Origin: Myroides phaeus
GTDB lineage: Bacteria > Bacteroidota > Bacteroidia > Flavobacteriales > Flavobacteriaceae
Assembly (NCBI RefSeq): GCF_009799805.1
Contig: NZ_CP047050.1
Coordinates: 124,001-188,000 of the forward strand
Length of the DNA stretch: 64,000 nt
Direction: 5' to 3'
The position numbers and the translations under genes were made by a program. Below are positions 1-64,000 of this stretch, piece by piece; position 1 is the first letter of the stretch, and each line of letters opens with the position of its first letter. Below the pieces are notes generated by a model. That model saw nothing but the letters and a program-made list of their open reading frames with translations. It did not search any database and was not told where the DNA came from.

Positions 1-697
1 TTGCTGCATGGAATCCTAATGCCAACTCTATACCATCATCCATTAAGGTTATAATACCAAGGAAAAAACCAGTACCGATATAATAAGTCATTATAATCAA
101 GCCTACCTTCTCTACTTCTGGATTTCCTAAATGCATTAATCCAAAAATAATAGATGTAGCAAATAAAGCTATAGCTCTACTGCGAGTTGCCAATCCTATT
201 CCCTGCATTAAATAAGCACGCATAAAGTATTCTTCAAAACTCGTTTGCAATGGAATTAAAATAATTGCAAAAATGAAGAACACTAAAAAGGGTCCAATCT
301 TTAAATTAAACTCAAAATCAGCTGGACTATCTATAAAGGAATACACAAAAAAACCAATAATAACCAAACTCCATAAACTAAAAGAAAACAATACTCTCTT
401 CAAATCTACTTTAAAACGAGAGGTGGTTAAACTTTTTAAACTTTGTTTATGAACAGCTAATACCCATACAATAAGAAACACTAACATAAAGACCAAAGGT
501 CCTATTGTTATCAAAAAATTAATGTTTTTACCATATTTTTCGATATTCATCTTTATAATTTCGTTCGTAGAAACCCGAGAAAATCGAATTGACACCCAAT
601 TCAAAAACATAATTCCCAAAAAAAACAAAGAAAATGGTAAATAATGCCATAACTTTTGTTTATTATTTTTTCTCAATAATTGCTCAATAAATCCCAT
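1..697 (-). CDS. CPBP family intramembrane metalloprotease (partial, C-terminus outside window)
   Basis: I translated this from the reverse strand: an ATG at 697 opens a frame that runs off the left edge (232 codons visible). The protein is very hydrophobic, with about five to six membrane segments. It carries the three CPBP (Abi/CAAX protease) motifs in order: a glutamate pair followed by arginine in FEEYFMRAYLMQ, then FGLMHLGNPE with a histidine, and a final histidine in LALGFHAA at the window edge. Family members are membrane glutamic-type/metal proteases related to Rce1, some linked to bacteriocin self-immunity; the substrate here is unknown. It diverges from the arsC-like gene across 41 bp. 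Family call is secure, function is not. Confidence 0.88.
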   Translation of the reverse strand, partial: MGFIEQLLRKNNKQKLWHYLPFSLFFLGIMFLNWVSIRFSRVSTNEIIKMNIEKYGKNINFLITIGPLVFMLVFLIVWVLAVHKQSLKSLTTSRFKVDLKRVLFSFSLWSLVIIGFFVYSFIDSPADFEFNLKIGPFLVFFIFAIILIPLQTSFEEYFMRAYLMQGIGLATRSRAIALFATSIIFGLMHLGNPEVEKVGLIIMTYYIGTGFFLGIITLMDDGIELALGFHAA

Positions 698-713
698 ATT
701 TCAAAAAATGTAC

Positions 714-721
714 TATATTTG
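714..721 (+). promoter_or_regulatory. -7 promoter box of the arsC-like gene
   Basis: TATATTTG matches the Bacteroidota -7 consensus TAnnTTTG. It lies 17 bp before the ATG at 739, so the transcript would have a leader of only about 12 nt. I see no convincing -33 box. Confidence 0.55.
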
Positions 722-738
722 ATATAAATTCCTTATTT

Positions 739-1080
739 ATGATAACAATTTACCACAATCCGCGTTGTAGCAAATCACGCGAAAGTATTGCTTTCATGGA
801 ACAACAAGGCGTAGCTTACAAAATTATAAAATATTTAGAAGCTGACCTTACAGAATCAGATGTAAAGACAATTCTTAAAAAACTTAACTACAATCCAATT
901 GAGTTAGTACGTACAAAAGACGCTTTATGGAAAGATACTTTTGGAGATGAAACCTTAAGTGATGAAGAAATTATTGAAGCAATGGTTAACAATCCTAAAC
1001 TAATTGAAAGACCTATTGTTGTTAATGGAGGAAAAGCTGTAATAGCACGACCAACAGAAAAGATTCACGAAATACTTTAG
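739..1080 (+). CDS. arsC: ArsC-family arsenate reductase (glutaredoxin type)
   Basis: A 113-residue thioredoxin-fold protein with the ArsC signature HNPRCSKSR near the N-terminus. Cys10 is the expected catalytic cysteine. Arg58 (LVRTK), Arg91 (ERPIV) and Arg104 (ARPTEK) fall where the three oxyanion-binding arginines of the plasmid R773 ArsC lie. Length matches the family. The established reaction is glutathione/glutaredoxin-dependent reduction of arsenate to arsenite; many chromosomal homologues without an ars operon have unproven substrates, and there is no arsenite pump or ArsR here. The gene is monocistronic, and the receptor gene follows after 83 bp. Confidence 0.87.
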   Translation: MITIYHNPRCSKSRESIAFMEQQGVAYKIIKYLEADLTESDVKTILKKLNYNPIELVRTKDALWKDTFGDETLSDEEIIEAMVNNPKLIERPIVVNGGKAVIARPTEKIHEIL

Positions 1081-1163
1081 TGTTGTTAACACAAAATTAA
1101 CAATACACCTGTTAAACCTTCAACACAAATTATAGTCTAAGTTGTATTAAACGATCGACTATA

Positions 1164-3641
1164 ATGAAAAGATTAAAAACTACAAAAGTTCTCCTGATGC
1201 TGTTTTCACTGTTTATAGGAATAACAGCATTAGCGCAGAACTCAAAATCAAGTACTTTATCTGGTACTGTAGTAGAAGCGGCAACAAACCTTCCTTTAGA
1301 GTATGCCAGTATTTTTGCTCAAAATGAGAAAAATGAAAATATTGTATCTGGTGGAATGACAGATGCAAAAGGGAACTATTCTTTTACTGTTCCTGATGGT
1401 ACATACTTTGTAAAAATCGAGTACTTAGGATTTAAAACTATCGAACTTCATAATATTATTGTCAATGGCAATACAAATATGGGAACACAAAAAGTAACTG
1501 GTGATACAGAATTACTTAGTGAAGTTGTGGTTATAGCGGAAAAATCTACTGTTGACATTAAATTAGACAAAAAAGTTTATAATGTTGGACAAGATATGAT
1601 TGTCAAAGGAGGAACTGCTGGAGATGTTTTAGACAATGTGCCGTCAATTACTGTTGACAGTGAGGGTGCTGTAAGTTTACGTGGAAACGAAAATGTAAAG
1701 GTACTTATTGATGGTAAGCCAACAGGACTTGCAAATAACATTCAAGAAGCTATGCGTATTCTGTCTGCTGAGTCTATTGACAAAGTAGAGGTTATTACTA
1801 ATCCATCTGCTCGTTATGAGGCAGAAGGTGGTGCTGGTATTATTAATATCATCTTGAAAAAAGGAAAAGCGCAAGGTTTAAATGGTAATATTACTGGAAC
1901 TGTTGGAGATCCTCGTAACTATGGTTTAAGTGGAAACTTAAATATTAGAGGTGAAAAATACAACTTCTATACAACACTTGGGTATAGAGATAGTAAAAGC
2001 AAAGGATATGGAGTTAACGACAACCAATATTTTGACGCTAACGGAAATACTACGCAATTCATTAATGAGTACAAAGACAATAAAAAAGAAAGACAAGTTT
2101 ACAACGGAATGTTTGGTTTAGACTATTACATCACTCCTTCATTTACTTGGTCGAATAGCGTTAGTGTACGTAGAAATAATGGTACTGCTCCTAATAGTGT
2201 AGATTATCAATACTACGATGCTAATCACGAGCTACAATATAATCGCGAGAGATTACAAAACACTAAATCAACTTGGAACAGTGTTGAGTACACAACTTCA
2301 TTTGAAAAGAAATTCAAAAAAGATGACCACAAATTAACTGTTGAAGGGACTATCTCTCAAGATAAGAGTGATGACACATCGCATATATCAGATATCAATG
2401 AGTTTTTAAATAAAACATCATTTGAAAGAAATTCTAACGATGATAAATATAAATCTGGTATTGTACGTTTAGACTATACTCTTCCTGTTGGTGAAAACGG
2501 GCATTTTGAAGCAGGATATTTAGGTACATTTAAAAATACAAGAAACGACTATAAATTTACAAATCTTGTAAATAATCAATGGATTGACACTAAAAATATG
2601 TCTAACATATTAGAGTATAAAGAGCAAGTAAATGCATTTTATACGCAGTATGGTAATAAGATTACAGACAAGATTAACTATATGGTTGGACTTCGTTGGG
2701 AATCAAGCAATATTGATGTAAACCAATTGTCAAGCAATGATTACAACAATAAAAAATACAATGACTTCTTTCCAAGTGTATTTTTAAATTATGAAATCTC
2801 GCCATCAAGTAGTGTTAGTGCAAGTTATAGTAGACGTATTATGCGCCCAAGAGGATTCTTTTTAAATCCTTTCTCTAACTATACCAGTGATATTAACTAC
2901 TTCCAAGGTAACCCTGATTTAGATCCTGCAAAAACAAATGCTTTTGATTTAGGATTTATAACAAGATGGAGTGGATTTACATTAAGTGCTTCTGCTTATT
3001 TCAACAGAACAGATGATACGTTCCAATTCGTTAAGAGAATTAATGGAACTACAGCTAATGGAACACCTATTACAGTTAGTTCTCCTATTAACTTAGCTAC
3101 AGAAAACAGATATGGTTTAGACTTTACTTTAAATTATTCACCTTACAAATGGTGGAGACTTAATGGTAACTTCAACTTATACAACTCTGAAACAAAAGGA
3201 GATTATACATTTACTGACTTAGATGGTACAAGTCAAACTCAAAACTTTGACAAAAATACATTTGCTTGGTTTACAAGAATATCATCGAAAGTAACGCTAC
3301 CATACAAAATTGATTGGCAAGCAAATGGTATGTACAGATCACCGTTTAATACAGCGCAAGGAAAAGTATTAGGTAATTTATCAGCGAATACTTCTTTGAG
3401 TAAGGATTTCTTAAAAGAAAAAGCAACTATTACTGTAAATGTAAGTGATATCTTCAACTCAAGAAAAAGAGAAATGGATATTAACTTACCACAATCTTTC
3501 TCTCATAGTGAAATGCAATGGAGAGGTCGTCAAGTGAGCTTATCATTTACTTATAGATTTAATCAAACTAAAAATGATCGTAAAAAGCAACAAAGAGGTG
3601 GTGAAGGAGAAAGTGATCAAGGAGAAATGATGATGATGTAA
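1164..3641 (+). CDS. TonB-dependent receptor-like outer membrane protein (carboxypeptidase-regulatory N-domain, outer membrane beta-barrel family)
   Basis: 825 residues. A signal peptide (about 1-25, cleavage after ALAQ) is followed by a CarboxypepD_reg-like beta-sandwich (about 30-110, LSGTVVEAATNLPLEYASI). A plug-like region (about 135-235) carries DVLDNVPSITVD, VSLRGNENVKVLIDG and YEAEGGAGIINIILKKG. The rest is a beta-barrel rich in alternating aromatic strands, as in the OMP_b-brl_3 family. Such proteins sit in the outer membrane and import unknown ligands or act as receptors. The barrel's last strand (VSLSFTYRFNQ) is followed by a hydrophilic tail ending in four methionines. No SusD-like partner is adjacent, so the substrate cannot be inferred. 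Confidence 0.92.
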   Translation: MKRLKTTKVLLMLFSLFIGITALAQNSKSSTLSGTVVEAATNLPLEYASIFAQNEKNENIVSGGMTDAKGNYSFTVPDGTYFVKIEYLGFKTIELHNIIVNGNTNMGTQKVTGDTELLSEVVVIAEKSTVDIKLDKKVYNVGQDMIVKGGTAGDVLDNVPSITVDSEGAVSLRGNENVKVLIDGKPTGLANNIQEAMRILSAESIDKVEVITNPSARYEAEGGAGIINIILKKGKAQGLNGNITGTVGDPRNYGLSGNLNIRGEKYNFYTTLGYRDSKSKGYGVNDNQYFDANGNTTQFINEYKDNKKERQVYNGMFGLDYYITPSFTWSNSVSVRRNNGTAPNSVDYQYYDANHELQYNRERLQNTKSTWNSVEYTTSFEKKFKKDDHKLTVEGTISQDKSDDTSHISDINEFLNKTSFERNSNDDKYKSGIVRLDYTLPVGENGHFEAGYLGTFKNTRNDYKFTNLVNNQWIDTKNMSNILEYKEQVNAFYTQYGNKITDKINYMVGLRWESSNIDVNQLSSNDYNNKKYNDFFPSVFLNYEISPSSSVSASYSRRIMRPRGFFLNPFSNYTSDINYFQGNPDLDPAKTNAFDLGFITRWSGFTLSASAYFNRTDDTFQFVKRINGTTANGTPITVSSPINLATENRYGLDFTLNYSPYKWWRLNGNFNLYNSETKGDYTFTDLDGTSQTQNFDKNTFAWFTRISSKVTLPYKIDWQANGMYRSPFNTAQGKVLGNLSANTSLSKDFLKEKATITVNVSDIFNSRKREMDINLPQSFSHSEMQWRGRQVSLSFTYRFNQTKNDRKKQQRGGEGESDQGEMMMM

Positions 3642-3711
3642 GCATAAATAAAGACAATAAAAACAAATGTTATTTAAGACTAACTAATTGATTTTTCAAT
3701 CTATTTGTTTT

Positions 3712-3740
3712 AACCGAAGATTAAATCTTCGGTTTTTTTT
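3712..3740 (+). terminator. Rho-independent terminator of the receptor gene
   Basis: AACCGAAGAT / ATCTTCGGTT form a perfect 10-bp stem with a TAA loop, followed by a T run. Confidence 0.85.
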
Positions 3741-3800
3741 TGCTTTATTTTCAAATGTATTCCTATTAATACTCTTCTACAATAAAGGTAGACAAATAAA

Positions 3801-3840
3801 AAAGGCTCATAATATAAATATTATGAGCCTTTATTTTTTT
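3801..3840. terminator. Bidirectional terminator
   Basis: A 15-bp perfect inverted repeat (AAAGGCTCATAATAT / ATATTATGAGCCTTT) is flanked by a T run on the right and an A run on the left. It therefore can terminate the small minus-strand gene at 3852 and act as a second stop for the receptor gene. Confidence 0.8.
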
Positions 3841-3851
3841 TAATCAGATGA

Positions 3852-4028
3852 TTACATCTGACCTTCTTCTAATTGCTGTCTTTTAGCTTTCTTTTCTTTT
3901 AAGAATTCTCTAGTTCCACCTACTGCCCAATAGCTAGCAAATCCAACTAAAAATATTAAAAGCCAAAATGCCATTGTTATAACAGTCATGGCAACAATGA
4001 AACCTAAATACTGTTGAAATTCAAACAT
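3852..4028 (-). CDS. Small single-span membrane protein (58 aa), function unknown
   Basis: Found by translating the reverse strand: ATG at 4028, TAA at 3852, 58 codons. The N-terminus is short and polar (MFEFQQYLG), then one long hydrophobic stretch (about residues 9-33, with VAMTVITMAFWLLIFLVGFA), then a basic, charged tail (REFLKEKKAKRQQLEEGQ). It has its own strong terminator immediately downstream at 3801-3840, which supports a real transcription unit. I do not recognise a family. The shape is that of small bitopic inner-membrane proteins with a cytoplasmic tail. Confidence 0.65.
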   Translation of the reverse strand: MFEFQQYLGFIVAMTVITMAFWLLIFLVGFASYWAVGGTREFLKEKKAKRQQLEEGQM

Positions 4029-4176
4029 GTTTTTCAGAATTAATTTTTGTATATACGCTTCAAATATAACTATTTTTATAAATATGACCTATTCAAGCTT
4101 TATTTTTTATCCTTCTTTAGAATTATCCTAAATAAAATCACTACATTTATACATAATCATTCTAAATACTACAACT

Positions 4177-5577
4177 ATGGACTACAGAATAGAAAAGGAT
4201 ACGATTGGAGAGGTTAATGTTCCTAATGATAAATATTGGGGAGCGCAAACAGAACGTTCTAAAAACAACTTTAAAATTGGTCCTGAGGCATCTATGCCAC
4301 ACGAAATCATAGAAGCTTTTGCTTTTTTAAAAAAGGCGGCTGCTTTTGCAAACTTTGATTTAGGAGTTTTAACTCAAAATAAAAGAGACGCTATTGCACA
4401 AGTATGTGATGAAATAATTGCTAATAAATTAAACGAACACTTCCCCCTGGTAATCTGGCAAACAGGTTCTGGTACACAATCCAATATGAATGTGAATGAA
4501 GTTATTGCTAATCGCGCACAAGTATTAGCTGGTTTTGAAATTGGAAAGGGAGAGACTGTAATTAAAGCTAATGATGATGTAAACAAATCCCAATCATCTA
4601 ATGATACTTATCCTACCGCTATGCATATTGCTGCATATAAAGCGGTGATTGAGCATACAATACCTGGAGTTACACAATTGAGAAATACATTACACAGCAG
4701 ATCTATTTTGTATAAAGATGTTGTAAAAATCGGACGAACTCATCTTATGGATGCTACTCCTTTAACTTTAGGACAAGAACTATCGGGATATGTAGCTCAA
4801 TTAGATTATGGGTTAAAAGCTCTAAATAACACATTAGATCACTTATCTGAATTAGCATTAGGTGGTACCGCAGTTGGAACAGGATTGAATACTCCTGAAG
4901 GATACGACCAAAAAGTAGCACAATACATTGCTGACTTCACTAAACTTCCTTTTAAAACGGCTCCTAATAAATTTGAAGCGTTAGCGGCTCATGATGCTAT
5001 TGTAGAAACACACGGAGCACTTAAACAATTGGCTGTTTCACTTTTTAAAATTGCCAATGATATTCGCTTATTAGCTTCTGGTCCTCGTTCGGGTATAGGA
5101 GAAATCTTAATTCCAGCTAACGAACCTGGTTCTTCTATTATGCCAGGAAAAGTAAATCCTACACAATGTGAAGCTCTTACAATGGTAGCTGCTCAGGTCT
5201 TAGGAAACGATACTACTATAGCTTTTTGTGGTACACAAGGTCATTTTGAACTAAATGTATTTAAACCTGTAATGGCTGCAAACTTTTTACAATCTGCTAA
5301 GCTAATAGGCGATGCTTGTATTTCTTTCGACATTCATTGTGCCGCTGGTATTGAACCTAATACACCACGTATACAAGAATTGTTAAACAACTCTTTGATG
5401 TTGGTTACAGCACTAAATACCAAAATAGGATACTATAAAGCGGCTGAAATAGCACAGACGGCTCATAAAAATGGTAGTACTCTAAAAGAAGAGGCTGTTA
5501 GATTGGGTTATGTAACTGCTGAAGAATTTGACAAATGGGTAGACCCTAAACTAATGGTTGGAAAAATTAAACTATAA
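4177..5577 (+). CDS. fumC: Class II fumarate hydratase
   Basis: 466 residues, full length for FumC. It starts [21 protein letters not shown], typical of the family. It contains the superfamily signature [11 protein letters not shown] near residue 320 (the flexible SS loop with the catalytic serine), [14 protein letters not shown] [14 protein letters not shown], and [10 protein letters not shown] with the catalytic-site histidine. It catalyses reversible hydration of fumarate to L-malate in the TCA cycle as an iron-independent cytosolic homotetramer. It is monocistronic and convergent with trpB, with a shared hairpin between them. A weak -7-like TACATTTA lies at 4142. Confidence 0.97.
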
Positions 5578-5598
5578 TTTTACTATTTATAAAATTTA

Positions 5599-5632
5599 AA
5601 AGCCAATATCTACTACGTAAATATTGGCTTTT
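5599..5632. terminator. Terminator between fumC and trpB
   Basis: AAAGCCAATAT / ATATTGGCTTT form an 11-bp stem with an 11-nt loop. A/T runs on both sides suggest it works for fumC and possibly for trpB, which ends at 5702. Confidence 0.7.
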
Positions 5633-5701
5633 ATGTTTGTAAACAACGACTGTGTACTCTTCAAGTACTAATCTCTAAATAAGTCATAATTGTATCTCTT
5701 A

Positions 5702-6883
5702 TTAAAAATTAAAGTAACTTCTATAATTATCTAAGTCCTTATCTCCTCTACCTGATAAGTTAATTACCACAATATCATCTTCTTTAAACTTTCTCTGTTC
5801 TAACACAGCTAAGGCGTGTGAACTTTCAATTGCCGGAATAATCCCTTCATCTTTACATAAGTTTAAACCTGCTTGCATTGCTTCGTCATCTTTAATAGCA
5901 TAAAACTCTGCTCTATTTTGTTCTTTCATATGCGCATATAACGGACCAAATCCTGGATAGTCTAAACCAGCTGATACAGAATATGCTTCTAAGGGCTCCC
6001 CTTGCTCATCTTGCATAAACAATGTTTTACTTCCGTGTAACACACCTGCTTTACCTACAAATGACGTTGCTGCTGTTTTATCGGTATCTGCACCTTCTCC
6101 ACCACCTTCAGCTACAATCAGCTTAACATTACTATCTTCTAAGAAGTGGTAAAAAGCACCAACTGCGTTACTACCTCCTCCAACACAAGCAATAATATAA
6201 TCTGGTTCTTCTTTGCCTTCTTTCTCTAATAATTGCTTGCGAATTTCTTTAGATATAACAGATTGAAAACGACTTACCATATCAGGATAAGGGTGTGGAC
6301 CTACTGCCGAACCAATTAGGTAAAACGTATCATCTGGATTTTCTACCCAGTACATTAATGCCTCATCAACAGCTTCTTTTAATGTTTTAGCCCCTGATTC
6401 CGCAGCACGAACCTCAGCTCCAAGCATTTTCATACGCGCTACATTAGGTGCTTGTCTTGCAATATCTAAAGCTCCCATATAAACAATACACTCCATTCCC
6501 ATCAAAGCACATACAGTAGCTGTTGCTACACCGTGTTGACCTGCTCCTGTTTCTGCTACAATCTTATTTTTACCAAGTTTCTTAGCTAATAAAATCTGTC
6601 CGATTGTATTATTAATCTTATGAGCACCAGTATGACATAAATCCTCACGCTTAAGGTAAACTTTTGTATTGTATTTTTTTGAAAGTCCCTTTGCAAAGTA
6701 CAGTGGAGTCGGACGCCCTACATAATCTTTTAACAACTCCTCCATTTCTTTCTGAAAACTTGGCTCTTGAATAATTTGCACATACTCATTTTGCAACTTT
6801 GTAATAATTGGATTTAAAGCTTCCGGAATAAATGCTCCACCATAATTTCCATAAAAACCGTTTTGATCTACTTGATATTTCAT
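5702..6883 (-). CDS. trpB: Tryptophan synthase beta chain
   Basis: 393 residues, full length for TrpB1. The PLP lysine is Lys89 in HTGAHKINN (Lys87 in E. coli). The phosphate-binding loop GGGSNAVG and the catalytic-site KREDLCHTGAHK region are intact. It condenses indole with L-serine to tryptophan, normally in an alpha2-beta2 complex with TrpA. No trpA or other trp gene is adjacent on either side, which is unusual. Expression is likely controlled by the leader peptide (6972-7058) and terminator (6919-6949) immediately upstream. The missing partner could be elsewhere in the genome, or the enzyme may salvage free indole. Confidence 0.96.
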   Translation of the reverse strand: MKYQVDQNGFYGNYGGAFIPEALNPIITKLQNEYVQIIQEPSFQKEMEELLKDYVGRPTPLYFAKGLSKKYNTKVYLKREDLCHTGAHKINNTIGQILLAKKLGKNKIVAETGAGQHGVATATVCALMGMECIVYMGALDIARQAPNVARMKMLGAEVRAAESGAKTLKEAVDEALMYWVENPDDTFYLIGSAVGPHPYPDMVSRFQSVISKEIRKQLLEKEGKEEPDYIIACVGGGSNAVGAFYHFLEDSNVKLIVAEGGGEGADTDKTAATSFVGKAGVLHGSKTLFMQDEQGEPLEAYSVSAGLDYPGFGPLYAHMKEQNRAEFYAIKDDEAMQAGLNLCKDEGIIPAIESSHALAVLEQRKFKEDDIVVINLSGRGDKDLDNYRSYFNF

Positions 6884-6918
6884 ATTCTATATTTTTTTTA
6901 ATTTCAGTTTAAGGCAAA

Positions 6919-6949
6919 AAAAAAGGCTTGTCGTTCGACAAGCCTTTTT
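6919..6949 (-). terminator. Attenuator terminator upstream of trpB
   Basis: On the minus strand a 13-14 bp perfect stem (AAAAGGCTTGTCG / CGACAAGCCTTTT, 2-nt loop) is followed by a run of nine Ts. It lies between the leader peptide stop and the trpB start, so it ends transcription before trpB. Its 5' arm contains AAGGCU, which can pair with AG(U)CCUU in the leader coding sequence (one bulged U), giving a plausible antiterminator. Confidence 0.88.
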
Positions 6950-6971
6950 CAATTATATATATTATTTCTTA

Positions 6972-7058
6972 TTAACTCATATATACATAGCAAGGACTGC
7001 TCACGACGTCTGACGTAAGTTTAGTCCACCACCAAGTATTTGTAAGAATTAAATTCAT
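6972..7058 (-). CDS. trpL: trp operon leader peptide (28 aa, Trp-Trp-Trp)
   Basis: ATG at 7058, TAA at 6972: MNLILTNTWWWTKLTS... with three consecutive TGG codons at residues 9-11, ending VYMS. The arrangement is the classical one: promoter at 7080-7105, short ORF with consecutive codons for the pathway product, then a rho-independent terminator, then trpB. Ribosome stalling at the Trp codons when charged tRNA-Trp is scarce would cover the TGGTGGTGGACT segment and free AGTCCTT to pair with AAGGCT of the terminator stem. GGACT of the Trp segment can otherwise pair with AGTCC. The gene organisation is seen directly; the mechanism is inferred by analogy with enteric trp attenuation. Confidence 0.85.
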   Translation of the reverse strand: MNLILTNTWWWTKLTSDVVSSPCYVYMS

Positions 7059-7079
7059 TTTTCTCTTTGTATTGAGTGA

Positions 7080-7105
7080 CAAATGTAAAAAGTTTTTTTT
7101 ACAAA
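7080..7105 (-). promoter_or_regulatory. Promoter of the trpL-trpB unit
   Basis: -7 box TACATTTG (7080-7087) and -33 TTTG (7102-7105) with 14 bp between them. The start point would be near 7073, about 15 nt before the leader peptide ATG. Confidence 0.7.
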
Positions 7106-7164
7106 ACAAAAAAAAAGAGAAAATCACATTTGTAACTCTCTCTTTTTAAATATTGTTTGTTAAA

Positions 7165-7815
7165 CTATAGTGAAACCATTGCATCTTTTACTGCTGTAAT
7201 TTCAGATGTATCATATCCACTAAAAGTTTTTAAATAAGTACGTATTGAAGTACCGAACCCATCTTCAAAGCTATTTAAACCATTGCTGTTTAAAAACTTT
7301 TTTACAGAACCTGCCCCACCTAAGTGAGCCGCAGCTAAAATACCTGATTCTGTAATTGAGATTCCTCCTATACGTTTTCCGTCAAATTTTTCAATCTCTT
7401 TTCTTAATATCCATTTATTTTTTGAAACTAAAGCATCAAATGCTTTCTCTTGTTTCAAAGGATTATCAAGAAAATCACTTGTATCAGTAATACCAATTGA
7501 ACGTAGTGCTAATTTTCCAAATTGATATTTTCCCATGTACCCATAAGAATTTACAATTTTGTATAATCCGTAAGATTCTCGCACTGCCAATGCCTGTTTA
7601 AAACCGACATAACTCTTTCCGATAAACGGTATTGCTACTAACTTTCCATTTGCAGTTTCCGACTCTTCTTCACTTGTTGGAAACTCATATGATAAGGGTG
7701 ATTCAGGTACTATTTTGTACTCTTCTAATAACATAGTTTCATACTTTTTGAAACCTGATACAACACCTCCTGTTAATAAAACAAGACCGATAAAAAAAGA
7801 ACATTTTTTTCTCAT
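7165..7815 (-). CDS. Lysozyme-like / transglycosylase-like exported protein
   Basis: I chose the ATG at 7815 (216 aa) because it gives a clean membrane-targeting N-terminus (MRKKCSFFIGLVLLTGGVVSG). An in-frame GTG at 7845 would add 10 residues and bury it. The -7 box at 7862-7869 allows either. The core resembles the lysozyme-like fold: RESYGLYKIVN with a candidate catalytic Glu, then YGYMGKYQFGKLAL and, later, AAHLGGAGSVKKFLNSNG. Proteins of this type cleave peptidoglycan glycan strands or occur in cell-envelope hydrolases. The assignment rests on motif resemblance and should be treated as family-level only. Monocistronic. Confidence 0.72.
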   Translation of the reverse strand: MRKKCSFFIGLVLLTGGVVSGFKKYETMLLEEYKIVPESPLSYEFPTSEEESETANGKLVAIPFIGKSYVGFKQALAVRESYGLYKIVNSYGYMGKYQFGKLALRSIGITDTSDFLDNPLKQEKAFDALVSKNKWILRKEIEKFDGKRIGGISITESGILAAAHLGGAGSVKKFLNSNGLNSFEDGFGTSIRTYLKTFSGYDTSEITAVKDAMVSL

Positions 7816-7861
7816 TAAAACTAATTTCTCAAGCCCTGTCACCACTTGAAATTTCTGAGGG

Positions 7862-7869
7862 CAAAGTTA
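7862..7869 (-). promoter_or_regulatory. -7 box of the lysozyme-like gene
   Basis: TAACTTTG on the minus strand, about 47 bp before the preferred ATG. Confidence 0.5.
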
Positions 7870-8057
7870 CTTCTATTTTACCAAGCACCTATTTATTTAG
7901 CACTTATTTCCAAACTTTAACACTTACAAACAATACAACTACCTGAAAAACAATAACTTATATTAAATAATTTTATATTAAAAACTCTTGTTTAAATCAC
8001 AATTATATCCTAAATTAAAGGAGGCAGTAACGCTTTTTTTTAGTAAAAAGCACAAAA

Positions 8058-8090
8058 AAAAGCGTGATAAACAATTTTTATCACGCTTTT
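8058..8090 (-). terminator. Terminator of the ABC-F gene
   Basis: AAAAGCGTGATAA / TTATCACGCTTTT, a 13-bp stem with a 7-nt loop and T run on the minus strand, 24 bp after the stop codon. Confidence 0.85.
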
Positions 8091-8113
8091 TACATTTTTA
8101 TTTCTTTGTGTTT

Positions 8114-9973
8114 TTACCCTTCCATTTTAGCAGAAAGTTCGAACCATTTTTCTTCTTTTTCTTCTAATTCGTTTAAAACTTTTTGAAGTTCATTTGCTTT
8201 CTCGTCAATTTGACTTTCGTCTACCTTTCCTTCTGAAAACAATGCTTCTATTTTCGCTTTTTTAGTTTCAAGATTACCAATTTCTCTTTCTAATTTTTGG
8301 TATTCTTTCTGCTCTTGAAAAGTCAAACCATTTTTAACTTGTGCTTCTTTCCAATTTACTTTCTCTTTAGGAGCGTCGTCTTTTAAAGGTTCTATACTAT
8401 CTTCGTATGCACGATAATCAGAGTAGTTACCAGGAAAATCTTCAATCTCCCCTTCTCCTCTAAAGACAAACATATGATCTACAATCTTATCCATGAAATA
8501 TCTATCGTGAGATACAACCACTAAACACCCCGGATAATCTAATAAAAAACTTTCTAAAACGTTTAATGTAACGATATCTAAATCATTTGTAGGCTCATCC
8601 AGAATTAAAAAGTTAGGGTTCTGGATAAGAACTGTACATAAATAAAGTCGCTTTAACTCTCCTCCACTTAACTTTTCTACAAAATCGTGCTGCTTTTTTC
8701 TATCAAATAGGAAGCGTTCTAACAATTGCCCTGCAGAAATAGTTCTTCCTTTAGCAAGAGGAATAAACTCTCCATACTCTTTAATAACATCAATAACCTT
8801 TTGCTCTGGTTTAGCTACGATACCTCCCTGTGTATAGTATCCTATTTTTATTGTTTCACCAATAACTACTTTACCTGCATCTGGTTGTAATCCTTGTGTC
8901 AATATATTAAGGAACGTTGATTTACCTGAACCATTCTTACCAATGATACCGATTCTATCTCCTTTTTGAAATGAATAACTAAAATCATTTAAAATGACTT
9001 TATCATTAAATTTCTTATGAAGCTTGTGAAGTTCTACAATCTTACTTCCCATACGCTCCATATTGATTTCAAGCTCTACCTGATGCTCTATTCTTCTACT
9101 ATGTGCTTTTTCTTTAATTACAAAGAAATCATCAATACGAGATTTAGATTTTGTTGTACGTGCTTTTGGCTGTCTTCTCATCCAAGATAACTCTTTCACA
9201 AACAGGTTTTGCGCTTTATCAATGCTTGCATTTTCAGCCGCAATACGCTCATCTTTTTTCTCTAAATAGTACGAATAGTTTCCTTTATACTGATAAATCT
9301 TACCATTGTCTAACTCAATAATCTCATTACACACGCGCTCTAAGAAAAAACGGTCGTGCGTAACCATAAACAAAGTAATATTCTCTTTAGCGAAGTAATT
9401 CTCTAACCATTCAATCATTTCAAGATCTAAGTGGTTGGTAGGCTCATCTAAAATTAATAAATCTGGTTTATTAATCAAGATTATAGCTAATGCTAAACGC
9501 TTGCGTTGTCCTCCAGATAAGGTCTTTACCTTAGCTTTTAAGTCCTCTAATTTCAGTTTAAACAATATTTGCTTATACTGTGTTTCAAAGTCCCACGCAT
9601 TATGCGCTTCCATCTTTTCAAAAGCTTTTTGATAAGCATCCGCATCGTCTGGATTTTCTAAAGCCTTTTCATACTCTTCGATTACCTTTAGCGACTCATT
9701 ATCTGAAGCAAAAATACTTTCTTCAATTGTTAATTCATCTTGTAAATTTGGCTCTTGTGACAAGAATTCCATACGAATTCCTTTTCTCATCACAACTTGT
9801 CCTGCATCTGGAAAGTCTTCACCAGTCAATATTTTTAATATTGTAGTTTTTCCTGTACCATTTTTAGCAACGAACGCAATTTTCTGGTCCTTGTTAATTC
9901 CAAAAGAAACATCCTCAAAAAGTGTACGTGCACCAAAGGATTTCGCTATATTCTCAACTGATAAATAATTCAC
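8114..9973 (-). CDS. ABC-F family ATPase (Uup-like)
   Basis: 619 residues with two ABC cassettes and no membrane segments. Walker A motifs are AKNGTGKTT and GKNGSGKST, signatures LSGGQRKR and LSGGELKR, and Walker B LLILDEPTNHLDL and LILDEPTNDLDI. A charged linker joins the cassettes and a C-terminal coiled coil (about 550-619, LEREIGNLETKKAKIEALF) resembles that of Uup. ABC-F proteins act on ribosomes or, for Uup, in transposon excision and ribosome-related functions rather than in transport. The start codon is GTG; a -7 box TATTTTTG lies at 9991-9998. No adjacent resistance gene suggests an antibiotic-protection role. Confidence 0.9.
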   Translation of the reverse strand: MNYLSVENIAKSFGARTLFEDVSFGINKDQKIAFVAKNGTGKTTILKILTGEDFPDAGQVVMRKGIRMEFLSQEPNLQDELTIEESIFASDNESLKVIEEYEKALENPDDADAYQKAFEKMEAHNAWDFETQYKQILFKLKLEDLKAKVKTLSGGQRKRLALAIILINKPDLLILDEPTNHLDLEMIEWLENYFAKENITLFMVTHDRFFLERVCNEIIELDNGKIYQYKGNYSYYLEKKDERIAAENASIDKAQNLFVKELSWMRRQPKARTTKSKSRIDDFFVIKEKAHSRRIEHQVELEINMERMGSKIVELHKLHKKFNDKVILNDFSYSFQKGDRIGIIGKNGSGKSTFLNILTQGLQPDAGKVVIGETIKIGYYTQGGIVAKPEQKVIDVIKEYGEFIPLAKGRTISAGQLLERFLFDRKKQHDFVEKLSGGELKRLYLCTVLIQNPNFLILDEPTNDLDIVTLNVLESFLLDYPGCLVVVSHDRYFMDKIVDHMFVFRGEGEIEDFPGNYSDYRAYEDSIEPLKDDAPKEKVNWKEAQVKNGLTFQEQKEYQKLEREIGNLETKKAKIEALFSEGKVDESQIDEKANELQKVLNELEEKEEKWFELSAKMEG

Positions 9974-9990
9974 AATCTTTAATTTTTTTA

Positions 9991-9998
9991 CAAAAATA
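9991..9998 (-). promoter_or_regulatory. -7 box of the ABC-F gene
   Basis: TATTTTTG on the minus strand, 17 bp before the GTG start, giving a leader of about 12 nt. Confidence 0.5.
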
Positions 9999-10038
9999 GG
10001 CTTTTATTTTACGATAATGAAAAACTCTTATTTTCCAC

Positions 10039-11172
10039 CTATTTCTTGCTGTTTTTACCTTTTAAATTTACTACAACATACTCAGACCTTGTCCCCACTC
10101 TATAACGTCCTCCCCAAATGCCAATTCCTGAACTAACATAATATTGTGTATCATCCTTTTTAGAGTAACCATAAGAGTTTTCAAACAAACGATCTGTAAT
10201 CCAAGAAATCGGCCAAACTTGGCCTCTATGGGTATGTCCTGAAAATTGTAAATCAATTTTATTCTCTGCAGCCTCTTCAAGCTGATAAGGCTGATGATCT
10301 AATAGTATATTAACGGTATTATCTTGCATATTTTCAACCAATACTGACATCTTCTTCCTTTTGAGATTTGTTTTATCATCTCTACCTATTACATTAAGGT
10401 TTAAATCCTCAAAATGAATAACACTATCTCTTAAAACAGTAATATTAGCCGATTTAAGAAACTCTATGCTTCTTTCTATTCCTGACAGATACTCGTGATT
10501 ACCAACACAAGCAAAGGTTCCGTATTTGCTTTTAAACTGTTTCAATACGTTGTCAAGCTGATAATACTGTAAAGGAAGTAAACTCACATCGATTAAATCA
10601 CCTGCCACCAATATAAAATCAGCTTTTTCTTTATTAACCAATTTTACCCAGCTGCTTAATTCTTTATTTTCAATTGCATATCCCATATGCATATCTGTCA
10701 AAACAACGATCTTTAAATCGTTTGGCAACTCTTTATCAACCTCTAAATTAAGCTCAACTCGCTTCTTTTGTAAGTAATTTATATGTCCTAATAAAGCAAT
10801 AAATAACGTTCCCCCTATTAGTAACATTCCTCTTTGGGGAGATAAACTATCAAATACCCAATGGTTTGAATGTATAAATAGCCCATTCATCAATCTCCCG
10901 AAATCAAAGAAAACCGTAAGTAAAAAAGCTTGAATGATAAGCATAAACCAACCTGTTCCAACTTTATACAAAGTAGAAGCTAAATAAACAGGTATTCGTT
11001 TTCCTATTGCAAAAAACAATAGAATACTAAAAGTCAAGAAAACTGCGATAAGCATAAAAAGCACTTTAGCCGCAAGAGAAGATTCTACTAAAATTGATGA
11101 ATATCCTGAAAACACATAAACATTCGCAATTAAGTATAACAATAAAATAGCTGTAAAAATATATTTCTTCAT
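10039..11172 (-). CDS. Membrane-anchored calcineurin-like metallophosphoesterase
   Basis: 377 residues. The N-terminal 150 hold about four hydrophobic helices. The cytoplasmic or periplasmic catalytic domain has the full metallophosphoesterase motif set: LTDMHMGY (DxH), GDLID, GNHEYL, a histidine in LLDHQPY, and SGHTHRGQVWP. The layout resembles the YkuE/YaeI group, whose members hydrolyse UDP-2,3-diacylglucosamine-like or unknown phosphodiesters. It directly abuts the stop codon of the histidine kinase gene (0 bp gap), so it is the third gene of the response regulator-kinase operon. Whether it belongs to that signalling pathway is unknown. Confidence 0.88.
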   Translation of the reverse strand: MKKYIFTAILLLYLIANVYVFSGYSSILVESSLAAKVLFMLIAVFLTFSILLFFAIGKRIPVYLASTLYKVGTGWFMLIIQAFLLTVFFDFGRLMNGLFIHSNHWVFDSLSPQRGMLLIGGTLFIALLGHINYLQKKRVELNLEVDKELPNDLKIVVLTDMHMGYAIENKELSSWVKLVNKEKADFILVAGDLIDVSLLPLQYYQLDNVLKQFKSKYGTFACVGNHEYLSGIERSIEFLKSANITVLRDSVIHFEDLNLNVIGRDDKTNLKRKKMSVLVENMQDNTVNILLDHQPYQLEEAAENKIDLQFSGHTHRGQVWPISWITDRLFENSYGYSKKDDTQYYVSSGIGIWGGRYRVGTRSEYVVVNLKGKNSKK

Positions 11173-14127
11173 TTAGATAATAACTTCTTTCAATATTAAC
11201 TTCACAACAGTTCCTTCTGTTGTTCTTTCTACAGTTAAATCTTCGTCTAAATATTCTTGAATCAAGGACATACGCTCACGAACAATAGTCATTCCGTGAG
11301 ATACGTGAGTTGACTTCTTCTGAGAAGCACTACCTATACCATTGTCAATTATATTAATTATCACATCTTTATTTTGTCTTGTAATAACAATTCTAATTAG
11401 AGGTGATTCTATTGACTTTGGAAAAGCGTGAATTAAACTATTCTCTACGAATGGTTGTAATAACATTGGTGGTAATAAAATATCACTAACCCCTTCATCA
11501 ACTTCCTCTACACTAAATGTTACCCTACCATCCAAACGCATATTCTCTATGAGTACATAGTCTTTTAAATACTCACATTCTTCTTTTAAAGTAATTCTCT
11601 CTTTTGAAGAAATCGTTAATGTTTTTCGAATTAATTTTGCAAAACAATCTAAATAATAAAGTGCATCATCAACTTCTTCTTTTATTATATAATATTGAAT
11701 AAAGCTCAGCACATTGAAAATAAAATGGGAATTGAACTGACTTCTAACTGACATTAATTTCACTTCAGCAAGACGCTTTTCATACTCATATTTCTTCCTT
11801 TTAACTGCCTCTTCTTTCTTTATCTGTACTAATCTTGCTTTGTAAAAAAGGAAAAAGATTCCAATTACAACAAGTGTAGCAACAATATAAAACCAAAGTT
11901 TAGTGTAAAATGGCGCTTGAATATCTAAAAACAACAAGGGATAAATTAATTCACTCCCACTATCGTAGTCATATATTTTAATATCTATCGGATAAATTCC
12001 GGACTGTAGATAATGCAAATCTAACCTATTACTTTTTACATTCACCCAATTTTCAGAAGGTTTTAACCTATATTGAAAGTGAAGTTTATCTGGAAATTTA
12101 GCCCCTAAAACATCAAAACCGATTTGTAAATTATTTTGATTAGCTTTTAATTCAAGCATTTTTATATCGTAATAAGGCTTTCCTTCCTTTGATTTTTCAA
12201 CACCATTTATTACTATTTTAGAAATACTAACCTGTAGGCTGATATTCTTCTTTTTAAAATAACTAACATCTAATGTAGAAAGTCCTTTTCCACTACCGAT
12301 ATACAATAGATTACCCAATAATAAATCTGAAGTTATTTCTCCTCTACCAAATCCCTGCTCTTTATTAAAGAAGAACTTATTGTCATTTTCTATAACAGTC
12401 AATCCTTTATTAGTTCCTATTAACAGTTTTTTATCTGCAAACTCTAATAAATTTATATTGCTCCCGTTTATCTCACTATTAGAAATAAACTCCACTACTT
12501 CATATTTACCACTCTTTGTCTCAAGTCCATATATATCATTAAAATCAGTAGCTACATACAAAACTTCATTATCACCTACAGCTAATTCCTTAAGCCTACT
12601 TTCTGCAAACAGTCCTTTTCCTTTTAGAGAAGTAAACTTACCTTCTTCATATACATATAAACCATCTAAAGCACCTGCAAAAAACATTTTATTTGTAGTA
12701 TGGGCAATATCAATTACATCACGAGGAATATCAACACTCTCTATCCTAAAATGGTAATCATAATCCATCTTATCAAGATCTCGATATACACGAACTCCTC
12801 CATAAGGATTTGTTTCTACTAAATTGTTTTTATAAAAACCATACTCATACGTATGAATAGGATAATAAGACATAATATAGCCATTGCGATCAAGCTTGAA
12901 GATTCCAATATTTGTACTTACCCACAAGTCACTTCTATTTTTGACTGCTTTATAAAAGACAATATTTTCAGCTTTCAAATTGTAATCTATTTCAAAAAAG
13001 TGATTTGAAATAGTAGCAATATCACTATACTTTTTATAATGTTGTTCTTGATAACTTTTAAAAACATTTAAAGCTACGTTTTTAATTTCCTTGTCATCTT
13101 GAGTTATGATTAGCCCCCTATCTGAAAAAATAAAGACACGACGATCTAACTCACCAACAGCCATAACGTGTCCTACAGAACTATTATGCATTAAAGGTGA
13201 GAACAAATCAACTTGAAATAAACCTTGACTCTTTGTTCCTAAGTATAAAAAATCATTTTTCTTATCCAGACTTATCGAATATAAATCTGTAGCATCAATA
13301 CCAAATACTTTTGTAATCTCTTCTAAAGACTCGCCGTCCCATCGAAATACACCACCACCACTTTCGTAAACATTTGCACTTACAAAATACACTTGATTAT
13401 TAACCTCCTGTATGTCACGAATACTTGGTATTTCTATTTGAGCGACTAACTGTTTCTTTTTAAAATCCTTTACAAACAAACCAGTCTGACACCCATAAAA
13501 TACTAAACCATCTTTTTGATGAACGGCAAAAATTCTTCGCTGATCATCTACTTTTATTAGTTTATTATTATTAACTGTAAAGACACCGTCATTTATTGTG
13601 GTTAAATAAATTATATCATCAAACTCAAAAAAACCACTTACCTCAAAAGGATGTTGCAAACTCTTTTCAAAAGAAGGGTTCACTATTTTAAAACTACCTT
13701 TATAAATTACAGATACCCCTTCTGAAGTAGCAACATAGATGACATTTTTATACGAAAATATCTTCCTAATTCGATCAGATAATAATCCGTCTTTTTTTGT
13801 AATTATTCGTTTCTCTGTTTTTCCACGAAATAAAACCCCTTGTCCATAACTACCAATCCACATATTTCCTTCAGCATCCTCAAGAATATCCGATATATTG
13901 GTATAGCGATATTCTGCAGCATCCTCATTAGGTTTTACGTTTCCTTGTATCTTTTGTGCCAATCCAGACCTCGAGCCAATCCATAAAACTCCCTTTGAAT
14001 CCACACAAAGTGCTCTAACATCATTAGCTATTAATCCATTATCAATTGTGTACTGTTTCGTTACAATTCCTTGAGCAAAAGAAATCATAGAAACAAAAAA
14101 CAAATAAATAGCTAAAAAAAATCTCAT
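11173..14127 (-). CDS. Two-component propeller sensor histidine kinase (LytS/His_kinase type)
   Basis: 984 residues. Signal peptide (about 1-19, MISFAQG), then a long periplasmic region with two-component-regulator beta-propeller repeats (for example ALCVDSKGVLWIGSRSGLA, NISDILEDAEGNMWIGSYG), a Y_Y_Y domain (about 690-755) and one membrane helix (about 760-780, WFYIVATLVVIGIFFLFY). The cytoplasmic His_kinase domain has the phosphoacceptor motif FNSHFIFNVLSFIQYY (His near 800), followed by a HATPase_c domain with DNGIGSASQ. It autophosphorylates and signals to the LytTR regulator encoded upstream, overlapping by 4 nt (ATGA). Related SusR-like sensors respond to glycans, but the ligand here is unknown. 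Confidence 0.9.
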   Translation of the reverse strand: MRFFLAIYLFFVSMISFAQGIVTKQYTIDNGLIANDVRALCVDSKGVLWIGSRSGLAQKIQGNVKPNEDAAEYRYTNISDILEDAEGNMWIGSYGQGVLFRGKTEKRIITKKDGLLSDRIRKIFSYKNVIYVATSEGVSVIYKGSFKIVNPSFEKSLQHPFEVSGFFEFDDIIYLTTINDGVFTVNNNKLIKVDDQRRIFAVHQKDGLVFYGCQTGLFVKDFKKKQLVAQIEIPSIRDIQEVNNQVYFVSANVYESGGGVFRWDGESLEEITKVFGIDATDLYSISLDKKNDFLYLGTKSQGLFQVDLFSPLMHNSSVGHVMAVGELDRRVFIFSDRGLIITQDDKEIKNVALNVFKSYQEQHYKKYSDIATISNHFFEIDYNLKAENIVFYKAVKNRSDLWVSTNIGIFKLDRNGYIMSYYPIHTYEYGFYKNNLVETNPYGGVRVYRDLDKMDYDYHFRIESVDIPRDVIDIAHTTNKMFFAGALDGLYVYEEGKFTSLKGKGLFAESRLKELAVGDNEVLYVATDFNDIYGLETKSGKYEVVEFISNSEINGSNINLLEFADKKLLIGTNKGLTVIENDNKFFFNKEQGFGRGEITSDLLLGNLLYIGSGKGLSTLDVSYFKKKNISLQVSISKIVINGVEKSKEGKPYYDIKMLELKANQNNLQIGFDVLGAKFPDKLHFQYRLKPSENWVNVKSNRLDLHYLQSGIYPIDIKIYDYDSGSELIYPLLFLDIQAPFYTKLWFYIVATLVVIGIFFLFYKARLVQIKKEEAVKRKKYEYEKRLAEVKLMSVRSQFNSHFIFNVLSFIQYYIIKEEVDDALYYLDCFAKLIRKTLTISSKERITLKEECEYLKDYVLIENMRLDGRVTFSVEEVDEGVSDILLPPMLLQPFVENSLIHAFPKSIESPLIRIVITRQNKDVIINIIDNGIGSASQKKSTHVSHGMTIVRERMSLIQEYLDEDLTVERTTEGTVVKLILKEVII

Positions 14128-14852
14128 AAGTTAAAAGCAGCTAACCCTTTCATTGCTGAAGCAGCAACAGAAACCTCATTTTCATCTAAATCACTATTAA
14201 CAAAAGCATTAGCCTTAAAATACACTCTATTGTTGTCGTTTTTATCTATATACTCTACCTTATCTAAGTTAACAATATAAGATCTATTTACTCGAACAAG
14301 GTTTTTATGTTTAAGCTTCACTTCAATAGCTTTCAATGTTTTTGACAGCAAATGTTTTTGATCTTTCAAGTAAATTTCACAATAGTTATCCGAAGCTTTA
14401 CAATAAACAATATCTTCAACTTTAACAATATGCCTTTTTTGATTACTTTTCACTACTTTATAGTAAAACTGAAATCCCTCTATCTCTTTATATTTATCAA
14501 AAACATTCTGAACATCAGCAATATTAATTGGTTTCATTAAATACTTTAAGCAATTGTACTCATTAATAGCGTCAATAGCATACTTTTCATAAGCCGTAGT
14601 AAAAACAACTTGGAAAGTGTCTTTATTAACATACTTAAATAATTCAAAACCATTTTCTTCTGGCATATGAATGTCTAAAAAAACTATATTCGGAGAATAA
14701 TTATCAATTGCCTTTACAGCTTCTTGAACTGATGATACTGTATGTACTACAATACGTTCATAATACTTAACTTTCTTTTCAATAATTGTTTTTAAAACTT
14801 CTGCTACTTTTGGCTCGTCATCAACGATTAGAGCAACTAATTCGTTATTCAT
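14124..14852 (-). CDS. LytTR-family response regulator
   Basis: 242 residues. The receiver domain has acidic Asp11/Asp12, the phosphoacceptor Asp60 in VFLDIHMPEENG and the conserved Lys in KYLMKPINI. A LytTR DNA-binding domain follows (about 140-240), with VEDIVYCKASDNYCEIYL and LVRVNRSYIVNLDKV typical of the family. It is the first gene of the three-gene operon and overlaps the kinase gene by 4 nt, indicating translational coupling. A 7-bp inverted repeat at the promoter start point (14886-14904) could be an operator. Confidence 0.93.
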   Translation of the reverse strand: MNNELVALIVDDEPKVAEVLKTIIEKKVKYYERIVVHTVSSVQEAVKAIDNYSPNIVFLDIHMPEENGFELFKYVNKDTFQVVFTTAYEKYAIDAINEYNCLKYLMKPINIADVQNVFDKYKEIEGFQFYYKVVKSNQKRHIVKVEDIVYCKASDNYCEIYLKDQKHLLSKTLKAIEVKLKHKNLVRVNRSYIVNLDKVEYIDKNDNNRVYFKANAFVNSDLDENEVSVAASAMKGLAAFNL

Positions 14853-14885
14853 TTGTCGTAAGGTGTTTGTGGTGTTTGTAAGATG

Positions 14886-14904
14886 TTATCACCTGAAGTG
14901 ATAA
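14886..14904 (-). promoter_or_regulatory. Inverted repeat at the response-regulator promoter (candidate operator)
   Basis: TTATCAC-N5-GTGATAA, perfect over 7 bp per arm. It overlaps the predicted transcription start just downstream of the -7 box at 14908-14915. It could be a regulator site or a 5' UTR hairpin. Two tandem copies of GGTGTTTGT (14862-14879, plus-strand reading) follow in the leader. Confidence 0.45.
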
Positions 14905-14907
14905 TTG

Positions 14908-14915
14908 CAAATTTA
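14908..14915 (-). promoter_or_regulatory. -7 box of the response regulator-kinase operon
   Basis: TAAATTTG on the minus strand; start point near 14902, leader about 50 nt. Confidence 0.55.
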
Positions 14916-15285
14916 AGAAATTGAAATATATTTTAAGACATCTATTCACCATTTATAACCTATTTTCAAGCAATTTCATTAGGCTTTATATCAATTTTTG
15001 ATCAAATATGTATTCTCGTTTTGAGAATTTAATTATGGGTGAATTATTCCTTCTTTGTTCTATAATATCGTATTTATAAAAATGTAGAAAAAACACTCTC
15101 TTTTTGATAAATATTACAAAACAATTCCTCCCTTATTATCAAGCTTGTTTTTTCTTGTTCATATACAAGGTACTTCTATATACTATCTATATTTTTTGTA
15201 TATCCAATCTATAATTCAACATAGTTTCTATACATTGGGTATACATAGACTATACATACACTATACAAGCACTCAAAATAAAATT
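14916..15285. other. Gene-free AT-rich spacer with repeated TATAC units
   Basis: No convincing ORF. Between about 15170 and 15268 the motif TATAC/GTATA recurs with short spacers (for example 15229-15268: tatac, ggtatac, ctatac, ctatac). The IS3 element sits at its right edge. Nothing else recognisable. Confidence 0.5.
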
Positions 15286-15361
15286 TGTCTCGTCCTACTA
15301 TAGCTGTACAGCTATAGTTGATAATCCTGTTTTGTACTGTACAGTTATTTCAGTAATCCTA

Positions 15362-16300
15362 TTACTGCTGTACAAGTTCTTTTTTCTCTGTTTTATTCTT
15401 GTAATAATTCTTCCATCTTTTAGGAAGCACCCCTGTTTTTAGGTGCGCTTGATTAGGAGTTAATCTATCACAACTATTGTGAGGTCTAATTTGATTATAA
15501 GCTTCTATGCTATTACCTATTTTTTCCTTAGTTTTTTGATACCCTAAACTTGAGTAGTTTAGATTAAACTCTCCTTTAATTATGCCATTTACTCGCTCTG
15601 CTATTGCGTTATCTCTTGGCTCTCCACTTTGTGTAGTACTTATTGATATATCGTTATCTATTAATAACTGAGTGTAAGTAGCGCTACAGTATTGGCATCC
15701 TCTATCAGAATGATGAATAAGTTTTTCTGTATACATTCTATTTTTTAACGCCATTGTTAAGGCTTTCAAACACCCTTTTGTAGTCAAATCTAGATTAAAA
15801 CTATATCCCATTATTTTATGTGAATAAGCATCTGTGATTAAACTCAGATATCCCCAAGCATTATTTAGTCGTATATATGTAATATCACTTACCCAAAATT
15901 GCTCTGGTCTAATAACCTTTACACCATTATACAAGTCCAAATATTGACCTCTCCATGCTCTAGAATCTGTTGTGTATGCTTTTCGTTTGCGCTGCCTAAT
16001 CAACATTTTTTGACTATCTAATAAATCAAATAAATAATCTCTGCCTATGCTTATCTTATGTGTAGCTAAGCGTTCTTGGAGCATATACTGAAGTTTTCGA
16101 GTACCTACCTTAGGAAGGCTGGTTCTGATTTTCAATACTTCTTGTAAGATGATATCATCTTTTATTGATTGCCGCTCATATTTATTAATTGACTGATAAT
16201 AAGCACTTCGTGTTTTCCCAAACAGTTTACATATTTTGTCTATTCCCTTGGTAGGATATAAGAGTTTTACTTCTTCAACTGCTTGGAACCAGACTTTTTT
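15362..16300 (-). CDS. IS3-family transposase OrfB (rve integrase domain), expressed by frameshift
   Basis: The OrfB frame opens just after a TAG at the slippery site (16300) and ends at 15362, 312 codons. It has no ATG near its beginning (an internal TTG lies at 16135), so it is most likely made only as an OrfAB fusion. An HTH_21-like segment (DKICKLFGKTRSAYYQ) precedes the DDE catalytic core: Asp in WVSDITYI, Asp in LIHHSDRGCQY and Glu in AIAERVNGIIKGEF. It performs copy-out/paste-in transposition. All three catalytic acids are present and no stop interrupts the frame, so the element looks intact. Confidence 0.88.
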   Translation of the reverse strand, partial: KKVWFQAVEEVKLLYPTKGIDKICKLFGKTRSAYYQSINKYERQSIKDDIILQEVLKIRTSLPKVGTRKLQYMLQERLATHKISIGRDYLFDLLDSQKMLIRQRKRKAYTTDSRAWRGQYLDLYNGVKVIRPEQFWVSDITYIRLNNAWGYLSLITDAYSHKIMGYSFNLDLTTKGCLKALTMALKNRMYTEKLIHHSDRGCQYCSATYTQLLIDNDISISTTQSGEPRDNAIAERVNGIIKGEFNLNYSSLGYQKTKEKIGNSIEAYNQIRPHNSCDRLTPNQAHLKTGVLPKRWKNYYKNKTEKKELVQQ

Positions 16301-16812
16301 CTAATATCAATATCCAATTTTTTTTCTGCTACATCAATCAAAGTATTTAATGCTACTATCTTAAATTGTGCTTCAGCTAAAGCCTTTTTTAAAGCTTTTA
16401 CTTCTAAAGATTCTAAATTAGTTGTTTTTTCTTCCATAAGAATTGGAATGTTAATTTCTTTACAAAGATCTTTGTTTTTATTGTAATTAACTAACAACCA
16501 ATTTGTTATTGTACTTTTACTTTCGATTCCATACGCTATACAAGCTTCTTTTATAGTCATTTTGTGTTCTGTAATACTATGAACTACTTGACGTTTTAAG
16601 CTTTCTGAATAAATTTTATTCCTGCGTGTTTGATGAAACTCTATACTTCCATATTTCTTGATCCAACGACTCACCGTTGGTTGCCTTAAATCATACTTGA
16701 GAGTAACTGAACTTTGGGTAGCTCCATTTTCTATTTCTTGAATTACTTTTTCAATAAATTTCAAGTGATAACGATCTGTCTTTTTTTGTCTTGTTTGATT
16801 ACTATTTTCCAT
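16267..16812 (-). CDS. IS3-family transposase OrfA (helix-turn-helix)
   Basis: 181 residues, long for OrfA. It has two HTH-like regions: SSVTLKYDLRQPTVSRWIKKYG (residues about 34-55) and MTIKEACIAYGIESKSTITNWL (about 85-106). A C-terminal coiled-coil segment (LKKALAEAQFKIVALNTLIDVAEKKL) is typical of IS150-like OrfA. It binds the element's ends and regulates transposition. The reading frame overlaps OrfB, and the heptamer A_AAA_AAG at 16294-16300 lies 9 codons before its stop. Confidence 0.88.
   Translation of the reverse strand: MENSNQTRQKKTDRYHLKFIEKVIQEIENGATQSSVTLKYDLRQPTVSRWIKKYGSIEFHQTRRNKIYSESLKRQVVHSITEHKMTIKEACIAYGIESKSTITNWLLVNYNKNKDLCKEINIPILMEEKTTNLESLEVKALKKALAEAQFKIVALNTLIDVAEKKLDIDIRKKSGSKQLKK
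16294..16300 (-). promoter_or_regulatory. -1 programmed frameshift heptamer
   Basis: Minus strand A AAA AAG in the OrfA frame (codons AGA AAA AAG). A -1 slip moves ribosomes into the OrfB frame, which is closed immediately upstream by TAG. This is the standard IS3-family expression signal. Confidence 0.8.
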
Positions 16813-16935
16813 TTTTAACTGTTTTAAAACTGTACAGTTATTTTAGGACGGGTCAAGCACTTTTATTTAAGAATAAAACTACTTATATTCCCAGTTAATC
16901 AAGCTAAAACAATACGACATAAGCTCTTTAAAACA

Positions 16936-16968
16936 AAAATAGCACCCTATGGAATAGGATGCTATTTT
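16936..16968 (-). terminator. Terminator of the substrate-binding lipoprotein gene
   Basis: AAAATAGCAcCCTAT / ATAGGaTGCTATTTT, 14 of 15 pairs, 3-nt loop, T run on the minus strand. Confidence 0.8.
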
Positions 16969-17025
16969 CTTATAATCTACTACTTTCTTGTTTTCAGAGT
17001 AACACTATTGTTGTGAACACTTCTA

Positions 17026-18624
17026 TTAATCCTTTCTAACTTTCTTTAAAAAGAGATTATTCATCGGATTAATTCCCAGTCCTTTTATATCTTGCTGAGA
17101 GAACCTTGCTGCTTTGTCGTAAAACAAAATAATAGCGGGTACCTCATCGGCTACAATAGCATCCATTTTTTCATAAATAGCTTGTCTTTTACTATTATCA
17201 ACCTCTTTAAAAGCACTTGCATATAATTTATCGTATTCTATATTGGCAAAGCGCGTATAATTAGGTCCGTTAGGAGCTTTGTTTTGCGAATAAAAAAGTG
17301 ACAAATAGTTTTCCGCATCAGGATAATCGGCAATCCAACTCCCTCTAAAAAAGGCTACCTTACCCGATGCCATTCCTTGTCTTAACGTGGCAGGTGGGGT
17401 TACATCTACCACTACATCTACGCCTATTTTCTTCCACTCGCGCTGTAAATACTCACCAATATCTATATAAGTAGCGTTAGTTGATAAAACAACCTCTACT
17501 CTTTTTTGTCCTGTTTCTTTTTTGTACGAGTCCACTAATAACTTCGCTTGGGCTACATCATAAAGTTTATCTACTTTTATATTTCCTTCAAGTCCTGTTG
17601 GAATAATACCTCCAACGTTACTCTCCCCCATACCATTGCGCAAATACAACAGCATTTTATGTCTGTCAAAGCCAATGTTTAACGCTTTTCGAATACGCTT
17701 ATCTTGTGTCGGCCCAGGTACGTCAAGGTTAAAACCAAGATACTCTGTATTCAAATATGGCCCAGTTTCCATTTGAATTCGCTCATTGTATTTCTCCTGT
17801 AACTTCCCATCTACAGTAATCAACTCATCTTTATACGACGGGTCTAATCCTGAAATAAAGTCTAAATTACCTTGTATAAACTGGAGAAAACCACTTTGTT
17901 TGTCTGGTAAAAAAGTAACAGAAACAGCCTCTAAATAAGGTAATCTAACGCCATCTTGATCATATTCAAAATAGTCTGTATTCTTACGCAATACAAGTTT
18001 TACATTCTCTTCCCAAAACTTAAAATAGAAAGGACCTGTTCCAATAGGATGTGATCGGAAATCATAACTTTTATCTTCCACCACTTCTTTAGGTACAACT
18101 GATGCGTAACGCATTGACAGCAACCCTAAAAATCCGGGAAATGCTTCTTTTAAGTTAATTTGAAATACAGTATCGTTAATTGTTTTAAACGAATCTACCT
18201 TTTGAAAAATCCACGCTCCTGGAGATACGACATTACTGTCTAACAAACGATAAAAGCTATATTCGAAGTCATTAGCTGTAACTGTACGCGTACTATCTAC
18301 ACCAAAATTTGGATGTTTGTGAAAGCGAACGTCTTTTCGAAGTGTAAACTGATATGTTTTTCCGTCTTCACTAATTGTCCACGATTTAGCCACATCGGGC
18401 TGTACGTGCAGACTATCATCTAATTGTACTAACCCATTAAACAATTGATTACAAGGCCAAATTATGGCCATACTGCGTGCAAAAGCGGGGTCTAATGTTT
18501 GAATATTAGCACTTTCATTATATCTAAAAACTACCTTATCTATATCTTTAGTCGTTTTATTTTGACACGAAAGAGCCAATACACCGACACAAAATATTGA
18601 AACGTAATAAATTATTGATTTCAT
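17026..18624 (-). CDS. ABC transporter substrate-binding lipoprotein (peptide/nickel type, SBP_bac_5)
   Basis: I place the start at the ATG at 18624 (532 aa) because it gives a lipoprotein signal, MKSIIYYVSIFCVGVLALSC, with lipobox Cys20. The longer frame would add 30 non-signal residues and run into the promoter. The protein matches family 5 solute-binding proteins: a domain with PDVAKSWTISEDGKTYQFTLRKDVRFH and GTGPFYFKFWEENVKLVLRKN, later RIRKALNIGFDRHKML and the C-terminal SLFYSQNKAPNGPNYTRF. Such proteins bind oligopeptides or similar ligands on the outside of the inner membrane. No permease or ATPase gene is adjacent. Confidence 0.92.
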   Translation of the reverse strand: MKSIIYYVSIFCVGVLALSCQNKTTKDIDKVVFRYNESANIQTLDPAFARSMAIIWPCNQLFNGLVQLDDSLHVQPDVAKSWTISEDGKTYQFTLRKDVRFHKHPNFGVDSTRTVTANDFEYSFYRLLDSNVVSPGAWIFQKVDSFKTINDTVFQINLKEAFPGFLGLLSMRYASVVPKEVVEDKSYDFRSHPIGTGPFYFKFWEENVKLVLRKNTDYFEYDQDGVRLPYLEAVSVTFLPDKQSGFLQFIQGNLDFISGLDPSYKDELITVDGKLQEKYNERIQMETGPYLNTEYLGFNLDVPGPTQDKRIRKALNIGFDRHKMLLYLRNGMGESNVGGIIPTGLEGNIKVDKLYDVAQAKLLVDSYKKETGQKRVEVVLSTNATYIDIGEYLQREWKKIGVDVVVDVTPPATLRQGMASGKVAFFRGSWIADYPDAENYLSLFYSQNKAPNGPNYTRFANIEYDKLYASAFKEVDNSKRQAIYEKMDAIVADEVPAIILFYDKAARFSQQDIKGLGINPMNNLFLKKVRKD

Positions 18625-18642
18625 CAAACCGAATTTTGTATG

Positions 18643-18650
18643 TAAATTTG
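18643..18650 (+). promoter_or_regulatory. -7 box of mtaB
   Basis: TAAATTTG, 66 bp before the mtaB ATG. The divergent -7 box of the binding-protein gene is at 18687-18694, so the two promoters interleave. Confidence 0.5.
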
Positions 18651-18686
18651 CAAACCTTTTTATTATCGAAAAAAGTAAATATAATT

Positions 18687-18694
18687 CAAAGTTA
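18687..18694 (-). promoter_or_regulatory. -7 box of the substrate-binding lipoprotein gene
   Basis: TAACTTTG on the minus strand; start point near 18680, leader about 56 nt to the ATG at 18624. Confidence 0.5.
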
Positions 18695-18715
18695 CTACTA
18701 TAGTAAGTAATCAAT

Positions 18716-20032
18716 ATGGAAAATAGAAAAAAAGTAGCTTTTTATACCTTAGGTTGTAAACTTAACTTTTCTGAAACATCTACCATTGCAAGAAACTTTG
18801 CAGAGGAAGGTTTTGACAGAGTGGAGTTTGATGAAGTGGCAGATATCTACGTTATCAATACTTGTTCTGTAACAGAAAATGCAGACAAACAGTTTAAACA
18901 AATTGTAAAAAAAGCTCAAAAGAAAAATAACAAAGCCTTTGTTGCTGCCGTTGGATGTTATGCTCAGTTAAAACCTGAGGAATTAGTAGCTGTAGACGGA
19001 GTTGACTTAGTGCTTGGTGCTACTGAGAAGTTCAAAATTACCGATTATATCAATGACCTTTCTAAAAATGATATGGGAGAAGTTCACTCTTGTGAAATCT
19101 CTGAAGCTGATTTTTATGTAGGTAGTTATTCTATTGGTGATAGAACAAGAGCTTTCTTAAAGGTACAAGACGGTTGTGATTATAAATGTACTTATTGTAC
19201 TATTCCTTTAGCAAGAGGTATCTCAAGAAGTGATACAATGGATAATGTTTTGAAAAATGCGAGTGAGATTGCAGCACAAGACATTAAAGAAATTGTACTT
19301 ACTGGTGTTAATATCGGTGATTATGGTAAAGGTGAGTTTGGAAATAAAAAACACGAACATACGTTTCTTGAGTTAGTACAAGCTTTGGATGAAGTGGAAG
19401 GAATCGAAAGATTGCGTATTTCATCTATTGAACCAAACTTATTGAAAAATGAAACGATTGATTTCGTTTCTCAAAGCAGAACGTTTGTACCTCACTTCCA
19501 CATTCCTCTTCAATCGGGTTGTAATGATATCTTGAAAAAGATGAAACGCCGTTATTTAAGAGAGTTATATGTAGAGCGTGTTACTCGTATCAAAGAAGTA
19601 ATGCCAGACTGTTGTATTGGTGTTGACGTAATTGTTGGTTTCCCTGGTGAAACAGACGAGAAGTTCTTAGAAACATATAATTTCTTAAACGAACTTGATA
19701 TTTCTTATTTACACGTGTTTACGTACTCTGAAAGAGATAACACTGAAGCGGTTGATATGGAAGAAGTAGTTCCAATGAACGCACGTAATAAGAGAAGTAA
19801 AATGTTACGCGGACTTTCTGTTAAGAAAAGACGTGCTTTTTACGAATCACAAATCGGAAAAGAGAAAACGGTTCTTTTTGAAAGTGAAAACAAAGAAGGA
19901 TATATCCACGGATTTACAGAAAACTATGTAAAAGTTAAGTGTCCTTGGAACCCTGAATTGGTAAACACACTACACAAAGTGAAATTGACTAAAATAGATG
20001 ATGACGGTATTGTAAGAATAGACTTCATCTAA
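18716..20032 (+). CDS. mtaB: tRNA (N6-threonylcarbamoyladenosine-37 C2)-methylthiotransferase MtaB
   Basis: 438 residues, a radical SAM methylthiotransferase. The N-terminal UPF0004 domain starts with VAFYTLGCKLNFSETS and supplies cysteines for the auxiliary cluster (GCKLN, NTCSVTENAD, VGCYAQ). The radical SAM CxxxCxxC motif is CDYKCTYCTIP near residue 155. GVDVIVGFPGETDEKF and the C-terminal part follow the MtaB/YqeV pattern rather than MiaB (GCQMN) or RimO. It converts t6A37 to ms2t6A in ANN-decoding tRNAs such as the tRNA-Lys(TTT) encoded seven times in this window. It ends in a strong terminator. Confidence 0.93.
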   Translation: MENRKKVAFYTLGCKLNFSETSTIARNFAEEGFDRVEFDEVADIYVINTCSVTENADKQFKQIVKKAQKKNNKAFVAAVGCYAQLKPEELVAVDGVDLVLGATEKFKITDYINDLSKNDMGEVHSCEISEADFYVGSYSIGDRTRAFLKVQDGCDYKCTYCTIPLARGISRSDTMDNVLKNASEIAAQDIKEIVLTGVNIGDYGKGEFGNKKHEHTFLELVQALDEVEGIERLRISSIEPNLLKNETIDFVSQSRTFVPHFHIPLQSGCNDILKKMKRRYLRELYVERVTRIKEVMPDCCIGVDVIVGFPGETDEKFLETYNFLNELDISYLHVFTYSERDNTEAVDMEEVVPMNARNKRSKMLRGLSVKKRRAFYESQIGKEKTVLFESENKEGYIHGFTENYVKVKCPWNPELVNTLHKVKLTKIDDDGIVRIDFI

Positions 20033-20043
20033 TAACAATAACT

Positions 20044-20079
20044 AAAAAAGCCCTATATACGTATATATAGGGCTTTTTT
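20044..20079. terminator. Terminator after mtaB (bidirectional)
   Basis: AAAAAAGCCCTATATA / TATATAGGGCTTTTTT, a perfect 16-bp stem with a CGTA loop; T tracts in both directions. Confidence 0.87.
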
Positions 20080-20132
20080 AATCCTCTGGATTTATAAATG
20101 TAAGTGTAATTAATCTTTATTTGGTTGTATAA

Positions 20133-20414
20133 TTAGATTCTAATCCCCGGAGGTAACATTTCTTTGTACACTGGATTTTTTCTAAAGAAGGATACAATCT
20201 TCGGATGCGTAGGTACGACTCTCAACTTCTTCTCGCGTACTAAGTCCAAAATTCCTTTTAAAAAGTCAACTGCCTGACCTTGAACTACATTTTCCAAACC
20301 TTTAAGTTTCGTAAGGAAAATTTTTCTTTCTTGTAGTGAATACTCTACACTAAGTAACCCATTTTCAGATTCATACTCGAACTGACGTAGCAACTCATTG
20401 TCTTTGATTTCCAT
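20133..20414 (-). CDS. Small GNAT-like N-acetyltransferase domain protein (Acetyltransf_CG / YjdJ type)
   Basis: 93 residues, one short acetyltransferase-like domain. The pattern is that of the GCN5-related single-domain family: a central LLSVEYSLQERKIFLTKL strand pair, a GQAVDFLKGILDLVREKKLRVVPTHP helix-strand, and FFRKNPVYKEML at the end. The usual GxGxA acetyl-CoA loop is reduced here to VVQGQAVDFL, so cofactor binding is uncertain. Substrate unknown. It is convergent with mtaB and shares its terminator. Confidence 0.72.
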   Translation of the reverse strand: MEIKDNELLRQFEYESENGLLSVEYSLQERKIFLTKLKGLENVVQGQAVDFLKGILDLVREKKLRVVPTHPKIVSFFRKNPVYKEMLPPGIRI

Positions 20415-20604
20415 TATATCTGTAAGTTTTAAAGTTTCCCAAAACCATTATAGACGACTTATTCCATTAGGTAATATGTGGAGAAGTAAAATAAAAAAAT
20501 AAATACGGCGTATTTCTTTTTTAAAGTCCCTATAATTTCTATATTTAGCAAAGTTCGGGAATATATTCCAATATACCTCGTAAATTCCGTTTAATTTGTT
20601 TAAA

Positions 20605-21264
20605 ATGAACAAAATACCTATTTACTTCTTTCCTGGTATGTCCTCTACCTCAGTAATTTTCGACAAAATAACTTTAGATAATTCTAAATACGATTTAATC
20701 TTTTTAGAATGGTTACCTATTGAAATGAGTGAGAGTTTAGACGATTATGTCAAAAGATATTTGCCTTTTATCAAACACGAAAATCCTGTGCTAATTGGTG
20801 TGTCCTTTGGCGGAATTATCGCTCAAGAAATAAGTAAAATAATTTCTGTACACAAAACAATTATTATATCAAGTGTACGTTCTAATACAGAATTTTCAAG
20901 ATTTTTCCATTTTTTAAAGAACAGTAAACTTTATAAGTTAATACCTACCGGCTACACTGACAATGCATTGGCTATTTACAAAAAGTTCGTTCCTGAGAAA
21001 AAGAAAAAACGATTGGAATTATATAACAAATACTTACCTTTAAGAGATAAAGACTATCTTAAATGGTGTATCAGAGAAATTCTAAATTGGAAGCAAAAAG
21101 AGCCTTTAGAAAATGTCATTCAAATTCACGGTACAAAAGATGAAGTCTTTCCAATTAAAAACATAAAAAACGCCATTACTATACCCAATGGTAATCACGC
21201 AATGATTATCATCAAGTACAAATGGTTTAACGAACATTTAGACAAACTAATACATTTAAAATAA
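20605..21264 (+). CDS. Alpha/beta hydrolase fold protein
   Basis: I use the ATG at 20605 (219 aa); the frame's earlier TTG at 20596 adds only three residues. The fold is supported by an oxyanion-loop-like YFFPGMSSTS, nucleophile elbow GVSFGGIIAQE (Ser), an acidic residue in IHGTKDEVFP and a histidine in PNGNHAMII. These give a plausible Ser-Asp-His triad. The substrate is unknown; short members often act as esterases or thioesterases. Its TAA directly precedes the ATG of the lytic transglycosylase gene, so the two are cotranscribed. Confidence 0.82.
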   Translation: MNKIPIYFFPGMSSTSVIFDKITLDNSKYDLIFLEWLPIEMSESLDDYVKRYLPFIKHENPVLIGVSFGGIIAQEISKIISVHKTIIISSVRSNTEFSRFFHFLKNSKLYKLIPTGYTDNALAIYKKFVPEKKKKRLELYNKYLPLRDKDYLKWCIREILNWKQKEPLENVIQIHGTKDEVFPIKNIKNAITIPNGNHAMIIIKYKWFNEHLDKLIHLK

Positions 21265-22173
21265 ATGAATAAGACAGTTAGAACAGTAATTTCATTAGCG
21301 GCAGTGGTTATTGTTTCCTCTACGTTTATATTTTCTACTTCATTAGGTAAACAATTAACTACTAATGAAGACAGTGCTTATGGAAATGAGCAAGTATTTA
21401 ACTTACCTAAAAACGCTGAGTTTGCAGGCGAAAGAGTTCCTCTACACATTACAGATGTTAAGGAAAGGTTTGACAGAGAAATGATAGTAAACACAAACCT
21501 ACACGGTAGTACTATCATCACTATAAAAAGAGCAGAGAGATTCTTCCCTATCATTGAGCCAATCTTAAAAAAGAATGGAGTTCCAGACGATTTCAAATAC
21601 TTGTGTGTTATTGAAAGTGCTTTAGCAAATGCGGTTTCACCAGCTGGAGCAAGTGGTTTTTGGCAATTTATGAAAGGTACTGCTAAAGACTACGGAATGC
21701 TTGTAGATGAAACAATCGACGAGAGATATGACTTAATTAAAGCTACTGAAGCGGCTTGTCAGTATTTCAAAGATGCGAAAAGACGATTTGGAAACTGGAC
21801 AATGGTTGCGGCGGCTTATAACAGAGGAATGGCGGGAATGCAACGTGCGATGGATAGTCAATACGTAGACAATTACTATGATTTATTCTTAAACCAAGAG
21901 ACATCTCGCTACGTTTTCAGAATTTTAGCATTGAAAGAGATTATGAGTAATCCTATCAAATATGGTTTTGAAGTGCCTGTTGATGAAAGATACCACATTG
22001 TACCTACTAAAAAAGTAAGTGTTGATTATGATATTGATGATTTAGCTCTTTTTGCAAAAGAACAAGGAATCAACTATAAACTACTTAAACTATACAATCC
22101 TTGGTTAGTGAACACAAACTTAAAGGTAAAAGGTAAAACATACGATATTGAAATTCCTACAAAAGGGATCTAA
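21265..22173 (+). CDS. Lytic murein transglycosylase (SLT domain, MltD-like)
   Basis: 302 residues with an N-terminal hydrophobic export segment (about 6-26) and a transglycosylase SLT domain (about 105-225). The catalytic Glu is in LCVIESALANAVSPAGASGFWQ, followed by the conserved GFWQFMKGTAKDYGM and AAYNRGMAGMQRAM motifs. The C-terminal 70 residues contain a LysM-like stretch (DIDDLALFAKEQGINYKLLKLYNPWL). It cleaves peptidoglycan to 1,6-anhydro-muropeptides in the periplasm. Second gene of a two-gene operon with the upstream hydrolase. Confidence 0.9.
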   Translation: MNKTVRTVISLAAVVIVSSTFIFSTSLGKQLTTNEDSAYGNEQVFNLPKNAEFAGERVPLHITDVKERFDREMIVNTNLHGSTIITIKRAERFFPIIEPILKKNGVPDDFKYLCVIESALANAVSPAGASGFWQFMKGTAKDYGMLVDETIDERYDLIKATEAACQYFKDAKRRFGNWTMVAAAYNRGMAGMQRAMDSQYVDNYYDLFLNQETSRYVFRILALKEIMSNPIKYGFEVPVDERYHIVPTKKVSVDYDIDDLALFAKEQGINYKLLKLYNPWLVNTNLKVKGKTYDIEIPTKGI

Positions 22174-22180
22174 AAATAAC

Positions 22181-22209
22181 AAAAGGCACTTCATTTAGAA
22201 GTGCCTTTT
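22181..22209 (+). terminator. Terminator of the transglycosylase operon
   Basis: AAAAGGCACTTC / GAAGTGCCTTTT, 12-bp perfect stem, ATTTA loop. Confidence 0.85.
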
Positions 22210-22255
22210 CCTTTATGATTCATTAGCTTATAAGCTTATTCATTCAATTATTGTA

Positions 22256-22282
22256 TTGTCTTATAAAACTGCTGTATATTTG
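22256..22282 (+). promoter_or_regulatory. Promoter deciding the start of the 67-aa gene
   Basis: -33 TTG (22256) and -7 TATATTTG (22275-22282), 19 bp start to start. The start point falls near 22288, which rules out the in-frame GTG at 22282 and points to the ATG at 22312. Confidence 0.65.
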
Positions 22283-22311
22283 TGGTGAATAAGATTTCAT
22301 TTTACAAGACT

Positions 22312-22515
22312 ATGGACAAACAACAATATGTAACAACTGCTTTTGAGCAAATCAGAAAAAAGAATATTGAAACTCCTTTTTATATTGCTGATGGTTGTAA
22401 AGTTACAGATTTAGAAATGTACTTAAATAGCTTACGAAAAGGATATCTAAACAGTGTTGACCCACGATTAGAAAAACTATTTCACGACAAAATAGAACAA
22501 TTAAAATCGTTATAA
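22312..22515 (+). CDS. Small conserved-looking protein (67 aa), function unknown
   Basis: The start at 22312 is fixed by a well-formed promoter just upstream; the frame itself is open further left. The protein is soluble and predicted helical (MDKQQYVTTAFEQIRKKN... ending PRLEKLFHDKIEQLKSL), without cysteines pairs, membrane spans or a signal. I do not recognise a family. Its last 6 nt overlap the 3' end of the convergent hydrolase gene at 22510, leaving no room for a terminator between them. Confidence 0.68.
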   Translation: MDKQQYVTTAFEQIRKKNIETPFYIADGCKVTDLEMYLNSLRKGYLNSVDPRLEKLFHDKIEQLKSL

Positions 22516-23310
22516 CTTACCATTTATTACTTCTTTTAAAAAAGAAGTAATAACCTCTAACGTTTCTTCTTTACACTCTTTGTGGGGTGTATGCCCTATA
22601 TTATCAAATATTTTAGTTCTTGTCAGTCCTTGTGCATTCGCAATGGTTACATTGACTTGCTCTAATGTTCCATACTCGTCATCACGACCTTGTATAAACA
22701 ATAAAGGGGAGCTAATTGCTTTCATTTCTTCAGCCACTGTCCAGTCCTTATAAGAAGGAGACAACCAAGTATCTACCCAGGCTTTCATAATATCATCCAC
22801 TCTATCTCCGTGATATTTCACTAACCTATCTTTTAAATTAGTAGTTTCATAAGCAACTTGTGCCGCTCTAACTCCTGATAAAGTAAGTTCTTCAACAAAT
22901 ATATGTCCCGCTTCAGCTACTGTACACATTGTTTTTGTAGGATACATAGCAGCAAATAATAAAGCTACTGAAGCCCCATCACTATGTCCAAATGTACAGA
23001 TGCGCGACAAGTTCATTTCTTCTAACATTAAATTCAAGAATACAGCTTCTTGTTTTAAGTAATCTTTCGATCTTACAGGCGTATCCATCTTATCCGATTG
23101 TCCATAACCAATACGGTCGTAAGCAACAACATCACAATTAAGGCTATTTGCAAGCATTTCTGGCCAATCTCTCCACAGAGTTACACATCCAAGCGAATCG
23201 TGCAACATAACTAAAGTAAAGTGTCCTGATGAAGGAGTACTTTGCTTAAGATGTTTTACAAATACATTCTTCTCTCCTACTTTGATATATTTTTCTTCTG
23301 TGGTGTACAT
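22510..23310 (-). CDS. Alpha/beta hydrolase
   Basis: 266 residues. The fold is evident from VMLHDSLGCVTLWRDWPE (HG-type oxyanion loop), VVAYDRIGYGQSDK, nucleophile elbow TFGHSDGASVALL with serine, acid in IQGRDDEYGTLE and histidine in DNIGHTPHKE. This is the classic C-C hydrolase/haloperoxidase-like layout, with a cap domain between about 130 and 185. Substrate unknown. Promoter at 23357-23384. It converges on, and overlaps by 6 bp, the 67-aa gene. Confidence 0.87.
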   Translation of the reverse strand: MYTTEEKYIKVGEKNVFVKHLKQSTPSSGHFTLVMLHDSLGCVTLWRDWPEMLANSLNCDVVAYDRIGYGQSDKMDTPVRSKDYLKQEAVFLNLMLEEMNLSRICTFGHSDGASVALLFAAMYPTKTMCTVAEAGHIFVEELTLSGVRAAQVAYETTNLKDRLVKYHGDRVDDIMKAWVDTWLSPSYKDWTVAEEMKAISSPLLFIQGRDDEYGTLEQVNVTIANAQGLTRTKIFDNIGHTPHKECKEETLEVITSFLKEVINGKL

Positions 23311-23356
23311 ATTCTCAATTTGTTAGAAAGCTAAATAAGACAATTTTTATGGAAGG

Positions 23357-23384
23357 CAAAAATAAAATTACTGCATAGTAACAA
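23357..23384 (-). promoter_or_regulatory. Promoter of the 22.5-kb alpha/beta hydrolase gene
   Basis: -7 TATTTTTG (23357-23364) and -33 TTG (23382-23384) with 17 bp between; leader about 40 nt. Confidence 0.6.
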
Positions 23385-23486
23385 TAAAGACAATGCTAAG
23401 ATTGACGTGGAGCAATAGTCACTTTAAGGGAAGTAGTTAACCTAACGATATAAAAGTGATATAAAATAGAAAAGTATAAAAAACAA

Positions 23487-23512
23487 AAAAGCCCTTGAAA
23501 ACAAGGGCTTTT
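23487..23512 (-). terminator. Terminator of the tRNA Ser-Pro-Pro-Arg cluster
   Basis: AAAAGCCCTTG / CAAGGGCTTTT, 11-bp stem, AAAA loop, T run on the minus strand, 5 bp beyond the tRNA-Arg 3' end. Confidence 0.85.
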
Positions 23513-23516
23513 ACTG

Positions 23517-23590
23517 TGATCCAATCAGGATTCGAACCTGAGACCTACTGCTTAGAAGGCAGTTGCTCTATCCAGCTGAGCTATTGGACC
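23517..23590 (-). tRNA. tRNA-Arg (anticodon TCT)
   Basis: 74 nt. Acceptor GGTCCAA / TTGGATC with discriminator A, T-loop GGTTCGAATCC, anticodon stem ACTGC/GCAGT with loop CTTCTAA. CCA is not encoded. It reads AGA/AGG. Confidence 0.96.
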
Positions 23591-23614
23591 TTACCAAATC
23601 ACTGGGATTTTTTG

Positions 23615-23689
23615 TCGGGGTGGCAGGATTCGAACCTGCGACCTCCTGGTCCCAAACCAGGCGCGATGACCGGGCTACGCTACACCCCG
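23615..23689 (-). tRNA. tRNA-Pro (anticodon TGG), copy 1
   Basis: 75 nt. Acceptor CGGGGTG / CACCCCG, discriminator A, anticodon stem CCTGG/CCAGG with loop TTTGGGA, T-loop GGTTCGAATCC. Identical to the copy at 23732. Confidence 0.96.
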
Positions 23690-23731
23690 ATTGGGTCATC
23701 TTTAGTATATTTTATTGTCTAAGTTATTTCG

Positions 23732-23806
23732 TCGGGGTGGCAGGATTCGAACCTGCGACCTCCTGGTCCCAAACCAGGCGCGATGACCGGGCTACGCTAC
23801 ACCCCG
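23732..23806 (-). tRNA. tRNA-Pro (anticodon TGG), copy 2
   Basis: 75 nt, base-for-base the same as the tRNA at 23615-23689; the 42-bp spacer between them is not repeated elsewhere in the cluster. Confidence 0.96.
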
Positions 23807-23814
23807 AAAATAAG

Positions 23815-23898
23815 CGGAGAGACAGGGACTCGAACCCTGGCATCGGTTACCCGATGACAGATTAGCAATCTGCTCCGTTACCACTCCGGCACCTCTCC
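23815..23898 (-). tRNA. tRNA-Ser (anticodon GCT)
   Basis: 84 nt with a long variable arm (CATCGGGTAACCGATG hairpin). Acceptor GGAGAGG / TCTCTCC, discriminator G, anticodon loop TTGCTAA, T-loop GGTTCGAGTCC. It reads AGC/AGT and is the first tRNA of the minus-strand cluster. Confidence 0.95.
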
Positions 23899-23931
23899 GT
23901 TGCTTAGATAATTACTTCTCTAATGCGGATG

Positions 23932-23939
23932 CAAACTTA
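23932..23939 (-). promoter_or_regulatory. -7 box of the tRNA Ser-Pro-Pro-Arg cluster
   Basis: TAAGTTTG on the minus strand, 34 bp upstream of tRNA-Ser; a TTG lies about 23 bp further upstream. Confidence 0.5.
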
Positions 23940-24179
23940 GCACTACTTTTCATACTATGCAAGCTTTACCAAGAAAAAAAAGCATTTTTTTTCAATAAAA
24001 AAACAAACTAATTAATTATCAACAGGATATGATTTAAAGAAAAAAACATTTTTTTATTATTTAATTTTTTATTTCTCTTAATCGAGAAATTTTATGTATT
24101 TTCCCAAAACTTTTTTGCGCCCTACTTAATAGGGCAAAACAACCAAAATTGTAAATCAACTTAATTAATACTAAAAATT

Positions 24180-25358
24180 ATGAGTAAAAAAGTAGTTATT
24201 GTTTCAGCTGCAAGAACACCGCTTGGTAGTTTCTTAGGAAGTTTATCAACTGTTCCTGCTACTACATTAGGAGCAACTGCTATAAAAGGTGCTTTAGATA
24301 AGATTAATCTTGATCCTAAATTAGTGGATGAAGTAATTATGGGGAACGTAGTGCAAGCAGGAGAAGGTCAAGCACCTGCTCGTCAAGCTGCATTAAATGC
24401 CGGTTTATCTAATGAAGTACCTTGTACTACAATAAATAAAGTTTGTGCGTCAGGTATGAAGGCTATTATGCAAGCTACTCAAGCTATCTTAGCAGGTGAT
24501 GCAGATGTTGTTGTTGCTGGTGGTATGGAGAATATGAGTATGATTCCTCATTACATCCATATGCGTAATGGAAACAAATTTGGTCCTGCTACTTTAATTG
24601 ACGGATTACAAAATGATGGTCTTGTAGATGCATACGACAAAAACGCTATGGGTGTTTCTGCTGATTTATGTGCTTCTACTCACAATATCTCAAGAGAAGA
24701 ACAAGATGCTTTTGCAATCAAATCATACGAGCGCTCAGCTAAAGCTTGGGATGCTGGTAAATTTGACAATGAAATAGTTCCTGTTGCTGTACCTCAACGC
24801 AGAGGTGAACCAATCATCGTTTCTAAAGATGAGGAGTACACAAATGTGAAACTTGACAAAATAACGTCTTTACGTCCTGCTTTTACTAAAGAAGGTACTG
24901 TAACTGCTGCAAATGCTTCTACTATCAATGATGGAGCTGCTGCTGTAGTCCTTATGAGTGAAGAAAAAGCATTGAGCTTAGGTTTAAAACCATTAGCTTA
25001 TATCAAAGGATATGCTGATGCTGCTCACGAGCCTGAGTGGTTTACAACTGCTCCTGCTAAAGCTTTACCTCTTGCTCTTAAAAAAGCAAACGTTTCTGTT
25101 GAAGATGTTGACTTCTTCGAATTTAACGAGGCGTTCTCTGTTGTTGGTATTGTAAACACAAAATTACTTAATATCGACCCAGAAAAAGTAAACGTAAATG
25201 GTGGTGCTGTTTCATTAGGACACCCTCTTGGATGTTCAGGTGCACGTATTATCGTTACTTTATTAAGCGTATTAGAACAAAACAATGCTAAAGTTGGTGC
25301 AGCTGCTATTTGTAATGGTGGTGGTGGTGCTTCTGCTTTAGTTATTGAAAGAGCATAA
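24180..25358 (+). CDS. Acetyl-CoA C-acetyltransferase (thiolase)
   Basis: 392 residues, full length for biosynthetic-type thiolases. The nucleophilic Cys is in TINKVCASGMKA (about residue 89), the active-site His in GGAVSLGHPLGCSGAR, and the second Cys in AICNGGGGAS. NEAFSVV is also conserved. It condenses two acetyl-CoA to acetoacetyl-CoA or runs the reverse cleavage. No other beta-oxidation or ketone-body gene is adjacent. Monocistronic with its own terminator. AtoB-like by sequence, but precise chain-length preference cannot be told. Confidence 0.94.
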   Translation: MSKKVVIVSAARTPLGSFLGSLSTVPATTLGATAIKGALDKINLDPKLVDEVIMGNVVQAGEGQAPARQAALNAGLSNEVPCTTINKVCASGMKAIMQATQAILAGDADVVVAGGMENMSMIPHYIHMRNGNKFGPATLIDGLQNDGLVDAYDKNAMGVSADLCASTHNISREEQDAFAIKSYERSAKAWDAGKFDNEIVPVAVPQRRGEPIIVSKDEEYTNVKLDKITSLRPAFTKEGTVTAANASTINDGAAAVVLMSEEKALSLGLKPLAYIKGYADAAHEPEWFTTAPAKALPLALKKANVSVEDVDFFEFNEAFSVVGIVNTKLLNIDPEKVNVNGGAVSLGHPLGCSGARIIVTLLSVLEQNNAKVGAAAICNGGGGASALVIERA

Positions 25359-25380
25359 AATATATTTTCACAATATATCG

Positions 25381-25416
25381 AAGATGAGTTTGATTTGTTC
25401 AAACTCATCTTTTATT
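25381..25416 (+). terminator. Thiolase terminator, overlapping the next promoter
   Basis: AAGATGAGTTTGA / TCAAACTCATCTT, 13-bp stem with TTTGT loop and T-rich tail. The loop contains the -33 TTTG of the downstream NlpC/P60 gene. Confidence 0.8.
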
Positions 25417-25420
25417 TTTG
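25394..25420 (+). promoter_or_regulatory. Promoter of the NlpC/P60 gene
   Basis: -33 TTTG (25394-25397), 15-bp spacer, -7 TATTTTTG (25413-25420). The start point near 25426 excludes the in-frame TTG at 25395 as a start codon and selects the ATG at 25443. Confidence 0.7.
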
Positions 25421-25442
25421 TACAATAATTCAAATTACAAAT

Positions 25443-26204
25443 ATGTTTGCATATTGCAACCTTGCTATCGTACCCCTTCGCTCAGAACCAACTGACCGAA
25501 GTGAAATGGTTACACAAGTTTTATTCGGAGAACATTTTACTATTTTAGAAACTACTGAAAAGTGGTCTAAAATAGAATTAGCCTTTGACAAATACCAAGG
25601 TTGGATAGATAATAAACAATATCAAGAGATTTCTGAAGAGGATTTTATCTATCTTCAAAACACCTCTCCTATTCTTTCTGCTGATTTGGTAGACTTCATT
25701 TCGTCTCAAAATAGCCAACTTATGGCGATTCCTTTAGGAAGTTGTCTTACTGGCTTAAAAAAGACCAATATCAATACAGACCAATTCTCATATGAAGGAA
25801 TGACTATCACTGGTCAGTTTACCAAACAAACGTTCCTAAAAACTGCGTTTATGTACTTAAATTCCCCTTATTTATGGGGAGGAAAGACTCCTTTTGGAAT
25901 TGACTGTTCTGGTTTTACACAAATGGTTTACCGTATTAACGGTTATAAAATACCACGTGATGCCTCTCAACAAGCTGCTATTGGTGAAGCTCTTAGCTTT
26001 ATTGAAGAGAGCGAAATAGGTGATTTAGCTTTCTTTGACAATGCAGAAGGTAATATCGTTCACGTAGGAATTATTATGGAAAACAATTATATCATTCACG
26101 CACACGGAAAAGTGCGCATTGATAGATTAGACCATTTAGGTATCTATAATATTGACTCTGGTAGACATACCCATAAACTACGTGTTATTAAGAAAATCAT
26201 CTAA
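25443..26204 (+). CDS. C40 family (NlpC/P60) peptidase with N-terminal SH3-like domain
   Basis: 253 residues from the ATG at 25443, chosen by promoter position. The first 120 residues form an SH3-like/YgiM-type region (NLAIVPLRSEPTDRSEMVTQVLFGEHFTIL). The NlpC/P60 domain follows with catalytic Cys in GIDCSGFTQMVYR, His in GNIVHVGIIM and the polar third residue in IIHAHG. It hydrolyses gamma-D-Glu-diaminopimelate or related bonds in cell-wall peptides. With this start no signal peptide is evident, so it may be cytoplasmic and act in muropeptide recycling. Confidence 0.87.
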   Translation: MFAYCNLAIVPLRSEPTDRSEMVTQVLFGEHFTILETTEKWSKIELAFDKYQGWIDNKQYQEISEEDFIYLQNTSPILSADLVDFISSQNSQLMAIPLGSCLTGLKKTNINTDQFSYEGMTITGQFTKQTFLKTAFMYLNSPYLWGGKTPFGIDCSGFTQMVYRINGYKIPRDASQQAAIGEALSFIEESEIGDLAFFDNAEGNIVHVGIIMENNYIIHAHGKVRIDRLDHLGIYNIDSGRHTHKLRVIKKII

Positions 26205-26387
26205 TCACACATCTTATTTCTACAATAAAAACACAGTATCCCTTTTATTTAACTTTAAGGGAGATTTCTTGTGTTTTCAGTTTTCAAATACAAAAAGAAT
26301 TGCGAATAGCCCTTAAATCAGTTATAAAAGGATATTTTTAACTATAATTGCTTGTGCAACTTTTTGATATGGCAAAAAAATAAAATG

Positions 26388-26395
26388 TATCTTTG
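26388..26395 (+). promoter_or_regulatory. -7 box of the DEAD-box helicase gene
   Basis: TATCTTTG, with TTTG at 26363 upstream. The start point near 26401 rules out the in-frame TTG at 26393 and supports the ATG at 26414. Confidence 0.55.
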
Positions 26396-26413
26396 CCCAA
26401 ATATCAAAGATGT

Positions 26414-27763
26414 ATGAATACTTTCGAGCAATTTAATCTACCGAAAGCTTTAGATAAAGCCCTTAACGAGCTAAATTTCAAATCTCCTACCCCTATTCAA
26501 GCTAAATCTTTTCCTGTTATATTATCAGGTAGAGATATGATGGGTATTGCACAAACTGGTACAGGTAAGACATTCGCTTACTTATTACCTATTTTAAAGC
26601 AATGGAAGTTTGCCAAATTTGAAACTCCAAGAGTTGTAATCATTGTACCTACACGTGAGTTAGTGGTGCAAGTAGTTGAAGAAACAGAGAAACTTACTAA
26701 ATATATGTCAGTTCGTACACTTGGAGTGTACGGAGGTACAAATATCAATACACAACGTAAAGCTGTTTACGAAGGGGTGGACATCCTTGTAGGAACACCT
26801 GGACGTATGATGGACCTTGCATTAGACGGGGTACTTCGCTTTGACAACTTACAGAAGTTAGTTATTGATGAATTTGACGAGATCTTAAACTTAGGTTTCC
26901 GTACTCAGCTAACATCTATTTTAGCAATGATGAAAAACAAGAAACAAAACATCTTGTTTTCTGCTACAATGACAGAAGAAGTTGATGAAATTCTTGATGA
27001 CTACTTTGAATTCCCTGAAGAAGTTTCTTTAGCCGCTTCAGGTACTCCATTAGAAAAAATAGACCAACAAGTTTATGTAGTTCCTAACTTCACTACTAAG
27101 ATGAATTTATTAATGCATCTATTAAGTGACAAAGAGGTATATAACCGTGTTCTTATTTTCATCAACAGTAAACGTCTTGCTGATGTAGTAATGGAGAAAT
27201 TAGAAGAAGCTTTCCCTGAAGAATTTACTGTTATTCACTCTAATAAGTCTCAGAACTTCCGTATGCGTTCTATGGCTGAATTCCAAGCAAGTGAGTTAAG
27301 AGGATTATTAACAACTGATATTATGGCGCGTGGATTAGATATTTCTGATATCTCACACGTTGTTAACTTACAGTTTACAGAGTCTCCTGAGCAATATATT
27401 CACCGTATTGGACGTACAGGTCGTGCAGACAAAGAAGGTATCGCTATTTCATTCGTTGACCCTAAAGAGGAAGAAATGAGATTGGCTGCTGAAGAATTGA
27501 TGGAAAGAGAACTTAGAGAAATGGAAATTCCTGAGGAAGTCGAGATCTCTGATAAATTAATGGAGTTTGAAAAATCAAAACTAAAAGCAAAGCAACTTGT
27601 AAAAGTTAAAAAGCCTATTGAAAAAGGCGCTGCTTTCCACGAAAAGAAAGACAAAAACCAAAAAGTAAACTTAGGAGGTCCTGGTAAACGTAAACCAAGA
27701 AAAACTAAACCAAGAAATAGAGCTGTTGAAGCTAAAAGAGCTGCTAAACGCAAGGGTCTATAG
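26414..27763 (+). CDS. DEAD-box RNA helicase (motif II DEFD)
   Basis: 449 residues from the ATG at 26414. Q motif region FEQFNLPKALDKALNELNFKSPTPIQ, motif I AQTGTGKT, Ia PTREL, motif II VIDEFDE, motif III SATM, motif V TTDIMARGLDI and VI HRIGRTGR are all present. Motif II reads DEFD rather than DEAD; Asp-Glu and the last Asp are kept, so ATPase function is likely. A basic tail (KRKPRKTKPRNRAVEAKRAAKRKGL region) probably binds RNA. It likely remodels ribosomal or messenger RNA. Monocistronic with strong terminator. Confidence 0.92.
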   Translation: MNTFEQFNLPKALDKALNELNFKSPTPIQAKSFPVILSGRDMMGIAQTGTGKTFAYLLPILKQWKFAKFETPRVVIIVPTRELVVQVVEETEKLTKYMSVRTLGVYGGTNINTQRKAVYEGVDILVGTPGRMMDLALDGVLRFDNLQKLVIDEFDEILNLGFRTQLTSILAMMKNKKQNILFSATMTEEVDEILDDYFEFPEEVSLAASGTPLEKIDQQVYVVPNFTTKMNLLMHLLSDKEVYNRVLIFINSKRLADVVMEKLEEAFPEEFTVIHSNKSQNFRMRSMAEFQASELRGLLTTDIMARGLDISDISHVVNLQFTESPEQYIHRIGRTGRADKEGIAISFVDPKEEEMRLAAEELMERELREMEIPEEVEISDKLMEFEKSKLKAKQLVKVKKPIEKGAAFHEKKDKNQKVNLGGPGKRKPRKTKPRNRAVEAKRAAKRKGL

Positions 27764-27779
27764 TAGATTCTATCACATA

Positions 27780-27815
27780 AAAAAGCCTCGTAAACATAAG
27801 TTTACGAGGCTTTTT
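27780..27815 (+). terminator. Terminator of the DEAD-box helicase gene
   Basis: AAAAAGCCTCGTAAAC / GTTTACGAGGCTTTTT, 16-bp perfect stem, ATAA loop. Confidence 0.88.
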
Positions 27816-27836
27816 AGTTTTATTTTATCTCATTAA

Positions 27837-27873
27837 AAAAGGATTGCTAATTGTAAAAATCAGCAAGCCTTTT
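27837..27873 (-). terminator. Terminator of the nucleoside permease gene
   Basis: AAAAGGaTTGCT / AGCAaGCCTTTT, 11 of 12 pairs, T run on the minus strand, 24 bp past the stop codon. Confidence 0.6.
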
Positions 27874-27896
27874 CAATATCTAAACTCCTATAAAGA

Positions 27897-29261
27897 TTAC
27901 ATATTAATCTCTTCAGGATTGTGTTTATGTTTAAATGTAACTGCAAATAGAATTGCAATAGTCAACGCATAAGCAGCAAAAGTCAACCAGATATGTTCCC
28001 AATCTCTAATTTCAATTACTGTACTTAATGTACCGTCAGTTAAAACAGAAGATCCCTTCTCTGCAATCATAGATAATAATGTTTTATTATCTGTTGTTGT
28101 ATCTAAATAGGTAGCTAAACTACTTACATCTGTAAAGCGTTGTAAGAAGTATACATCAATAAGACGTCCTGCTACTAAGTTACCTAATACAGCACCAAAC
28201 CCATTAGTCATCATCATAAATAACCCTTGAGCCGATGAACGCATTGAAGAATCAGTAGATCCCTCAACAAATAAAGAACCTGATATATTAAAGAAGTCAA
28301 ATGCCATTCCATAGACAACACAAGACATAATAATCATCCATAATCCTGTACCTGGATCTCCTAATCCTAAGAAACCGAATCTTAATACCCAAGCAAACAT
28401 TGATAACAACATTACTGTTTTGATACCATATTTTTTAAGGAAGAAAGGAATAGCTAAAATGAATAACGTTTCAGAAACCTGAGAAATTGACATAATGATT
28501 GTAGAATACTTTACAACCAATGAATCAGCATACTTTGGGAAAAACTTAAACTCATCTAAGAAAACATCTCCATAAGCATTTGTTAGTTGCAAAGCAGCTC
28601 CTAAGAACATTGAGAAGAAGAAGAACAATGCCATCTTGTAGTTTCCAAACAATTTAAAAGCATTTAATCCTAACATCTCCATTAATGAACCACTTTCTTT
28701 CTCTCCTTTTGGTTCACATTTAGGTAATGTAAAAGAATACAATCCTAAAAGAATTGCTCCTACACCTGCTATATAAAACTGATACTCGGTTGCTTTATTA
28801 CCTGTAAGGTTTGTCATCCACATTGCAGCAATAAATCCTATTGTACCAAACACACGAATCGGTGGGAAGTCTTTAACAACGTCAAAACCATTTCCTTTTA
28901 ATACATCATAAGAAATAGAATTACTCAAAGCAATAGTAGGCATATAACAACACATTGCTACTAACATCACCCAAAAGAACGTTCCTGGATCGTCAACTTG
29001 AACTAAACCGAATAAAGTAACCCCATAAAGAATATGCAAGATACCATATAATCTTTCCGTATTAATCCATTTATCTGCTACTATCCCTGCAAGTGTTGGC
29101 ATAAAAATAGAAGCAATTCCCATTGTTGCGAAAATGATACCGAATTGACTACCACTCCACTCTTTTGTTCCAAACCAATAGTTCCCTATTGTGATTAACC
29201 ATGCTCCCCATACAAAGAATTGCATGAAGCTCATAAACGTCAATTTAATTTTTATATTCAT
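27897..29261 (-). CDS. Nucleoside permease, NupG-like (MFS, nucleoside:H+ symporter)
   Basis: 454 residues with about 12 hydrophobic helices. The N-terminus (MSFMQFFVWGAWLITIGNYWFG) and the loop GIIFATMGIASIFMPTLAGIVADKWINTERLYGILHI match the NHS/NupG family, including the acidic and arginine residues of the A-like motif. An insertion (about 395-425) between the last helices is hydrophilic (YLDTTTDNKTLLSMIAEKGSS). It imports nucleosides with protons across the inner membrane. It precedes cmk downstream on the same strand order (cmk lies upstream, 83 bp away), and each has its own -7 box. Confidence 0.88.
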   Translation of the reverse strand: MNIKIKLTFMSFMQFFVWGAWLITIGNYWFGTKEWSGSQFGIIFATMGIASIFMPTLAGIVADKWINTERLYGILHILYGVTLFGLVQVDDPGTFFWVMLVAMCCYMPTIALSNSISYDVLKGNGFDVVKDFPPIRVFGTIGFIAAMWMTNLTGNKATEYQFYIAGVGAILLGLYSFTLPKCEPKGEKESGSLMEMLGLNAFKLFGNYKMALFFFFSMFLGAALQLTNAYGDVFLDEFKFFPKYADSLVVKYSTIIMSISQVSETLFILAIPFFLKKYGIKTVMLLSMFAWVLRFGFLGLGDPGTGLWMIIMSCVVYGMAFDFFNISGSLFVEGSTDSSMRSSAQGLFMMMTNGFGAVLGNLVAGRLIDVYFLQRFTDVSSLATYLDTTTDNKTLLSMIAEKGSSVLTDGTLSTVIEIRDWEHIWLTFAAYALTIAILFAVTFKHKHNPEEINM

Positions 29262-29286
29262 TTCTGTTTTATTATATCAGTCTTAA

Positions 29287-29294
29287 CAAATTTA
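29287..29294 (-). promoter_or_regulatory. -7 box of the nucleoside permease gene
   Basis: TAAATTTG on the minus strand, 26 bp before the ATG. Confidence 0.5.
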
Positions 29295-29344
29295 AAGATA
29301 AAATACTTTTATTTATAGTTTACAAAGTACTTTAAATCAACTCT

Positions 29345-30031
29345 CTACTTAATTTTATTTTGCGCTAATTCTAAAATTAAGTCGAATTGTTCCTCACGAG
29401 TAAGGTTTGAGTTATCAACCTCAACTGCATCTACAGCCATTACAAGTGGAGAATCTGCTCTTGTTGTATCAATTTTATCTCTTTCTACAACATTTTTAAA
29501 AACATCTTCAAATTTGATTGTCTCATCTTTCACAATTAACTCATCAAAACGACGTTGAGCCCTAATCTCAGGAGAAGCAGTCATAAATATCTTTAATTCT
29601 GCATCTGGAAAAACGACAGTACCAATATCTCTACCATCCATAACAACACCTTTAGATTTACCTAAGTTTTGTTGTTGTTCAACTAATTTTCTACGCACTT
29701 CTGGTATTTCAGCAATTTGACTTACAAAATTAGATACTTCCAATGTTCTAATGATGTCCTCTACATTACTGTGATTTAAATAAATTTCAGCAAACCCACG
29801 CTCTGGATTATATTCAAAATGAAGTTCAATTAAATGAAGGGAATCTATCAATGCCTCTTTGTCAAAATGACCTTCTTTAATAAAGCCTTTTCTCATGGCG
29901 TATAAAGTTACTGCACGATACATAGCTCCTGTATCAATATAAACGTAACTCAGTGATTTTGCCAATGATTTTGCCAATGTACTTTTCCCCGTAGATGAAA
30001 AGCCATCAATCGCTATGGTGATCTTTTTCAA
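29345..30031 (-). CDS. cmk: (d)CMP kinase (cytidylate kinase)
   Basis: 228 residues, full length. P-loop AIDGFSSTGKSTLAKSLAKSL, then the conserved YIDTGAMYRAVTLYA, VVMDGRDIGTVVFPDAELKIFMTAS and RRFDELIVK, with RDKIDTTRADSPLV at the CMP-binding region. It phosphorylates CMP and dCMP to the diphosphates with ATP in the cytosol. In its neighbourhood the nucleoside permease downstream makes pyrimidine salvage a sensible shared theme. A -7 box TATATTTG lies at 30072-30079. Confidence 0.96.
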   Translation of the reverse strand: MKKITIAIDGFSSTGKSTLAKSLAKSLSYVYIDTGAMYRAVTLYAMRKGFIKEGHFDKEALIDSLHLIELHFEYNPERGFAEIYLNHSNVEDIIRTLEVSNFVSQIAEIPEVRRKLVEQQQNLGKSKGVVMDGRDIGTVVFPDAELKIFMTASPEIRAQRRFDELIVKDETIKFEDVFKNVVERDKIDTTRADSPLVMAVDAVEVDNSNLTREEQFDLILELAQNKIK

Positions 30032-30071
30032 ATTGAAAAATTTAAAATTAATTTCTGTTTTTACTTAATGT

Positions 30072-30079
30072 CAAATATA
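30072..30079 (-). promoter_or_regulatory. -7 box of cmk
   Basis: TATATTTG on the minus strand, 41 bp before the ATG. Confidence 0.5.
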
Positions 30080-30268
30080 ACAGATTAAATCACGTTTTCA
30101 CACTTTTAATATCAATATAACTACAAACAAACAATAGTTCATTTTATGCAATATTCTTAGTTGCTACTAATGCTTTCTAATAAAGATTTTGACAATTGTT
30201 TACAAAGGTAAAGTAATATAAAAAATTACGCACTAAAATATGAGAATAACACCAGCTCATTAAACAAA

Positions 30269-30299
30269 AAAAGCACCAGATGAATTATCTGGTGCTTTT
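30269..30299 (-). terminator. Terminator of lon
   Basis: AAAAGCACCAGAT / ATCTGGTGCTTTT, 13-bp perfect stem, GAATT loop, T run on the minus strand. Confidence 0.88.
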
Positions 30300-30319
30300 A
30301 AATATATAGCATAAAGAGG

Positions 30320-32791
30320 TTATTTTGCTTTTACAGCTTCAAACTTCTTTGCATTCTTTACTTTTTGATCAGTAATTGCTAATTCAATTACTTCTTCCAT
30401 ACGATCTACATAGTGGAATGTTAATCCTTTTAAATACTCTTCTTTTATTTCATCAATATCTTTTCTATTGTCTTTACACAAGATAATTTCCTTGATATTA
30501 GCTCTTTTAGCTGCAAGTATTTTTTCTTTTATTCCTCCTACAGGTAATACTTTCCCTCTCAATGTAATCTCTCCTGTCATCGCTAAGTTCTTCTTTACTT
30601 TTTTCTGTGTAAAAGAAGACACCATAGAGGTTAACATTGTAATACCAGCACTTGGTCCATCTTTTGGTGTTGCTCCTTCAGGAACGTGAATATGTATTTT
30701 ATAATTATCAAGAGTCTCTTGAGCAATACCTAATTCATCTGCGTGAGCCTTAATATACTCAAGTGCAATTGTAGCAGACTCTTTCATTACGGTTCCTAAA
30801 TTACCCGTAATAGACAAATCACCTTTTCCTTTAGAAACAATAGACTCAATATACAGAATATCACCACCAACACTTGTCCAAGCTAAACCAGTTACAACTC
30901 CTGCTACATCATTATTCTCATATTTATCGCTTTCAAAACGAGGTGTTCCTAATATCTTACGAATATCAGCTTCTGTCATTTTTACATTGTACTCTTCTTC
31001 CATTACAATGCTCTTAGCAACACCACGAGCAACGTGTGCAAGCTGTTTATCTAAACCACGTACACCAGATTCTCTTGTATAATTTGAAACGATAAACTCC
31101 ATTTGTTTCTTGCCAATTGACAAGTCTTTAGTTGTTAAACCGTGCTCTTTCAATTGTTTTGGCAACAAATGCTGTTTCCCTATTTCTACCTTCTCTTCAA
31201 TCGTATATCCTGTCATTTCAATAATCTCCATACGATCACGCAATGCAGGTTGAATAGTTCCTAAGTTATTAGAAGTAGCAATAAACATAACTTTAGACAA
31301 ATCATACCCCATTTCTAAGAAGTTATCATAGAAATCAGAGTTTTGTTCAGGATCCAATACTTCTAACAAAGCAGAAGAAGGGTCTCCATTATGACTTGAT
31401 GACAATTTATCAATTTCATCTAATAAGAAAACAGGGTTTGACGTTTTAGCCTTTTTAATACTTTGTATAATACGTCCTGGCATAGCACCAATATACGTCT
31501 TTCTGTGTCCTCTAATTTCAGCTTCATCTCTCAATCCACCTAAAGAAATACGAACATACTCCCTACCTAAAGCATTCGCAATAGAACGCCCGATAGATGT
31601 TTTACCAACCCCCGGAGGTCCGTATAAACATAAAATAGGTGATTTTAAATCATTTCTTAATTTAAGAACTGCCATATGTTCAAGAACACGCTTTTTAACG
31701 TCTTCAATTCCGTAATGGTCTTTATTTAAAACTTTATCTGCATTTTTTAAGTCAAAGTTATCTTTAGAATACTCCCCCCAAGGTAACTCCAATAACAACT
31801 CTAAATAATTGCGTTGAATACCAAACTCAGCAACTTGAGGATTCATTCTTTGAAATTTCATTAATTCCTTCTCAAAGCGTTCTTTTACCTCTTTACTCCA
31901 TTTCTTATTCTTAGCTTTTTTACGCATTTCCTCAAACTCTTCTTCATTTGAAAAGCCTCCAAGCTCTTCTTGAATAGTTTTCATTTGTTGATGTAAGAAA
32001 TACTCTTTTTGCTGTTGATCAAGATCAATGCGAACTTTACTTTGAATATGATTGCGTAAAACAAGTTTCTGCAATTCTAAATTCATTTCTTTTAAAGTAT
32101 CAAGTCCTCTATCTTTCAAATTATCAATACACAATAAGTTTTGCTTTTGTTCAACTGTCAAACTAATGTTTGAAGAAATAAAATTGATTAAAAAAGACTT
32201 ACTATCAATATTGTTAATTGCAAATGAAGCTTCTGAAGGGATATTAGGATTCTCTTTTATGATTTCTAACGAAAGTTCTTTTATCGAATCTACAATAGCT
32301 ACAAACTCTTTATCTCCTTTTTTAGGTTGAGTTTCAACTCGTTCTTTGATAGTTGCCTTCATAAAAGGCTCCTCTTCTACCATTTCAACAATATCAAAAC
32401 GTTTTTTACCTTGTAAAATCACAGTGATATTTCCATCAGGTAGCTTTAATAATTTGATGATACGTGCAACTGTTCCTGTATGATAAATATCGTTAACCGT
32501 AGGGTCATCTACATCTTCATCCTTCTGGGCTACAACACCTATTATTTTATCTCCCTTGTTTGCTTTATTCAGTAATTCAATTGATTTATCTCTTCCTGCT
32601 GTAATAGGAATTACAACCCCTGGAAACAATACCATATTTCTCAATGGTAAAATAGGGATTTCTAAAGGCATTTCTTCATTATTCATTTCCTCTTCATCTT
32701 CTGAAGTCATAATTGGAATAAATTCAGAATCTCCATCAACAAAATCTTGTAACGACAAATTGTCCAGTGTTATTATTTTTTGATCCGCCAT
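30320..32791 (-). CDS. lon: ATP-dependent endopeptidase Lon
   Basis: 823 residues. N-terminal LAN substrate-recognition domain (about 40-235, IPILPLRNMVLFPGVVIPITAGR), AAA+ module with Walker A CLYGPPGVGKTSIGR and Walker B FLLDEIDKL, and the C-terminal S16 protease with the catalytic Ser in PKDGPSAGIT and Lys in GGIKEKILAAKRA. It degrades misfolded and regulatory proteins in the cytosol as a homohexamer. The first 35 residues are acidic (TSEDEEEMNNEE). Monocistronic, with terminator at 30269-30299; no heat-shock operator was recognised upstream. Confidence 0.97.
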   Translation of the reverse strand: MADQKIITLDNLSLQDFVDGDSEFIPIMTSEDEEEMNNEEMPLEIPILPLRNMVLFPGVVIPITAGRDKSIELLNKANKGDKIIGVVAQKDEDVDDPTVNDIYHTGTVARIIKLLKLPDGNITVILQGKKRFDIVEMVEEEPFMKATIKERVETQPKKGDKEFVAIVDSIKELSLEIIKENPNIPSEASFAINNIDSKSFLINFISSNISLTVEQKQNLLCIDNLKDRGLDTLKEMNLELQKLVLRNHIQSKVRIDLDQQQKEYFLHQQMKTIQEELGGFSNEEEFEEMRKKAKNKKWSKEVKERFEKELMKFQRMNPQVAEFGIQRNYLELLLELPWGEYSKDNFDLKNADKVLNKDHYGIEDVKKRVLEHMAVLKLRNDLKSPILCLYGPPGVGKTSIGRSIANALGREYVRISLGGLRDEAEIRGHRKTYIGAMPGRIIQSIKKAKTSNPVFLLDEIDKLSSSHNGDPSSALLEVLDPEQNSDFYDNFLEMGYDLSKVMFIATSNNLGTIQPALRDRMEIIEMTGYTIEEKVEIGKQHLLPKQLKEHGLTTKDLSIGKKQMEFIVSNYTRESGVRGLDKQLAHVARGVAKSIVMEEEYNVKMTEADIRKILGTPRFESDKYENNDVAGVVTGLAWTSVGGDILYIESIVSKGKGDLSITGNLGTVMKESATIALEYIKAHADELGIAQETLDNYKIHIHVPEGATPKDGPSAGITMLTSMVSSFTQKKVKKNLAMTGEITLRGKVLPVGGIKEKILAAKRANIKEIILCKDNRKDIDEIKEEYLKGLTFHYVDRMEEVIELAITDQKVKNAKKFEAVKAK

Positions 32792-32938
32792 ATTTATATT
32801 TACGTCATTTTGTCAGTTATAGCCATATAATATTGTGTATTAATCCTACACCATACAACGTAACTAACTGATAACCAACAAAAAATTAATTTATAAGTTA
32901 TAATCTCTATTTAACATTCCAATCTTTATGCCATAAAA

Positions 32939-32965
32939 AAATCCTTACAAATAGTGTAAGGATTT
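32939..32965 (-). terminator. Terminator of the 33-kb lipoprotein gene
   Basis: AAATCCTTACA / TGTAAGGATTT, 11-bp stem, AATAG loop, T-rich tract on the minus strand. Confidence 0.8.
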
Positions 32966-32991
32966 AACAACTTAACCTATTAGGAAACAAG

Positions 32992-33948
32992 CTATTTCGT
33001 TTCATTTGTTTTTTCAACCTTCAAAAAAGAGAATTCCCCTTCTGTTACCCTGATACTCACATCCTTATCATCTTCTTTAAAAAGAACCAAATCAAAAGTT
33101 CCTTTTAATCGTAAAGGCTCTACCAAATTTTGAGTATCATTTTCAACATCTTCAACAATCAAATATGAATCCTTTCTATTTTCTTCTAAAGAAACATATT
33201 TAACTCCTTCAGGTGAAGTATATACAGCCTTAAAAGTATCTTGTTCATACTTAGTATTAGACTTTAAAGCCAAACCCTTTGTAAACGTAATAAAAAGAGA
33301 CTGTGTTTTACCAACTTCATCTGTTCCTGAAATCACAAGACTATTATCATCTATCGCAATATTCTCTTTTGAATTTTGCATTGGCTCATCACCAATAAAA
33401 GCATCAAAATATGTTTTTTCTAATCTCGAATACGGGATGTTTGAAAAATCACCCGTAATAGGGAATGCCTTTAAATTAGGGTTATCTGAATTCAATGGAA
33501 TCATACTTTTAATATCAATTCCTCCATTAACTACTCTTGCATTTTTATTAATATATGACATAGAAATAATACCTGTTACCCAATTAGGACGAAGTGTATC
33601 TTTTGTAGTGTACTCAGTATCATCTTTTTTTGAATAATAAGTTGATTCATTTACATTAGTAGGAAAATTCCCTTGTACAAACTTCTTAATATTCACAATC
33701 AAGTAATCCTCTCCTGTTTCTCCTAAATTGTCAACTCTTAAAGTAAATTCTCTATTTTTATCTACAGTAGCTATAATTTTCTCACGCTCCATATAGTTCT
33801 CTCCTTCGATATTTAGATTTACTAATGGTTTACCTACCATAACATTGTTTTCTAACAAAGGGTCTATCTTTTCATTATCACAAGAAACAAAACCTAAACC
33901 TGCTATTAATAAACAACTTGCTACAATATATTTATATCCTTTTTTCAT
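32992..33948 (-). CDS. Lipoprotein of unknown function (318 aa)
   Basis: The N-terminus MKKGYKYIVASCLLIAGLGFVSCDNEK is a lipoprotein signal with Cys at residue 23; Asp after the Cys is of interest for sorting but the Bacteroidota rule differs from that of enterobacteria. The mature protein is rich in beta-prone and charged stretches with no motif I can name. Only two cysteines occur, both in the signal region. It has its own -7 box (33981-33988) and terminator, so it is a single-gene unit. Probably a periplasm- or surface-facing envelope protein. Confidence 0.75.
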   Translation of the reverse strand: MKKGYKYIVASCLLIAGLGFVSCDNEKIDPLLENNVMVGKPLVNLNIEGENYMEREKIIATVDKNREFTLRVDNLGETGEDYLIVNIKKFVQGNFPTNVNESTYYSKKDDTEYTTKDTLRPNWVTGIISMSYINKNARVVNGGIDIKSMIPLNSDNPNLKAFPITGDFSNIPYSRLEKTYFDAFIGDEPMQNSKENIAIDDNSLVISGTDEVGKTQSLFITFTKGLALKSNTKYEQDTFKAVYTSPEGVKYVSLEENRKDSYLIVEDVENDTQNLVEPLRLKGTFDLVLFKEDDKDVSIRVTEGEFSFLKVEKTNETK

Positions 33949-33980
33949 CTTTCAATTCTTTCTTTTATAAAAAACTTTAA

Positions 33981-33988
33981 CAAATTTA
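33981..33988 (-). promoter_or_regulatory. -7 box of the 33-kb lipoprotein gene
   Basis: TAAATTTG on the minus strand, 33 bp before the ATG. Confidence 0.5.
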
Positions 33989-34009
33989 CAATAAAATTAC
34001 TATCATCTA

Positions 34010-35314
34010 TTAAATCATTCTCTTATTTGGCACTCTTAACAGTAAAACAAAGCCTATTGCAAAGAAAACAATTAAGAATAATATCGCATTTTGCATTTTG
34101 CCAGTTATATCACTCACCAAGCCATACATTGCCATTCCTAATACAATACCTAACTTTTCTGTTACATCATAAAAGCTAAAAAAAGAGGTTGTATCAGTTG
34201 TATCAGGAAGCAATTTAGAATATGTAGAACGAGATAATGATTGAATTCCTCCCATTACAAGCCCAACAAATCCTGCTGCAACATAAAACTCATTTGGCGT
34301 TTCAATAGTATAAGCATAAACACATATAAATATCCATAACGCATTTAAAACACAAAGCGTATAAATATTCCCTATTTTTTTTGACATCCCCGAAGTTGCA
34401 TATGCTCCAAGTATAGCCACTAATTGAATTACTAAAATACTTAATATTAACCCTGTAGTACGCTGACTATCTGTCTCCCAAGCGATTTCTTTTTCTCCAA
34501 AATAAGCAGCAATAACCATTACTGTCTGTACCGCCATACTATAAACAAAAAAAGCAACTAAATATCGTTTCAACGAACTATACCCACGTAACTCCTCCCA
34601 TACTTTCTTTAATTCTCTAAAGCCCTTAAAAAAAACGGATTTAGTTATTTTTTTATCATTCTTAAAATCTGGCAAGTATTTAAAGGTGTAGATACTAAAG
34701 CCTATCCACCAAATTCCAACTAATAAAAAAGAATAGCGCATTGCAGTCATAGCTGAATCAAAACCAAAAGTTTCGTGTTTCATTATTAACAACAAATTGA
34801 GCAATAGTAAAATGACACTTCCTACATACCCCATAGCATAGCCTTTAGCACTAATATTATCTTGTTGGTTTTGAAAGGCTATATCAGGTAAATAAGAGTT
34901 GTAAAAAACAAGACTCCCCCAAAAACCGATAAGTCCGAACATATAAAACAATAAACTGAGTAGAATATAGTCTAAGCTAAAAAAATAGAGAAGCATACAA
35001 GAAATAGATCCTATTCCACAAAAAAGCTTCATAAAGAATTTCTTATTCCCAAGGTAATCTGCTATTCCTGATAAAAATGGAGAGATGATACAAACAATTA
35101 AAAAACCAATTGCTGTGATATAACTGATAATAGACTCACTTTTAATATCAAGTCCGAAAATAAGAAAACGATCTAACTCTCTCTCCCTAAACAAAGCTCC
35201 ATAGTAGAGGGGAAAAATAGATGACGAAATAACAAGTGCATATACAGAATTAGCCCAGTCGTAAAATGCCCAAGCATTTAACAACTTCTTATCTCCTTTT
35301 ACAAATTGAGTCAT
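34010..35314 (-). CDS. MFS transporter, UMF1 (Atg22-like) family
   Basis: 434 residues from the ATG at 35314; the frame opens earlier at a TTG (35332) that would add six unlikely residues. About 12 hydrophobic helices. The N-terminus KLLNAWAFYDWANSVYALVI is the hallmark of the UMF1/Atg22-like group, as is GFWGSLVFYNSYLPDIA and GLVMGGIQSLSRSTYSKLLPDTTDTTSFFSFYDV. Yeast Atg22 exports amino acids from the vacuole; bacterial substrates are not established. It lies 48 bp past the lipoprotein promoter and ends close to it, so it is a separate unit. Confidence 0.88.
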   Translation of the reverse strand: MTQFVKGDKKLLNAWAFYDWANSVYALVISSSIFPLYYGALFRERELDRFLIFGLDIKSESIISYITAIGFLIVCIISPFLSGIADYLGNKKFFMKLFCGIGSISCMLLYFFSLDYILLSLLFYMFGLIGFWGSLVFYNSYLPDIAFQNQQDNISAKGYAMGYVGSVILLLLNLLLIMKHETFGFDSAMTAMRYSFLLVGIWWIGFSIYTFKYLPDFKNDKKITKSVFFKGFRELKKVWEELRGYSSLKRYLVAFFVYSMAVQTVMVIAAYFGEKEIAWETDSQRTTGLILSILVIQLVAILGAYATSGMSKKIGNIYTLCVLNALWIFICVYAYTIETPNEFYVAAGFVGLVMGGIQSLSRSTYSKLLPDTTDTTSFFSFYDVTEKLGIVLGMAMYGLVSDITGKMQNAILFLIVFFAIGFVLLLRVPNKRMI

Positions 35315-35334
35315 AGTACAAGTGCTTAACAAAA

Positions 35335-35364
35335 AAATAAGCTACCTAATTAGGTAGCTTATTT
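35335..35364 (-). terminator. Terminator of the M48 peptidase gene
   Basis: AAATAAGCTACC / GGTAGCTTATTT, 12-bp stem closed by TAATTA; T run on the minus strand. It overlaps the upstream leader of the MFS gene on the other side only slightly. Confidence 0.75.
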
Positions 35365-35373
35365 AATAAAATA

Positions 35374-36189
35374 TTACTTGTTGAAATATACACCAAATTT
35401 TGCAGCTTCTGCTTTTGCTTCTGGAATTAATTTTTTAAGGTTTTCAATACGCTCATGGTTACTCGGGTGAGTACTCATAAATGAAGAACCTCCATCTCCT
35501 CCTGTTTTAGCAGCCATACGAGACCAAAACTCTACAGATTCTTCTGGATTATATCCCGCAATTGCCATTAATGTTAATCCTATTTTATCAGCTTCTGTTT
35601 CATTAGCACGACTAAAAGGTAACATTCCTCCTACTTGTGATCCATATCCATAAGCTGCTGCCCAAGTTTGTTTTGCAATAGGACTTGAGTTTTGAGTTAA
35701 CAAATCAAGTGCGATTGCACCACCTTGCTGAAGCATACTTGCACTCATACGTTGTTGTCCGTGATTTGCTAATGCGTGAGATACTTCGTGCCCCATTACA
35801 GTTGCAATACCAGCATCTGTTTTACAGACTGGTAATATTCCTGTATAAAATACAATCTTACCACCAGGCATACACCAAGCGTTTAACTCTTTATTATCTA
35901 CCAAATTGTATTCCCAACGATAGTCATTTAAATAAGAACCATGACCATTTGCTGTTAACCATTTCTCGGCTGCAGCTTTAATTCTTGTTCCTACTTCTTC
36001 AATACGTTTTGCATCTTTTGTTCCTTTAACAGCTTTATTCTCTTTCAAGAAATCATCATATTGTTGGAAAGCCATAGGAAATAAATTTGCATTTGACTGA
36101 AACGCCATTGTTTTTTTTCCTGTAAAAGGATTAGTAGCACAAGCTGCCAATAATAAAGCACTACCTGCTACAAAAAATACTTTTTTCAT
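35374..36189 (-). CDS. M48 family metallopeptidase, lipoprotein (LoiP/YggG-like)
   Basis: 271 residues from the ATG at 36189, which gives a lipoprotein signal MKKVFFVAGSALLLAAC. The -7 box at 36207-36214 excludes the longer frame to 36228. The zinc motif HEVSH is in VMGHEVSHALANHG and the third ligand Glu in ANETEADKIGLTLM. VDNKELNAWCMPGGKIVFYTG is a conserved M48 block. It is probably an outer-membrane-associated zinc protease in the periplasm, related to proteins that degrade misfolded envelope proteins. Monocistronic. Confidence 0.93.
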   Translation of the reverse strand: MKKVFFVAGSALLLAACATNPFTGKKTMAFQSNANLFPMAFQQYDDFLKENKAVKGTKDAKRIEEVGTRIKAAAEKWLTANGHGSYLNDYRWEYNLVDNKELNAWCMPGGKIVFYTGILPVCKTDAGIATVMGHEVSHALANHGQQRMSASMLQQGGAIALDLLTQNSSPIAKQTWAAAYGYGSQVGGMLPFSRANETEADKIGLTLMAIAGYNPEESVEFWSRMAAKTGGDGGSSFMSTHPSNHERIENLKKLIPEAKAEAAKFGVYFNK

Positions 36190-36206
36190 ACCACCTATTT
36201 TTTTGT

Positions 36207-36214
36207 CAAAAATA
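36207..36214 (-). promoter_or_regulatory. -7 box of the M48 peptidase gene
   Basis: TATTTTTG on the minus strand, 18 bp before the ATG at 36189; lies inside the longer frame and so decides the start. Confidence 0.55.
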
Positions 36215-36431
36215 ATAGGATTTAGCAATATAAAAAACTTTTACTTCGCATTTATTATTGTCTTACTTACTCAGTATGATATCAATATCGGCAAATAATT
36301 ATCTTTAAAACACCTTTATTTAAACAAAACTGATTCATTTATAACATAATAAATATCCAAATTTGGAAATGATAACGCTTTAAACTGCAATAAATGAGAA
36401 TATCACCAAATAGTAGGCTTGCATAGTACTT

Positions 36432-36439
36432 TAATTTTG
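36432..36439 (+). promoter_or_regulatory. -7 box of the hydrolase-msrB operon
   Basis: TAATTTTG, 30 bp before the ATG at 36469; leader about 24 nt. Confidence 0.5.
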
Positions 36440-36468
36440 TAATTTTACAGCATTACAAGATTATTATA

Positions 36469-37341
36469 ATGCAAAATCAAAAAACAAAACAATCGCTTGA
36501 AATACCTAAAAGCATAATAGTAATAGGAAAAACACTACAACTATTTTCAAATAATTTAGCAACTCGTTTTGCTCAAAATTTATTTATTACTCCTCTTAAA
36601 TTTAAACCACCAAAAAGAGAGAAGGAAATGCTTGATAAAAGTGTTGTAACTGAAATAGCTGTACCTAAATTAAAGAAAGATATTTTTGTATACCAATATG
36701 GTACAAATAAAGCTGCTACGAAAAAAGCTCTTTTGATTCACGGATGGAATGGTAGAGGTACGCAATTAATCACAATAGCTAATATGCTAATGAGACAGGG
36801 CTATGACATCGTAAGTTTTGATGCACCTGGACACGGGAAATCGCCAAAAACGAAAACAAATATGACTGAATTTATTGCTTCTGCCTTTGAAGTAGAAAAA
36901 CAATTCGGTCCCTTTGATTTAGTAATCGGACACTCTCTTGGCGGAATGACTACTATGAATGCTTTAAAAGATGGCTTTAAAGCTAAAAAAGCAGTAATCA
37001 TTGGAAGTGGTGACGTGGTTGAAGATGTAATAGATGACTTCGTTGAACAAATTAAACTAAAACCAGTTATTTCTAAATTAATTAAACAACGTTTTGAGAA
37101 ACAGTTTAATCAAACAATGGAAAGCTATTGCGTACACAATGCTGCTAAAACAATTAAAATACCTCTATTGATCATACACGACGAAGATGATTTAGATGTA
37201 CCCGTAAAGGCTGCTTATCAAATTAAAAAGAATGCTGTTGACGCACAATTAATGGTAACACAGACTTTAGGTCATAGAAAGATTCTTGGTGATAAAAAAG
37301 TAATAGAAAGAATTAAAGACTTTATTCAAGATATAGAATAA
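36469..37341 (+). CDS. Alpha/beta hydrolase
   Basis: 290 residues. The hydrolase fold begins after about 75 N-terminal residues: [13 protein letters not shown] (oxyanion loop), [16 protein letters not shown], nucleophile elbow [15 protein letters not shown], acid in [12 protein letters not shown] and a histidine in [13 protein letters not shown]. Substrate unknown. The extended N-terminus contains a weakly amphipathic helix but no signal peptide. Its stop codon shares one base with the msrB ATG (TAATG), so the two genes are translationally coupled. Confidence 0.87.
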
Positions 37342-37817
37342 TGAAATATTACCTTTTCTTATTTATGATATTATCTTTGATAGCTTGTAAAAACACAACG
37401 TATCAAAATACACCAATTATGAAGAAAGATACAACTACGACTGAAGAACAATGGCAACAAGCATTGACTCCAGAACAATACTATGTATTAAGACAAAAGG
37501 GTACAGAAAGACCTTTTACAGGAGAGTACAATGATTTATTTGAAAAAGGAAGCTATCACTGTGCTGGATGTAATCAAAAACTTTTTGATTCGGACACTAA
37601 ATTTGATAGTCACTGTGGTTGGCCTTCATTTGACAAAGCAATCAAAGGTTCTGTTGAATATATTAGAGATACAACTCACGGTATGATTAGAACGGAAGTT
37701 GTCTGCTCTACTTGCCACGGGCACTTAGGTCACGTATTTCCTGATGGTCCACAAGAAACAACTGGCGAAAGATATTGTATGAATTCAATTTCTTTAAAGT
37801 TCGTTTCAGAAAAATAA
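37341..37817 (+). CDS. msrB: Peptide-methionine (R)-S-oxide reductase, lipoprotein
   Basis: 158 residues: a lipoprotein signal ([16 protein letters not shown]) followed by a complete MsrB domain. Zinc-binding CxxC pairs are CAGCN and CSTCHGH, and the catalytic Cys lies in [21 protein letters not shown] and [11 protein letters not shown] are family signatures. It reduces the R-epimer of methionine sulfoxide. The lipobox places it in the envelope, suggesting repair of periplasmic or surface proteins. It is cotranscribed with the upstream hydrolase. Confidence 0.95.
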
Positions 37818-37830
37818 CATTATTTCTTAC

Positions 37831-37878
37831 AAAACAGAGATTAATATAGTAGTCTACTATATTAATCTCTGTTTTTTT
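37831..37878 (+). terminator. Terminator of the hydrolase-msrB operon
   Basis: AAAACAGAGATTAATATAGT / ACTATATTAATCTCTGTTTT, a 20-bp perfect stem with a short AGTCT loop, followed by eight Ts. Confidence 0.88.
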
Positions 37879-38529
37879 TGCATCATAACTGTATTATCTA
37901 CTTAGTAAATGAGATTAACTATAAATCATTACCAAAATAAGAAATACAAACTTTCGTTCTTCTCATAAGATTATTAAAGCTCTTTACACTACATTTCTTC
38001 TAAGTAAAAAACATTATACACAAGTCTATTTATCTTAGATAATTAAAGAATAATCTATTTTCTTTAATTAAAACTTTTCTCTTTTTGACTAAAAACAGTC
38101 TAAAAAAACCTTTTTTCAACTCATTTTAGCTAAAAAAGTAGTAAAAAAGACTTACTTATCATCGCTATATAAAAAACAGAAATAACAAACTATAAACCAA
38201 CAACTTACGTAATTAAAAGAAAAACACCTCCTCAAATCCAGATAGATAACTAACCCTAACATTTACAAGGCTTAGAGCACTATTGTCTGACAATCATCCG
38301 ACTATTGTCCGACATTACTGAGCTGAGAAACATTTTGTCGAACAATAGTCGGACAATACTCAGAGCATTGTCCAACGAAACTATAATTTCCTTACTAAAA
38401 TACACACTTACAAAATAAAGTATTGACTTTTTTCAATGTAAAAATGATGCTTTTATATTAATACAGAAAAGTATTTTATTGAGTCTTTAGAGTAAGAGAA
38501 GAACTCTCAAAAGGAAATTAAAAATCTCT
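37879..38529. other. Long gene-free AT-rich gap carrying a palindromic dispersed element
   Basis: No ORF of coding appearance in either strand between msrB and birA. The only structured part is at about 38261-38380, listed separately. The remainder is AT-rich with runs of A and T and no recognisable RNA gene; it lacks the conserved blocks of RNase P RNA, tmRNA or SRP RNA. Confidence 0.6.
38261..38380 (+). repeat. Dispersed palindromic element, copy A
   Basis: Begins ATTTACAAGGCTT (38261-38273). Arms CCGACTATTGTCCGACA (38298-38314) and TGTCGAACAATAGTCGG (38336-38352) pair at 16 of 17 positions around a 21-nt loop holding TACTGAGCTGA (38316-38326). Extra copies of ATTGTC/GACAAT flank the stem. 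Copy B at 62091-62213 has the same blocks in the same order on the opposite strand. Function unknown. Confidence 0.7.
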
Positions 38530-39261
38530 TTAATACAACATTTTTATTTCTTTCATCCCAAATTCTTGAATGCTATCATCCTCTAACTGAATACAAAGCA
38601 ATCCATATTTAGTTACTCCTTTTATAATACCCATAAAACGAGTATTATCAATATTTTCAAATACGGTAGGCGTATTTATACGATATAAATGAGAATGGTA
38701 TTCGTCCCATAAAAAGTCACCACCTTTACTAAGATATTGTTCGCTATAATATTTCAATTCATTCACTATAGTATATAAGAGAACATCTTTATCAGTTTTA
38801 TCACCAGTTAACTTAAATATTGAACTTGCTTGTGGAAAATCATCAAAGCTTTCTTGATTAACATTGACACCTATACCGACAATAGATTGAGTCTCTCCAT
38901 TAGCTTTAATGATGTTCTCTATCAATATGCCACATATTTTCTTATTATATGACAAAATGTCGTTTGGCCATTTTATATAAAATGGCAGGTTATAAGTTTT
39001 TTTTAAAGCTTGATAAACACTCAAAGCGACCATCACGTTTAAATCAAAAACGTATTCTGGAGAAGACAAGATATCCTTCATTAAAACACTAAAGCTTAGA
39101 CTACTACCCACTTCAGAAGTCCAAGTACTTCCCCTTTGTCCTTTACCAGCGAATTGATTTTCTGCCGAAACAACGGTGAGGTTTTCTAAGTTAGAAACTG
39201 TAAGTAAGTCTTTCAAATAGGTATTAGTAGACCCTATGGCATCGAGTTTGATAATATTCAT
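38530..39261 (-). CDS. birA: Biotin--[acetyl-CoA-carboxylase] ligase
   Basis: 243 residues, a short (no HTH domain) biotin protein ligase. The family begins IIKLDAIGSTNTYLKDL as here. AGKGQRGSTWTSEVGSSLSFS is the biotinyl-AMP loop, followed by YIKWPNDILSYNKKICGILIEN. A small C-terminal SH3-like domain ends the protein. It activates biotin and attaches it to the biotin carboxyl carrier protein of acetyl-CoA carboxylase, so it works with accA of this window. Without the HTH it cannot be a repressor. It diverges from rsfS with overlapping promoters. Confidence 0.95.
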   Translation of the reverse strand: MNIIKLDAIGSTNTYLKDLLTVSNLENLTVVSAENQFAGKGQRGSTWTSEVGSSLSFSVLMKDILSSPEYVFDLNVMVALSVYQALKKTYNLPFYIKWPNDILSYNKKICGILIENIIKANGETQSIVGIGVNVNQESFDDFPQASSIFKLTGDKTDKDVLLYTIVNELKYYSEQYLSKGGDFLWDEYHSHLYRINTPTVFENIDNTRFMGIIKGVTKYGLLCIQLEDDSIQEFGMKEIKMLY

Positions 39262-39296
39262 ACAAAATTATTATAGTCTATTCAGAACGGTTTCAT

Positions 39297-39316
39297 TATA
39301 TTTGGAACCAAATTTA
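39297..39316. promoter_or_regulatory. Overlapping divergent promoters of rsfS-ftsH and birA
   Basis: Plus-strand -7 TATATTTG (39297-39304) and minus-strand -7 TAAATTTG (39309-39316) face each other across GAAC, giving a near-symmetric 20-bp sequence. Start points would be near 39310 (right) and 39303 (left), so polymerase cannot occupy both at once. Confidence 0.6.
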
Positions 39317-39359
39317 GCTAACATTACATTTAATCGCGAATAAATAAGAAATAAAATAA

Positions 39360-39731
39360 ATGGCAGACAAGAATATCAACAACGACGAATTGATCGCAAA
39401 CATTATCAAAGGAATTGAATCAGTTAAAGGAGAGAACATTAAAATATTAGACTTAAGAGAGATTGACAATACTCCTTGTGATTATTTCATTATTTGTGAG
39501 GGAAATTCAAACACACAAGTCAATGCCATAGCTGGTGCTACACAAAAAATAGTATCAAAAGAACTTCACGACAAACCTTGGCATATCGAAGGTGAAGTAC
39601 AAGCAGAGTGGATATTAATGGATTATGTAAATGTTGTAGTTCATGTATTTCAAAAACATATACGTGAATACTATAACATCGAAAGTCTATGGGGAGATGC
39701 TAAAATCACCACTGTTGAAAGCCAATATTAA
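39360..39731 (+). CDS. rsfS: Ribosome silencing factor RsfS
   Basis: 123 residues, the RsfS/DUF143/Iojap family. Typical features: the N-terminal IIKGIESVKGENIKILDLREI, DYFIICEGNSNTQVNAIA, KPWHIEGEVQAEWILMDYVNVVVHVF and EYYNIESLWGDA. It binds ribosomal protein uL14 and blocks subunit joining in starvation. It is followed 18 bp later by ftsH in the same operon, an arrangement I expect in Flavobacteriia. Confidence 0.95.
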   Translation: MADKNINNDELIANIIKGIESVKGENIKILDLREIDNTPCDYFIICEGNSNTQVNAIAGATQKIVSKELHDKPWHIEGEVQAEWILMDYVNVVVHVFQKHIREYYNIESLWGDAKITTVESQY

Positions 39732-39749
39732 TCACTAAAATTATTTTTC

Positions 39750-41714
39750 ATGTCTGATAATATGAAACCTAATCCAAAAAAATCAAGATTTAATCCTTGG
39801 ATACTTTATGGAAGTCTCTTAGTGATTATTCTTGTAATTAACTTCCTGACTAATGGAAGTAATTTTGGAGACTCAAGACAATTGGGTTTATCAAAATTAT
39901 ATGACTATTTAGAACAGGGATATGTAGAAAAAGTTGATTTCAATCGCACAGTAGCAAAAGTTTATTTAACTGAAGAAGCGTTACAACAAGAGGAATTCAA
40001 AGATTTACAAAAGAAAAGTATCCTTGGTAAAGGAAACACAGGACCACAATTCCTAACTGACATTGGTAATTCTGAGATTTTTCAAACGAAGCTTGACAAA
40101 GCTAAAAGTGAAGATAAATTAGTAGAATATAAATCAGAACCTGACAGTAATTGGGGAGACTTATTAATTAGCTTCTTGCCGATTGTTATCATCATAGGTT
40201 TCTGGTTATTTATGATGAGAAGAATGTCTGGTGGCGGTGGCGCTGGTGGCGGTGGCCAAATCTTTTCGATTGGTAAATCTAAAGCAAAACTTTTTGATGA
40301 GAAAAACGACATCAGAGTAAGCTTTAAAGATGTTGCAGGATTGGAAGGGGCTAAAGAAGAAATTGTAGAAATTGTAGAATTTCTTAAAAACCCAGAAAAA
40401 TATACTTCTATTGGAGGTAAAATTCCAAAAGGAGCTCTTTTAGTAGGACCTCCAGGTACTGGTAAGACATTATTAGCGAAAGCGGTTGCAGGTGAAGCGA
40501 AAGTTCCTTTCTTTTCACTTTCTGGTTCTGACTTCGTTGAAATGTTTGTAGGAGTTGGTGCTTCTCGTGTAAGAGACTTGTTTAAACAAGCGAAAGAAAA
40601 ATCTCCTTCAATTATCTTTATTGATGAGATTGATGCTGTTGGTCGTGCACGTGGTAAAAGCAACTTCTCTGGTTCAAACGACGAAAGAGAAAACACATTA
40701 AACCAATTATTAACAGAAATGGATGGTTTTGGTTCTAATACTAATGTTATTGTATTAGCTGCAACTAACCGTGCTGAAATATTGGATAAAGCTCTTTTAA
40801 GAGCAGGACGTTTTGACAGACAAATTTATGTTGATCTACCAGACGTTAAAGAACGTGAAGCTATCTTCAACGTTCACTTAAGAAACATTAAAAAAGTAGA
40901 TAACTTAGATATTGATTTCTTATCTAAACAAACTCCAGGATTCTCTGGTGCTGATATTGCCAATGTTTGTAATGAGGCTGCATTAACTGCTGCTCGTAAA
41001 GACAAAAAGCAAGTTGATATGCAAGATTTCCTTGATGCAGTTGACCGTATCATTGGTGGTTTAGAAAAGAAAAACAAAATTATCTCTCCAGAAGAAAAAT
41101 ATGCTATCGCTATTCATGAGGCTGGACACGCTACTGTAAGTTGGATGTGTGAACATGCTGCTCCATTAGTAAAAGTAACAATCGTTCCTCGTGGACAAAG
41201 TTTAGGTGCTGCTTGGTACTTACCTGCGGAAAGACAAATCGTTAGAACAGAACAAATGTTAGACGAGATGTGTGCTACAATGGGAGGACGTGCTGCTGAA
41301 AAAATTATCTTTGATAAAATATCAACTGGTGCATTAAGCGACTTAGAGAAAGTAACTAAACAAGCAAAAGCAATGGTTACCATCTACGGATTGAATGAAA
41401 AATTAGGAAATATTACTTACTATGATTCATCAGGACAAAATGAATACGGTTTTGGTAAACCATATTCTGAAGAAACTGCAAGAATCATTGACCAAGAGAT
41501 TTCATCTTTAATTGAAGGACAGTACGAACGTGCACAATCTATCTTATCTCAAAACAGAGAAAAGTTAATTCAATTAGCTGATTTACTTTGTGAAAAAGAA
41601 GTAATCTTTAAACAAGACTTAGAAGATATATTTGGCAAACGCCCATTTGACAAAGAAGGGGCAGTTGAAATAAATATCTCAGAAGAAAACAAACCCGAGC
41701 AAACAGAAGAATAA
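39750..41714 (+). CDS. ftsH: ATP-dependent zinc metalloprotease FtsH
   Basis: 654 residues. Two membrane helices (about 15-36 and 128-150) flank a short periplasmic domain; a glycine-rich linker (GGGGAGGGGQ) follows. The AAA module has Walker A VGPPGTGKTLLAKA, Walker B IIFIDEIDAVGRAR and SRH motifs. The M41 protease has the zinc motif HEAGH and third ligand Asp in TGALSDLEKVTK. It degrades misfolded membrane proteins and regulatory proteins; in other bacteria it controls LpxC and phospholipid balance, which fits the lipid genes next door. Confidence 0.97.
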   Translation: MSDNMKPNPKKSRFNPWILYGSLLVIILVINFLTNGSNFGDSRQLGLSKLYDYLEQGYVEKVDFNRTVAKVYLTEEALQQEEFKDLQKKSILGKGNTGPQFLTDIGNSEIFQTKLDKAKSEDKLVEYKSEPDSNWGDLLISFLPIVIIIGFWLFMMRRMSGGGGAGGGGQIFSIGKSKAKLFDEKNDIRVSFKDVAGLEGAKEEIVEIVEFLKNPEKYTSIGGKIPKGALLVGPPGTGKTLLAKAVAGEAKVPFFSLSGSDFVEMFVGVGASRVRDLFKQAKEKSPSIIFIDEIDAVGRARGKSNFSGSNDERENTLNQLLTEMDGFGSNTNVIVLAATNRAEILDKALLRAGRFDRQIYVDLPDVKEREAIFNVHLRNIKKVDNLDIDFLSKQTPGFSGADIANVCNEAALTAARKDKKQVDMQDFLDAVDRIIGGLEKKNKIISPEEKYAIAIHEAGHATVSWMCEHAAPLVKVTIVPRGQSLGAAWYLPAERQIVRTEQMLDEMCATMGGRAAEKIIFDKISTGALSDLEKVTKQAKAMVTIYGLNEKLGNITYYDSSGQNEYGFGKPYSEETARIIDQEISSLIEGQYERAQSILSQNREKLIQLADLLCEKEVIFKQDLEDIFGKRPFDKEGAVEINISEENKPEQTEE

Positions 41715-41739
41715 TCTTCTACATAAAGCACAAATACTA

Positions 41740-41780
41740 AAAATCTTAACCTAAAGGCAACTTTAAGTTAAGATTTTTTT
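41740..41780 (+). terminator. Terminator of rsfS-ftsH
   Basis: AAAATCTTAAC ... GTTAAGATTTT, 11-bp stem with a further inner AAAG/CTTT pairing and T run. The -7 box of the next operon begins at 41781, directly after the T run. Confidence 0.82.
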
Positions 41781-41788
41781 TATCTTTG
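41781..41788 (+). promoter_or_regulatory. -7 box of the LUD-cdsA-psd-acbP-sod operon
   Basis: TATCTTTG directly after the ftsH terminator T run, 41 bp before the first ATG of the operon. Confidence 0.5.
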
Positions 41789-41828
41789 AATACTTATAAC
41801 CAAATTATTTCATCGGAGTAAAGTTGAC

Positions 41829-42440
41829 ATGAATTTTTTAAAGAAATTAATTAAAGTTTTTCAGCCTTCAGTTCCTGAAGTAGAGCAGTCTACTCCAGAA
41901 AGAAGTCAGTATCTTCCAGAGGAGAAGATGCCGGTAGATGAACTATTTACTGTTAATTTTAAAGAAAATGGTGGAAAGTTTCTTTATTGTGAATCAAATG
42001 AAGATTTAACAGAAACTTTTGTAAATATACTTTTAGAAAATGACTGGTTTGAAACAGAAGCATTAAGCTATGAAACACAGTTATATCCTCTTTTAGATGA
42101 AAATAACGTTAAGTATATCAACGTTAAACAACCTACATTCTTTTTCTCTACGTGCGAGAGTTTAATTGCTGAAGATGGCTCTATACTATTCTCTGGTAAA
42201 CAATTAAAAGATAACAAAGCACACCATTTACCTTTAAACTTGATTATAATAGCTAAAACAAGTCAAATAACAAGAACTAAAAGTGATGGCCTGCGAGAAA
42301 TAAAACGAAAATACGGAAGTGCACTACCAAGCAATATCACAGCCTTCAACTGCTTTAAAGAAGCACCTGTTGAAGCGGATTTCCTTAGCTATGGTAGATC
42401 GCCTAAAAATTTATACCTATTACTTTTAGAAGATTTATAA
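41829..42440 (+). CDS. LUD-domain protein (LutC/YkgG-like)
   Basis: 203 residues. The region from about 60 has the LUD pattern: FFFSTCESLIAEDGSILFSG (the strand-loop with the acidic cluster), LPLNLIIIAKTSQITRTKSDGLREIKRKYG and ALPSNITAF. The first 40 residues are variable and polar. Better-known LutC proteins take part in L-lactate oxidation with LutA and LutB, neither of which is here; lone copies before cdsA have no proven function. First gene of the operon; its stop is 1 bp from the cdsA ATG. Confidence 0.8.
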   Translation: MNFLKKLIKVFQPSVPEVEQSTPERSQYLPEEKMPVDELFTVNFKENGGKFLYCESNEDLTETFVNILLENDWFETEALSYETQLYPLLDENNVKYINVKQPTFFFSTCESLIAEDGSILFSGKQLKDNKAHHLPLNLIIIAKTSQITRTKSDGLREIKRKYGSALPSNITAFNCFKEAPVEADFLSYGRSPKNLYLLLLEDL

Positions 42441-42441
42441 T

Positions 42442-43230
42442 ATGTCAGAATCAGTTACTCGTGCAATATCAGGTGTAATCTACATTGCGCTATTGATAGG
42501 AGCAACTCTATACTCTCCCCTTACTTTTGAAATCCTTTTCGGTTTCTTTATGTTTGTTGCTTCTTTTGAATTTGCAAAACTTATAAAGTTACCTAAGTCC
42601 TTATCTATGATAATAGCTTTAATAGCTATTTCGTGTGTGTTTTGGGACAGAGATATTATGCCTATAAATGCTATCGCAATCTTTGCTGTAGTAATCTTAT
42701 TAGCCTTATTAGCGGAATTATTCACTACACGAAAACCTAATAGATCATTCCCTATTAAAATCATAATCTTTTTAGGTTACATTATAGCAACTTTTACAGC
42801 TATATTATATCTACCTTTCGTTAGAGGTGAATATACCCCTAATATTATAATTGGAATGATGATTTTAATATGGACAAATGATACATTTGCCTATATCGTT
42901 GGAAAGAAAATTGGGAGAAATAAACTATTTGAAAGAATTTCACCAAAGAAAACTATTGAGGGTTTTGTAGGTGGTTTAGTGTTCAGTATCATAGCAAGTA
43001 TCATATTAAGTCAATTTTTTGACTTTTTTAGTATGATAGTTTGGATAAGTAGTGCTATTTTTGTCAGCATTTTTGGAACCATTGGTGATTTAGTAGAATC
43101 ACACTTCAAAAGAGAAGCTGGTGTCAAAGATAGCGGTTCAATAATGCCAGGTCATGGTGGTATATTAGATCGCCTTGACAGTGTTATATTTGTAGCACCA
43201 TTTTTGTATTTAATTTATCAAATATTATAA
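42442..43230 (+). CDS. cdsA: Phosphatidate cytidylyltransferase
   Basis: 262 residues with about eight membrane helices. The CDP-diglyceride synthetase signature is KRKxAGVKDxGxxxPGHGGxxDRxD, here SHFKREAGVKDSGSIMPGHGGILDRLDS at the end (positions about 227-250). It also has SPKKTIEGFVGGL. It makes CDP-diacylglycerol from phosphatidate and CTP at the inner membrane, the branch point for phosphatidylserine and phosphatidylethanolamine. It is followed 3 bp later by psd. Confidence 0.95.
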   Translation: MSESVTRAISGVIYIALLIGATLYSPLTFEILFGFFMFVASFEFAKLIKLPKSLSMIIALIAISCVFWDRDIMPINAIAIFAVVILLALLAELFTTRKPNRSFPIKIIIFLGYIIATFTAILYLPFVRGEYTPNIIIGMMILIWTNDTFAYIVGKKIGRNKLFERISPKKTIEGFVGGLVFSIIASIILSQFFDFFSMIVWISSAIFVSIFGTIGDLVESHFKREAGVKDSGSIMPGHGGILDRLDSVIFVAPFLYLIYQIL

Positions 43231-43233
43231 CCT

Positions 43234-43884
43234 ATGTTTCACAAAGAAGGAACGAAAATTATTTTTTACTCATTAGTAGTAGCTGTAGGATTAGTCGTTT
43301 TAGCTGATGTATTAATTGATATCGACTGGATAAGAATGATCGTACAATCAATTGTACTTATATTCTTAATCTTAATACTTCAATTTTTCAGAAACCCTAA
43401 TAGAAGTGTTACTCCAAATGACAATACTGTTTTAGCACCTGTTGATGGAAAAGTAGTTGTAATTGAAGAGGTGTACGAACCAGAATATTTTAAGGAAAAA
43501 AGACTTATGGTTTCTATCTTTATGTCTCCTTTAAACGTACACGTAACGCGTTATGGGCTGAGTGGATTAATTAAATACAGTCAATACCACGCTGGTAAAT
43601 ATTTAGTTGCTTGGCATCCTAAAGCAAGTGAAGAAAACGAACGCACTACTGTTGTAGTAGAAAACCCAGTATTTGGAGAAATTATGTATAGACAAATCGC
43701 CGGTGCTTTAGCAAGACGTATTGTAAATTATGCTAAGCCAGGTATGAAAGTCGTTCAAGGTACTGATGCTGGATTTATTAAATTTGGCTCAAGAGTAGAT
43801 TTATACTTCCCTATTGGAACAAAAATTGAAGTAGCTTTAGATCAAAAAGCAGTTGGAAATAAAACAGTAATTGCACAAAAATAA
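43234..43884 (+). CDS. psd: Phosphatidylserine decarboxylase family protein
   Basis: 216 residues, the short PSD type. Two N-terminal membrane helices (about 7-45), then FRNPNRSVTPNDNTVLAPVDGKVV, FMSPLNVHVTRYGLSG and YHAGKYLVAWHPKASEENER. The autocleavage Gly-Ser that yields the pyruvoyl group is in FIKFGSRVDLYFP (near residue 187), where E. coli has LGST. It decarboxylates phosphatidylserine to phosphatidylethanolamine. In the operon it directly uses the product line started by CdsA. Confidence 0.93.
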   Translation: MFHKEGTKIIFYSLVVAVGLVVLADVLIDIDWIRMIVQSIVLIFLILILQFFRNPNRSVTPNDNTVLAPVDGKVVVIEEVYEPEYFKEKRLMVSIFMSPLNVHVTRYGLSGLIKYSQYHAGKYLVAWHPKASEENERTTVVVENPVFGEIMYRQIAGALARRIVNYAKPGMKVVQGTDAGFIKFGSRVDLYFPIGTKIEVALDQKAVGNKTVIAQK

Positions 43885-43887
43885 ATA

Positions 43888-44154
43888 ATGAGCAATTTAG
43901 ATATAGAATTTAAAGAAGCATATAAACGTATTTCAGAGGAAGCTAAAAACCTTCCTGCTGATGTAATGTTACGCATATATGCCTATTACAAACAAGCTAC
44001 AAACGGATTAAGTCATAAAGACTTTGAAGAAATGTCATTTGACATTAAAAAGGCCTTTAAGTTTAATGCGTGGACACAAGTAAGTCATTTATCAATGACT
44101 GAAGCTAAAGAGGAGTATATTAAAATAGCTAAAGAGATATTTAAAAATGATTAA
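43888..44154 (+). CDS. Acyl-CoA-binding protein
   Basis: 88 residues, a complete ACBP domain: FKEAYKRISEEAKNLPADVMLRIYAYYKQAT, then KFNAWTQVSHLSMTEAKEEYIKIA. The tyrosine/lysine pair YAYYKQAT and the KxxAW motif (here KFNAWTQ) contact the CoA and acyl chain in eukaryotic ACBPs. It is a soluble carrier for long-chain acyl-CoA esters. ACBPs are uncommon in bacteria, but its position after psd fits a lipid role. Overlaps the next gene by 8 nt. Confidence 0.9.
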   Translation: MSNLDIEFKEAYKRISEEAKNLPADVMLRIYAYYKQATNGLSHKDFEEMSFDIKKAFKFNAWTQVSHLSMTEAKEEYIKIAKEIFKND

Positions 44155-44938
44155 GCTTAAACGAAATATTGCAATTTTATTTTGTTCTAACTTATTGTTA
44201 TTTTCTTCTTGTGGACATAAAAACGACCTAACAGAAGTTGAAATACCAGAAAGAGAAGCTTTTAATATTCAGAAAAGTGATTTCCCCGATCCTGCTACTA
44301 TCAAAACTAAGCAAGGTCCTTTTGAAATGCGCGGATTACCATATAACTTCAATGATTTTGAAGTTATAGTAAAACCTGAAACTGCTTTCATTCATTTTGA
44401 CAAAGTTCATTTAGACTATGCAAATCGACTAAATACAGCCGTACACGGAACTCCTTTTGAAAAAGATGAGATAAGTACTTTAATAACGCGTATCGATAGT
44501 AGATACTCTAATTTGAAAAACTTTTCTGGTGCTTATTACAATCACAATATTTTTTGGCAATCAATTAATCCAAAAAGTGAAAGTAAACCGAATGAAACCT
44601 TAGCTAAACTGATTGTTGAATCTTTTGGCTCAATAAACGAATTAAAAAGCGAATTCGTTAATAAAGGAAATGCTTTAGTTGGATCAGGTTGGATATGGCT
44701 TACTATTTTACCTAATGGAAAATTAAGTGTTGTAACCACATTAAACAATGATAGTCCTAATATGCCTGAATTGCAATTAGGTAAACCTTTATTAGGAATA
44801 GATTTATGGGAGCATGCTTATTTTGACACTTATAAAAATGACAAAAAATCTTACATTGAAACTTGTTATAAATATTTCAATTGGGATACAGCAAATAAAG
44901 AATTTATAGTTGATGTAGAATCAACAGAAGCAAACTAA
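44147..44938 (+). CDS. Exported Fe/Mn superoxide dismutase, lipoprotein
   Basis: 263 residues: lipoprotein-type N-terminus (MIKLKRNIAILFCSNLLLFSSC), then about 50 linker residues, then a Fe/Mn-SOD domain. The metal ligands are visible: His in AFIHFDKVHLDYANRLN, His in GAYYNHNIFWQS, and Asp and His in LGIDLWEHAYFDTYKND. GSGWIWLTIL is conserved. It dismutates superoxide outside the cytoplasm. The start overlaps the ACBP stop by 8 nt (translation coupling). Metal choice (Fe or Mn) is not decided by the sequence. Last gene of the operon. Confidence 0.92.
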   Translation: MIKLKRNIAILFCSNLLLFSSCGHKNDLTEVEIPEREAFNIQKSDFPDPATIKTKQGPFEMRGLPYNFNDFEVIVKPETAFIHFDKVHLDYANRLNTAVHGTPFEKDEISTLITRIDSRYSNLKNFSGAYYNHNIFWQSINPKSESKPNETLAKLIVESFGSINELKSEFVNKGNALVGSGWIWLTILPNGKLSVVTTLNNDSPNMPELQLGKPLLGIDLWEHAYFDTYKNDKKSYIETCYKYFNWDTANKEFIVDVESTEAN

Positions 44939-44972
44939 AAAAGGCAGATATCATATGATATCTGCCTTTTTT
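44937..44972. terminator. Bidirectional terminator between the sod operon and dnaB
   Basis: A 36-nt perfect palindrome: AAAAAAGGCAGATATCA and its complement around TA. T tracts serve both strands; dnaB ends 22 bp to the right. Confidence 0.9.
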
Positions 44973-44993
44973 AGTCTATTATAATTACTCCTT

Positions 44994-46550
44994 TTAAAAA
45001 GGAACATCATCATCGTTAAAATTATTGTTCGCTGGACTATTAAATACTTGTGAAGCTGGAGGGAGAGTATTAGTTAGGTTTTGCCCATAACCTTGGTTCC
45101 CTTCTTCATTCATTGCTGATGAAATAAAGCCTGTTCCAAAACTATCTTCCTCAAGATTATCAAACTTACCAAATTGTCCTAAGAACTTCAGTCTTATGTT
45201 ATCTAATCCACCATTTCTGTGTTTTGCTACAATAAATTCAGCTTGTCCTGCAGTTGGACTTCTTTCTTCATCATCCCATTCTTCAATTTTATAGTACTCT
45301 GGTCGATAAATAAACGATACAATATCCGCATCTTGCTCAATCGCCCCAGACTCCCTTAAATCGGATAATAAAGGTCTTTTTGACGTACCACGCGTTTCCA
45401 CAGCACGCGATAACTGAGATAAGGCAATAACAGGAACATCAAGCTCTTTTGCTAATGCTTTCAAAGTACGTGAAATAGTAGAAATCTCTTGCTCACGGTT
45501 TCCTCCTCCTTTAGAATTACCTCCTGCAGTCATTAACTGCAAATAGTCAATAATAATCAACTTAATACCGTGTTGTGAAGCTAAACGTCTTGCTTTTGCA
45601 CGTAAATCGAAAATAGACAATGAAGGCGTATCATCAATAAATAAAGGTGCACGTTCTAAGTCCTTTACCTTCACGTTTAATTGTTCCCACTCGTGCTTTT
45701 CTAATTTACCTGTACGTAGTTTTTCTGATGAAAGACCTGTTTCAGATGAAATCAAACGAGTAATCAACTGTACAGAAGACATCTCTAATGAAAACACAGC
45801 TACACCAGCTCCTGAATCAATCGCGATATTACGTGCCATAGACAAGACAAAAGCTGTCTTACCCATACCAGGACGAGCAGCAATAATGATCAAGTCACTT
45901 GGTTGCCATCCAGATGTAAGTGCATCAAGTTTATGGAATCCTGTTGGAAGCCCACTTAACCCCTCTTTTGTACTAATTTCTTCAATTCTCTTTTTTGCCT
46001 GAGCAACAAGAGACTGAGCTGTCTCTGAACTCTTTTTAATATTTCCTTGAGTAACTTCATACAACTTAGACTCTGCTTGATCTAATAAATCAAACACATC
46101 ACTTGTCTCGTCGTATGCATTCTCAATAATTTCATTTGAAATGCGAATTAAACTTCTCTGAATGAACTTCTGTAAAATGATACGTGAGTGAAATTCGATA
46201 TGTGCTGAAGACGTAATTTTCTGAGTTAAGCTAACCAAATAGTAATCCCCTCCTACTAAATCAAGTTTTCCATTTTTACGAAGTTGCGTAGAAACAGTTA
46301 ACAAGTCAATAGGTTGGTTACCTACGAATAACTGATCAATCGCTTCAAAAATATGCTTATGAGCATCTTTATAAAAAGCATCTGGCTGTAAAATATCAAT
46401 TACCTCATCAATACCTTTTTTATCAATCATCATTGCACCCAATACAGCCTCCTCTAAATCAACTGCTTGAGGTGGTAACTTTCCTTTTTCCAGAGAAACG
46501 ATCTCCTTAGAAAAAGACTTCATTGGTCTAAAATCTTTAGCTTGCTCCAT
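44994..46550 (-). CDS. dnaB: Replicative DNA helicase DnaB
   Basis: 518 residues. The N-terminal domain begins LEKGKLPPQAVDLEEAVLGAMMIDKKG; a linker helix and the RecA-like domain follow with Walker A AARPGMGKTAFVLSMARN, VAVFSLEMSS, Walker B LIIIDYLQLM, GLSSEKLRTG and AKHRNGGLDN near the end. A flexible Asn/Pro-rich tail ends with NFNDDDVPF. It unwinds DNA at the replication fork as a hexamer. Upstream a -7 box lies at 46588-46595. A second TAATTTTG at 46555 is too close to the ATG to serve it. Confidence 0.97.
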   Translation of the reverse strand: MEQAKDFRPMKSFSKEIVSLEKGKLPPQAVDLEEAVLGAMMIDKKGIDEVIDILQPDAFYKDAHKHIFEAIDQLFVGNQPIDLLTVSTQLRKNGKLDLVGGDYYLVSLTQKITSSAHIEFHSRIILQKFIQRSLIRISNEIIENAYDETSDVFDLLDQAESKLYEVTQGNIKKSSETAQSLVAQAKKRIEEISTKEGLSGLPTGFHKLDALTSGWQPSDLIIIAARPGMGKTAFVLSMARNIAIDSGAGVAVFSLEMSSVQLITRLISSETGLSSEKLRTGKLEKHEWEQLNVKVKDLERAPLFIDDTPSLSIFDLRAKARRLASQHGIKLIIIDYLQLMTAGGNSKGGGNREQEISTISRTLKALAKELDVPVIALSQLSRAVETRGTSKRPLLSDLRESGAIEQDADIVSFIYRPEYYKIEEWDDEERSPTAGQAEFIVAKHRNGGLDNIRLKFLGQFGKFDNLEEDSFGTGFISSAMNEEGNQGYGQNLTNTLPPASQVFNSPANNNFNDDDVPF

Positions 46551-46587
46551 ATCGCAAAATTACACCTTTTTTAAGTATTACTCAACC

Positions 46588-46595
46588 CAAATATA
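46588..46595 (-). promoter_or_regulatory. -7 box of dnaB
   Basis: TATATTTG on the minus strand; leader about 32 nt to the ATG at 46550. Confidence 0.5.
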
Positions 46596-46638
46596 TAAAT
46601 CAAATAGTTAATTATATAGTCAGGGTATTAAAATAAAA

Positions 46639-46661
46639 AATCCGAGACAATGTCTCGGATT
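46639..46661 (-). terminator. Terminator of accA
   Basis: AATCCGAGAC / GTCTCGGATT, 10-bp stem, AAT loop, T run on the minus strand, 25 bp after the stop. Confidence 0.82.
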
Positions 46662-46685
46662 CAGTTTTATTATCTAAATTTTGAA

Positions 46686-47639
46686 TTAGTCTCTGTATTC
46701 TCCCATTTCAAAATATTTCTCCATACGATTAGCTAAAAGCTTTTCTGTTGGTACTTTCTGTAAAGAAGCATAAGTGTCTACAATGTATTTCTTAACACTT
46801 GCAAAAGTCTCTTCTCTATTAGTATGAGCTCCTCCAAGAGGTTCTTTAATAATATCGTCAACTAACTTATTTTTCTTCATATCAAAAGAAGTTAATTTTA
46901 AAGACTCTGCTGCTTGCTCTTTATATTCCCAGCTTCTCCATAAAATTGAAGAACATGACTCTGGTGAAATAACAGAATACCAAGTATTTTCAAGCATCGT
47001 TACTTTGTCTCCTACACCAATTCCTAAAGCTCCTCCTGAAGCACCTTCACCTACAATAATACAGATGATTGGCACTTTAATACGGAACATTTCGAAAATA
47101 TTACGTGCAATAGCTTCTCCTTGTCCTCTTTCCTCTGCTTCTAAACCAGGATATGCTCCAGGAGTATCAATCAAAGCAACGATTGGAATATTGAATTTCT
47201 CTGCCATTTGCATTAAACGTAGAGCTTTTCTATATCCTTCAGGATTTGCCATTCCGAAGTTTCTAAACTGTCTCGTTTTAGTGTTGTAACCTTTTTGTTG
47301 ACCAACGAACATAAAACTTTGATCACCGATTTTACCTAAACCACCTACCATTGCTTTATCGTCTTTTACATTTCTATCTCCGAAAAGTTCTAAAAATGTA
47401 TCTCCACATAATGCTTTGATATAGTCCATAGTATAAGGTCTATTTGGGTGTCTTGACAATTGAACTCTTTGCCAAGCCGTTAGATTCTTATATATGCTCT
47501 TTTTGGTTTCTTCTAATTTCTTCTCAATTTGTTTGCAAGTCGCTGATACATCAACATCAGATTCCTCTCCTATCAACGTACATTTACCCAACTGCTCTTC
47601 AAGCTCTTTAATTGGAAGTTCAAAATCTAAATATTCCAT
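46686..47639 (-). CDS. accA: Acetyl-CoA carboxylase carboxyltransferase subunit alpha
   Basis: 317 residues, full length. It begins with [14 protein letters not shown] and the ACCA N-terminal helix, then [23 protein letters not shown] and the crotonase-like core [43 protein letters not shown] and [11 protein letters not shown]. With AccD it transfers carboxyl from carboxybiotin to acetyl-CoA, making malonyl-CoA for fatty acid synthesis. It fits with birA, which biotinylates AccB. -7 box TATCTTTG at 47673-47680. Confidence 0.97.
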
Positions 47640-47672
47640 TTATGATTAAGTTTTAATTTCAATTACGAATTA

Positions 47673-47680
47673 CAAAGATA
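47673..47680 (-). promoter_or_regulatory. -7 box of accA
   Basis: TATCTTTG on the minus strand, 34 bp before the ATG. Confidence 0.5.
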
Positions 47681-47702
47681 AAACAATCCTCGAATAGATA
47701 AG

Positions 47703-48596
47703 CTATTTGAGACTAAGTTTTCTCTTTTTTCTATTTTTTACTATCGCATTTAACACAACAGTACTCAGTATTAATAAGGCTCCAACATAAAATTCGGAGT
47801 TCATTTTTTCACTATCCTTAAACAATAAAACCGCTAATAAAATACCATAAACGGGTTCTAAATTAATAGTCAACATCACGGTAAAAGGCGTTAAAAACTT
47901 CATTATATAAACAGAGCCTAAGAAAGCAAATGCTGTACAAAAAACTCCTAAAATGAAAAGCCAAAACCAATCCGTCAAACTTACTGTAAAAAATTCACTT
48001 GTAAAACTCCCTGTAAAAAGAAGAAATACTGATAGTATTAGCAGACCTCCTAACATCTCATAAAATGTGATAATTGGTGCTGCTGTATGTTTAACTAACT
48101 TGCTATTAATGATTGAAAAAGTGGCTGACAAACAAGCAGATGACAATCCTAAAACTATCCCCTCTACATACTCTCCACTTACACTAAATATTAAAGCTAA
48201 GGCACAGATAACGATAAAGCCAAACAATACTTCGTATCCAATTATTCTTCGTTTAAAAAAGATTGGTTCCAATATAGAAGCAAAAAAAGCTCCTGTGGAT
48301 AAACAAGCTAATGTAACAGAAATATTAGAAACTTTAATTGCCCAAAAGAATGTCAACCAATGCAACGCAATGACTAATCCTGCTCCAAAAAACTGAAGTA
48401 TCTTTCCTTTTGAAGCTTGAAGTGTTTGTCTTTTAAACAAAAACATAATCCCTAAAGTAACGACAGCTATTAAAATACGATACCAAACTAATGGCAACGC
48501 TTCTAAGGTAATTAAATGCCCTAAAATTGCTGTGAATCCCCATATAAAAACGATTATATGAAGATAGATGTAACTTTTTATATTATCTGCGAGCAT
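47703..48596 (-). CDS. EamA/DMT-family transporter
   Basis: 297 residues with ten hydrophobic helices arranged as two EamA repeats (about 8-140 and 150-285). The first repeat shows FIWGFTAILGHLITLEALPLVWYRILIA, and the second ends with EPVYGILLAVLLFKDSE, a family hallmark. It probably exports metabolites such as amino acids or nucleobases; the substrate is unknown. Its first 14 nt overlap the end of the LptF/G-like gene upstream, so it belongs to the tgt-lptG operon. Confidence 0.9.
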   Translation of the reverse strand: MLADNIKSYIYLHIIVFIWGFTAILGHLITLEALPLVWYRILIAVVTLGIMFLFKRQTLQASKGKILQFFGAGLVIALHWLTFFWAIKVSNISVTLACLSTGAFFASILEPIFFKRRIIGYEVLFGFIVICALALIFSVSGEYVEGIVLGLSSACLSATFSIINSKLVKHTAAPIITFYEMLGGLLILSVFLLFTGSFTSEFFTVSLTDWFWLFILGVFCTAFAFLGSVYIMKFLTPFTVMLTINLEPVYGILLAVLLFKDSEKMNSEFYVGALLILSTVVLNAIVKNRKKRKLSLK

Positions 48597-49656
48597 TGCG
48601 TAACAAAAAGATTGCTAAAATACCAAATACTATATTCGGAAACCAAACTGCAAATAATGGAGGAATACTTGACGCCTCTGCAAGCGTACCAAATATTTTG
48701 TCAAAAAACACATAGATAAAGGCTAAAGCAATACCAATTGCTAAGTTAACCCCCATTCCTCCTCTTCTCTTCATTGAAGATACAGATACAGCAATAATCG
48801 TCAAGATAAATGCAGAAACAGGAATACTATATTTTTTATACAATACTACAAGATAGGTATTGATATTAGAAGACCCTCGCATCTGTTCTTTTTCAATAAA
48901 ACGTTTCAGTGGTCCCAATTGCATTGTTTCAGCAGCATAAACTACAGGCGTTAAATCGTCAATATCAAAATCTAACGTCATATCTTTTTGCTCTGCCTTT
49001 TCAAGCTGATCTTCTCCTTCTCCTACATCTCTTTTAAAATAATCATACAACGTATAATTCTCTGTTTCTGGATTCCAAACAATACGGTTTGCTGTCGTTT
49101 TTGACACCAATTTATTCTCGTCAAAAACCTCCATTGAGAAGTTATAACCTGTTTTTGAATTATAATTAAAGTTACTTACGTAGATAAACTCATTCGCACT
49201 AATCTGTCTATAAACATTCTGACTCTCGCGAACCTCATCTCGTTTAAGGTATTTATATCTAAAATCGTTATAGCCCTGACTTGCCTTTGGAACAATAAAA
49301 ACAGACATTATTAACGCAAATAAAGAAACAAATGTAGCTCCTACTATATAAGGTCTTAAAAAACGAGTAAAAGAAATACCCGAACTAAGAATAGCTACAA
49401 TCTCTGTATTATTTGCCAGTTTTGAAGTAAACCAAATAATAGATATAAACAGGAAAATAGGAAACAACATGTTAGCAAAATAAATTGTAAAGTCAAGGTA
49501 ATACAATAGTATCGCCGAAACCGGTACTTTATTTGCTAACATCTTGTTGATTTTCTCAGAGACATCAATAACGATTCCAATCGGTACAAAAAGTAATAAC
49601 ATTACAAAAAATGTTGCCAAATACCTTTTAAGTATATACCAGTCTATAATCTTCAT
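48583..49656 (-). CDS. LptF/LptG family permease
   Basis: 357 residues: MKIIDWYILKRYLATFFVMLLLFVPIGIVIDVSEKINKML starts with the family hallmark 'IDWYILKRYL'. Three N-terminal helices, a large beta-rich periplasmic region (about 120-265) and three C-terminal helices (FILTIIAVSVSSMKRRGG region) are as in LptF/G. It is part of the inner-membrane ABC that moves lipopolysaccharide to the outer membrane, so a partner LptF/G and LptB should lie elsewhere. It follows tgt by 41 bp and overlaps the EamA gene by 14 nt. Confidence 0.92.
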   Translation of the reverse strand: MKIIDWYILKRYLATFFVMLLLFVPIGIVIDVSEKINKMLANKVPVSAILLYYLDFTIYFANMLFPIFLFISIIWFTSKLANNTEIVAILSSGISFTRFLRPYIVGATFVSLFALIMSVFIVPKASQGYNDFRYKYLKRDEVRESQNVYRQISANEFIYVSNFNYNSKTGYNFSMEVFDENKLVSKTTANRIVWNPETENYTLYDYFKRDVGEGEDQLEKAEQKDMTLDFDIDDLTPVVYAAETMQLGPLKRFIEKEQMRGSSNINTYLVVLYKKYSIPVSAFILTIIAVSVSSMKRRGGMGVNLAIGIALAFIYVFFDKIFGTLAEASSIPPLFAVWFPNIVFGILAIFLLRNARR

Positions 49657-49697
49657 ACGAATCTAATTTGATGCTCTTAAAATATTTTAAATAACGT

Positions 49698-50828
49698 TTA
49701 TAAACGTTGTCCTAATTGTTTTACCATTTTGTTTTTCCACTCTGTGAAAGTACCAGCTAAAATCTGACGACGTGCTTCGCGTACTAACCACATATAGAAA
49801 CCTAAATTGTGAATTGTTGCGATTTGTTTCCCTAAAGACTCATTCGCAGCAAACAAGTGACGTAAATATGCTTTTGAATATTCTGTATCTACCCAAGTGT
49901 ACCCATTCTCATCAATCGGTGAAAAATCATTTTCCCACTTCTTGTTTTTCATATTGATAGTACCATTTGCAGTAAACAACATTCCGTTACGTGCATTACG
50001 CGTTGGCATAACACAGTCAAACATATCTACTCCTAAAGCAATATTCTCTAAAATATTAATTGGCGTTCCAACCCCCATTAAATAACGAGGCTTTTCTTTT
50101 GGTAAAATATCAGTTACCAACTCCGTCATTGCATACATTTCTTCTGCTGGTTCTCCTACTGACAATCCTCCAATAGCATTTCCGGCAGCTCCAACATTAG
50201 CGATATACTCTGCTGATTGCTGTCTTAAATCTTTAAATGTACTTCCTTGTACAATTGGAAATAACGTTTGAGAATACCCATACATTTCAGGTACTTTAGC
50301 CAAGTGATCAACACATCTGTCTAACCAACGGTGTGTACGATGCATAGATCTTTTTGCATATCTATAATCACAAGGATAAGGCGTACATTCGTCAAATGCC
50401 ATAATGATATCTGCACCAATTGTTCTTTGAACTTCCATAACACTCTCTGGAGAGAAGAAATGGTAAGAACCATCGATATGAGATTTAAACTTTACTCCCT
50501 CTTCTTTAATCTTACGATTTCCAGAAAGAGAATAAACTTGAAATCCACCACTATCCGTTAAAATATTACGATCCCAGTTCATAAACTTGTGTAATCCTCC
50601 GGCTTGTTTAAGAATCTCCATTTTAGGTCTTAAATAAAGATGGTACGTATTTCCAAGAATAATATCTGGATTTACCTCTTCTTTAAGCTCTCTTTGGTGA
50701 ACTCCTTTTACCGAAGCAACAGTTCCTACTGGCATAAAAATTGGCGTTTCAATAACACCGTGGTCAAGCGTAACTTTCCCGGCACGAGCACGAGAATTAG
50801 CGTCTGTATGTAATAAGTCGAACTTCAT
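49698..50828 (-). CDS. tgt: tRNA-guanine(34) transglycosylase
   Basis: 376 residues, full length. Catalytic aspartates lie in the LTDSGGFQVYSL and MGVGTPINILENIALGVDMFDCVMPTRNARNG regions. The family zinc site (CxCxxC..H) is degenerate: the C-terminal segment NGTINMKNKKWENDFSPIDENGYTWVDTEYSKAYLRHLF has no cysteine. Usual members have CxxxCxxC...H here. It exchanges guanine for preQ1 at position 34 of GUN tRNAs in queuosine synthesis. Leads the operon tgt-lptG-eamA. Confidence 0.95.
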   Translation of the reverse strand: MKFDLLHTDANSRARAGKVTLDHGVIETPIFMPVGTVASVKGVHQRELKEEVNPDIILGNTYHLYLRPKMEILKQAGGLHKFMNWDRNILTDSGGFQVYSLSGNRKIKEEGVKFKSHIDGSYHFFSPESVMEVQRTIGADIIMAFDECTPYPCDYRYAKRSMHRTHRWLDRCVDHLAKVPEMYGYSQTLFPIVQGSTFKDLRQQSAEYIANVGAAGNAIGGLSVGEPAEEMYAMTELVTDILPKEKPRYLMGVGTPINILENIALGVDMFDCVMPTRNARNGMLFTANGTINMKNKKWENDFSPIDENGYTWVDTEYSKAYLRHLFAANESLGKQIATIHNLGFYMWLVREARRQILAGTFTEWKNKMVKQLGQRL

Positions 50829-50848
50829 ATTAATTATTTACAACTGGC

Positions 50849-50856
50849 AAAGATAA
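50849..50856 (-). promoter_or_regulatory. -7 box of tgt-lptG-eamA operon
   Basis: TATCTTTG on the minus strand, 21 bp before the tgt ATG. Confidence 0.5.
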
Positions 50857-50913
50857 AGCAAAACAATGGATGCTTATAAATTTTAATTTATTTTTATATT
50901 TATTCAAAAGTCA

Positions 50914-51930
50914 TTAAGACTGTACTTTATTCCTCAATAATAACCATATAACTATTGGTGCTCCAAATATAGAGGTAACTGCATTAATTGGCAATAAAAA
51001 CGACTCTCCCTTTATTTGTGTCAATATATCACATAACAACATCAATACTCCTCCTAATAAAGCGGTAGAAATAATCAAATAACGATGGCTACTCACTTTT
51101 AACAATAACCGAGCTATATGAGGCACGGCTAAACCTACAAAGGCAATTGGCCCTACAAAAGCTGTAGATACACCTGCCAATAAACTTGTAACCAAAATTA
51201 TCATATTGCGAGAATTTCTGATATTTATTCCCATTGATAAGGCATAGTTATCTCCTAAAAGCAAAGCATCAAGTGTACGTACTAAAAACAAACACCCTAT
51301 TAAACCGATAAAAACTACCGAACTAAATAAGGCGATTGTATCCCAAGTTAAATTGCCCAAACTCCCCATAGACCAAAACGTAAAACGCTTTAATTGTTCT
51401 GCACTACTAAAATAAGTCAGTATACTCACTACAGCATTGGCAAAACTACCAAACATCAACCCTACAATCAAAACAGTTACTGTATTTCTGACTGTATTCG
51501 AAATCAGTAAAACTAATAGTAAAAGGCCTAAGCTTCCTAAAATAGACACTAACGCTATTCCGTAAGATGAAGTCAAAATAGGAACCAATGAAATGGGTAA
51601 AAAAGCAGAACCTAAAATCAAAAATGCAACACCTAAGCTGGCTCCTGAACTAATTCCTAATACATAGGACTCTGCCATAGGATTGCGAAATAAGGTTTGC
51701 ATTAATAGCCCACTCAACGATAGAGCAACTCCTACTAAAACAGCTACAACTGCCTTAGGTAAGCGATAATTAAGAACAATATACTTCCAAGTATCTTTTA
51801 CCTCAACCTCTCCAAACAATATTTGCACTACCTTAAAAAAAGGAATGTGAATGCTCCCAGTAGCAATATTCATTACAAATACCACTGCCAATACAACAAA
51901 TAATCCTCCTATACCTATTTTCTTACTCAT
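50914..51930 (-). CDS. FecCD-family ABC transporter permease (iron complex/cobalamin/heme type)
   Basis: 338 residues with about ten hydrophobic helices. The motif VALSLSGLLMQTLFRNPMAESYVLGISSGASLGVAF is characteristic of FecCD/BtuC permeases, as is AFVGPIAFVGLAVPHIARLLL (the coupling helix). It forms the inner-membrane channel for siderophore, heme or cobalamin import. The 1-bp gap to the upstream substrate-binding lipoprotein gene shows one operon. An ATPase gene is missing downstream; 50914 is followed by tgt's promoter. See 62599-63384. Confidence 0.92.
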   Translation of the reverse strand: MSKKIGIGGLFVVLAVVFVMNIATGSIHIPFFKVVQILFGEVEVKDTWKYIVLNYRLPKAVVAVLVGVALSLSGLLMQTLFRNPMAESYVLGISSGASLGVAFLILGSAFLPISLVPILTSSYGIALVSILGSLGLLLLVLLISNTVRNTVTVLIVGLMFGSFANAVVSILTYFSSAEQLKRFTFWSMGSLGNLTWDTIALFSSVVFIGLIGCLFLVRTLDALLLGDNYALSMGINIRNSRNMIILVTSLLAGVSTAFVGPIAFVGLAVPHIARLLLKVSSHRYLIISTALLGGVLMLLCDILTQIKGESFLLPINAVTSIFGAPIVIWLLLRNKVQS

Positions 51931-51931
51931 C

Positions 51932-53074
51932 CTATTTTAGCTGTTCGTAAAAAGTAGGCTTATACTCGTCTCCTAAAACCTCTGGGTGAAAAATATAGAC
52001 TAAATCCTTCAAGACCAAATCAGGTCTATTAGGTCCATATTCATAAAAAACGCTTCCTCCCTTTTCGCCCTTTTTAGGAGCAAAAGAAAACACGTTTTTA
52101 CTTTTAAAAGCGTCAAATTGCGCATAATGAGGATTCGCCTGTTGCATATCTGTCAATGTTTCAAACTGCGCAGGGTTAACCCAATATTTAGCCTTTGCTG
52201 CTTTGTCAAAAACAGCTTCGAAAGACAATGACAAACTTCCTGTCCCCTCACTGTCCTTCCACAGATAGTCTGCTTTTGCATCTTTAAAGTACATTGCTAC
52301 CCAACTTTGACCTTGTGGTAAATACCAAACATCTTGATACATAGCACCACTCATCACAGTTGGATATTCTGTAACATCTTTTACAAGCTCTAATACCTTA
52401 TTATAATTCTTTGTTACATTATCAAAAAACAACTTAGCTTCTGCCTCTTTCCCATATAAAGCACCAAATAATTTAATCCACTCAGCTTTTCCTAAAGGAG
52501 TCTGTTCTACCCAATCACCATTGTAAATTACAGGTATTCCACTTTGTTGAATTGTATGCAGAGCCGCATTATTATCATCCATTGCAAAAGCAACAATTGC
52601 GGTTGGCTCTAAATCTAAAGCAAGTTCCGTATTTATCTGTTCATTTTGCCCCAGCTCTTTCACACTACCTGCATTAATTAAATCTCTTATCGGTTGAGAA
52701 GAAATATAATCTAAACCAGGAAAACCAACCAGTGTTTGCTCCTCTCCTAAAGCCACTAAAGACGGCAAATGAGTAGTAGAAGTTGCTATTACACGATCAA
52801 TCGGCACTTTTACTTGTGGAAACTTGCGCAATGAATCTGGCACCACTAATCCGTTTTCTTTGTATAAAACATAAGTAAACTCTTTATCAGCCCCTGCCCA
52901 AGGTTGTAAAACTTTGACAACAGTAAACTTATCATAGGTATAAATAGCTAATCCGTTAGCGTATTCAATATCGTTTGTTGCTGCAACTGTTGTTTCTTTC
53001 TCTTGCTTCTTTTTACAAGAGAAAACAGTGATAGACAAAAAAGCTATTATAAAAAAATTCTTTATATTTTTCAT
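51932..53074 (-). CDS. ABC transporter substrate-binding lipoprotein (iron complex/cobalamin type)
   Basis: 380 residues. Lipoprotein signal MKNIKNFFIIAFLSITVFSC with Cys20, followed by KKKQEKE. The class III periplasmic binding fold is suggested by VPIDRVIATSTTHLPSLVALGEEQTLVGF, LGQNEQINTELALDLEPTAIVAF, VIYNGDWVEQTPLGKAEWIKLFGALYG and the long helix between lobes. It binds an iron-siderophore, heme or corrinoid ligand; no riboswitch upstream resolves which. Promoter -7 TATTTTTG at 53098-53105. Confidence 0.9.
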   Translation of the reverse strand: MKNIKNFFIIAFLSITVFSCKKKQEKETTVAATNDIEYANGLAIYTYDKFTVVKVLQPWAGADKEFTYVLYKENGLVVPDSLRKFPQVKVPIDRVIATSTTHLPSLVALGEEQTLVGFPGLDYISSQPIRDLINAGSVKELGQNEQINTELALDLEPTAIVAFAMDDNNAALHTIQQSGIPVIYNGDWVEQTPLGKAEWIKLFGALYGKEAEAKLFFDNVTKNYNKVLELVKDVTEYPTVMSGAMYQDVWYLPQGQSWVAMYFKDAKADYLWKDSEGTGSLSLSFEAVFDKAAKAKYWVNPAQFETLTDMQQANPHYAQFDAFKSKNVFSFAPKKGEKGGSVFYEYGPNRPDLVLKDLVYIFHPEVLGDEYKPTFYEQLK

Positions 53075-53097
53075 ACTACGTTATTTGGTTGATAAAA

Positions 53098-53105
53098 CAA
53101 AAATA
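53098..53105 (-). promoter_or_regulatory. -7 box of the binding-protein/permease operon
   Basis: TATTTTTG on the minus strand, 24 bp before the ATG. No Fur-box-like or cobalamin riboswitch element was recognised. Confidence 0.5.
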
Positions 53106-53273
53106 GAATAATTAAGCAATAGTAACCTATTCACTCCCGCTATTAATCTTGTGATGTTCAAAGTTTAAACCTGCACCTATCCCTTGTCATTACAAAGGAA
53201 ATGTAACAAAAAATAGGAAATACCGAAAAACTTCTTACATTTATACAAGGTTTACACCTGTATTAAAAGGACT

Positions 53274-53510
53274 ATGAAAAAAAAATCGCTACAAAAGATA
53301 TTAATTTTATCTATTTTCTTGATTGCAATAGTGAGCACTGTTTCTCTACTATTACAAGCAAAAAAAACAGAAATACAAACAATTAAAAACACAGACTACG
53401 GAACATATAGTGATCCAGAGGTTGCTTATCAAGAATGTTACAAGATTCTAACAGAGCTTTCATTAAACCTTAATGAAGGATTAGAGTCTAATAAAGTCAA
53501 AAACAAATAA
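53274..53510 (+). CDS. Small membrane-anchored or exported protein (78 aa), unknown
   Basis: MKKKSLQKILILSIFLIAIVSTVSLLLQ is a basic start plus one long hydrophobic segment, then a polar tail (DPEVAYQECYKILTELSLNLNEGLE). It precedes the DUF4252 gene by only 2 bp, so the two are cotranscribed. In other Flavobacteriia genes of this shape lie in DUF4252 clusters after a sigma-factor gene, but no such sigma gene is present here. The single cysteine is not in a lipobox. Function unknown. Confidence 0.72.
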   Translation: MKKKSLQKILILSIFLIAIVSTVSLLLQAKKTEIQTIKNTDYGTYSDPEVAYQECYKILTELSLNLNEGLESNKVKNK

Positions 53511-53512
53511 AC

Positions 53513-54043
53513 ATGAATAAAATACTACACTTTACATCTATAGTATTCTTTGCGCTTTTTAGCGTTTCAATGACTTACGCACAAGACGACTTTGCTAAGT
53601 TTGAGAAAAACAAACAAATAAACAATGTCATCGTAAACAAAAAAATGTTTGAAATGATGGCAAACGTTAAAGTAGAAGCGAATACAGATGAAGAACGTGT
53701 TTACTTTAATCTAATCAAAAAACTGACTATGCTTAAAGTATTCAACTCAAGTGCAAGTCAAGTAAAACCTGAGATGAAAACTACGGTTAACAATTACATC
53801 TCTGCACAAGGATTAAAAGAAGTGCTAAATAAAAAAGACAATAATTCTACGATTACTATTTATATTGACAAAGACGGAAACTCTAAAAACGCAAGTCAAT
53901 TAGTAATGTTCAACGAAGGAATTGTTGATGGACAAGAAAGTATCATTATGTTAATTACTGGTCAGTTTTCATTAGACGAACTAACAGCATTGACAAACAA
54001 AATGAAATTACCTCTTGGTAATACCTTAAAAACTTTAAAATAA
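53513..54043 (+). CDS. DUF4252-family exported protein
   Basis: 176 residues, signal peptide MNKILHFTSIVFFALFSVSMTYAQD, cleaved after YAQ. The mature part has the DUF4252 pattern: NNVIVNKKMFEMMANVK, LIKKLTMLKVFNSSASQVKPEM, LKEVLNKKDNNSTITIYI and QESIIMLITGQFSLDELTALTNKM. The family is largely confined to Bacteroidota and has no known biochemical role. Cotranscribed with the preceding small membrane protein gene, followed by a terminator. Confidence 0.85.
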   Translation: MNKILHFTSIVFFALFSVSMTYAQDDFAKFEKNKQINNVIVNKKMFEMMANVKVEANTDEERVYFNLIKKLTMLKVFNSSASQVKPEMKTTVNNYISAQGLKEVLNKKDNNSTITIYIDKDGNSKNASQLVMFNEGIVDGQESIIMLITGQFSLDELTALTNKMKLPLGNTLKTLK

Positions 54044-54048
54044 GATAG

Positions 54049-54084
54049 AATGCTATTTACATATTAATGTAGGTAGCATTTTTT
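54049..54084 (+). terminator. Terminator after the DUF4252 gene
   Basis: AATGCTATTTACAT / ATGTAGGTAGCATT, 14 pairs including two G-T pairs, ATTA loop, T run. Confidence 0.82.
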
Positions 54085-54201
54085 ATTTTCACTCCCTTCT
54101 ACTTATCAATAAAAACTATTCTCTTATAAATTTAAAAGGAAGTGGACTATCGACTAATTGTATTTTAAAAAATATCTTCGTAATAATTAAGAAATACAAT
54201 T

Positions 54202-54867
54202 ATGAAATTACAACATATTACAATTTATACAAATGACATTCTACAAACAAAGGATTTCTATGTAAACACATTAAATTTTTCAATTATTCAAGAAACAGAG
54301 AATAGGATTACTTTCAAGATTGGTGATAGCCAACTTACTTTTATTCATACATCGAATGATCTTGAAATCTATCACTACGCATTTAATATTCAACCCAACC
54401 ACTTAAACGAAGCGATTACGTGGTCAGAGAAACGATTTAAACTACTCTTATCTCCTACCAATAACATTGTTACCAATTTTGAACAATGGAAAGCCGAATC
54501 TATATATTTCTATGATAACAATGGTAATCTTTTAGAATTTATAGCAAGAGAAGATAGCCCTATTTTAATAGATAAATCCTTTTCATCAGCTGCAATACTT
54601 AACATCAGTGAGTTTGGTGTGGTTTCAGAAAAAGCATTAGACAAGGCAAAAGAACTAATAACACTTCATAATCTCTCGTTATTTGACAAAGCAGTTGCCT
54701 CAAATCAATTCTTAGCATTAGGAGATGATGAGGGACTACTTATTTTTGTAGAACCAAATAGAGCTTGGTATCCAACTACAGCTAAAGCCAAAAAGTCACA
54801 AGCTAAAATAACTATAGTTATTAATAATAACGAAGTAAACCTGCAAAGTACAAATCTATATAAATAA
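54202..54867 (+). CDS. VOC-family (glyoxalase/bleomycin-resistance fold) protein
   Basis: 221 residues. The first 115 form a VOC module: MKLQHITIYTNDILQTKDFYVNTLNFSII with His5, ITFKIGDSQLTFIHT, and YFYDNNGNLLEFIARED with Glu as a possible metal ligand. The second half (about 115-205) is a weaker second module with FGVVSEKALDKAKELIT. Such proteins bind divalent metals and catalyse isomerisations, ring cleavage or act as resistance proteins; this one cannot be assigned. Ends 2 bp before a hairpin shared with the tRNA-Lys gene. Confidence 0.82.
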   Translation: MKLQHITIYTNDILQTKDFYVNTLNFSIIQETENRITFKIGDSQLTFIHTSNDLEIYHYAFNIQPNHLNEAITWSEKRFKLLLSPTNNIVTNFEQWKAESIYFYDNNGNLLEFIAREDSPILIDKSFSSAAILNISEFGVVSEKALDKAKELITLHNLSLFDKAVASNQFLALGDDEGLLIFVEPNRAWYPTTAKAKKSQAKITIVINNNEVNLQSTNLYK

Positions 54868-54868
54868 A

Positions 54869-54894
54869 AAAAGCTGAGATAAATCTCAGCTTTT
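54869..54894. terminator. Terminator between the VOC gene and tRNA-Lys copy 1
   Basis: AAAAGCTGAGAT / ATCTCAGCTTTT, 12-bp stem, AA loop. On the minus strand it follows tRNA-Lys copy 1; on the plus strand it begins within 2 bp of the VOC stop codon. Confidence 0.82.
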
Positions 54895-54895
54895 G

Positions 54896-54968
54896 TGACC
54901 CGACTGGGGCTCGAACCCAGGACCCCAACATTAAAAGTGTTGTGCTCTACCAACTGAGCTATCGAGTC
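54896..54968 (-). tRNA. tRNA-Lys (anticodon TTT), copy 1
   Basis: 73 nt. Acceptor GACTCGA / TCGGGTC (with G-T pair), discriminator A, anticodon stem CAACA/TGTTG with loop CTTTTAA, T-loop GGTTCGAGCCC. Identical to six more copies in this window. Confidence 0.97.
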
Positions 54969-55059
54969 ATTAAATCTTTTTCTACTGACCTTCTTTAAAA
55001 TAAAAATATCAGCATTCTTGCAAAATTTTATTTTCACATACTAAAGACATGAAAATAAA

Positions 55060-55083
55060 AAAGCTGAGATTGATCTCAGCTTT
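55060..55083 (-). terminator. Terminator after tRNA-Lys copy 2
   Basis: AAAGCTGAGAT / ATCTCAGCTTT, 11-bp stem with TG loop. Nearly the same stem as at 54869-54894, which suggests the tRNA and terminator were duplicated together. Confidence 0.82.
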
Positions 55084-55084
55084 G

Positions 55085-55157
55085 TGACCCGACTGGGGCT
55101 CGAACCCAGGACCCCAACATTAAAAGTGTTGTGCTCTACCAACTGAGCTATCGAGTC
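55085..55157 (-). tRNA. tRNA-Lys (anticodon TTT), copy 2
   Basis: 73 nt, same sequence as copy 1. A -7 box TACCTTTG lies at 55193-55200, and a terminator at 55060-55083, so it is its own unit. Confidence 0.97.
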
Positions 55158-55192
55158 ATTGATAAACATTTATTTGTTTCTCAATTGCTGTG

Positions 55193-55200
55193 CAAAGGTA
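55193..55200 (-). promoter_or_regulatory. -7 box of tRNA-Lys copy 2
   Basis: TACCTTTG on the minus strand, 36 bp before the tRNA. Confidence 0.45.
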
Positions 55201-55452
55201 GCCTTTTTTGAAAACTACACAAACATAGATATCACTTTTTTTAAAAAAAAATCACCCAACATTTTAAACACCACAGTATGAGTAAATAAGACTATAAAAT
55301 ATTTTATGTTATTTATTACATTTAAAGAACAGTTTAAAAAACACCATTTAAGATGTTTATAACTCACTCAAATACATATATGACAAATATCATTTTAAAT
55401 GTTAAATTTAATACATACCTTTATTGTTAAAATAACAAAAATAAAACATATT

Positions 55453-55611
55453 ATGACTTTACACAACTTACCTCTTTACAACTTTGGTAACGGAACTTTT
55501 ATGATCATTATCTTCGCATTAGTTTGTGTTGCCTTAGTTATCGCATTGTTCATGATGATGGGGAATTCGAAAAAAGTAAATGATGATGATGAAAAAACAG
55601 AAGAAAACTAA
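55453..55611 (+). CDS. Small single-span membrane protein (52 aa), unknown
   Basis: I choose the ATG at 55453, the one nearest the membrane helix; the frame opens at 55399 but the extra 18 residues look like non-coding sequence. MTLHNLPLYNFGNGTF leads to one helix (about 15-35, MIIIFALVCVALVIALFMMM), then an acidic tail NDDDEKTEEN. It lies between tRNA genes and has a strong terminator just downstream. I know of no family; the charged tail and short N-terminus resemble other Bacteroidota small membrane proteins. Confidence 0.62.
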   Translation: MTLHNLPLYNFGNGTFMIIIFALVCVALVIALFMMMGNSKKVNDDDEKTEEN

Positions 55612-55650
55612 AAATAAAGCTACTTAATCACTTAAGTAGCTTTATTTTTT
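55612..55650 (+). terminator. Terminator after the 52-aa gene
   Basis: AAATAAAGCTACTTAA / TTAAGTAGCTTTATTT, 16-bp perfect stem, TCAC loop, T run. Confidence 0.87.
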
Positions 55651-55700
55651 TACCGCCTTTTTTCTCAAAAAAATAACAAGAGTGTCTGTATAAAACAAAA

Positions 55701-55730
55701 AAAGACAACTGAATACATTCAATTGTCTTT
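55701..55730 (-). terminator. Terminator of tRNA-Leu
   Basis: AAAGACAAcTGAA / TTCAaTTGTCTTT, 12 of 13 pairs, TACA loop, 7 bp beyond the tRNA on the minus strand. Confidence 0.8.
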
Positions 55731-55736
55731 CTTAAG

Positions 55737-55818
55737 TGACCGCGATCAGATTCGAACTGACACGTCTTGCGACACCACCCCCTCAAGATGGCGAGTCTAC
55801 CAATTCCTCCACGCGGCC
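55737..55818 (-). tRNA. tRNA-Leu (anticodon GAG)
   Basis: 82 nt with a variable arm. Acceptor GGCCGCG / CGCGGTC, discriminator A, anticodon stem CCATC/GGTGG with loop TTGAGGG, T-loop AGTTCGAATCT. It sits between the two tRNA-Lys groups. Confidence 0.93.
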
Positions 55819-55942
55819 GGTAGTTATATATTCTTTATCCTAAAGTTATGAATAATATTTACTTTTCATTAAAGCAAGGCACAAAAATATTAGGCGTTTC
55901 ATTTGAAAAATAAAAATACATCTTCTCTTCTATAAAACAGAA

Positions 55943-55968
55943 AAAGCTACTCCGTAAAGAGTAGCTTT
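55943..55968 (-). terminator. Terminator of the five-gene tRNA-Lys array
   Basis: AAAGCTACTC / GAGTAGCTTT, 10-bp stem, CGTAAA loop, T run on the minus strand, 1 bp from tRNA-Lys copy 3. Confidence 0.8.
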
Positions 55969-55969
55969 G

Positions 55970-56042
55970 TGACCCGACTGGGGCTCGAACCCAGGACCCC
56001 AACATTAAAAGTGTTGTGCTCTACCAACTGAGCTATCGAGTC
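55970..56042 (-). tRNA. tRNA-Lys (anticodon TTT), copy 3
   Basis: 73 nt, identical to copy 1. Last gene of the five-copy array on the minus strand. Confidence 0.97.
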
Positions 56043-56073
56043 AGTGTATTTCTGAAAGTGATTTTTATTTTTG

Positions 56074-56146
56074 TGACCCGACTGGGGCTCGAACCCAGGA
56101 CCCCAACATTAAAAGTGTTGTGCTCTACCAACTGAGCTATCGAGTC
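56074..56146 (-). tRNA. tRNA-Lys (anticodon TTT), copy 4
   Basis: 73 nt, identical to copy 1. Separated from copy 3 by a 31-bp spacer containing TTTCTGAAA. Confidence 0.97.
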
Positions 56147-56180
56147 AATGTTATTTCTGAAACTATACTTTTGATCTTTG

Positions 56181-56253
56181 TGACCCGACTGGGGCTCGAA
56201 CCCAGGACCCCAACATTAAAAGTGTTGTGCTCTACCAACTGAGCTATCGAGTC
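56181..56253 (-). tRNA. tRNA-Lys (anticodon TTT), copy 5
   Basis: 73 nt, identical to copy 1. Spacer to copy 4 is 34 bp and again contains TTTCTGAAA. Confidence 0.97.
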
Positions 56254-56285
56254 AATGTTTCAGAAATGACTATTTATTTTATATG

Positions 56286-56358
56286 TGACCCGACTGGGGC
56301 TCGAACCCAGGACCCCAACATTAAAAGTGTTGTGCTCTACCAACTGAGCTATCGAGTC
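56286..56358 (-). tRNA. tRNA-Lys (anticodon TTT), copy 6
   Basis: 73 nt, identical to copy 1. The 32-bp spacer to copy 5 contains TTTCAGAAA. Confidence 0.97.
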
Positions 56359-56388
56359 AATGCTAATAAGAAATTGAATATGATTTTG

Positions 56389-56461
56389 TGACCCGACTGG
56401 GGCTCGAACCCAGGACCCCAACATTAAAAGTGTTGTGCTCTACCAACTGAGCTATCGAGTC
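56389..56461 (-). tRNA. tRNA-Lys (anticodon TTT), copy 7
   Basis: 73 nt, identical to copy 1. First gene of the five-copy array. Confidence 0.97.
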
Positions 56462-56487
56462 ATTATTTCAATTCCTTATTGCGGGTG

Positions 56488-56495
56488 CAAATATA
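56488..56495 (-). promoter_or_regulatory. -7 box of the five-gene tRNA-Lys array
   Basis: TATATTTG on the minus strand, 27 bp upstream of copy 7. The diverging aroK has TATTTTTG at 56531-56538 on the plus strand. Confidence 0.55.
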
Positions 56496-56590
56496 GAACA
56501 CTTTTTTAAAAAGTCTAAGCTTTTTTGGTTTATTTTTGTCTTTTATTTTCAAATATTACCTAAGACACTAAGGTACAACCCCTTATTTTT

Positions 56591-57106
56591 ATGAAAAAAA
56601 TTATCCTATTAGGCTATATGGGCTCAGGAAAATCAACAATTGGTAAAATACTGGCTAAGCACCTACACTTACTTTTTATAGATTTAGACCTTGAAATCGA
56701 AAAAAAACTCAATATGAGTATAAAAGAGATCTTCAAAACTAAAGGAGAAGTATATTTTAGAAAGATAGAACACCAATTATTACATAGTATAGTAGCTGAA
56801 AATGATAACTTCGTTTTAAGCTTGGGTGGAGGAACTCCTTGTTATGCGAATAACCACCTTGTATTACAAGAACCAGGAATTTGCTCAATCTATTTAAAAG
56901 GATCTATTAAAACTCTTGCAGAACGCTTAGAAAAAGAAAAAGAGCACCGCCCAGTATTAAATAATAATACAGACGATACTCTTGAAACTTTTATAGCGAA
57001 ACATTTATTTGATCGTAGCTATTTCTACTATCAAGCTAAACATATTATTACTATCGATAATAAGACTCCTGAAGAACTTATCAAAGAAATAGAAGTATTA
57101 GCTTAA
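56591..57106 (+). CDS. aroK: Shikimate kinase
   Basis: 171 residues. Walker A MKKIILLGYMGSGKSTIGKILA at the N-terminus, FIDLDLEIEKKL (shikimate-binding Asp), FRKIEHQLLHS (Arg of the shikimate site), LSLGGGTPCY and the lid region KEKEHRPVL. It phosphorylates shikimate at C3 in aromatic amino acid biosynthesis, so the organism retains at least part of the route that could feed TrpB. It converges with the phosphoribosyltransferase gene, overlapping by 9 bp at the 3' ends. Confidence 0.95.
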   Translation: MKKIILLGYMGSGKSTIGKILAKHLHLLFIDLDLEIEKKLNMSIKEIFKTKGEVYFRKIEHQLLHSIVAENDNFVLSLGGGTPCYANNHLVLQEPGICSIYLKGSIKTLAERLEKEKEHRPVLNNNTDDTLETFIAKHLFDRSYFYYQAKHIITIDNKTPEELIKEIEVLA

Positions 57107-57595
57107 ATAAGCATACTCTTCTTCTCCATCAAAAACTACTTGAATGTGTTCTAATAATGATGTAGACAATGATATCCCTTTAAAGTCCGCTTTAACGGGA
57201 TAGTTCTTGTGGTTTCTATCTACTAAGACAGCCGTTTTTAATTTCTTTAATGGCACATCTAAGAAGTGCTTTACTCCATATATTAATGTAGCTCCAGAAT
57301 TTAAAACGTCATCTACCAATACTACGGCTTTATTAGCATATTCAGAACTATCTAAAGATGTCTCTATTGGATTGATAGGATTTTGTTTATCAATTCTTAC
57401 TTCACATAACTTAACTGAAATAGTTGAAATTTCTTGTAATGCTTCTGCTAACTTTTGAGCAAATACATATCCGCTGTTTGCAACACCTGCAATTACAATC
57501 TCTTCCTCATCTACATAAGTTTCGTAAATCTGATAAGCAATACGTTTACTCTTAAACTTAATTTCTTCTTTGGTTAAAATAATCTTTTTAGTCAT
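57098..57595 (-). CDS. Phosphoribosyltransferase family protein (PyrR-like)
   Basis: 165 residues, type I PRTase. The PRPP-binding motif is VVLVDDVLNSGATLIYGV, and IVIAGVANSGYVFAQKLAEAL precedes it. The family includes PyrR, hypoxanthine and xanthine phosphoribosyltransferases; the substrate cannot be determined. It overlaps the methyltransferase gene upstream by 8 bp, placing it third in a three-gene operon (S4 protein, methyltransferase, PRTase). The 3' end overlaps aroK by 9 bp. Confidence 0.85.
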   Translation of the reverse strand: MTKKIILTKEEIKFKSKRIAYQIYETYVDEEEIVIAGVANSGYVFAQKLAEALQEISTISVKLCEVRIDKQNPINPIETSLDSSEYANKAVVLVDDVLNSGATLIYGVKHFLDVPLKKLKTAVLVDRNHKNYPVKADFKGISLSTSLLEHIQVVFDGEEEYAYLS

Positions 57596-58187
57596 GTTGT
57601 TTTATAGTTATAAAAAATAATTCTCTTCCTGCCCTTGGCTTAATCGAATTATATGCTGTTTCTATTAAATTGATATTCAACTTCTCTGAAAGCAATGTTG
57701 TGTACTCTTCCTTACTACCTCCAAATGGCGGCTCATCATTTTTAAACTCACAATCAAATAGTACACCTACCAATTTACCTCCTGGCAAAAGTAAATCATA
57801 CATTTTATCCACATACTTCTTTCTCAATGTTTTTGGAAGTGAACAGAAAAAAGTTTGTTCTATGATAAGATCATATTGTCCGTTGTGTTCAAAAAAATCA
57901 CCTAACACTACTTTGTCTTCAGGGAAATCAGATACGGCATCACAAGTTTCTCTCATAGCAATATCCGTTAAATCAAGCCCTATTATATTCGTAAAACCTA
58001 AACGATGTAAATACAACAACTCGTGTCCGTGACCTAAACCAGGAACTAAAATCTTAATATCCTTATTAGGCAATTGATCTATATATTCCTTTAAAGGAGT
58101 TGTAATAGCTCCAACACTCCACTTAGCATTGTTATCTATATATCTCCCCTCCCAATAATCTTTATTCAATGGTTTCGTCATCTTCAA
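57588..58187 (-). CDS. TPMT-like SAM-dependent methyltransferase
   Basis: 199 residues. Begins PLNKDYWEGRYIDNNAKWSVG, the TPMT family start, then motif I ILVPGLGHGHELLYLHRLGF, motif LDLTDIAMRETC, and the conserved DLIIEQTFFCSLP and LLPGGKLVGVLFD. Thiopurine methyltransferase-like proteins of bacteria methylate sulfur, selenium or tellurium compounds. Substrate here unproven. Both ends overlap neighbours: 26 bp with the S4 gene, 8 bp with the PRTase gene. This suggests translational coupling. Confidence 0.9.
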   Translation of the reverse strand: MKMTKPLNKDYWEGRYIDNNAKWSVGAITTPLKEYIDQLPNKDIKILVPGLGHGHELLYLHRLGFTNIIGLDLTDIAMRETCDAVSDFPEDKVVLGDFFEHNGQYDLIIEQTFFCSLPKTLRKKYVDKMYDLLLPGGKLVGVLFDCEFKNDEPPFGGSKEEYTTLLSEKLNINLIETAYNSIKPRAGRELFFITIKQHD

Positions 58188-58548
58188 TATCTAAATAGTC
58201 ATCTATATCACGTCTGTCCTTTTTAGTAGGTCTTCCCATTCCTTTAGAACGATAATAATCTTTTGATAATTTAAGGAGTTCTAAATGCTCAAATGACTCA
58301 GCAGGTGTCGTATCCTTTCTATAAATATCTACCAATTTTGCCCCTACTCTATTTGGAGGAAGGTCTAAGACTGTCAATTGATAAAGTATTTGGTCTTTTC
58401 TAAGCGTAATTTTATCTGTTGGAAAAACCTCTCTTGATGCTTTGGCACTCTGACCATTTACAGTAATATGTCCCTTTTTACAAGCTTCCGTTGCAATACT
58501 TCTTGTTTTATAGTATCTAATACACCACAAATATTTATCTATTCGCAT
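58162..58548 (-). CDS. S4-domain RNA-binding protein (HslR/Hsp15-like)
   Basis: 128 residues. The S4 domain covers about 1-65: MRIDKYLWCIRYYKTRSIATEACKKGHITVNGQSAKASREV is a close match to the Hsp15 family. The tail is basic and then acidic (RRDIDDYLDIEDDETIE). Hsp15 binds free 50S subunits carrying nascent chains and helps recycle them after heat shock. It is the first gene of the three-gene overlapping operon. -7 box TATTTTTG at 58581-58588. Confidence 0.87.
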   Translation of the reverse strand: MRIDKYLWCIRYYKTRSIATEACKKGHITVNGQSAKASREVFPTDKITLRKDQILYQLTVLDLPPNRVGAKLVDIYRKDTTPAESFEHLELLKLSKDYYRSKGMGRPTKKDRRDIDDYLDIEDDETIE

Positions 58549-58580
58549 ATTTTAGCATTAATTTTCTCTTACAAAGTACA

Positions 58581-58588
58581 CAAAAATA
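58581..58588 (-). promoter_or_regulatory. -7 box of the S4-methyltransferase-PRTase operon
   Basis: TATTTTTG on the minus strand, 33 bp before the ATG at 58548. Confidence 0.5.
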
Positions 58589-58627
58589 AAGTAAAATTGT
58601 ATCTTGCACTACTAAAATAACTCAAAA

Positions 58628-59713
58628 ATGAATAGATTATTTACAGTTTTAAGTCTTGCCTTTATAGGACTTATTGCCGCTAATTGTAATAAAGATGATA
58701 GCCCAAGTGGCCCAAGTGTAGTTGAATTAAGAGACCGCGCTGAAGTTAAACAAGAAAATGAGGCAAGTATTGAAGCTTATTTAAAATCTCATTATATCAA
58801 AGAAGAAGGTGATATCATCACTTTTGAAACCATTAAAAATAGTGAATCTTCTATTTGGGATGATTCACGTTTAGTTAAAGACTTTGTGTTAAAATCAGAT
58901 ATGTATGATTTTGAACCAATTCGTAATCCAAATGGTACTACTTCTTTAAAATATACTAAACCAAAAGATGAACTTCAATATAAAGTTTATTATTTAGTTA
59001 TAAATGAAGGAAAAGGTGACAGAGCATCTACAATTGATTCTACTTATGTAAAACTTAATAATCTTACTTTAAGAAATGAAGAGTTTAATCCTAACTTCCC
59101 TGGAAAATATTATACTTTTCCTACTACGCCTAAAGACTTTATGAATATTTCTAATGGACAATATTCAAAAGTACCTGGACAACTTAGAAGTGCTGAACGT
59201 CAATTATTAACAAAGATAAAAACAGCGACAGGAATTAAAAATGGTGAAGATGGATTACCAACTTATGATGAAGGATCTGCAGGTAGAATTATTGCTTTTA
59301 TCCCATCTGGTTTAGGATATTTTAATGCTGGAGCAGGAAGTAAATTAAAAGGTTATGAAGCTTATATTACTGACCTAACATTAATCCATAGATTAGAAAG
59401 AGATCACGATGGTGATGGTATTCTTTCAAAATACGAGGTTAATGTACAAAAACCTGTTGAAGAATTAACTTTAGAAGATTATTTTGGTTTTGACACAGAT
59501 GGAGATGGTATTCCAAACTTCTTAGACGACGACGACGACGGAGATGGAGTTCTTACTAAAACTGAACTATTCAAAGAAAGAGTTGATGGGGTTAATATAT
59601 ACTACAACTTTGATGACCCTGCATTAAAAACTTGCAATGACATTCCAAGATATTTAGACAAATCTTGTTTCCCTGACCAAAAAGACGGTGAAATAATATG
59701 GCCTAAGAAATAA
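58628..59713 (+). CDS. FKBP-like lipoprotein with calcium-type DxDxDG repeats
   Basis: 361 residues. Lipoprotein signal MNRLFTVLSLAFIGLIAANC, then VVELRDRAEVKQENEASIEAYLKSHYI, a segment I know from Flavobacteriia lipoproteins annotated as FKBP-type prolyl isomerases. The core (about 120-255: YKVYYLVINEGKG, VKLNNLTLRNEEF, GRIIAFIPSGLGYFNAG) resembles FKBP but lacks several of the aromatic active-site residues, so activity is doubtful. The C-terminus has DHDGDGILSKYEV and DTDGDGIPNFLDDDDDGDG loops of thrombospondin type 3/EF-hand kind. Probably an envelope protein binding calcium. Monocistronic. Confidence 0.78.
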   Translation: MNRLFTVLSLAFIGLIAANCNKDDSPSGPSVVELRDRAEVKQENEASIEAYLKSHYIKEEGDIITFETIKNSESSIWDDSRLVKDFVLKSDMYDFEPIRNPNGTTSLKYTKPKDELQYKVYYLVINEGKGDRASTIDSTYVKLNNLTLRNEEFNPNFPGKYYTFPTTPKDFMNISNGQYSKVPGQLRSAERQLLTKIKTATGIKNGEDGLPTYDEGSAGRIIAFIPSGLGYFNAGAGSKLKGYEAYITDLTLIHRLERDHDGDGILSKYEVNVQKPVEELTLEDYFGFDTDGDGIPNFLDDDDDGDGVLTKTELFKERVDGVNIYYNFDDPALKTCNDIPRYLDKSCFPDQKDGEIIWPKK

Positions 59714-59720
59714 TAAAAAG

Positions 59721-59747
59721 AACCGTATCGAATGATACGGTTTTTTT
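59721..59747 (+). terminator. Terminator of the FKBP-like lipoprotein gene
   Basis: AACCGTATC / GATACGGTT, 9-bp stem, GAAT tetraloop, seven Ts. Confidence 0.85.
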
Positions 59748-59764
59748 ATCAATATCCTTAAACT

Positions 59765-59795
59765 AAAAAGGGCTTCACAATGTGAAGCCCTTTTT
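59765..59795 (-). terminator. Terminator of the transketolase operon
   Basis: AAAAAGGGCTTCAC / GTGAAGCCCTTTTT, 14-bp perfect stem with AAT loop; T run on the minus strand. Confidence 0.88.
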
Positions 59796-59816
59796 ATATC
59801 TATAAAATAATAAATA

Positions 59817-60779
59817 TTATCTTTTGAATTTACGGTTGATAGCTACTTGTGCTTTTTCAACAATAGCAGCAGCATTTAAACCATATTTCTCCATTAATTG
59901 TTCTGGAGTACCTGATTCACCAAAAGTATCTTGTACTGCAACAAATTCTTGTGGTAACGGATTGTTTAAAGCTAATACTCTTGCAACGCTTTCTCCTAAT
60001 CCTCCTAAGAAGTTATGCTCTTCTGCAGTAACAATACAACCAGTTTTAGCAACAGAACTTAAAATAGCTTCTTCGTCTAATGGTTTAATTGTATGAATAT
60101 TGATTACTTCAGCAGAAATTCCTTTTGCCTCTAATTCCTCAGCAGCAATTAACGCTTCCCAAACTAAGTGTCCAGTTGCAACAATTGTAACATCTGTACC
60201 TTCGCTTAACATAACAGCTTTACCAATTTCAAATTTCTCATCAGCTGGTGTAAAGTTAGGAACTACAGGACGACCAAAACGTAAATAAACAGGACCATCA
60301 TATTCAGCAATTGCTAATGTAGCCGCTTTTGTTTGGTTGTAATCACACGTGTTAATTACAGTCATCCCAGGTAACATCTTCATTAATCCAATGTCTTCCA
60401 AGATTTGGTGAGTTGCACCATCTTCTCCTAAAGTTAATCCTGCGTGAGAAGCACAAATCTTAACGTTTTTCTCAGAATAAGCTACAGACTGACGAATTTG
60501 ATCATATACACGACCAGTTGAGAAGTTAGCGAAAGTTCCTGTAAAAGGAATTTTTCCACCAATTGTCAAACCAGCAGCAATACCAATCATATTTGCTTCT
60601 GCAATACCTATTTGAAAGAAACGCTCTGGATGATTTTTAATAAACTCATCCATTTTCAAAGACCCAATTAAGTCAGCACAAAGTGCAACTACATTTTCAT
60701 TCGTTTGTCCTAATTCAGCTAAACCAGCACCAAATCCTGAACGTGTATCTTTGCTACCTGTATTTGTATATTTTTTCAT
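59817..60779 (-). CDS. Transketolase, C-terminal subunit
   Basis: 320 residues from the ATG at 60779, placed there because it is the first Met at the domain edge; the frame is open to 60815 but would overlap the N-subunit gene's last codons. It contains the pyrimidine-binding domain ([39 protein letters not shown]) and the C-terminal domain ([39 protein letters not shown]). With the N-subunit gene 22 bp upstream it forms a split transketolase that moves two-carbon units in the pentose phosphate pathway. TPP glutamate lies in GIAEANM. Confidence 0.93.
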
Positions 60780-60801
60780 ATTGATTCTAATTAAATAAGG
60801 A

Positions 60802-61653
60802 TTAATAATCTCCAAAAGAAGTTTCTGGATTTTGTTTAAAAGCTTCTTCTAATTGAGCATCGTTAGGTGCTTTACCATGCCAAGCATGAGTACCCATCAT
60901 AAAGTCAACTCCGTTACCCATTTCTGTATGTAATAATACACAAACTGGTTTTCCGTTCATTGTTTTAGCTTTTGCTTCTTCGTATCCTTTTAAGATAGAA
61001 TCGATATCATTACCTTTTTCTATTTCAATAACGTCCCATCCGAAAGCTTCAAACTTAGCTTTTACTGATCCTAAGTCTAATACTTTATCTGTTGGTCCGT
61101 CAATTTGTTTTCCGTTTAAGTCAACTGTAGCGATTAAGTTATCTACTTTTTTAGCAGATGCATACATCATTGCTTCCCAGTTTTGACCTTCTTGCAACTC
61201 ACCATCACCTAATAAAACGTAAACTAAATGATTGTCTTTATTTAACTTCTTAGCTTGAGCAGCTCCTAAAGCTACAGATAATCCTTGTCCTAATGATCCT
61301 GATGCCATACGTACACCTGGTAAGTGGTCATGAGTAGTAGGGTGTCCTTGTAATCTTGTATTTAATTTTCTAAAAGTAGCTAATTCGCTTACTGGAAAAT
61401 ATCCACTTCTTGCTAATACGCTATAGAAAACTGGAGAGATGTGTCCGTTTGATAAAAAGAAAAGATCTTCATCTGTTCCGTTCATTTCAAATCCATCTTT
61501 TCTGTCCATTAATCTTTGATACAGAGTCACTAAAAACTCAGCACATCCTAATGATCCTCCTGGGTGTCCAGAATTTACAGCATGAACCATTCTAAGAATG
61601 TCTCTTCTTACTTGAGTAGTTAACTCTGCTAATTGTTGTGTGTTCGGTTTCAT
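60802..61653 (-). CDS. Transketolase, N-terminal subunit
   Basis: 283 residues, the TPP-pyrophosphate domain only: [69 protein letters not shown] and [17 protein letters not shown], the TPP motif (GDG...N region) with metal-binding Asp. It pairs with the C-terminal subunit encoded downstream. Split transketolases are known in archaea and various bacteria. Together they catalyse ketol transfer between sugar phosphates. -7 box at 61681-61688. Confidence 0.94.
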
Positions 61654-61680
61654 ATTTTAACAATAGAATTATTCGTCTTA

Positions 61681-61688
61681 CAAATATA
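61681..61688 (-). promoter_or_regulatory. -7 box of the split transketolase operon
   Basis: TATATTTG on the minus strand, 28 bp before the ATG at 61653. Confidence 0.55.
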
Positions 61689-62598
61689 GGATTTATTTAC
61701 TGTTTACGCCTATTTTTAGCAACCAATATGTAGGATTCTCATCCTATTTAATCGTAAAACACCCTTTTTAAAACTAATCATTTCAATCTGTTTAATTAAT
61801 CTTTCTCACTTTAAAACACTTATAAAAACAGATCATTACTTGCCTTAATCCTTCTTTTAATTGAATATGTCTGTTTGCTATTTTCTTTTGCAAAAACGAG
61901 TATATCGTAACTTTTTCTTCTATTAAATATTGATAAAACACTTCTTCTATACCTTAATTTTAATTCAAAGAAAACAATCTTGTTCTTTACTATTTAACGT
62001 TATATGAATTAGATATATAGTATAAAAATTGATTATAACGAATAAGTATTAGCAAGATAACTATATAGAATACCATTTTTATTTGACCAAACTCCGACAC
62101 TCCTCCGACAATAGTCCGACCACAAATTATTCAGCCCAGTATTTTCAGGCAATTGCCAGATTATTGTCGGACTATTGTCGGAGGATTATGCGACAAGCCT
62201 TGTAAATACAAGGAATAAGTATAACCTAAATAAATAGAAAAATTAGTATTTAAAACACCCTCTAAAGAATACAAACATTTAAAAACCAACACTTTAAAAA
62301 CAAAAAGTATTTAAAAAAACAATAAAAAAAATACCATATTTTATCTGTGTTTTAGACAAAAATAAAGTGAAAAAGCACTTAAATATCTGTGTTTTGTTTC
62401 AAAAACTCTTTTTAAACACCAAATACTAATGTATTTTTTCCTTTAATAAAATTCTACAAAAACAACATTCACCCTATTTTTCTAATTTTCATTATTAATT
62501 AGACACTTATTTGTTCATAGTCCTAAAATTTTAACTTGTAGTTTTTTCCTATCTCCTAATTAAGTATTTTTAGACTTTGAAAAACTATATTCTTCTGT
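61689..62598. other. Long gene-free AT-rich gap carrying the second palindromic element
   Basis: No credible ORF on either strand over about 900 bp between the diverging transketolase operon and ABC ATPase gene. The only structured segment is at 62091-62213 (listed separately). The rest is AT-rich, with runs of A and T such as 62270-62460. No RNA gene was recognised. Confidence 0.6.
62091..62213 (-). repeat. Dispersed palindromic element, copy B
   Basis: TCCTCCGACAATAGTCCGAC (62101-62120) and its exact complement at 62166-62185 form a perfect 20-bp stem around a 45-nt loop containing TCAGCCCAGTA (62131-62141). Read on the minus strand it begins ATTTACAAGGCTT (62207-62195) and carries CCGAC, TACTGGGCTGA and GTCGG blocks in the same order as copy A at 38261-38380. 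A small hairpin CCTTGT-AAAT-ACAAGG (62198-62213) lies at its end. Confidence 0.72.
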
Positions 62599-63384
62599 AT
62601 GCACACTCCCATTCTACAAACAAACAACTTAACTATTGGATACAAACATTCAAAAAATGGTTTTGTTACTGTACAAAAAAATGTCAATATTCGTTTGGAG
62701 AAAGGAAAACTGATTTCATTGGTAGGAATTAACGGAATAGGGAAGTCAACTTTACTGCGCACTTTGTCTGCAAACCAAAAAAGCATCAATGGGCAAATAG
62801 TATTAAAAGATAAAAATCTTCAAGAATACACAAATAGTGATCTTGCTAAAATTATCAGTGTTGTATTAACAGAAAGAATTCCTCTTTCAGATCTAACTGT
62901 ACAAGAACTAATTCAAATCGGGAGAACACCTTACCTTAATCACTACAGTAAATTAACGAAGGAAGACATCTATTGGGTAGATCAGGCAATTGATTTAACA
63001 GGGATAACTGATTTAAAAGAAAAGAAAATTGACCAATTAAGTGATGGTCAATTACAGCGTGTTTTAATTGCAAGAGCTTTAGCACAAAACACCCCTATTA
63101 TTATTTTAGATGAGCCTACTAATCATTTAGATTTACATCACAAAGTAGCATTGTTTAAGCTATTAAAAGAATTAGCTCATAAACAAAATAAAGCTATCTT
63201 ATTTTCGTGTCACGATATGGATCTTGCTATTCAATTAAGCGATGAAATCATTGTTTTAAAACAGGATTATACTACACAAGGTAAAACAGAGGCTTTAATT
63301 GAAACGGGAGTTTTTGACAACTTCTTTGAGGACGAAAACCTTGTGTTTGATCGCCTTCAAAAAAGGTTTATTTTAAATCTGTAG
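62599..63384 (+). CDS. ABC transporter ATP-binding protein (FecE/BtuD/HmuV-like)
   Basis: 261 residues, one ABC cassette. Walker A SLVGINGIGKSTLLRTLS, Q-loop region VLTERIPLSDLTVQELIQIGRTPYL, signature LSDGQLQRVLIARALAQ (LSDGQ replaces LSGGQ, as in FecE/BtuD-type ATPases), Walker B PIIILDEPTNHLDL and H-loop LFSCHDMDLA. The QELIQIGRTPYL segment is typical of iron-complex and cobalamin importers. No permease lies beside it; the FecCD permease and binding protein at 50914-53074 lack an ATPase. Its 3' end overlaps the CDF gene by 17 bp. Confidence 0.88.
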   Translation: MHTPILQTNNLTIGYKHSKNGFVTVQKNVNIRLEKGKLISLVGINGIGKSTLLRTLSANQKSINGQIVLKDKNLQEYTNSDLAKIISVVLTERIPLSDLTVQELIQIGRTPYLNHYSKLTKEDIYWVDQAIDLTGITDLKEKKIDQLSDGQLQRVLIARALAQNTPIIILDEPTNHLDLHHKVALFKLLKELAHKQNKAILFSCHDMDLAIQLSDEIIVLKQDYTTQGKTEALIETGVFDNFFEDENLVFDRLQKRFILNL

Positions 63385-64000
63385 TGGCACTATTGTGTCT
63401 TTTGTTTTTCAAAACGTTCTCAATAGTCCATTTTATCTGATGTTCAAAAGGGTCTTTTCTAAAAGGACATTCTTGTTTTGAACATATCTTACATGAAAAG
63501 GTTTTACAATCATCCATATGTACAAATAGTTCTAAGTCTTCTCCAAACTTATCGATGATTTCTTTTTCTAAGATCTCAACTTCTTTATGTCCTTCTACAA
63601 TGTTGAAATACCAAGGCACTGTCATATGACAGTCAAAATGAAGTACCGTACCGTATTTTATAATTCTAAGATTGTGTAAGTCAATCCAGTTTTCACGTCT
63701 ATGTTCTTGTAGATAATCAACAACTTCATTCAATAAGATTTCGTCTGTTTCATCCATAATACCAGATATCGCACCACGAACAATTTTATATCCTGTAACC
63801 ATAATTATTACAGCAAATAACAAAGCAACTCCTCCATCTAACCAATGATACCCTGTGAAATACAATAAGACTAATCCGATGATAATACCAATGGTTGAAT
63901 ATGTATCTGACTGTAAATGCTTACCACTTGCAATTAAGGCTAAAGATTTGTTCTTTTCTCCTTTTTTTACTGCATACCATCCTAAAACATAATTGATTAT
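63368..64000 (-). CDS. Cation diffusion facilitator family transporter (partial, N-terminus outside window)
   Basis: The open frame runs off the right edge; 210 codons are visible, with no stop between 63866 and 64000. It contains the CDF motif GKHLQSDTYSTIG (His-x3-Asp zinc site on helix V), a further helix pair (IGIIIGLVLLYFTG, LDGGVALLFAVIIMVTGYKIV) and the ferredoxin-like cytosolic domain. The C-terminus carries Cys-rich DDCKTFSCKICSKQECPFRKDPF. CDF proteins export Zn2+, Fe2+ or related divalent metals with proton antiport. The last 17 bp overlap the ABC ATPase gene on the other strand. Confidence 0.9.
   Translation of the reverse strand: MINYVLGWYAVKKGEKNKSLALIASGKHLQSDTYSTIGIIIGLVLLYFTGYHWLDGGVALLFAVIIMVTGYKIVRGAISGIMDETDEILLNEVVDYLQEHRRENWIDLHNLRIIKYGTVLHFDCHMTVPWYFNIVEGHKEVEILEKEIIDKFGEDLELFVHMDDCKTFSCKICSKQECPFRKDPFEHQIKWTIENVLKNKRHNSATTDLK

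Follow-up and report, generated by a model that had tools for sequence, protein, structure and literature searches.

In trpL attenuation of Escherichia coli, Trp codons lie in strand 1 of the leader RNA, accompanied by an alternative strand 2, a terminator and a T run. The Bacteroid-trp element was listed in 2010 (PMC2864571) and was reported before the trp operon of Flavobacterium psychrophilum (PMC6414381). Indole salvage by TrpB is described for Bifidobacterium and for TrpB1/TrpB2 of Thermococcus (PMC11085991), TrpB of Chlamydia trpRBA converts outside indole to tryptophan (PMC7755916), and Pelodictyon luteolum has a stand-alone TrpB with a six-residue signature (PMC11917138). Searches of the open-licence literature gave no paper that describes a Bacteroid-trp leader before a lone trpB, a Lys version of Bacteroid-trp, pairing between leader and terminator loop or trp regulation in Myroides.

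The locus described here lies in the window, the whole 64,000-nucleotide stretch that was analysed. Its attenuator element is known; the use before a lone trpB is new. Judged from sequence, a ribosome-mediated Bacteroid-trp attenuator probably controls a single gene here, which would encode a TrpA-independent TrpB for indole salvage. Comparison supports the attenuation well, and we infer the salvage.

The leader in front of trpB

The preliminary description had named a 28-codon leader ORF with three consecutive TGG codons, a 13-bp terminator hairpin with nine Ts followed by trpB, and the pairings GGACT:AGTCC and AG(U)CCUU:AAGGCU. All of these are present on the minus strand (Table 1). The long reading frame of the leader and the base-pairing between leader and terminator loop were missing from that description. 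The promoter proposed there, TTTG-N14-TACATTTG, can be read as well; a second TTTG at N19, which had gone unmentioned, is closer than N14 to the promoter spacing of Bacteroidetes and forms a candidate promoter. In the same window, two ORFs resemble a transposase pair, and the seven tRNA genes of a cluster are probably recent tandem copies.

Table 1. Features of the trpB leader locus and further features of the window; positions count from the first letter of the window.
Feature	Position	Strand	Details	Basis
Leader ORF	7058-6972	minus	28 codons plus stop, MNLILTNTWWWTKLTSDVVSSPCYVYMS; counterparts in the remaining eight lone-trpB loci span 26-31 codons	ORF reading
Trp codons TGGTGGTGG	7034-7026	minus		read from sequence
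Hairpin 1:2 over the Trp codons	7039-6983	minus	includes GGACU:AGUCC and CUUACG:CGUGAG	MFE structure
Antiterminator 5' strand	7007-6992	minus	GUCGU (7007-7003) and AG(U)CCUU (6998-6992), complementary to 6934-6930 and 6946-6941, respectively	sequence
Intrinsic terminator	6949-6916	minus	13-bp stem with arms 6949-6937 and 6932-6920, loop GAAC, nine Ts (T run 6924-6916); a 14th pair (G-U) is possible	
Lone trpB	6883-5702	minus	393 aa	TIGR00263, 579.4 bits, cut-off 392.45
RF01692 (Bacteroid-trp) match	7078-6937	minus	54 bp between match and trpB start	covariance-model score 68.2 bits, gathering 49, E 2.4e-6 over the 64-kb window
Promoter-like elements	7110-7080	minus	TACATTTG 7087-7080; TTTG 7105-7102 (N14) and 7110-7107 (N19)	sequence
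226-aa ORF upstream of the leader	7165-7845	minus	no match in NCBIfam and Pfam	
Two ORFs, IS3-type transposase pair	15362-16812	minus		resemblance by eye
Cluster of seven tRNA genes	54896-56461	minus	equal scores (70.2 bits)	Rfam

The leader scores above the gathering threshold of RF01692, and a new RNA class was rejected for this reason. Consecutive Trp codons (WWW) are located in its 28-codon ORF, and a gene of Trp biosynthesis, trpB, follows directly 3', although a lone trpB is unusual for this family. Folds, pair counts and a swap test across the family, given below, indicate mutually exclusive 1:2, antiterminator and terminator hairpins. On the same strand of the region, no T-box and no other Rfam leader class reached gathering; the matches to BTnc231, Phe_leader, BSnc120, L20_leader and Atu_C9 were all below it. 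The whole leader folds with z = -6.46 (0/200 shuffles equally stable), the 61-nt hairpin with z = -3.39 and the terminator with z = -6.27 (1/200 each). The preliminary description had seen a trp attenuator with alternative pairings like those of E. coli. The pairings hold, but the element is not new: the locus truly belongs to a known family, whose setting here is new and whose physiological role here is plausibly new as well.

Sequence comparison establishes the anatomy, and it suggests the following course. With ample Trp-tRNA, the ribosome would clear the Trp codons and translate the long leader ORF to its end. Behind it, hairpin 1:2 would re-form, and the terminator would halt RNA polymerase before trpB. 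With scarce Trp-tRNA, the ribosome would stall at the Trp codons and cover strand 1. The free strand 2 (GUCGU...AGUCCUU) could then pair with the terminator (5' arm, loop and first part of the 3' arm), which would allow trpB to be read. The lone TrpB would most likely transform free indole and serine into tryptophan.

Lone trpB loci of the Myroides lineage

A match to RF01692 with E ≤ 0.01 is present in 154 of 199 family genomes, in 123 of them above the cut-off. The distance between leader and trpB was compared for the 150 leader rows listed, 131 by script and 19 by eye. In at least 120 of the 131 script-compared rows, a listed trpB follows on the same strand of the same contig: once directly (the window locus, 54 bp) and in 119 cases at 4.4-10.2 kb. 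The rows checked by eye contain one further pair, at 4.6 kb. Among the matches listed, those of trpB included, this amounts to a lower bound of at least 121 leader-trpB pairs; 120 are more than 4 kb apart and only the window locus is direct.

In the wider GTDB genus, 76 of 101 genomes have a TrpB-like match, some only to distant PLP enzymes. A leader stands directly before trpB in five of these genomes by eye inspection of coordinates: G000, the genome of the window, G218, G256, G269 and G273. A protein search added M. phaeus, M. marinus, M. pelagicus and the Flavobacteriaceae MAG Pcu381_bin47; it also found M. albus, whose contigs are those of G218. Together these are nine distinct genomes of the Myroides lineage with leader and lone trpB. 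A counterpart of the 226-aa ORF of the window adjoins all nine loci upstream of leader and trpB. On the other side, fumC is located in G000, M. phaeus, M. marinus, M. albus and G269; it does not adjoin in M. pelagicus, the MAG, G256 and G273. In the remaining flavobacterial loci of the protein search with enough flank, trpB adjoins other trp genes. The -7 box, identified by eye, reads TACATTTG, TACCTTTG or TATATTTG in M. phaeus, M. marinus, M. albus, the MAG and G269 and TACCTTTA in G256 and G273; it is weaker in M. pelagicus.

The preliminary description held that loss of leader ORF, Trp codons or terminator in relatives would speak against an attenuator. Since all three are kept in the nine loci, the sequences raise no such objection. 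The consecutive Trp codons are TGG TGG TGG in eight loci and TGG TGG in G269. In an alignment of the nine rows, which are few and related, the 1:2 hairpin and the terminator are paired in 91.9% of 322 cells. Five pairs are changed on both sides, three in the outer hairpin (helix 1) and two in the terminator, a number reached by 20 of 500 shuffles. No shuffle (0/500) had as high a covariation score for the two hairpins; the count of further pair types for the 1:2 structure was as high in 487/500 and does not favour the structure. The antiterminator pairs GUCGU:ACGAC and AG(U)CCUU:AAGGCU are formed in 94 of 97 cells, without a change on both sides and no better than in shuffles. Of the three hairpins proposed for a covariation test, 1:2 and the terminator thus have pairs changed on both sides in these nine loci, and the antiterminator has none.

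The pairing between leader and terminator loop is short (5-6 bp) in several lone leaders, the window's included. This would suit a relic, that is, a leader that has ceased to regulate and a terminator that merely damps expression. Such a decay is very improbable: diverged species have kept the sequence of the leader, hairpin and terminator carry paired changes, and Trp codons are kept in 9/9 lone leaders.

The genome of the window consists of a single contig of 3.11 Mb, and its TrpB is 98-99% identical to the TrpB of Myroides phaeus. Locally, trpB is solitary as first described, but genome-wide it is not. A second trpB (63% identical) is part of a complete trpEGDCFBA operon with trpA at a distance of 0.63 Mb, and the idea of a lone trpB as the sole trp gene of the genome was rejected. 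The operon has its own leader, MNTQFLNTNWWWLTQSDKGFSWLCCVFK, with a RF01692 score of only 45.1 bits (gathering 49).

Operon leaders of the lineage have features of their own. The trpE leaders at L249, L250 and L002:1520-1690 have lost the common GUCGUGA core; by eye, a GGGUU(C) stretch of the leader stands opposite (G)AACCC in the loop of the terminator. M. albus has two tandem Trp leaders before trpE, 211 bp apart (L148, minus strand, ~11380-10975). Each has its own terminator, and between the two the leader and loop segments have changed in step, with GGGUU/AACCC in one and GGAUUC/GAAUCC in the other (by eye).

Loop pairing, reading frame and a Lys version of the leader

The family set contained one leader per genome from 88 genomes, drawn from the best RF01692 loci, loci found by pattern and weak RF01692 loci lacking the pattern; L217 (no usable terminator) and L212 (none) were left out. 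None of the ten weak matches L201-L210 had the stricter core pattern. TCGTGA is present in 73 of the 88 leaders and CACGA in 80 of the 88 terminator loops. Leaders were paired with their own terminator loop and 3' arm and with those of others, in permutations that ignore relatedness: the mean duplex energy was -9.67 for own partners and -9.15 ± 0.11 for permuted ones, with 0/5000 permutations as good. For eight leaders with deviant terminator loops, the values were -10.44 and -7.57 (2/20000 as good). The deviant segments of leader and loop match in G043 (GUCGCAAU/AUUGCGAC), G151 (UCGUAAAC/GUUUACGA) and G186 (UCGUAAUC/GAUUACGA). In G060 and G101, the own terminator pairs worse than the median other terminator. 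Across the family, leader and terminator co-vary in the way expected if the stop-codon region of the leader paired with the terminator loop and 3' arm. Support for the 5' strand of the antiterminator comes from this family-wide swap, not from the nine lone loci.

An unaided scan of column pairs in the 88 relatives recovered the core hairpin and the terminator. The pair closing CUUACG:CGUGAG is changed on both sides in 28 rows. The 45 best pairs of the scan include no leader-loop pair, and most of those listed are non-structural; the leader-loop pairs hardly vary across the family.

For 87 of the 88 leaders in the family set, the stop codon begins no more than 9 nt past the segment that pairs with the loop. 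It is placed 2-10 codons past the last Trp codon, and typical leader peptides end with LRQTS, the UGA being part of GUCGUGA. In each of the nine lone leaders, 15-20 codons separate the last Trp codon from the stop, the frame having changed in different ways. The same length, 15-20 codons, recurs in five trpE leaders of the Myroides lineage. We read the ordinary arrangement as one in which the terminating ribosome would cover the antiterminator strand. The long frame would shift the end point of the ribosome past this strand, and hairpin 1:2 would have to re-form.

A Lys-codon version with the same core and terminator was found in six genomes (G000, G218, G269, G216, G022 and G089). The gene behind it is an aspartate kinase (TIGR00657 above cut-off) in 6/6, with a diaminopimelate decarboxylase-type gene next in G000 and G269. 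The rule used found no ATG start for the Lys leader in G022 and G089. In the genome of the window, this third leader on the same scaffold, MFISVIKKGKKQYLRKKS, is located at L192:600-700 (G000:C1:1643124-1643189).

A wider reading is quite possible and is put forward tentatively. The trp operon may have been reduced to leader and trpB, a one-gene salvage system that has shed the TrpA interface. The antiterminator of the family would capture the terminator loop, and the scaffold would be a modular Flavobacteriaceae sensor in which mainly the codons are exchanged. Within this reading, the modular sensor for amino acids is deduced from the Lys-coded versions before aspartate kinase.

Lone TrpB, pathway loss and known systems

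The nine lone TrpBs form one clade (support 100/100) on a long stem branch (0.46), which joins five operon TrpBs from the wider genus (83/87). The four operon TrpBs of the Myroides lineage are a separate clade outside the other sampled flavobacterial TrpBs (open fork, 92/89), and the TrpA tree did not separate a foreign from a native origin of the operon. Given these placements, the lone trpB may be the native gene that remained after loss of an operon regained later, or it may be a duplicate; we lean towards the native remnant.

The 48 other operon TrpBs share 210 invariant positions; at 21 of these, every one of the nine lone TrpBs differs. Eleven positions are named in PMC8187860 and PMC6608616 as contacting TrpA. 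Ten of them belong to the invariant ones, and four of these ten (20, 168, 171 and 175 in Salmonella numbering) differ in 9/9 lone TrpBs and in 0/4 operon TrpBs of the Myroides lineage. The eleventh, 179, is changed too; S161, G162, K167, Q288 and G292 are kept in all or most. The conserved TrpA-facing residues of a TrpA-dependent TrpB are therefore not all present. The changes are enriched at the interface (4/10 versus 17/200, one-sided Fisher p 0.011), a clustering noticed before the literature-named positions were consulted; post hoc counts for the regions 160-185 and 274-300 were replaced by these positions. The Salmonella numbers follow from the start of the alignment and from sequence landmarks that we take to be the corresponding ones.

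Searches for TrpA (E ≤ 1) and TrpD in the nine genomes gave no match in G256, G269, G273 and the MAG Pcu381_bin47. TrpE had no full-length match there, only partial ones of 29-38% identity that seem to resemble other chorismate-using enzymes. G256 and G273 are single-contig genomes and G269 is 99% complete. The other five genomes have full-length matches for TrpA, TrpD and TrpE. Tryptophanase (TIGR02617) was found in none of the nine (control: 4/14 genomes). Any tryptophan made in the four genomes would therefore need outside indole; the putative salvage reaction is the sole step to tryptophan that can be seen in relatives lacking a trp operon. In the other five, the full operon with trpA means that salvage is not forced.

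The complete operon in these five genomes and the Trp attenuators on both promoters in the genome of the window fit a spare, starvation-induced TrpB that still partners the operon TrpA and raises capacity at low tryptophan. This is unlikely, as the lone TrpB persists in four genomes without a trpA match and the four TrpA-facing positions are changed throughout. The long stem branch and the 21 changed positions could also point to a different PLP reaction, such as deamination of serine or threonine or use of a substituted indole, with an attenuator that was inherited or simply signals Trp shortage. We consider that improbable too: the match to the TrpB model is far above the cut-off, the Trp codons are kept in 9/9, and the PLP-lysine, the catalytic Glu and the Ser motifs, at what we take to be their landmarks, are unchanged by eye. 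A switch and gene kept in relatives where no match to the rest of the pathway was found suggest regulated synthesis of tryptophan from scavenged indole.

If true, the locus would show how a biosynthetic operon can be trimmed in nature until only the sensor and the last enzyme are left, with a Trp-regulated use of indole, a compound traded within bacterial communities. Lone TrpBs of species with and without trpA provide a natural series for the loss of TrpA dependence. Through the leader-loop pairing and the Lys version, a phylum-specific attenuator that has been little described becomes open to direct tests; they also show that searching by Trp codons alone overlooks members of the family.

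The leader resembles E. coli trpL in having Trp codons in strand 1, an alternative strand 2, a terminator and a T run. Here, the partner of the antiterminator includes the terminator loop and 3' arm, and there is a single target gene; the likeness is one of layout, and no sequence relation is claimed. The stand-alone TrpB of P. luteolum reportedly acts without TrpA, as the lone TrpB putatively does. The six-residue signature given there (Res6, PMC11917138) is incomplete as a set in the lone TrpBs by eye (LBCA alignment), which have other interface changes instead. With Bifidobacterium, Thermococcus and Chlamydia, the locus shares a TrpB that turns outside indole into tryptophan, here as a putative salvage; it differs by a trpB that stands alone and is Trp-attenuated, no trpA having been found in 4/9 genomes. 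RF01692 itself (PMC2864571, PMC6414381) shares with the locus the Trp leader ORF, the hairpin and the conserved AAAAAGGCUUGUC terminator arm. The Rfam model contains no leader-loop pairing, and the locus of the window precedes a lone trpB instead of a trp operon, with a leader ORF that extends further past the Trp codons.
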